A model generated the notes under the pieces. It saw nothing but the letters and a program-made list of their open reading frames with translations. It had not been told where the DNA came from and searched no databases. A stretch of 21,102 bases of DNA. It comes from a virus. Below are positions 1 through 21,102 of this stretch, in pieces. Made by a program: the position numbers and the translations under genes. Each line of letters opens with the position of its first letter. The first letter of the stretch is position 1. The stretch spans positions 1-21,102 of IMG/VR virus record IMGVR_UViG_3300034073_000481; one strand, written 5' to 3'.

Positions 1-473
1 ACAGTCTCGCCAGAGTCAGCGACAAGCACCTGGCCGTTAGACCCCACAGCGAGGTCATCGACCGCGCTGCCCGTGGAGGTAATCAGGCTGCCCTTAGAGG
101 AACTAATCAGGGAGTTAGCGACAGCCCCCACGTCAGCGGCAGTCACACCATGAGGATTACCCGAAGTGGTATTGACGTGAGCATTAGCCTCATCGAAATC
201 ACGAGCTGAAACGCCATGCTTGACGGTCCCACCATTGGAATGCGAGACGGCACTGGTGCCGTCCTCGCCTCGAGTGACCGTGAGGTTTAGTGACGCCACC
301 CCGGTAACGGTGACGATCTCCTCGTTTACCGTTCCCTCGTCCAGGATGAGTGTGAACGGAGTTGTCCCAGGAAAGCCCGAGGTGGACGCCACGGGCAGAG
401 TGGTGGCCGAGTTGGACACCGAAGATGTCAGGGTCGTCTCGACCGCTGTCGAGCTGTAATAGCGTCGTGCCAT
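1..473 (-). CDS. Tail-fibre-type structural protein, N-terminal part
   Basis: This gene starts with ATG at 473 and stays open for 157 codons to the window edge, so only the N-terminus is present. Residues about 17-88 are a Ser/Thr/Val-rich beta segment with the motif RGEDGTSAVSHS near 68-79, which also occurs in modified form in the upstream neighbour. Around residues 104-117 is SGNPHGVTAADVGA, a motif I know from many phage tail fibre and host-recognition proteins. The Ser/Gly-rich stretch that follows (SSSKGSLITSTGSAVDDLAVGSNG) suits a repetitive fibre shaft. The start lies 3 bases after the stop of the preceding gene, so the two are probably translated together. Role inferred: receptor-binding fibre or minor tail protein. 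Family assignment rests on the motif and on position after head and neck genes; the C-terminal receptor domain cannot be seen. Confidence 0.75.
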   Translation of the reverse strand, partial: MARRYYSSTAVETTLTSSVSNSATTLPVASTSGFPGTTPFTLILDEGTVNEEIVTVTGVASLNLTVTRGEDGTSAVSHSNGGTVKHGVSARDFDEANAHVNTTSGNPHGVTAADVGAVANSLISSSKGSLITSTGSAVDDLAVGSNGQVLVADSGET

Positions 474-476
474 GGC

Positions 477-1370
477 CTACCTCGTGTAGTGGGTTTGTGC
501 CGGGTACTCATCGAGAAGCCAGGCTCGCTCCTCTGCGAGTCGAGCCTGGAAAAGCTGGAACATGAATCGGGCTGCGGTCTGTCCAGCGCCGGGAGTGATC
601 TTGGAGTCCATCGTGTTGGCCTCGATCGCCCTGGTGGCGATCAGGCCCATGTCCACAGAGGACAGCAGTCGATACGTAGCACCCAGGACGATGCAGTCCC
701 TGGCCCGCTCTTGCAGTCCGGTAGCAGTGGTGAACACATCGGACTCGGTGGACATCGTGCCGACCTGCTTACGATAGGACACATTGATCGTCCGGCCTGG
801 CGTGATGTCCTCAAAGATGTCGAGGGTCTTGCCAGTGGGCCACGTGGAGGAGTTCGGGTTCTGATTGAACTTCCAGCGACGCACCGACAGCCATTCTCGG
901 GTGGGTCCAACGATCTGCCAGGTCACCTCATTCACGCCCTCGGTATCTGCGGGCAGGGCATAGGTGGTGTACGCAGCGTTTGCTGTCAGCGTGGTCGATG
1001 CGACCCCGAACAGTGTTCCCGTAAGGGACCGGAGAGTGTCGTTGATAGACCTAGCTACTGCGTAGCGCGGGAACAGGGGCTGATAGACGACCCGATCATT
1101 GGTGCTATGGGAGGCCGCAGTGGTGCCATCCATGCCCCGTCCATACGGGGCGATGGTGGCAGTGTTGGTTGCCCGATCAACGGAGTCGATCCAGACCAGC
1201 TCGGATCCAATCTCCGCCCTGCCTCGAGACAGGACCGTGGCGTCATTGACGGTCATTGAGGTAGCCGAGGAGTTGATTCCGGCTGTCAAGTGCGTGGACA
1301 GTTCCTGGTCACGGACGTAGCCACGAAGTTGTGACAACACCTCGTCGATGGTCTGAGCGAAAGTAGTCAC
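477..1370 (-). CDS. Virion structural protein, probable head-tail adaptor/neck protein
   Basis: A 297-residue protein with a GTG start at 1370, preceded by a GGCGGTG-like ribosome binding site inside the end of the upstream gene. It has three visible parts: a short N-terminal helix (residues 1-30), a beta-rich domain (30-95) ending in YGRGMDGTTAASHSTNDRVV, and a mixed domain (100-297) with a second beta region followed by long C-terminal helices rich in Ala, Arg and Glu (about 220-290). Its place between capsid-associated genes and the fibre gene is where many tailed phages encode head-completion or adaptor proteins, and the helical C-terminus suits one. The beta domain at 30-95 is shared with the fibre protein directly downstream. 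I do not recognise a specific family, so adaptor is an inference from order; a minor tail protein is the alternative. Confidence 0.65.
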   Translation of the reverse strand: MTTFAQTIDEVLSQLRGYVRDQELSTHLTAGINSSATSMTVNDATVLSRGRAEIGSELVWIDSVDRATNTATIAPYGRGMDGTTAASHSTNDRVVYQPLFPRYAVARSINDTLRSLTGTLFGVASTTLTANAAYTTYALPADTEGVNEVTWQIVGPTREWLSVRRWKFNQNPNSSTWPTGKTLDIFEDITPGRTINVSYRKQVGTMSTESDVFTTATGLQERARDCIVLGATYRLLSSVDMGLIATRAIEANTMDSKITPGAGQTAARFMFQLFQARLAEERAWLLDEYPAQTHYTR

Positions 1371-1371
1371 G

Positions 1372-1626
1372 TCACACCGCCTGGAACGCCGAGCCAGTCA
1401 GGTCGGAGACCTGCACGGCAGTTTCGATGTCGCGCTTCTTGGTGGACCTGGGCTGGATTCCCTGAGCGCGAGCCGACTTGTAGGAGTCGAGCTCTCGATC
1501 CCACTGCTTCTGCTTGGTGGCGTCACCACCACCAATGCCGCAGTAAGCGATCTTCAAGCTCGCAGCCCTGGCGCACTCACCCCATGTGGCATGGTCCTGC
1601 GTGGGGCAGCCTGACCGACAGGCCAT
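1372..1626 (-). CDS. Small cysteine-containing phage protein, possible zinc site
   Basis: An 84-residue protein whose ATG at 1626 overlaps the TGA of the preceding gene by one base (TGATG), a sign of translational coupling. The N-terminus contains Cys3, Cys7, His12, Cys18 and Cys29 (MACRSGCPTQDHATWGECAR at residues 1-20). This spacing could bind one metal ion, although it is not a textbook zinc finger. The rest is polar, with a basic stretch near residue 60 and a helix-like region rich in Lys, Gln and Arg. I recall similar short proteins opening with a CxxxC and a WGECARAA motif in actinobacteriophage structural regions, where they are annotated as hypothetical. Function unknown; position suggests a small virion or assembly component. 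Confidence 0.7.
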   Translation of the reverse strand: MACRSGCPTQDHATWGECARAASLKIAYCGIGGGDATKQKQWDRELDSYKSARAQGIQPRSTKKRDIETAVQVSDLTGSAFQAV

Positions 1627-2408
1627 CAGTCCTCCTCGATGTAGCTGCCATACCCGGCAGCTACCAGCTCGTTCTTCTGTGTTCCCGTCAGCTCGGTTCG
1701 GTAACCGCCCCGGTAGGCACGCTCAGCGGCAGCGATCTCGTCACCAGTGGGCGTGATGGTTTCTCGCCACACACCGCTCTCCCTGAGCAGGGTGATCCCG
1801 TCCGCGTTCTCCACCCACCACAGGGGAGAGTTCTTGCGCCCATGTCCGTAGCGGAGCTCTGGGCCGACGAAGTAATAGCGAGTCGGCTCAACTGTTCCGC
1901 GTCCGTACTTGGTGTCCGGCCAGATGCCGTAGCCAATTAGGGTTAATGCTCCAGGGGCGACGGTTCCGGCACCTAAGGTTGGAGCACTACTCAACCCGGA
2001 TCCGGAAATTGAGTAAGTAGTGGAGATTGAGCCTAGGCCGAACGTGACCGTGAATTCATCGGTCTCATCGTCGATAACGGTGATTCCACCAATGGAGGCG
2101 ATGCCGACACCGAAGTCTGGAGTATCTGTCAGTCCCGAGCCAGCTAGGGTAACTGGGCCGGGTAGTACAGAACCACTGCCAAACGTAACCGGGTAGTCGT
2201 CAGTCTCGTCGTCCACGACGGAGACTGGACCAGTTGCAACGGATCCCGTGCCAAGGTCTGGAGTGTCCGAGAGTCCAGAGCCGATTAGTCGATAGACAAC
2301 CGCGCCAGTGCCGTAGTCAACACCATCGGCCAGGCCAGATCCAATGATGCGAATGTCTGGGTCTGGCAGACCGAGTGGAAAGACTGGGCGGTCAATGACC
2401 CCAGTCAT
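1626..2408 (-). CDS. Gly-rich repeat protein, possible capsid decoration or fibre
   Basis: A 260-residue protein starting with ATG at 2408, five bases after the previous stop. Residues about 20-175 are seven degenerate repeats spaced 20-24 residues apart, in two flavours: GSGLSDTPDLGTGSV-like copies beginning near residues 23, 43, 90, 136 and 159, and DDETDDYPVTFGSGSV-like copies near 66 and 113. Alternating hydrophobic residues and regular Gly-x-Gly turns suggest a repetitive beta structure. After residue 175 comes a different, more ordinary domain containing FVGPELRYGHGRKNSPLWWV and a helical end (DEIAAAERAYRGGYR). The location two genes after the capsid protein fits a head decoration or a short surface fibre, but that is inference. 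No catalytic motif is visible. The repeats probably grew by internal duplication. Confidence 0.7.
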   Translation of the reverse strand: MTGVIDRPVFPLGLPDPDIRIIGSGLADGVDYGTGAVVYRLIGSGLSDTPDLGTGSVATGPVSVVDDETDDYPVTFGSGSVLPGPVTLAGSGLTDTPDFGVGIASIGGITVIDDETDEFTVTFGLGSISTTYSISGSGLSSAPTLGAGTVAPGALTLIGYGIWPDTKYGRGTVEPTRYYFVGPELRYGHGRKNSPLWWVENADGITLLRESGVWRETITPTGDEIAAAERAYRGGYRTELTGTQKNELVAAGYGSYIEED

Positions 2409-2413
2409 TCAGA

Positions 2414-2818
2414 TCACCAGGAGAAGATCTTGTTGGAGCCGCTGTCCCACTCGATCGTGATGTCGCCACCGTTGGGCGTCACCGGAAGATTAGCGTAGGC
2501 GTCGACGAACATAATGAGTCGACGGTCGGCGTCAGTTGCGCCATCTTGATACAGGACGAAGTTGTCACACGCCGCGCCATTGGCGACGGCAGTCCACGTC
2601 ACATCATTGGCATCGAATACGCCAGACGTGAAAGTCTTGGAGGCCAAGGTTGTAGTAGCAACGACCGTCCCACCGGCTCCGGTGATGTCAGCGACATCCT
2701 CGTGCGCAGAGCTGTAGGTGTAGCTGCGCAGAAGGGCAGCCTTGATCGTTCCGCTGGACAGAGTAATAGTCTCGTCCAGGATTCCTTCCTTGCCCTTGGG
2801 GTAGAGAGCGTTAGCCAC
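2414..2818 (-). CDS. Conserved phage head-associated protein (134 aa)
   Basis: A 134-residue protein with GTG start at 2818 and a strong AAGGAG ribosome binding site six bases upstream. The opening MANALYPKGKEGILDETITL, the middle part with TIKAALL, and the ending LPVTPNGGDITIEWDSGSNK are characteristic of a small, mostly beta protein I have seen next to major capsid genes in many tailed phages, usually annotated only as a structural protein. It has no signal peptide, membrane segment or catalytic signature. Position directly after the capsid gene and two hairpins suggests a capsid decoration or stabilising protein made in large amounts. Family recognition is from memory of the sequence pattern, not a search; decoration is an inference. 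Confidence 0.75.
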   Translation of the reverse strand: MANALYPKGKEGILDETITLSSGTIKAALLRSYTYSSAHEDVADITGAGGTVVATTTLASKTFTSGVFDANDVTWTAVANGAACDNFVLYQDGATDADRRLIMFVDAYANLPVTPNGGDITIEWDSGSNKIFSW

Positions 2819-2842
2819 AGGGACTCCTTATTGTGGTGGGTT

Positions 2843-2858
2843 CGAGCATCAGAGCTCG
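2843..2858 (-). other. Inverted repeat, 5-bp stem, after capsid gene
   Basis: Bases 2843-2847 (CGAGC) pair with 2854-2858 (GCTCG) around a six-base loop. It follows the larger hairpin at 2863-2888 in the transcript and lies about 17 bases before the ribosome binding site of the 134-aa gene. No run of T follows on the minus strand, so it does not look like an intrinsic terminator. Confidence 0.4.
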
Positions 2859-2862
2859 CCCC

Positions 2863-2888
2863 CAGTCCCACACATCCTGTTGGGACTG
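2863..2888 (-). other. Inverted repeat, 8-bp perfect stem, after capsid gene
   Basis: Bases 2863-2870 (CAGTCCCA) pair perfectly with 2881-2888 (TGGGACTG), leaving a ten-base loop. The element begins 18 bases after the capsid stop codon in the mRNA, in an 87-base intergenic gap, the second largest in the module. It lacks a following T-tract, so I read it as an mRNA-stabilising or partial-termination hairpin rather than a full terminator. Confidence 0.5.
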
Positions 2889-2905
2889 AGAGCCAGCCAT
2901 GACGA

Positions 2906-3847
2906 CTAGATGGACGCGATGGACTCCACGCGCTGGAGGCACTCCTCGCGGTAGCGAGACCAGCCGAGCAGGCCGTACCAGCCGACCGTCATGAAGCGAC
3001 GGAAGCGGTCGATCTGCGGGGAGACCACGATACCGGGCTCGATGGAGACGGCCTCTGCGAGCGCCTCCTTACCCATGATGAGGGTGCGATGCACCGTCGC
3101 GGACGACGCACCATCAGCCGCGCTGTAGGTACGCGGGGTCTCGATCCACTTGACGCCCTCGTACACACCGATCTCGCCCTTCCAGATGAGGTCGGTGCCA
3201 GTGCCGTTGTAGACGTGCGGGTCTCGCCAATTCGCGACACCTGTCTCGGCACGGAGGTCGTGACTAACATCCGGGTGAATGAAGCCGACGAAGTAGCCGT
3301 CATCAAACTCGAGGGCTGCACGACCGCGCATCTTGGCGACCGAGTAGCGAACCAGCTTCGAGCTGAACACGTCAGTGGCACCAACCGTGTTGGTCGGGCC
3401 AGTCGTATCGACATTGCCAGCGTTCGAGTAGACGACGTTGGTGCCCTGGCGAAGAACGCTAAGCACCAGCGAGTCGAGCGAGTTCCGCAGGTTGCGGGAA
3501 ACCAGCTCGGCCTGAGCAACGTCAATGTTGCTCAGCGAGAACTGGCGAAGGCGCAGCGTCGAGATCGTCGCGTTGCCGTACTCGTTCAGAGTGATGGAGA
3601 CCGAGGACGGGTTGGCCAGGGCCACCGCGTCTGGGTCGGTCGTTTCGGCCAGCGTCGACGTGGCGTTAGCCAGGTCGGCGTGGATGTACTTGGTGATTGA
3701 CGAACCGGGGTTGGTCAGGTCTGTGTACTCCACCGAAGCGAAGCGACGGAACATGGGCTCCGTCCAGAGCTGCATGTCAACGACCTTGGAGAAGGCCGTC
3801 TTGACAAGGTTCGTCAATACACCAGTTGTGGTAGGAACGTCAGCCAT
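2906..3847 (-). CDS. Major capsid protein, N4 gp56-type HK97 fold
   Basis: A 313-residue protein, ATG at 3847, with one of the best ribosome binding sites in the window (AAAGGAGG about eight bases upstream), as expected for an abundant product. The sequence matches the pattern of the N4 gp56 family of major capsid proteins: a region around residues 28-45 (LWTEPMFRRFASVEYTD), an Ile/Thr-rich stretch with GNATISTLRLRQFSLSNID (91-109), and the strongly typical DDGYFVGFIHPDVSHDLRAE (182-201), followed by WRDPHVYNGTGTDLIWKGEIG. These proteins adopt the HK97 fold and form the icosahedral shell. It follows the scaffold-like gene with 30 bases between. There is no long N-terminal delta domain, consistent with a separate scaffold. 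Length is slightly short for the family but nothing looks truncated. Confidence 0.93.
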   Translation of the reverse strand: MADVPTTTGVLTNLVKTAFSKVVDMQLWTEPMFRRFASVEYTDLTNPGSSITKYIHADLANATSTLAETTDPDAVALANPSSVSITLNEYGNATISTLRLRQFSLSNIDVAQAELVSRNLRNSLDSLVLSVLRQGTNVVYSNAGNVDTTGPTNTVGATDVFSSKLVRYSVAKMRGRAALEFDDGYFVGFIHPDVSHDLRAETGVANWRDPHVYNGTGTDLIWKGEIGVYEGVKWIETPRTYSAADGASSATVHRTLIMGKEALAEAVSIEPGIVVSPQIDRFRRFMTVGWYGLLGWSRYREECLQRVESIASI

Positions 3848-3877
3848 TCCTTACCCTCCTTTGTATTGGCGAGTGAG

Positions 3878-4351
3878 TTATGCGGAGCGAAGGACGGCCA
3901 TGAGCTCATCCATCGTCTTGGCGCCTGAGATGCGCGCCTCCAAGTCGGCGGGGACCGTTATGGTTGACTCTGGCCCAATCTCCGCCATTTCCATTCGGAC
4001 CTGAGACTCGGGCGCAGTCGGCGGTGCCGATGTCTGTCGAGTCTCAGTGTCCACTTCGCTCAGGCGTGCCCCTGAGAACACGTCGCCGTTCTCGTCCAGC
4101 CAAGATTTGATTGCATCTTCTGTGAGCTCGAGATCGGCTGGCATGAAGTTCGCCACCTTCGGACTAAAGCCGTTGTCTTGGAGAATCTGATTGAGATTCG
4201 CCTTGCGCTGGCTTGCCTTGAGACTGGCGTTCTCCTCCGAAAGCTCCTTGAGCTTGGACGACAACTCGTCGATCTTGTTTCTCAGCTTCTTGGGAAGGCT
4301 GGTCTCCTCGGCGTCATCGTCGAGCAGAAAGTCCAGATCATCCTGAGCCAT
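3878..4351 (-). CDS. Probable scaffolding protein (acidic coiled coil)
   Basis: I choose the ATG at 4351 because AAGGGAG lies seven bases upstream and the protein then begins MAQDDLDFLLDDDAEE; an in-frame upstream ATG at 4447 would add 32 unrelated residues with no good ribosome binding site. The 157-residue product has an acidic N-terminus, a predicted coiled coil at about residues 22-50 (heptad-like Leu/Ile with Lys and Glu), a short helical domain (52-97), a disordered Thr/Ser/Pro-rich linker (100-120) and a C-terminal helix. Small size, acidity, coiled coil and position immediately before the major capsid gene are all typical of phage capsid scaffolds, which line the procapsid and leave on maturation. 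No protease gene is visible next to it. Confidence 0.8.
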   Translation of the reverse strand: MAQDDLDFLLDDDAEETSLPKKLRNKIDELSSKLKELSEENASLKASQRKANLNQILQDNGFSPKVANFMPADLELTEDAIKSWLDENGDVFSGARLSEVDTETRQTSAPPTAPESQVRMEMAEIGPESTITVPADLEARISGAKTMDELMAVLRSA

Positions 4352-4370
4352 GGTGTATCTCCCTTGTGTA

Positions 4371-4385
4371 ACCCCGGTTCGGGGT
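4371..4385 (-). other. Short hairpin in the leader of the scaffold gene
   Basis: Bases 4371-4376 (ACCCCG) pair with 4380-4385 (CGGGGT) around a three-base loop. In the transcript it sits only a few bases before the scaffold gene's AAGGGAG ribosome binding site, so it could stabilise the 5' end produced by processing at the tRNA-like element. No T-tract follows, so it is not a clear terminator. Confidence 0.4.
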
Positions 4386-4482
4386 GTCGCCACGAGCGCC
4401 CAGGTCTGCCGGGGTAGCAGTTGGGGATGTGTGGCTATCGGACTCAATACGCGCGCAGGGGCCGATCGATCCTGCTGCGGAG

Positions 4483-4560
4483 TGGAGGTGCTGGGAATCG
4501 AACCCAGGTTGAGTCTGCTGCCTTCGTGAGGCTCTACAGTCTCCCTATCCGTTCACCCCC
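4483..4560 (-). tRNA. tRNA-like element with alanine-type acceptor stem, no normal anticodon arm
   Basis: Read on the minus strand, 4560-4554 (GGGGGTG) pairs with 4490-4484 (CACCTCC) to make a seven-pair acceptor stem, followed by A at 4483 as discriminator base. A perfect five-pair T arm is present (CTGGG, loop TTCGATT, CCCAG). The third acceptor pair is G-U, and with A73 this is the known minimal recognition set of alanyl-tRNA synthetase. The middle does not fold like a tRNA: the best seven-base anticodon loop (TCACGAA on a GCC/GGC stem) lacks U33. A longer hairpin (GAGACTG with CAGACTC, one A-A mismatch) closes the middle instead, rather like the tRNA domain of tmRNA. CCA is not encoded. 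It may be a degenerate tRNA or a functional tRNA mimic; acceptor and T arm are certain, identity is not. Confidence 0.6.
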
Positions 4561-4568
4561 GGGTGGGA

Positions 4569-4667
4569 CTAGCGCCCCGTGTGCCAGCGGTACCAGGCGT
4601 ATTTGTTGTCGCCTCGCTGCTGGCCTTGCTGGAGGATGATCTGCACGATTTTGTCGTACTGGGTCAT
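4569..4667 (-). CDS. Small 32-residue protein
   Basis: A short gene with ATG at 4667 and TAG at 4569-4571. It starts 12 bases after the stop of the 406-aa gene, and an unusually good ribosome binding site (AAAGGAAGG) sits in that gap about three to seven bases before the start, which is my main reason for calling it. The product begins MTQYDKIVQIILQQGQQRGD and ends in a Trp/Tyr/Arg-rich tail (YAWYRWHTGR). The first half could form an amphipathic helix. There is no signal peptide. I do not recognise it. Its stop lies just eight bases before the tRNA-like element, so it closes the upstream gene group. Confidence 0.55.
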   Translation of the reverse strand: MTQYDKIVQIILQQGQQRGDNKYAWYRWHTGR

Positions 4668-4679
4668 GCCTTCCTTTCG

Positions 4680-5900
4680 TTACACCTGGCCAATCCGGTT
4701 AGCGGCCAGGCTGGACTGCCCCAGTGCTGACGTTCCGCTGAACGCGGCACGTTCCCGACTGGCAAGCTTGCGCTTCTTAGTTGCAGTCTCGGCTCCACCG
4801 CCGAGACCGAAGGTCTCCTGGACCAGCTCGTCAGTGCTGGTCTGAACTCCGTAGAGCTGGCCAAGTCTGCGGTACGGGTTCTCCTGCATCCGGACCTGGG
4901 ACAGTCCGGCTGTGGAGCGGTTGTAGTCGTAGCCCATGGATGCGATCTGGTCGCGAAGTGAGGTAGACAAACCAAAGCCGACATCCTGAGCTGCACCACT
5001 AACATTGGCCTGACCGACCCTGCGGGTGTACTCGGACTCCAGGGCTGCCAGTGATTGCTTCTTACCCTCACTGGTGTCGAGCATGTAGGCAGCCATCTCG
5101 TCATTCGTCATGCCGTACAGGGTGCGCAACTGCTCCTTGACGGAGGCGGGTGCCACCATGTTGACGTAGTCCTTGGCAATCTGCACGCGCGAGGCCAGCT
5201 CTTGCGGGCTGACCTCGGCGGTCATGAAGCGCGCATAGTCAGCTCGAGTTCCGTAGATCTTCTCGAAGCCAGCGGCGGAGAGGACCTGGAGGTAGGCGCG
5301 CTCGTTACTGATGTACTCAGCTTCCGAGATGGCCATGCCCTTCTTCGACAGGGCATCCATGCCAGGGAACCGGGCCTTGTACTGGTCGGTCTTGCGCAAC
5401 TCGAGCTTGATCCAGTCCATGGACTTATCGCCTTGGAGCCATCCCCAGATAAGTGAAGACAGTGACTGTCCCTGCTGAGTTGCGGCATCGTCGATGCCGA
5501 ACTCAGTGAACCACGAGGTCAAGGTGTCGAGGGCGGATTGACGCTTAGCCTCCTTGTCGGCCCTTTCCCTATCGAGCCTGGCCTGCTCCTCAGGGGAGAC
5601 GTATCCGGGGGTCGGGTAGCCGACCCACTCCTGACCACTCCAGTAGAAGGTCATGCCGGGGACGACGGGCATTGGTGGTCGCGTATCCGTGACTGGGTCC
5701 GGGCCACTTACGGGAGTTGGGGATGTTCCCTGTGATGATCCGCCGAGGGCTCGGTAGTCAGAGCGCATCTCGGGAAAGTTGCCATGACCGTACTGCTTGG
5801 CAATCTGATTTGCCTTCTGGCGATCTTCCCGATTGCCAGATGCGTAAAGAGCCTGAGCTGCTGCGTATGCAGCGTCTTCATTAGCGTACTTTTTCGCCAC
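4680..5900 (-). CDS. Virion-associated protein, third of three coupled genes
   Basis: A 406-residue protein with GTG start at 5900, two bases after the preceding stop; no strong ribosome binding site is visible, so coupling to the upstream gene is likely. It has an N-terminal Ala-rich helical stretch (1-40), a Pro/Ser/Gly-rich linker (50-100, including YWSGQEWVGYPTPGY), a charged helix (102-122), then a helical body (123-340) containing KTDQYKARFPGMDALSKKGM near 170-189 and EYISNERAYLQVLSAAG near 195-211. The C-terminus is Ser/Ala/Gly-rich with a basic patch (TKKRKLASRERAAF). I recall this helical pattern from structural proteins of actinobacteriophages with unknown role. Context (giant protein and two similar neighbours upstream, scaffold downstream) favours an internal or ejected virion protein. 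No enzymatic motif seen. Confidence 0.65.
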   Translation of the reverse strand: MAKKYANEDAAYAAAQALYASGNREDRQKANQIAKQYGHGNFPEMRSDYRALGGSSQGTSPTPVSGPDPVTDTRPPMPVVPGMTFYWSGQEWVGYPTPGYVSPEEQARLDRERADKEAKRQSALDTLTSWFTEFGIDDAATQQGQSLSSLIWGWLQGDKSMDWIKLELRKTDQYKARFPGMDALSKKGMAISEAEYISNERAYLQVLSAAGFEKIYGTRADYARFMTAEVSPQELASRVQIAKDYVNMVAPASVKEQLRTLYGMTNDEMAAYMLDTSEGKKQSLAALESEYTRRVGQANVSGAAQDVGFGLSTSLRDQIASMGYDYNRSTAGLSQVRMQENPYRRLGQLYGVQTSTDELVQETFGLGGGAETATKKRKLASRERAAFSGTSALGQSSLAANRIGQV

Positions 5901-5902
5901 GG

Positions 5903-7015
5903 CTAACCCACAAACCCGAACATCGACAGGATGTCGCTGGCAAGGCCGTCAGCCATGGTGTTCGCCTGCTTCGTGTACTGCCAACGCTCGTCCTTCCTGA
6001 GTGCCTTCTGGAAGTCCCACAGCCCCATAGCTCGAGGCTCGCCAGTGGTCCGGTCAACGCCCTGGAGCGCCTCGCGCATGTACGGATCACGCAGGCTGAT
6101 CTCGGCTGGATTGAGCTCGAGAGTGTCCGCGTAGATCTCGAAGTAGGCAGCAGCGATGTCTTCCATGTTCTGGCCCTGCCTAATCCGGTCAGCGAAGACC
6201 GGGAAGGCAGTGGCTGCCTGTTCACGAACGAACGACTGGGCATCAGACAAAGCCATGTCCCCAAGTGCCACCGAGTTGACGGTGCTTGTAATCCACGACT
6301 GCCAGCGCTCCGACTGCGGATCGAATCCGTTTGCAAGCAGCGTGGCCGTGAGGGAGTCCTGGTTGGACAGTGCCTGTCCACCAACCTCCTTGCCGTTGTT
6401 GCGCGCCTTGATGAAGTTGTCGCCCAGCCAGTCCTGGTAGACGGACTCGTTCTGACCCTGGTCGAAGCCCAGGAGTAGGAACCTTCGCCCCATCTGCGCC
6501 AGTCGCGCCTCGGAGATGTCCTCGACGCGAATGCCCATGGCGATCAGGTCATCCTTGACCTTTGCCTTGGCGCCGTCGAGACGGCGCTGGTACGTCTGCG
6601 GATCTGTCTTCTCGAGGGCAAGGATGGTGCGGCGGTAGCCGTCATTCTCCTTGAACCAGTCCGAGTCCATGAGACTCGCAATAAACCTGGGAGTCTCCCA
6701 GCCATTGTCGATCGCCTCATTCCAGAGCTCTTGGAGCTCGGGATCGGACTTGATGAGCTTCCATGCCCAGGAGAACTCAGAGTTCATTAGGTCGGCTTCT
6801 AGCCGATCACGACGAAACTCGTTCTCGCTCGACCTGTCCGCAGCGGCCTGCTCTTTCTTGTTGAGCTTGCCGTCCTTGTCCTTATCGAACTTCTGGAGCT
6901 CTAGGTCCTTCTCGTCTGTCGTGCCATCGTTGTTGTAGTCAGCACGAGCCTTCTTCGGCTTGTTGGGACCGCCAGAGGCTGGCGTCCCACTGTTAGGAAC
7001 TACGGAGTCTGCCAT
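5903..7015 (-). CDS. Virion-associated protein with N-terminal EF-hand pair
   Basis: A 370-residue protein; ATG at 7015 overlaps the preceding TAA by one base (TAATG) and GAGGT lies just upstream. After a Pro/Gly/Ser-rich start, residues 26-37 (DYNNDGTTDEKD) and 44-55 (DKDKDGKLNKKE) form two EF-hand calcium loops with the expected acidic residues at positions 1, 3, 5 and 12 and Gly at 6; the pair resembles calcium-binding or dockerin-type modules. The rest (60-370) is helical: EFSWAWKLIKSDPELQELWN near 80-99, a middle region with MGRRFLLLGFDQGQNE near 175-190, and a C-terminal part ending in WDFQKALRKDERWQYTKQAN. The C-terminal pattern is familiar from phage structural proteins, but its role is not known to me. 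Likely an ejection or internal virion protein; calcium binding is inferred from the loops alone. Confidence 0.7.
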   Translation of the reverse strand: MADSVVPNSGTPASGGPNKPKKARADYNNDGTTDEKDLELQKFDKDKDGKLNKKEQAAADRSSENEFRRDRLEADLMNSEFSWAWKLIKSDPELQELWNEAIDNGWETPRFIASLMDSDWFKENDGYRRTILALEKTDPQTYQRRLDGAKAKVKDDLIAMGIRVEDISEARLAQMGRRFLLLGFDQGQNESVYQDWLGDNFIKARNNGKEVGGQALSNQDSLTATLLANGFDPQSERWQSWITSTVNSVALGDMALSDAQSFVREQAATAFPVFADRIRQGQNMEDIAAAYFEIYADTLELNPAEISLRDPYMREALQGVDRTTGEPRAMGLWDFQKALRKDERWQYTKQANTMADGLASDILSMFGFVG

Positions 7016-7902
7016 TACCTCACCGGACCTTGGAGGATGCCCAGGAAGGCGTCCATGAGATCAGTTGCTGCGCGATACTCCGCGTAGTCGGGACGAGACT
7101 GTGAGAACTCCTCGCTGAACTGAGCCGCATCGAAGCCGCCCTGAACAGTCTGACTCTGACTGGACGCACCAGCCGTGATTGTCTGGATCGTAGGGTTCTC
7201 TCGCTCACCCTCGTTCAGGGCCTCAAGGAACCTGCGACGCTCCTCCTTGGTTGCTTCGCGGCCAAGGTAGGAACCCATCGCCTGATTGATAAGGCGCTTG
7301 GCTGTATCGGCATTGGTGATGTTTGTCGTAGTGACCGTGGTGGTACCACCACCACCGCCTCCTCCACCGCCGTAGCCTCCTCCTCCACCGCCGCCCCCTG
7401 AACCAGGGGTGCCAAAGAACATCCCGGACGCAATGTCCCCAAGGATCTCCATGGGATCCCTGTTGATTCCCATCGAAAGCAGATTCTGAGACTGGGCTAC
7501 CGCCATCTGGAAGACCTGGGGGTACAGAGAGGGGCGCGACTTCGAGATGTCGTAGCCAGCGAATGCGAACGCGGCAGCATCGAGGAGGCGCAACTCGCTT
7601 GGAGTAAAGCGATTCCATCCAGCCCCACCGTCGACATACCCGTACAGGGGTACTTGGGTATACCCCTGCTGACCGCGACTGAATCCTGGAATGTAGTCCG
7701 TCTGGCCCTGCGGCAGGTACGAAGGAATCTTGATCGGAACCATCGGCTCCGGCACGGGGCCGTAAGTTCTATCCGAGTAGTAATACTGTCCGGTACTACC
7801 CTGCGTCGTCGAGCTCGATGTTGACGAGTTCTGGCTTGCCCTCCAGCGAGTGTATGCGTCTGGGCTTAGGTTCTCTCTTGCCCACTTGTCGCTCTGGGAC
7901 AT
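7015..7902 (-). CDS. Virion-associated protein with polyglycine linker
   Basis: A 295-residue protein; ATG at 7902 overlaps the giant gene's TAA by one base, with GGGAGGTG about nine bases upstream. Residues 1-100 are Ser/Thr/Tyr/Pro-rich and probably disordered. Residues 100-165 are helical (PSELRLLDAAAFAFAGYDIS). A nearly pure glycine tract at 168-186 and a Thr run join this to a second helical domain (197-240) containing AKRLINQAMGSYLGREATKE and a run of Arg/Glu. The C-terminus is acidic and Ser-rich. The LGR..T..E pattern occurs in phage structural proteins I have seen but cannot name. Together with the next two genes it forms a tightly coupled trio downstream of the giant protein, suggesting one assembly. 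Function unknown; an internal or ejection protein is the best inference. Confidence 0.65.
   Translation of the reverse strand: MSQSDKWARENLSPDAYTRWRASQNSSTSSSTTQGSTGQYYYSDRTYGPVPEPMVPIKIPSYLPQGQTDYIPGFSRGQQGYTQVPLYGYVDGGAGWNRFTPSELRLLDAAAFAFAGYDISKSRPSLYPQVFQMAVAQSQNLLSMGINRDPMEILGDIASGMFFGTPGSGGGGGGGGYGGGGGGGGGTTTVTTTNITNADTAKRLINQAMGSYLGREATKEERRRFLEALNEGERENPTIQTITAGASSQSQTVQGGFDAAQFSEEFSQSRPDYAEYRAATDLMDAFLGILQGPVR
7345..7401 (-). repeat. Low-complexity GGN tract encoding polyglycine
   Basis: A run of GGN codons in the 295-aa gene encoding residues 168-186, eighteen glycines broken by one tyrosine. The plus strand shows it as repeated CC-purine/pyrimidine triplets. It probably serves as a flexible linker and is a likely site of replication slippage. 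Confidence 0.85.
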
Positions 7903-10900
7903 TACGGAGCACCTCCCATGGCCATCTCAGGTTGCTGCAAATACTCACTCTGGAGAACGATTCGATCTTCGGGATCACCAGGAAGCAGCGTGTCGTAGTC
8001 GAGAAAGCGGTTGTAGAAGTCGGCAAACGCCAGGTTCTCTCGCTTCTTCTGCAAGACCCACTCGTCCCACATCATCTTGATGGGGGCATTCGTACTGGAG
8101 TTGATGTTCAGGCTCGCATCGTCGCCCAGCTCGCGCTTCTGCTCAATGAGGATCTGGCCGATCTCGCGGCGCTTGTCTCTCCACTCGGCGACATCCACCC
8201 ACAGTGGTTCGTCGCCGTGCGCATCCATGAACTTCTTGTTGCCCAGGATTAGGTCGATGTTCTTGACGACAGTCTTCCACTCGCCACGGTCGAACAGATC
8301 ACGCTGACGCTCCCACTCGGGGTTGGCTTTAGCGATGTCAGCCTCGAGGAGAACTTTGAGGTCCTTGAGGTCCTCGGCTCCGGTCTGCTCGAAGCTCGTC
8401 AAGCCCCGCTCCTCCAGCATGGCCTCAAGACCATTCATGCCGTCGCGGTACAGAATCCACCCTCGGGCCACCTGGCCCTTCTTGATGACATCCTCGGGGT
8501 CACCGCCACGCATCAGCGTGGTCGAGTTCTCGAATGCTCGATTCATCTGGTAGGCGTACACGGGCTGCGAGAACTCGCCCGCGTAAGGCGAGGTAATCAT
8601 CGCCACGTGGTCGATCTCGCCGCTCGTGGCCAGGTCACTGGCAAGCGTGGGGTTCTGCTCCAAGATCTTGTACTCACCTACCGAGGCACCCACGCCAGCT
8701 CGACCAGATGCCGACTGCGTGAGGTAGAAGAATGCCTGACCGTGCAGGTCGAGGAACTCCCTCAGTGCCGCCTGGTAGCCAATTGGCTTCTCGTCCGGAA
8801 GCGGGGCATTGAAGCGAGCTGCACTGTCCTGGATCTGCATGTGCTTGTCGCTGATCCGACGCCACTCCTCCACGTATGGCTGATACTTGGACTGGTAACT
8901 GGCTGCGAAGGGAAGCGTGAAGGACCCAACTGCACGCAACGCGAATAGCTCGCGGGCTCGAGCGGTAGCCTCCTCGGGCGTGGGCGGGTTTCCTTGACGC
9001 CCTCCACGCTCCCAGTCGATCGTCATGTCGCGGCGGATCTCCTCCACCGTGCCAACGAACTCGGCATCGCTCCAGCCGAGGATGGCCGTCAAGGCCCTGC
9101 GGGCCGTGGTCGGAGTGAATTGATCCAGGGCTGCCGCCCAGATCTGCTTCTCTGCCGTGGGCCTGGCGAAAGGCACCACGGTCTTGGTGATGGCATCACC
9201 AATCGGCAGGCCACCTGCCTCGAAGTTGATAATCGCGTCGGCATAGTCAGGCTTCTGCGCAGCGATCCAGCTCACGGGAACCGAAACGATCGGGCCGAAG
9301 TTCGTGAGCCAGGGGTAGTCGCCCTGAAGGGCGACGTTGAGCGAACCCTTGGAAATGCGGATCTGCCCCTTGGTGCCAAGGTCCAGGCCAGGGATCTTGC
9401 TGATGTTGTCAGCAACACCCTGCGGCAGGGAGAACTGGAGGTACGCCTCCCCCGGCGCGAACAGCGCCTCGGGGAGTCCGAAGATTCCGCGCTTGGCCTC
9501 GAGCGGGTTACCCTCGCCATCGACGACCATACCCATCGAGTTGGGTGCGTTGTAGATCTGGACGTAGCGCATGAGGTTCTCGGGACGCTGAGTAAACTCG
9601 CGCGACCAGAAACGAAGCGCATTCTCCCAGGCCGGGAAGAACGGGATGAGTAGGCCGAGCGCAGCGGCAGGGGTCGACAGACGCGAGATCGTGTAGGTCG
9701 TCTCGCGGGTTGCGCGCAGCGCACCCGCGTGGGCCGAGCGCCGCATAGCATCGACCTGAGCCGGAGTGAACGAGGTCACTCCATTCATTTCGTACTCGTC
9801 AACCTGCTGCTGCATCAGCTCCTTCCACCGCTTGCGGTAGAACGGGTGACGGATCAGATTGTCCTCGGGGATAGTGCCCAGTCCAGACATGGCCCGATTT
9901 AGGAACCTGCGGTATAGGTTCCCAATCTCGGCTAGTTCCTTCTCCTCGATGGTGACAAGGTCGTCACGCCAGGCGAGCTTCGCCTGAAGCTGGTCCGGCT
10001 GGAGCGGTCCACGCCCAGCCGCAGCCATCAGCTCATCATCGGGAAGCCACTGGTAGACCTTCTCGCGCAGTTCGGCAATAGTCGTCTCGAGGTTTGCCGT
10101 GTCGTAGATGCCTGTCCTCACACCCTGAAGGAAGGCGTCATCCTGCACGAGCTCGCGAATGAGTGCCTCATTCTGGGCGGCGATAGCGTCAGGATCATCC
10201 AGGGCAACTCGCGGCTGCTGGATGATGCGCCGCATGATCGGGTCCTGGCGAATGTTGTCATTGACTAGACCAGTCATGGCCAGCCAGTAGCGGTCGTCAC
10301 CGGGTGTGTACTTGACGAAGTTGAAGGATCGCTCGTACTGGGCGTAGCGATTTTGCATGTAGCCCACGATCATGAGGTCGTGGAAGCTCCCCGAAGACGC
10401 CAGGCTCTGATACTGACCGGAGAGGGCCTCGTTCGGATCAAATACCTCGCCCGTCTCGAGTCGAGCCTGACCCTGGCGACCAACGATCTCTACGCGCTTC
10501 TCGCTCTCGACTCCACCCGTAACCACCTTGCGGCGAGCCTTTGGGCGTAGGCGATCAAGGGAATCGCCTAGCTCCTTGAGCGTCGCCCGTCGCTGACCGA
10601 CAGACTTGTTCAGGTTGGCGCCAATGCGATCCAGTTCGCGCATCTTGGCCATGTCGTCGGCGTACTCAGGACTCTTGGCAAGGATCGCAGCCATGCGATC
10701 ATCGACCTCGTCCTTGAGGCCGAGACGAACGTAGGCCAGGCCGGCTCCGTCCTGACCGATCAGCTCAGAGGCTGACAGTAGGACGGGTTGCTTACCCCTC
10801 GATGTCGGCAAAAGGATGTGGGTGAAGCTGCCACGCTCCATAAACATGGCGAGCTTGGCCTTGTCGTTGCGACTAAGTGTGCCACGAAATGCACGCTTGG

Positions 10901-13900
10901 CCAGTGCGGGGTCGTACTCCTCCAGGATCTGGCGACTTGCGGAGCCAGTGCTGATGTCGATGACGGAGGGGTTACCTCGGCCTGCCTCGGCCACCTGGCC
11001 GGGGATCAGGTTGTCAAGGAAGCCTTCGTTGGTGCCAACCATGTCGGGCACGAACAGTGCCCGGAAACCCTCGGTGGTGGCGGGGTCATCTACGAGTACC
11101 TTGCCGTAGCCACGCTCACGTGCGTACTGCGCAAGCAGTCGCTCGATCCTTGCGTTAACCGCGCCGAATCCTTCACCCGGCTTGGGATTAGTGATTGACA
11201 TGGAGCGGGCGTCATAGGGAAGCTTCTCCATGACTTCGCGACCCGCAACTGCCTGATCGAGCTGACTCGCCAGTCGATTCACCCTAGTGACTGTCGAGAC
11301 GTACTCAAGTCCGACATCGGAGATTTCATCCAGTCGGGTGAGGGGAAGATCCTTCGTCCACCAGACGTGCGTGGGGCCACTGGCGTATGTATTGGTAATG
11401 ATGCCGTCATAGCCAGCGCGACGCATAGCGTCGATAATGTCGTAGGTCGGTCCTACTCCCGGTGCGCCAAGATCATCAACGACTGAATAGGCAAGTGTCC
11501 GCACCCGACGCCATACGTCGGCGACTCGCTCATTTCCGGGAAGCGTTGACTCCAGGCTAGTGCGAATCCTGCTTCCGATAGTTTCCCCGCTAGTGCCCAG
11601 GGAGAACTTGGGATCATCCAGAACCTGGATCAGGTCCTCCACCTGAGGATTCAGTTCACCCGTGGCGCTAATGACAGGTGCGTCAACGTCCATCCATGCG
11701 TACCCGGCTGGATCGGGGAGCATGTACACGACGGGCTCGTATGGAGCAGAGCTGGGCGATCCAGCCTGACCAATGGCCTTCATGATGTGGGCCATGTGGT
11801 AGTCGCTGGTGACTCCGCCGTCGCCAGTGGCCGAGTAGATTCCGGGACCATTCAGTAGCTGCATGGTGTTCCCGTCAACAAGGACATCAGTGGCGACATC
11901 GTTGTAAATGACCGCACCAGAATGCTCAGGGAAACCAGTATTGCCGTATCTCGACTGATCTCGGAGCATCGCTTCGAGGTCGTTGCGAATATTGCTGGCG
12001 TCTTCAATGTCACGCGAGATACGAGATTGCCTGCGAACCAGCTTCTTTAGCTCAGCACTGGTGAGGATGAGCTTATTCTTGGTTGCCCACTCCATGAAGT
12101 CGTCAGGAAGACGATCAGCATTGTCCCGAATCCACTTGCTTACGGCTACAGCCCTAGCAGCCTGCGGGTTAGACTCAAGGGCGTTGAGGAAGGCGACGAT
12201 ATCGTTCTGGGCTACTGGCGCATCGGGCCCTAGTAGTCGCGTAAGCGCGGACGTTAGCTCAGTGGAGAGTTCCTCCACTTCCTCTGGCGAATAGACTCGG
12301 GCCTGCCCCGGCTCCCTGCCTCGCTGCTGAATCTCAAGGAAGCGATCCATTGCTGAGCGAGCAGTTGCAACGTCTCTGGCCACGTTCATCGTCTCGGCCT
12401 GGACGTTCGTCCGAATGTCCAGAACTCCGCCGTAGACATCGGCCTTGGCATAGCGAGGATTCACTGACTTGGGAACCGCGACGATTGCACCGGAGTTGAA
12501 CTCATCAAAGGTAACATCGTCGAACGTGCTAGAGCGAATCACCTTGAATCGTCCGTCTCGGTCAATACGACCAATCCGGTAGTCGGACTTGGCGAGCTGA
12601 CGCAGGCGGCGTACATACGCAGCCTGGAGCATGTCCTGATGCTCGAACGCAGCAGCGTCATCGACCCACGCGCCAGCGTTCTCGTCCCAGTAGGCGGCAA
12701 CAAACTCGTCGTAGTTGCGCAGCATGCTTGGCGTCATGAAGTCGCGCGGCGAGAGCTCGTCGGCCATGCCGCCGATCTCCACTGCCTCTGGCCCCATCAT
12801 GGATCGCGTCAGAGCTTCGGCGTCAGCGACGCCTACTCCCGTGGCCGGGTCCGGCTCGAGTAGTCCACGAGCGGTGATCGAGCTGGTGGCGTTCGGGTCA
12901 TAGATAAGAGTGTCTGCGGTGTCCAGCATGCGGACCTGAGCTTCGGTCAAGTCCTCGGAGATCTGGGTCCAGACTGGTGATTCCATCACCTGCATGTTGG
13001 TCCTACTGCGACGCAGGAACTCCTGCTCGGCCGCTCTGCGCGCAGCCTTTCGACGCCTGGCCATCTGCTTGGCCAGTGCGCGCCGCTCCTCACGATTGAG
13101 CTTGAGGTCTGCAAGGTCACGATCTTGCTGCTGGCGCATCTTAGACATGTTGCGGCGGATCTTTCGTAGGCCCTGCCGCTTGACGATCATGTTGCGGAAG
13201 CGGTTGGTCCCCCCGGCGATACGGTCACCGGCATTGAGAAAGAAGTTTTTTGAGCTTGTTCCGACATGGCCAGTGGTCGGAACCTCGCCGAACGCGGCGA
13301 GTGTGCGCAGGTAACCCTCGGCGATGTTGCGCTGGGTGTAACCCAGGCGGAGGAGAACCAGCGGGCGCCACACGTAGTCGATGACGGTGAGCAGCTTCTC
13401 GGCAGCGCCACGTCCCTTGCGAGCTCCCCACCCCGAACGCTCGATCTTGATCGAGTCCTGGAGCCACTTGAAGTCCATGAGCGTGTAGCCGTTGCGCTGG
13501 GTTGCCAGAGTCATCTCATCAAGAACGACAACTTCTCCGTTATCGACAACCCACTTGTGGTTGGCCAGGTGCCCACGGATGAACGACCTTCGTGCCACGT
13601 ACTTCTTTGCGATCTCCTGCATGGCTGCCGGGGACTCCCCGAGGGCCGCGCCCATGGCCTCAACCATTTCCATCTCGAAGCGCTCAGCGAACGCAGCCTT
13701 GGCTGCGGGAGTGGACAGAGCGACATCCTGTGCCTCGGACAGGAGTCGTGTGCGGAACTCCTCGACGGTCTCTGAAACGGTGTCGCCATTGGGGAGGCGG
13801 CGAGTGATCAGCCTGCCTTCCCCTGTCTGCTTAGCGGCCCTGCGAAGGAAGGGTGCAGTCTCGAGTGCTGCGCGGAACTCGCGCATGAACTCGACGTTGT

Positions 13901-15581
13901 CCTGGAAGTTGAGCACGCCCGTCTGGCGATGCTTGCCCAGGTAGTCAAGACCGCTTCGGATATTGACGAATCGAATGCCGCGATTCATTCCAGGGAGCTT
14001 GATGACTGTGTGCTCATAAGCGGAGCCAGTGAAGCGCTCCATGCGGCGCTGGGCCTTGGCTTGCATGCCGCGCGCGGAGCGCTTGCTGTAGACGCCAGCT
14101 CGCTTGTCGTAGCGGAAGGTCCGACCACGACCGCCACGGGTGGCCCGCCCAATCACCGGAGTGAGGGACACCTCTGTCCCGAAGCGACCCGTGGTAAATG
14201 CCGAGACGGTGTCAGCCTTGGCTACGTCATCCTTGAGGGACTTGACGGCACCCTCTGCGATATCGGCGAGCTGGTCGTAGTGGTCCAGGTTCTGCGACAC
14301 GTCGGTGCCGAAGATCGCCGCGTAGTTGTCACCAAGGTCGGTGTAGTCATCGAGGTTGCGGTCGGCTCCGTTGCGGATATTCCACCGCAGAGCGTCGAGT
14401 TCTTCCTTGGCGCCCAGCAGATTGTCGTACAGATCGAGGCGCTCAGCCTTGAGGCGAGCTGCTGATCCGTAGTCACCGAGCATTGCGAGGAAGGCGTCAG
14501 CCGCCTGCTCCTTGCTGTCGAACTGGGTGCCAACGATTGAAGCAACCAGGGCCGGATTGTCCGAGTCCAGTACGATAGGGTGGTGGGCAGCTTCCTCGGG
14601 AGTCATGCGGTAGATCTCGTCGATGAGCTGGCCCTCAGCGGTAACCTCGACGCCTGCGTTATGTGAGATCACGCGAGCCTTGAACTCGCCAGGATTGATT
14701 GATCCCCGAGCCCCACCCGTAGCGAGTACCTGCTGGGTGGCCTTGCGGTAACCACCCATAAGACCCTTAGCCACGAGAACGTCAATGCCCACGGCGATGG
14801 CGATGGTTGCATCAGAGGCCCCAGTGATCCAGCGACCGAGGCCCTGATTGAAGGCTGAGTCTTTATCGTTCTCGTCAAAGGGATCGAAGTCTGAGTGCAG
14901 TCCCATCAACCACGAGCGCAACTGGCGCTCGTTGGTGGGATCAGCTAGTCGTGCCGCATTGTCCGCCTCGATGTAGGCGTCAAGCTTCTTCTGCATGTCT
15001 AGGCCGACGATGCCGTTGAGGAACTTGATCCGATCGGCCCAGGCGATACCGATCGCCTGGCCGGGAGTAATTTCCGCGTCCCAGACCTGACCGTAGTAGT
15101 TCCAGATATCACCGAGAGTGACGCCGTCCGTGGGATCTGCGTCAAAGCGAGTGACGTAGCTCGGGTTGTTCAGGGCCATCGTGGTGCCCGCAACAACCGT
15201 GTTGAATGCACGGAAGGGGGCGTCGACTGCCTGCATGAACTGTTCGCCAGACTGCTGCGGAGTCTGGTCGGTGATTCCCTCAACTACCTGATTGTCGGGA
15301 CCAACCGCATCGAAGTACGGACGGAAGCCGCGCGTACCCGTGTACGTCTGACGCTGACGCGCCTGTGGGCCAGAGGTGTAGTCGTAGCGCTTGACTGCAC
15401 CCATGAAGTCGACGTACTCAGCGGACGTTCCGTCCGCGAGTGCCGGGGTGTAGGTGGGCGCGTTCTGTGCATCAATGCGTGCCTGGGTGTCGTACTGGGC
15501 TCGTTGCTGCTGCGTCTGCTGCTGCTGAGCGTAGACGTAGCTACTGCTCATGGACGAGCGAAAGTCGGAGAACTTGCTCAC
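7902..15581 (-). CDS. Giant virion/ejection protein with ADP-ribosyltransferase-like segment
   Basis: A 2559-residue protein with GTG start at 15581 and a strong AAGGAGG site eight bases upstream; the GTG overlaps the previous TGA. Visible parts: Gln-rich N-terminus (15-45); hydrophobic stretch 256-276; VWRPLVLLRLGYTQRNIAEG (737-756), a motif I associate with large phage polyvalent proteins; a very basic helix (800-862, about 40% Lys/Arg); an ADP-ribosyltransferase-like region (about 1215-1410) with HSG near 1220, NGPGIYSATG at 1244-1253 and RRAGYDGIITNTY at 1387-1399, where the usual final Glu is not evident; hydrophobic stretch STPAAALGLLIPFFPAW (1969-1985); helical C-terminus. I see no RNA polymerase or peptidoglycan hydrolase motifs. 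Size, place between portal and capsid genes, and coupling to three virion-like genes suggest a protein packaged in the head and ejected with DNA; this is inference. The enzymatic segment may be inactive. Confidence 0.75.
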   Translation of the reverse strand: MSKFSDFRSSMSSSYVYAQQQQTQQQRAQYDTQARIDAQNAPTYTPALADGTSAEYVDFMGAVKRYDYTSGPQARQRQTYTGTRGFRPYFDAVGPDNQVVEGITDQTPQQSGEQFMQAVDAPFRAFNTVVAGTTMALNNPSYVTRFDADPTDGVTLGDIWNYYGQVWDAEITPGQAIGIAWADRIKFLNGIVGLDMQKKLDAYIEADNAARLADPTNERQLRSWLMGLHSDFDPFDENDKDSAFNQGLGRWITGASDATIAIAVGIDVLVAKGLMGGYRKATQQVLATGGARGSINPGEFKARVISHNAGVEVTAEGQLIDEIYRMTPEEAAHHPIVLDSDNPALVASIVGTQFDSKEQAADAFLAMLGDYGSAARLKAERLDLYDNLLGAKEELDALRWNIRNGADRNLDDYTDLGDNYAAIFGTDVSQNLDHYDQLADIAEGAVKSLKDDVAKADTVSAFTTGRFGTEVSLTPVIGRATRGGRGRTFRYDKRAGVYSKRSARGMQAKAQRRMERFTGSAYEHTVIKLPGMNRGIRFVNIRSGLDYLGKHRQTGVLNFQDNVEFMREFRAALETAPFLRRAAKQTGEGRLITRRLPNGDTVSETVEEFRTRLLSEAQDVALSTPAAKAAFAERFEMEMVEAMGAALGESPAAMQEIAKKYVARRSFIRGHLANHKWVVDNGEVVVLDEMTLATQRNGYTLMDFKWLQDSIKIERSGWGARKGRGAAEKLLTVIDYVWRPLVLLRLGYTQRNIAEGYLRTLAAFGEVPTTGHVGTSSKNFFLNAGDRIAGGTNRFRNMIVKRQGLRKIRRNMSKMRQQQDRDLADLKLNREERRALAKQMARRRKAARRAAEQEFLRRSRTNMQVMESPVWTQISEDLTEAQVRMLDTADTLIYDPNATSSITARGLLEPDPATGVGVADAEALTRSMMGPEAVEIGGMADELSPRDFMTPSMLRNYDEFVAAYWDENAGAWVDDAAAFEHQDMLQAAYVRRLRQLAKSDYRIGRIDRDGRFKVIRSSTFDDVTFDEFNSGAIVAVPKSVNPRYAKADVYGGVLDIRTNVQAETMNVARDVATARSAMDRFLEIQQRGREPGQARVYSPEEVEELSTELTSALTRLLGPDAPVAQNDIVAFLNALESNPQAARAVAVSKWIRDNADRLPDDFMEWATKNKLILTSAELKKLVRRQSRISRDIEDASNIRNDLEAMLRDQSRYGNTGFPEHSGAVIYNDVATDVLVDGNTMQLLNGPGIYSATGDGGVTSDYHMAHIMKAIGQAGSPSSAPYEPVVYMLPDPAGYAWMDVDAPVISATGELNPQVEDLIQVLDDPKFSLGTSGETIGSRIRTSLESTLPGNERVADVWRRVRTLAYSVVDDLGAPGVGPTYDIIDAMRRAGYDGIITNTYASGPTHVWWTKDLPLTRLDEISDVGLEYVSTVTRVNRLASQLDQAVAGREVMEKLPYDARSMSITNPKPGEGFGAVNARIERLLAQYARERGYGKVLVDDPATTEGFRALFVPDMVGTNEGFLDNLIPGQVAEAGRGNPSVIDISTGSASRQILEEYDPALAKRAFRGTLSRNDKAKLAMFMERGSFTHILLPTSRGKQPVLLSASELIGQDGAGLAYVRLGLKDEVDDRMAAILAKSPEYADDMAKMRELDRIGANLNKSVGQRRATLKELGDSLDRLRPKARRKVVTGGVESEKRVEIVGRQGQARLETGEVFDPNEALSGQYQSLASSGSFHDLMIVGYMQNRYAQYERSFNFVKYTPGDDRYWLAMTGLVNDNIRQDPIMRRIIQQPRVALDDPDAIAAQNEALIRELVQDDAFLQGVRTGIYDTANLETTIAELREKVYQWLPDDELMAAAGRGPLQPDQLQAKLAWRDDLVTIEEKELAEIGNLYRRFLNRAMSGLGTIPEDNLIRHPFYRKRWKELMQQQVDEYEMNGVTSFTPAQVDAMRRSAHAGALRATRETTYTISRLSTPAAALGLLIPFFPAWENALRFWSREFTQRPENLMRYVQIYNAPNSMGMVVDGEGNPLEAKRGIFGLPEALFAPGEAYLQFSLPQGVADNISKIPGLDLGTKGQIRISKGSLNVALQGDYPWLTNFGPIVSVPVSWIAAQKPDYADAIINFEAGGLPIGDAITKTVVPFARPTAEKQIWAAALDQFTPTTARRALTAILGWSDAEFVGTVEEIRRDMTIDWERGGRQGNPPTPEEATARARELFALRAVGSFTLPFAASYQSKYQPYVEEWRRISDKHMQIQDSAARFNAPLPDEKPIGYQAALREFLDLHGQAFFYLTQSASGRAGVGASVGEYKILEQNPTLASDLATSGEIDHVAMITSPYAGEFSQPVYAYQMNRAFENSTTLMRGGDPEDVIKKGQVARGWILYRDGMNGLEAMLEERGLTSFEQTGAEDLKDLKVLLEADIAKANPEWERQRDLFDRGEWKTVVKNIDLILGNKKFMDAHGDEPLWVDVAEWRDKRREIGQILIEQKRELGDDASLNINSSTNAPIKMMWDEWVLQKKRENLAFADFYNRFLDYDTLLPGDPEDRIVLQSEYLQQPEMAMGGAP

Positions 15582-15736
15582 GCTTGGTCCTCCTTGGCGA
15601 TGAGATACAGGAACTCGTCAAACTGCTCGACGCTTTCCCACCCAGCCGTAGCGAGTCCCCACACAATCGGCGAGTTCTCCAGGCCGAGCACATTCACCCC
15701 GGAAGCGATGAGCTTCTCAAGAGTGGGTGGTGTCAC
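15578..15736 (-). CDS. Small 52-residue protein between P/G-rich and giant genes
   Basis: A short gene with GTG at 15736 and TGA at 15578-15580. Both ends overlap neighbours by four bases (GTGA at each junction), so it fits exactly into the coupled gene chain; that, and sensible composition, are the reasons to call it. The product begins MTPPTLEKLIASGVNVLGLE and ends EFLYLIAKEDQA, mixed hydrophobic and acidic, probably a compact helical protein (Trp in IVWGLATAGWESVEQFDE). No strong ribosome binding site of its own is present, consistent with re-initiation after the upstream stop. I do not recognise a family; a small partner of the giant protein is possible but unproven. Confidence 0.65.
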   Translation of the reverse strand: MTPPTLEKLIASGVNVLGLENSPIVWGLATAGWESVEQFDEFLYLIAKEDQA

Positions 15737-16173
15737 TTCGGTCTGTATCCCTTCAGATACCTGACGAACATGCGGAATGATTGAGGGGCGTCCGGGCTGT
15801 CGGCCCGCGACTCCAACATGGGAAGGAAGCGAGCGATTGCTCGCATGTCCTCGCTGAGTGAGTTGTCCAGGCTGGGCAGGGTGTCCGGGCCTGGGCCAGG
15901 GCCCATGGCTGCACCTGCCGTTACAGGCTCGTCTGGGCGCGTAGTGGGTGCGTCAATGCCAAGTGGCATTGGAGCCGGAGGGCCGGACTCCTCGTACATG
16001 GGGGCTGCCCCCTGCATGTTCATGAACTCGGCCTGCTCACCGTATGCAGCATCGGGAAGCGCACGCATTGGCTGGCGATCTGCTGGACCGCCGTCCGTGC
16101 GTGCCGACATCGCTCCCGGTCCAGAGACTGGAGCCGGATTGGAAGGAGCTCGGTAGCCGCCCTGCTCAGCCAT
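15733..16173 (-). CDS. Pro/Gly/Ala-rich protein of unknown function
   Basis: A 146-residue protein with ATG at 16173, overlapping the end of the upstream acidic gene by eight bases. Residues 1-100 are dominated by Pro, Gly, Ala and Met (GPGPGPDTLP near 91-100) and are probably disordered. Residues 105-146 form a likely helical domain (SEDMRAIARFLPMLESRADS) with a basic C-terminus (RMFVRYLKGYRPK). The composition resembles the Pro-rich tail of the portal protein encoded a little upstream, but no clear repeat links them. It sits between small portal-adjacent genes and the giant gene. No family recognised; a virion or assembly linker protein is a guess from context. Confidence 0.65.
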   Translation of the reverse strand: MAEQGGYRAPSNPAPVSGPGAMSARTDGGPADRQPMRALPDAAYGEQAEFMNMQGAAPMYEESGPPAPMPLGIDAPTTRPDEPVTAGAAMGPGPGPDTLPSLDNSLSEDMRAIARFLPMLESRADSPDAPQSFRMFVRYLKGYRPK

Positions 16174-16432
16174 CGGTCTCCTTCACTTCAATCAGCTTGG
16201 CGATATCTGCGGAGGTTTCCTCCGCAAACTCCTCGCGATCTGCCTGGACCCACTCATGCGCCGACTGTCCCAAGGCCAGCATCGCCAGGTTCTGGAAGTG
16301 ATCTGCTGCCGCCTGAGCCATCTGAGATGCGAATAGCATTGAGGTGGCGACAGTGTCGGAGTTGAACCATGGTGTTGCTTCGACGACTACAGGCTCATCT
16401 TCGACAGTCTCGATGATGTCGTCTTCTTCCAT
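16166..16432 (-). CDS. Small acidic helical protein
   Basis: An 88-residue protein with ATG at 16432 and GAGGT just upstream. Residues 1-20 are strongly acidic (MEEDDIIETVEDEPVVVEAT). Residues 28-85 are Ala/Gln/Met-rich and helical (ATSMLFASQMAQAAADHF), ending in an acidic stretch (EEFAEETSADIAKLIEVKE). It is the only clearly acidic product following five very basic ones, which raises the idea of a charge-matched partner. It starts seven bases after the stop of the upstream gene. Function unknown. Confidence 0.65.
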   Translation of the reverse strand: MEEDDIIETVEDEPVVVEATPWFNSDTVATSMLFASQMAQAAADHFQNLAMLALGQSAHEWVQADREEFAEETSADIAKLIEVKETDG

Positions 16433-16439
16433 GGTTACC

Positions 16440-16706
16440 TCACCACTTGACCTTGTCGGCCCAATAGGCCGCGCTCATCTTTCCCTTGGCGATGTTCTTG
16501 GCATGGCGTGCCTTGAAGGACGCCTGCCGCTTCGTGGGCTGCTTGTCTCCGGTCACGCCCTGCTGCCCGAACCGAATCGTCTTGACCTTGTCGCCCTCTT
16601 TGGCGACAACGACATGCGACTTCGTCGGATGATTAGGTGTGCGCTTAGGCTTGTTGTATCCGGACACGCCAGCACGAGTCAGGCGTGAGTCCTTCTTACT
16701 TGCCAC
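16440..16706 (-). CDS. Small basic phage protein, DUF5872-like
   Basis: I place the start at the GTG at 16706 (MASKKDSRLTRAGVSGYNKP), giving 88 residues; a longer reading from 16802 would run through the neighbouring 39-aa gene in another frame and give an unlikely Arg/Leu-rich N-terminus. The body has HVVVAKEGDKVKTIRFGQQG (residues 32-51), a KARHAKNIAKGKM helix and the ending SAAYWADKVKW. This pattern is one I know well from many phages and have seen under the name DUF5872 (name from memory). The first 11 bases overlap the end of the 39-aa gene. It is rich in Lys and Arg. Role unknown; frequent linkage to portal and terminase genes suggests head assembly or packaging. Confidence 0.8.
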   Translation of the reverse strand: MASKKDSRLTRAGVSGYNKPKRTPNHPTKSHVVVAKEGDKVKTIRFGQQGVTGDKQPTKRQASFKARHAKNIAKGKMSAAYWADKVKW

Positions 16707-16815
16707 GCTTCTTGGCAGCCATCTTCTTGGCAGCGGCCTTCTTATCCGCTGCCTTCTTAGCAGCAGCCTTTCCAGCAGCCGTGTACGGGTACTTCTTGCC
16801 ACCGACGTTAGGCAT
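16696..16815 (-). CDS. 39-residue Lys/Ala-rich histone-tail-like protein
   Basis: A short gene with ATG at 16815, GGAG about six bases upstream, and TAA at 16696-16698. The product starts MPNVGGKKYPYTAAGKAAAK and continues with KKAADKKAAAKKMAAKK, a Lys/Ala repeat like the tail of histone H1. I recall very similar short proteins (M-P-x-V-G-x-K-K-x-P-Y-T) near packaging genes in many phages of actinobacteria. The ATG overlaps the upstream stop by one base (TAATG). It would bind nucleic acid non-specifically by charge; a role in condensing packaged DNA is an inference. It is easily missed because of its size. Confidence 0.75.
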   Translation of the reverse strand: MPNVGGKKYPYTAAGKAAAKKAADKKAAAKKMAAKKRGK

Positions 16816-17084
16816 TACTTACTCCGTCTCCTCGCAGTAGTCTTCTTGCGAGCGTCACGATCGTTGAGCGCCTTATTGGCAGTACTGGTGCTCATCGGGG
16901 GGCGCCTGCTCCAGCCGTCATCGGCTGGTCTTGGCTTCGGGCTGGGCTTGGGGGCGGTTGCCCTCTTGGCTGCGGCCTTCGAGGTCTTCCTGTAAGCCTT
17001 GACTGTCTTGCCAGATGCTCCCGTGTACTTGAAGCTGCTCCCGCCGCCGACACGGCCACCCGTACCACCGCCTTTTGCGCGCAT
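16815..17084 (-). CDS. Small basic Gly/Lys/Arg-rich protein
   Basis: An 89-residue protein with ATG at 17084 overlapping the previous TGA by one base (TGATG), and AAGGGT upstream. The N-terminus is Gly-rich (MRAKGGGTGGRVGGGSSF), the centre is Lys/Ala/Pro-rich (KTSKAAAKRATAPKPSPKPR), and the C-terminus is Arg/Lys-rich (RDARKKTTARRRSK). Low complexity and high positive charge indicate a disordered nucleic-acid-binding protein. I recognise no family. It belongs to the run of five basic microproteins following the portal gene. Confidence 0.65.
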   Translation of the reverse strand: MRAKGGGTGGRVGGGSSFKYTGASGKTVKAYRKTSKAAAKRATAPKPSPKPRPADDGWSRRPPMSTSTANKALNDRDARKKTTARRRSK

Positions 17085-17272
17085 CAGCGACCCTTCTTCT
17101 TTGGCTTGTTTGCTGCAACTCCGGGACCAGCGTGACCCCGGCCAGTGCCGCTCTTGGGAGCAGACTTCTTGGCTGCTTTCGCAAGCTTGCGAAGGGGATT
17201 CGATGAACCAGTCACCTTGTACATCTTGCGGTAGCTGCTCGCGTTACTGCCTCGAGCGGGCTGGGCCCTCAC
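17084..17272 (-). CDS. Small basic 62-residue protein
   Basis: A 62-residue protein from GTG at 17272, which overlaps the upstream TGA by four bases (GTGA). It begins MRAQPARGSNASSYRKMYKV, has a central Lys/Ala-rich stretch (LRKLAKAAKKSAPKS), and ends in GPGVAANKPKKKGR. Strongly basic and probably disordered. An internal ATG (MYKV) is a possible alternative start, but the overlap favours the GTG. No family recognised. Confidence 0.6.
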   Translation of the reverse strand: MRAQPARGSNASSYRKMYKVTGSSNPLRKLAKAAKKSAPKSGTGRGHAGPGVAANKPKKKGR

Positions 17273-17445
17273 TTACCTGAGCCCTTGGAGAACTTTGGGA
17301 GCTTGCTGTTAGCGCCAGCCTGAGGAGGCTTGGTGCCCTTGATGCGATCGTTCATGCCGGGGCCCTTGCCAGTCGGGGTTGCTGCCGGGATCGGGGCGTG
17401 CGGCTGGGTCTTCTTGACTCCACCCTGGGGAGCGAGAGGTGCCAT
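17269..17445 (-). CDS. Small basic 58-residue protein after the portal gene
   Basis: The start is the ATG at 17445, chosen because AAGGAG lies seven bases upstream, overlapping the portal stop; a longer in-frame reading from 17718 would run antisense-like through the portal coding sequence in a second frame and has Arg/Pro-rich out-of-frame composition. The 58-residue product begins MAPLAPQGGVKKTQPHAPIP and ends in SKLPKFSKGSGK. It is Pro/Lys/Gly-rich and disordered. First of five overlapping basic microproteins. Function unknown. Confidence 0.65.
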   Translation of the reverse strand: MAPLAPQGGVKKTQPHAPIPAATPTGKGPGMNDRIKGTKPPQAGANSKLPKFSKGSGK

Positions 17446-17455
17446 GTGTTTCTCC

Positions 17456-19243
17456 TTATTGAGCGGCAGGGACCTGCCGAACGACCCGACTTGCCATCTG
17501 CGGCCTGCCGGACTCTGACAACCCAGCCAGCAATTGCTGCATGGCTGGGGGCGCTTGAGGCCCCGCCCCCAAATCCGGGGGGCCACTCGGAGCCATCTGA
17601 TCTGGTGCGGCACCCATCTCGGGCGCCATGGGCTCGGGGCTGTCAGCCGGACTTGGCGGGGGCGGAGCGAAGGCCGACTTGACGGCCTCCTCAATGGGCA
17701 CACCCTTCTTACGCGCATCCACTAGGGCGGCAAGCACATCAATGACTTGGCCAGGGTTCTGGCCGCTCGCCGCCATCGAAGGGATGGCCTGGGCGTAGCC
17801 CTGCACTGAAGCGAGAAGCGCATCACGCAACCTCTCGACATCAATGACCTTTTCTTCTTCCGCCACATTCATGCTCACGGGCAGATTGCGACGGACGAAA
17901 CTCTTGGATGTCAGGCCCGCACCGAGAGCCTGGAGTGACCAAACGAGAGCGCGGTTGGGATCAAGGCCCGCCATGATCCCGTACTCGTAGGCGACGTTGT
18001 AGTTACCCTTGATGTCACGGCGAGGTGTGTACTTGAGCTCGTACGGTGTGCCGTTGTGTGCGGACTGCACGACCTTGGGCTGGTCAGGCCATAGGGCCTC
18101 ATCCATCTCCAGGCACATGCTGATCGCGTCAGCGATTGCCTCGCCTAGAACGGCTTGGGCAGTCTTGATGCGAGCGTCGAAGCCACCCATGAGAGCTTGG
18201 ACGCCACGGCCCGTGACAATGGATGCGTCCATATTGCCCGCACGGGCTTCTGGGAATCTCGTACCAAGTCGAAGTTCCTCATCCAGAACTCGTCCCTCAA
18301 TGAGCGCCGACTGCGGGAGCTCGAGGGGAACCCTGCGGATCTGCTGAGGATTCTGGCTACGGATAATCGAGTCGGGCCCAAATGCCATCTCCTGAACATC
18401 TGCGGGAAGCGCAATCGGCGCCTCAACTGCCTTCTGGACCGCCTCCAGGCTGAGCATGGCCAGCTTGGCCTTCGCCGCATAAACCCAAAGAACGTCGTCG
18501 AAAGCGCCTCGCATCTGGTCATCAATGCTGGGGCGGACTGCCACAGCAACAGGTACGCGCTTGATCGGGTTCGCGTATTGCGCGAGGACCAGTGCATCGC
18601 GCTCCGGTACGAACAGCACGCAACGATCGGCGTCCCACCACTTGACAACCTCGATGGTGGCTTCGCTAGAGCGTCGGGTCTTGTACGGGTCCAGCTTGTC
18701 CGCGTACTCGGGGAACAGGGCAGCCAGATCTGAGACCTTCTTGGTCCAGCGCTTGCCATAGGCGATCACGCTCCCCCATCGATCGAAGTCCACGTAGGCA
18801 CCCATTGGGTCATCCACGTGAATGTGGGGTCGCATCTCGTCATAGTTCGCTTCGATGCGCAGCGGAAGGAAGCCGTAGGTGTTGAACCGATCGGCGCCGA
18901 CCAGCAGGCGTGAGCCGAAGCGGGAGGCGTAGGGGTAGTAGTTCGCGATCTTGGTGAGGCGATCGGCGCGCGAACGCTTGGATTCATCGAGGATCGAGTC
19001 ACCCGCAGCCGTCAGGGTCGGCATAACGCCCACCATCTCGGCGGTATCGGAGGCGACAACGTCGATGAAGTTCGCCACGATGGGCTTAGGCCACTCAGAC
19101 GGGAACAATCCGTCGAAGACGAGCTCGGAGTGCCCAGAGCGCACCGCCAGAATGTCCCGCATGCGCTTGTCACGGTCAGCGTTCTTACGCTTGAGCACGT
19201 CAAAGCGAGCGGAGATGTCCTTGGCGTACTCAGCCAATGTCAC
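17456..19243 (-). CDS. Portal protein
   Basis: A 595-residue protein directly after the large terminase, with two bases between. The order, length and pattern identify it as the portal: the dodecameric ring at one capsid vertex through which DNA is packed and released. Diagnostic stretches are PSEWPKPIVANFIDVVASDT (48-67), DDPMGAYVDFDRWGSVIAYG (144-163) and a long helical stem and crown region (250-390) including ARIKTAQAVLGEAIADAIS. Residues 526-570 are a Pro-rich tail (FAPPPPSPADSPEPMAPEMG), likely flexible and inside the head. Start choice: the GTG at 19243 lies immediately beside AGGAG, which is too close; a TTG six bases later (19237) has ideal spacing, so the true product may be 593 residues. 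Belongs to the SPP1/phi29-like portal superfamily in general terms; I cannot name the subfamily. Confidence 0.9.
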   Translation of the reverse strand: MTLAEYAKDISARFDVLKRKNADRDKRMRDILAVRSGHSELVFDGLFPSEWPKPIVANFIDVVASDTAEMVGVMPTLTAAGDSILDESKRSRADRLTKIANYYPYASRFGSRLLVGADRFNTYGFLPLRIEANYDEMRPHIHVDDPMGAYVDFDRWGSVIAYGKRWTKKVSDLAALFPEYADKLDPYKTRRSSEATIEVVKWWDADRCVLFVPERDALVLAQYANPIKRVPVAVAVRPSIDDQMRGAFDDVLWVYAAKAKLAMLSLEAVQKAVEAPIALPADVQEMAFGPDSIIRSQNPQQIRRVPLELPQSALIEGRVLDEELRLGTRFPEARAGNMDASIVTGRGVQALMGGFDARIKTAQAVLGEAIADAISMCLEMDEALWPDQPKVVQSAHNGTPYELKYTPRRDIKGNYNVAYEYGIMAGLDPNRALVWSLQALGAGLTSKSFVRRNLPVSMNVAEEEKVIDVERLRDALLASVQGYAQAIPSMAASGQNPGQVIDVLAALVDARKKGVPIEEAVKSAFAPPPPSPADSPEPMAPEMGAAPDQMAPSGPPDLGAGPQAPPAMQQLLAGLSESGRPQMASRVVRQVPAAQ

Positions 19244-19245
19244 TC

Positions 19246-21093
19246 CTAAAGGTAGACGGACTGGCTTTCAGCCCATTCGTCGAGATTGACCACCATCTGC
19301 CGGGACTTGTCCCGATCGGACAGCATCTTGTTGGGCATGTGCCAGGTTTGGTGCTTGCGAGCACTGGAGAGAACGCGCCGCGCCGAGAGTTCCGCGAACC
19401 ACAGCGCCATGACGGTGTCCTGCTTGCGATGCTTGGTCTTCACAGCCGGAGACCACGACACCAACTGCTCCACGAGCAGCCGCACCCCCGGTGCGGTCGC
19501 GGTCGGCAGCTCGATCAGGTTGTCCTTCTGGTGTTGACGCAGGCCCGTCTTGGGATCTTGTGCGACAGTGCCGAACAATCCGGACATCGAGGCGACACCA
19601 AAGTCAGGATCCATCTTGTTGGAGCCCGTGTGGTGCGGCCTGAGCACGATGCCCTTGTTGGCCAGGTACTGGCGCAGGATCTCGTCCTGCGACAGGTACC
19701 CCTGAAAGGCGTTCTCCTCGATCACCCATTCACTGGGCTGGTACACCTCGGTCATCTCCGAGATGAGCTCGCGAATCTGCATCGGGGTGGGACTGGAGAT
19801 GACGCGCATGTCCAGCACCCACCGCTTGCCTGTCTGCCGGTCGACACTCAACGCAACCGCCGCACAGTCACCCGCGATAGCCGGGTCCATGGCGCAGATC
19901 GTGTAGAAGCCGTCGACGTTATCGGGGTGAGCTGCCAGGTTCGGGTTCAGCGGGGCCGGAGACCTGCGTCCGTTGACGCACCCGCGCACCGCCACCGCAT
20001 CGAAGGTGGCGTTCTCCTCGACATCTTGCTGCTGGTAGATCAAGCTCCACTTGGTCGCGCCCACCTCGTTGCGCACCTGAGCCAGCCGCCTACCCGTCCA
20101 GCGGGGGTAGACCCCTTCACTGACAGGTTCGTCCGCTTCGGACATGGGCTCGTCGGTGACGGGCCACAGCGTCTCCCAGTCTTCCTCAGTGTCTGCGTAG
20201 TTGAGCACCGCGGGCATCGCCAGGTAGGACCAGGGCACTACCCCATCGGCGTAGTGATCGGGGTTGCGCAGCTCCCGGTACAGATCCATCGGGGCCACGC
20301 GGGTACCCACCACCAGGAGCTGACCGTCCGACAGACGGGAAGCGACTTCCTGGCGGATCCAGTCCATCTGCGATTCCCACTGACCAGCGTTCGCCAGGGT
20401 CACCGTGTCATCGAGGATGATGAGGTCGGCGCGGTTTCCATAGATCTGGCCACCCATTCCGACGGCTTCGACGCTGGGGTCCTTGGATCCGTCCTGAGCT
20501 TCCCCGCCCAGATACACCTTGGTGGCTGACCACTGGTCAGACGCCGCGCGCCACCCCTCCGGGGGCCCGAAGGCGAGCTGGAACTTCGCGTACCTGGGGT
20601 GGGTCATGCGCTGCTTGATCGCGTAGAGGAACTTCTTGGCCTGATCTTGGGTCTTGGAGACGATCATGACCTTGAGGTTGGGGTTCTTGGCCAGGCGATA
20701 GGTGACGTACTCGATGGTGATCGTCATCGACTTCGCGTGGTTCGGGGGGATGTTGATGAGAACGCGCTTGGATCCACGAGATCCGGGCTCGTAGATCATC
20801 GAGGGGTGCAGCCAGGCGGGCTCGCGCCCCTCCAGGATGTCGATCATGTTCTGCTGGTGGGGCCAGATTTTGCGGCCCAGGTATTCCTGGCAGAACTCCG
20901 CGAACTCCCCCACCTGCATCTGCCGCAGATCTGGGTTAGACACGACGTTGCGTATCGCGTCGATCTTGTTCGCCCAGTCTCGGTCGCCTCGCCGCTGACC
21001 TTCGTACCAGGACCTTGACCTGCCGACGATCTGGAGGGCCTCAGTGATGTTCGAGCCCTGCCGGAGCAGCTCCTCGAGCTGCGTGCGGATCAC
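19246..21093 (-). CDS. terL: Terminase large subunit (ATPase and nuclease)
   Basis: A 615-residue reading from GTG at 21093; the frame stays open to the window edge (codons CCT GCC GAA before it), so the true start probably lies outside. Residues 1-50 look like a helix-turn-helix (SNITEALQIVGRSRSWYEG), as in terminases with a fused DNA-binding end. The ATPase has a Walker A variant INIPPNHAKSM (113-123), Walker B LIILDD (224-229) and a coupling motif VVGTR (261-265). The RNase H-like nuclease has Asp403 in CAMDPAIAGDCA (400-411), Glu459/460 in WVIEENAF and Asp559 in KQDTVMALW, the expected acidic triad. It cuts concatemeric DNA and pumps it through the portal encoded next. No small-terminase gene is visible in the window; it would lie upstream. 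All motifs appear intact. Confidence 0.93.
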   Translation of the reverse strand: MIRTQLEELLRQGSNITEALQIVGRSRSWYEGQRRGDRDWANKIDAIRNVVSNPDLRQMQVGEFAEFCQEYLGRKIWPHQQNMIDILEGREPAWLHPSMIYEPGSRGSKRVLINIPPNHAKSMTITIEYVTYRLAKNPNLKVMIVSKTQDQAKKFLYAIKQRMTHPRYAKFQLAFGPPEGWRAASDQWSATKVYLGGEAQDGSKDPSVEAVGMGGQIYGNRADLIILDDTVTLANAGQWESQMDWIRQEVASRLSDGQLLVVGTRVAPMDLYRELRNPDHYADGVVPWSYLAMPAVLNYADTEEDWETLWPVTDEPMSEADEPVSEGVYPRWTGRRLAQVRNEVGATKWSLIYQQQDVEENATFDAVAVRGCVNGRRSPAPLNPNLAAHPDNVDGFYTICAMDPAIAGDCAAVALSVDRQTGKRWVLDMRVISSPTPMQIRELISEMTEVYQPSEWVIEENAFQGYLSQDEILRQYLANKGIVLRPHHTGSNKMDPDFGVASMSGLFGTVAQDPKTGLRQHQKDNLIELPTATAPGVRLLVEQLVSWSPAVKTKHRKQDTVMALWFAELSARRVLSSARKHQTWHMPNKMLSDRDKSRQMVVNLDEWAESQSVYL

Positions 21094-21102
21094 TTCGGCA
21101 GG

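Follow-up and report, generated by a model that had tools for sequence, protein, structure and literature searches.

The 21,102-nt stretch of viral DNA analysed here (the window) contains, within its late operon, a 78-nt element whose identification as a tmRNA cut down to the tRNA-like domain (TLD) is well supported by covariance models and by comparison with relatives. The element is no chance fold: it is found by the Rfam tmRNA model (RF00023) with an E-value of 2e-12 over 56 kb and by a model built from other viruses (R1, described below) with an E-value of 1.3e-11 over the 383 kb searched, and its relatives show compensatory changes. The features of the region are listed in Table 1.

Table 1. 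Positions of the element, its parts and neighbouring features in the window.
Feature	Position	Strand	Details
Message-less tmRNA (tRNA-like domain only; predicted)	4483..4560	-	78 nt without CCA, 5' end at 4560; R1, Rfam tmRNA and fold
Acceptor stem, 5' strand	4554..4560	-	GGGGGTG (G3 of G3·U70); sequence and pair table
Stemless D-loop region	4544..4553	-	AACGGATAGG, GG kept
Central arm, equivalent of tmRNA P2	4511..4543	-	hairpin CC-UCACGAA-GG replaces message/pseudoknot ring
T arm	4491..4507	-	CTGGG-TTCGATT-CCCAG; sequence
Acceptor stem, 3' strand	4484..4490	-	CACCTCC (U70); sequence and pair table
Discriminator A73	4483	-	CCA not encoded, ACT after acceptor
H-type pseudoknot	4437..4475	-	7 nt 3' of element; stem 1 GCAGG/CCTGC, stem 2 ATCGG/CCGAT
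32-aa ORF	4569..4667	-	MTQYDKIVQIILQQGQQRGDNKYAWYRWHTGR; stop 8 nt 5' of element
Structural/internal protein gene (406 aa), upstream of element	4680..5900	-	phrog_8424 2.2e-54
Head scaffolding protein gene, downstream of element	3878..4351	-	phrog_7813 5.9e-20, phrog_172 2.8e-4
Major head protein gene	2906..3847	-	phrog_1357 1.3e-61

Read from 4560 to 4483 on the minus strand, which is that of the late operon, the element is GGGGGTGAACGGATAGGGAGACTGTAGAGCCTCACGAAGGCAGCAGACTCAACCTGGGTTCGATTCCCAGCACCTCCA. Its unconstrained RNA MFE fold (-30.1 kcal/mol, z -2.2) consists of exactly the acceptor stem, the T arm and one long hairpin, with no D stem and no anticodon arm. The central helix is formed by GAG.A.CTG/CAG.A.CTC plus GCC/GGC. 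A preliminary description of this DNA had listed a 7-bp acceptor with a G-U third pair, an A discriminator and a perfect T arm within 78 nt, all of which are present at 4483-4560, and had proposed a long hairpin made of a GAGACTG/CAGACTC-type helix and GCC/GGC, with no five-pair anticodon stem with U33, which the MFE fold confirms. The element is thus real at the position given, the minus strand being a point that the earlier coordinates did not state outright.

The Rfam tmRNA model aligns with the window element from model position 1 to 374 (39.6 bits), about 290 positions, corresponding to the message, stop codon and pseudoknot ring, being deleted. The T arm, the P2 helix and the alanine-identity acceptor of tmRNA (7 bp, G3·U70, A73) are all found in it. 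The mRNA-like domain (tag ORF and pseudoknot ring) is missing, and the P2-like arm closes as a hairpin. The gathering cut-off of the family is 47 bits, and the window's own copy alone would therefore escape annotation; Rfam run on the whole window at gathering thresholds called nothing at the element. ARAGORN, which the preliminary description had proposed as a check, called neither a tRNA nor a tmRNA there, whereas the covariance models do match. Relatives occupying the same genomic slot were aligned in the same way: in eight slot phages the match again runs from model position 1 to 374, four of them exceeding the cut-off with 65.0 (L168), 56.4 (L179), 50.2 and 50.2 bits (L148/L174), and the others having 45.9, 43.4, 39.5 and 36.1 bits. 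Further scores are 45.7 bits for L131 and 35.6 bits for L014.

The D-loop signature of tmRNA, GGTTTCGAC, is found in L168 and L179, and the D-loop of L131 is GGTTCGAC, the general form of the signature being GGWTTCGAC. In the window the D-loop is stemless and keeps the GG, but reads GGATAG against this signature, and the slot subfamily mostly has GGNNAG in its place. The earlier suggestion, a tmRNA tRNA-domain lacking the message part, is borne out by the end-to-end match with the message deleted, by the signature in these two relatives, and by the conservation of G3·U70 and A73.

R1 is a covariance model made from 26 message-less tmRNAs of other viruses and those of two isolates, with no slot elements in its training. 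It locates the window element at exactly the same two ends, with 50.9 bits. R1 gives ordinary tRNA-Ala genes about 22-40 bits; this sets the window element apart, but the weakest slot members (32-38 bits) cannot be told from such genes by R1 alone, and for these members it is therefore the shared slot and pseudoknot that carry the argument. A permuted tmRNA was considered and rejected, as longer pieces align cleanly end to end with the unpermuted Rfam tmRNA. With a 301-nt piece, Rfam gave a truncated tmRNA match (20.8 bits) that is misleading, having taken in upstream coding sequence, and weak mascRNA-like and permuted-tmRNA matches that are superseded by the longer-piece alignment. ARAGORN calls of a tRNA-Ile in L073 and of a permuted tmRNA in L131 look like misreadings of the slot element.

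PHROG matches identify the window as a tailed-phage late operon on the minus strand, with the gene order terminase large subunit, portal, a 2559-aa protein, three structural/internal proteins, the element, scaffold and major head protein. The giant 2559-aa protein (7902-15581, minus strand) belongs to phrog_10618, a family with no assigned function, and is probably an injected or internal virion protein. The 32-aa ORF is inserted just before the window element, and is missing from the near-identical L005/L006. In many lineages the element begins 5-8 nt past the upstream stop codon, and in slot lineages it ends a few nt ahead of the pseudoknot; no promoter-like site was found near the window element. 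In L168, an opposite-strand ORF of 162 aa (3711-4199, plus strand) and a tRNA-Asp-like gene (4272-4343, minus strand) immediately precede the slot element. Judged by the capsid (about 42-44% identity), the isolates closest to the window are Streptomyces phages belonging to Immanueltrevirus and relatives. In Immanueltrevirus Treat and Abafar the same slot, from the upstream structural gene to the scaffold and capsid genes of a related late operon, holds ordinary decoding tRNAs (22 genes in Treat, 14 in Abafar), and R1 matches only tRNA-Ala and other tRNAs there, at low score. The preliminary description had allowed for an ordinary tRNA at this place instead of the element: such arrays do occupy the slot in the Streptomyces relatives, but the tRNA-Ile-like gene in the slot of L128 stands alongside the element.

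In nine IMG/VR contigs the capsid is 99-100% identical to that of the window, and seven of them carry the element, identical or with 3 changes. The closest variant (L013 and others) differs at 3/78 positions, two of which are a compensatory change from A-U to G-C in the central helix, the kind of change that the preliminary description had suggested looking for. Homologues in the same slot were found in about 30 distinct related phage sequences, more slot types being gathered through the conserved block 3' of the element, capsid searches and a T-arm pattern. The slot types differ wholly in middle sequence, and widely in arm and loop length, yet adjoin the same pseudoknot and scaffold gene. Among 32 distinct slot elements, G-C is constant at pairs 1-72 and 2-71 and G·U at 3-70 (32/32), while pairs 4-69, 5-68, 6-67 and four of the five T-stem pairs vary on both sides. 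The free loss of pairings that would have spoken against the element is not seen, and the decayed tRNA offered as an alternative in the preliminary description is refuted by this covariation.

G3·U70 is also present in 64/64 other viral message-less RNAs. For the slot elements, U70 and A73 were preset in two of the search patterns, which permitted A3-U70, a pair not seen among the intact elements from those searches. The elements found from the capsid, to which this presetting did not apply, all have G3·U70 (L014, L033, L059, L073, L100, L126, L127, L129, L131 and L132). The exceptions are broken or minimal forms, namely L165 and the L124 minihelix (both A3-U70). Bare minihelices, with acceptor and T arm joined by a connector of about 9-13 nt, are seen in the slot of L153 (13128-13168), L171, L124 and L125, most having G3·U70 (L125 and L153/L171). 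Pattern matches in L138, L139, L144, L032 and L044 were set aside as chance. When a host was sought by way of prophages, no slot element was found by running the slot pattern over 84,980 species genomes, the structured matches being mainly ordinary tRNA-Ala.

The pseudoknot 3' of the element is itself conserved. Across 30 sequences, 96.6% of cells pair and two-sided changes occur in 8/10 pairs; its covariation score is 0.546, against 0.193 when shuffled (0/500) and at most 0.14 when slid. It is present without the element in most related freshwater phages and in ct2KA10, and a search of these with R1 gave no element. The element is therefore dispensable, conservation reaches further for the pseudoknot than for the element, and the slot that precedes the pseudoknot is a site of RNA genes: the element, tRNA arrays, and the tRNA-Ile of L128. 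No Rfam match was obtained for the pseudoknot in this 5' leader of the scaffold gene. Does it act in mRNA stability, or in autoregulation of the scaffold? A conserved block downstream of the element was considered as a repeated phage promoter and rejected, since each genome has a single exact copy. The remainder of the scaffold leader (4352-4436, minus strand; about 2015-2095 in L014) looks structured and possibly forms a second pseudoknot; in several lineages a CCCC.. stretch of the leader appears to pair with AAGGG close to the ribosome-binding site.

A BLAST search started from the L168 element identified an unannotated message-less tmRNA in two isolates. In Streptomyces phage Shaeky (MT701595; L279 2994-3072) it lies inside a tRNA gene array, and in Stenotrophomonas virus Jojan60 (ON045087; L280 1994-2073) near four tRNA genes and primase; the Rfam tmRNA scores are 59.3 and 61.8 bits, respectively. 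The Jojan60 RNA has its CCA encoded, and has in common with slot elements the apical loop CC-CACGA-GG. A message-less tmRNA pattern (D-loop, 20-46 nt, T-loop, UCCA, with the acceptor 5' strand free) matched at least 120 stretches in IMG/VR viral contigs, these counts being of sequences and not of independent origins; the number of chance matches, estimated from the number of fixed bases, is well under one. Among the matches listed, 80 loci were kept, all with a complementary acceptor and G3·U70. In a scan without the acceptor constraint, G3·U70 was found in 76/80 kept, the remainder being three chance matches and a copy that has lost 2 nt. The same pattern was run on genomes from two bacterial phyla, 396 around a Microbacteriaceae genome and 398 around one labelled Bordetella, and matched none of them (0/794). 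An ordinary tRNA lies within 1 kb of only 13/80 viral loci. Many of these RNAs, from unrelated viruses (L281-L360 and slot elements), share an apical hairpin CC-N-CAYG-N-GG with an A-rich internal loop (AAARCC) ahead of it, which may be a binding motif.

The likely fate of such an RNA can be sketched from what is known of tmRNA. Alanyl-tRNA synthetase needs G3·U70 and A73, which are always present in tmRNA, and the 5' ends of tmRNA are made by RNase P (PMC3968760; PMC3985003). A message-free complex of alanyl-TLD, SmpB and EF-Tu has been crystallised on a stalled ribosome, according to the account in PMC3968760 (citing Neubauer et al. 2012). A molecule similar to the DS6A TLD is described in PMC4131195 (citing Mao et al. 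2009) as strongly inhibiting tmRNA, perhaps by titrating SmpB, whether chargeable or not. On balance, we lean towards a TLD-only tmRNA that is released from the late transcript, accepts alanine, and competes for SmpB and stalled ribosomes with the tmRNA of the host. The element would be excised as a tRNA is, by RNase P at 4560 and by 3' trimming and CCA addition at 4483. The alanyl-tRNA synthetase of the host would then charge the excised RNA, which together with SmpB and EF-Tu, also from the host, would enter or block stalled ribosomes. No SmpB gene was found in 12 phage contigs, and a host partner would thus be needed. Because the RNA holds no message, translation could not resume, so that it would compete with host tmRNA and short-circuit trans-translation in late infection. 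A secondary and compatible effect would be that the late mRNA is divided by this excision, the pseudoknot then lying close to the 5' end of the scaffold-capsid mRNA.

An inhibitor of the DS6A type, which reportedly works uncharged, does not by itself explain the strict G3·U70. Such strict alanine identity exceeds the needs of a mere SmpB sponge, which favours a charged RNA that enters the ribosome. In tmRNA, A15, U17 and G19 matter for the contact with SmpB (PMC8363625), and given the GGNNAG D-loop, SmpB binding may be weakened in the window subfamily. The viral abundance, together with the 0/794 bacterial genomes, suggests that phages may use these RNAs to interfere with ribosome rescue. We put forward more tentatively that message-less, alanine-chargeable tmRNAs could be a widespread virus-specific class that blocks or reroutes host trans-translation, with the window family as a divergent late-operon branch beside a pseudoknot.

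The main rival is that the fold is kept only for RNase P and the tRNA 3' enzymes to cut the late mRNA, the released RNA being functionless; a cut between the internal-protein and scaffold genes would leave a pseudoknot-capped capsid mRNA. Cutting by RNase P is plausible in itself, given how tmRNA 5' ends are made and that the slot also takes ordinary tRNAs, and the fold and position of the element suit cleavage at the acceptor 5' end, the predicted site. The rival can also draw on the constancy of the slot, tightly set between stop codon and pseudoknot, on its alternative contents (Streptomyces tRNA arrays, the added tRNA-Ile of L128, and the minihelices of L153/L171 and L124/L125), and on the lack of a promoter-like site nearby. 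As the only function it nevertheless seems unlikely, since it leaves the invariant G3·U70 unexplained (we know of no requirement of RNase P for this pair), similar RNAs are found at other places, such as the Shaeky tRNA array and beside primase in Jojan60, and many relatives without the element still keep the pseudoknot and gene order. Both effects, processing and competition with host tmRNA, can hold together. It is rather improbable that the alanyl-TLD takes the nascent chain and is then released, which would free ribosomes and leave unfinished phage proteins undegraded, a helpful outcome. The strict alanine identity does suggest that charging matters, but we know of no route by which a peptidyl-TLD is released without a message.

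Mitochondrial tmRNAs without a tag frame do persist with SmpB, and are thought to aid incomplete mRNAs (PMC11915505), while the only tested analogue is inhibitory, on the account given in PMC4131195. A decayed tRNA or tmRNA, or a chance fold, would account for the silence of the annotation tools and for the drifted D-loop motif of the slot subfamily; it is very improbable, because two-sided changes preserve acceptor, T-stem and central-arm pairs across strongly diverged relatives, and E-values are near 1e-11. Least probable of all is an ordinary alanine tRNA with an unusual anticodon arm, its loop UCACGAA being read as anticodon ACG. The element has no D stem and no U33, no RF00005 match was reported for it, its relatives differ widely in loop and arm length, and the loop sequence is not conserved in them as an anticodon, even though the apical loop has 7 nt if the top pair is opened and tRNA-Ala reaches 40 bits with R1.

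Mycobacteriophage DS6A carries a TLD-only tmRNA, as described in PMC4131195 and PMC11915505 (Mao et al. 2009), and is the one phage named for it in the 2014 and 2025 tmRNA surveys (PMC4131195, PMC11915505), other cases being jakobid and oomycete mitochondria and two plastid sequences (PMC11915505; PMC4131195). Compared with DS6A by description only, the window element is likewise phage-borne and essentially the tRNA-like domain alone, with no tag reading frame; it agrees with the DS6A type in being unpermuted and in a phage genome. The slot family is unlike that description in its mostly GGNNAG D-loop, its 3' pseudoknot and its fixed late-operon place. Standard bacterial tmRNA (ssrA, RF00023) shares the G3·U70 and A73 acceptor, the stemless GG D-loop, the P2 arm and the T arm, but has the message, stop codon and pseudoknot ring missing here, and its P2 is not hairpin-closed. 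The jakobid and oomycete mitochondrial tmRNAs and the ~65-bp Mallomonadaceae plastid tmRNAs are also without a tag reading frame, but are organellar, the mitochondrial gene usually being permuted, whereas the window gene is viral and unpermuted.

As far as the literature searched goes, the viral abundance, the two isolates and the slot family with altered D-loop and 3' pseudoknot are new. The class appears common in uncultured viruses and occurs in two isolates, against none of the 794 bacterial genomes. If these RNAs act on SmpB or stalled ribosomes, they would give phages a small RNA with which to counter the main ribosome-rescue system of bacteria, and why an inhibitor reportedly active uncharged keeps its alanine identity so strictly would become a question. 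The annotation tools used here mostly miss message-less tmRNA genes. A further RNA resembling a tmRNA TLD, with an imperfect acceptor and no pseudoknot, is seen at 10433-10503 of L166, a seemingly unrelated 62-kb contig; it has an GAACGGTTTCC D-loop, a long arm and a TTCGACT T-loop.
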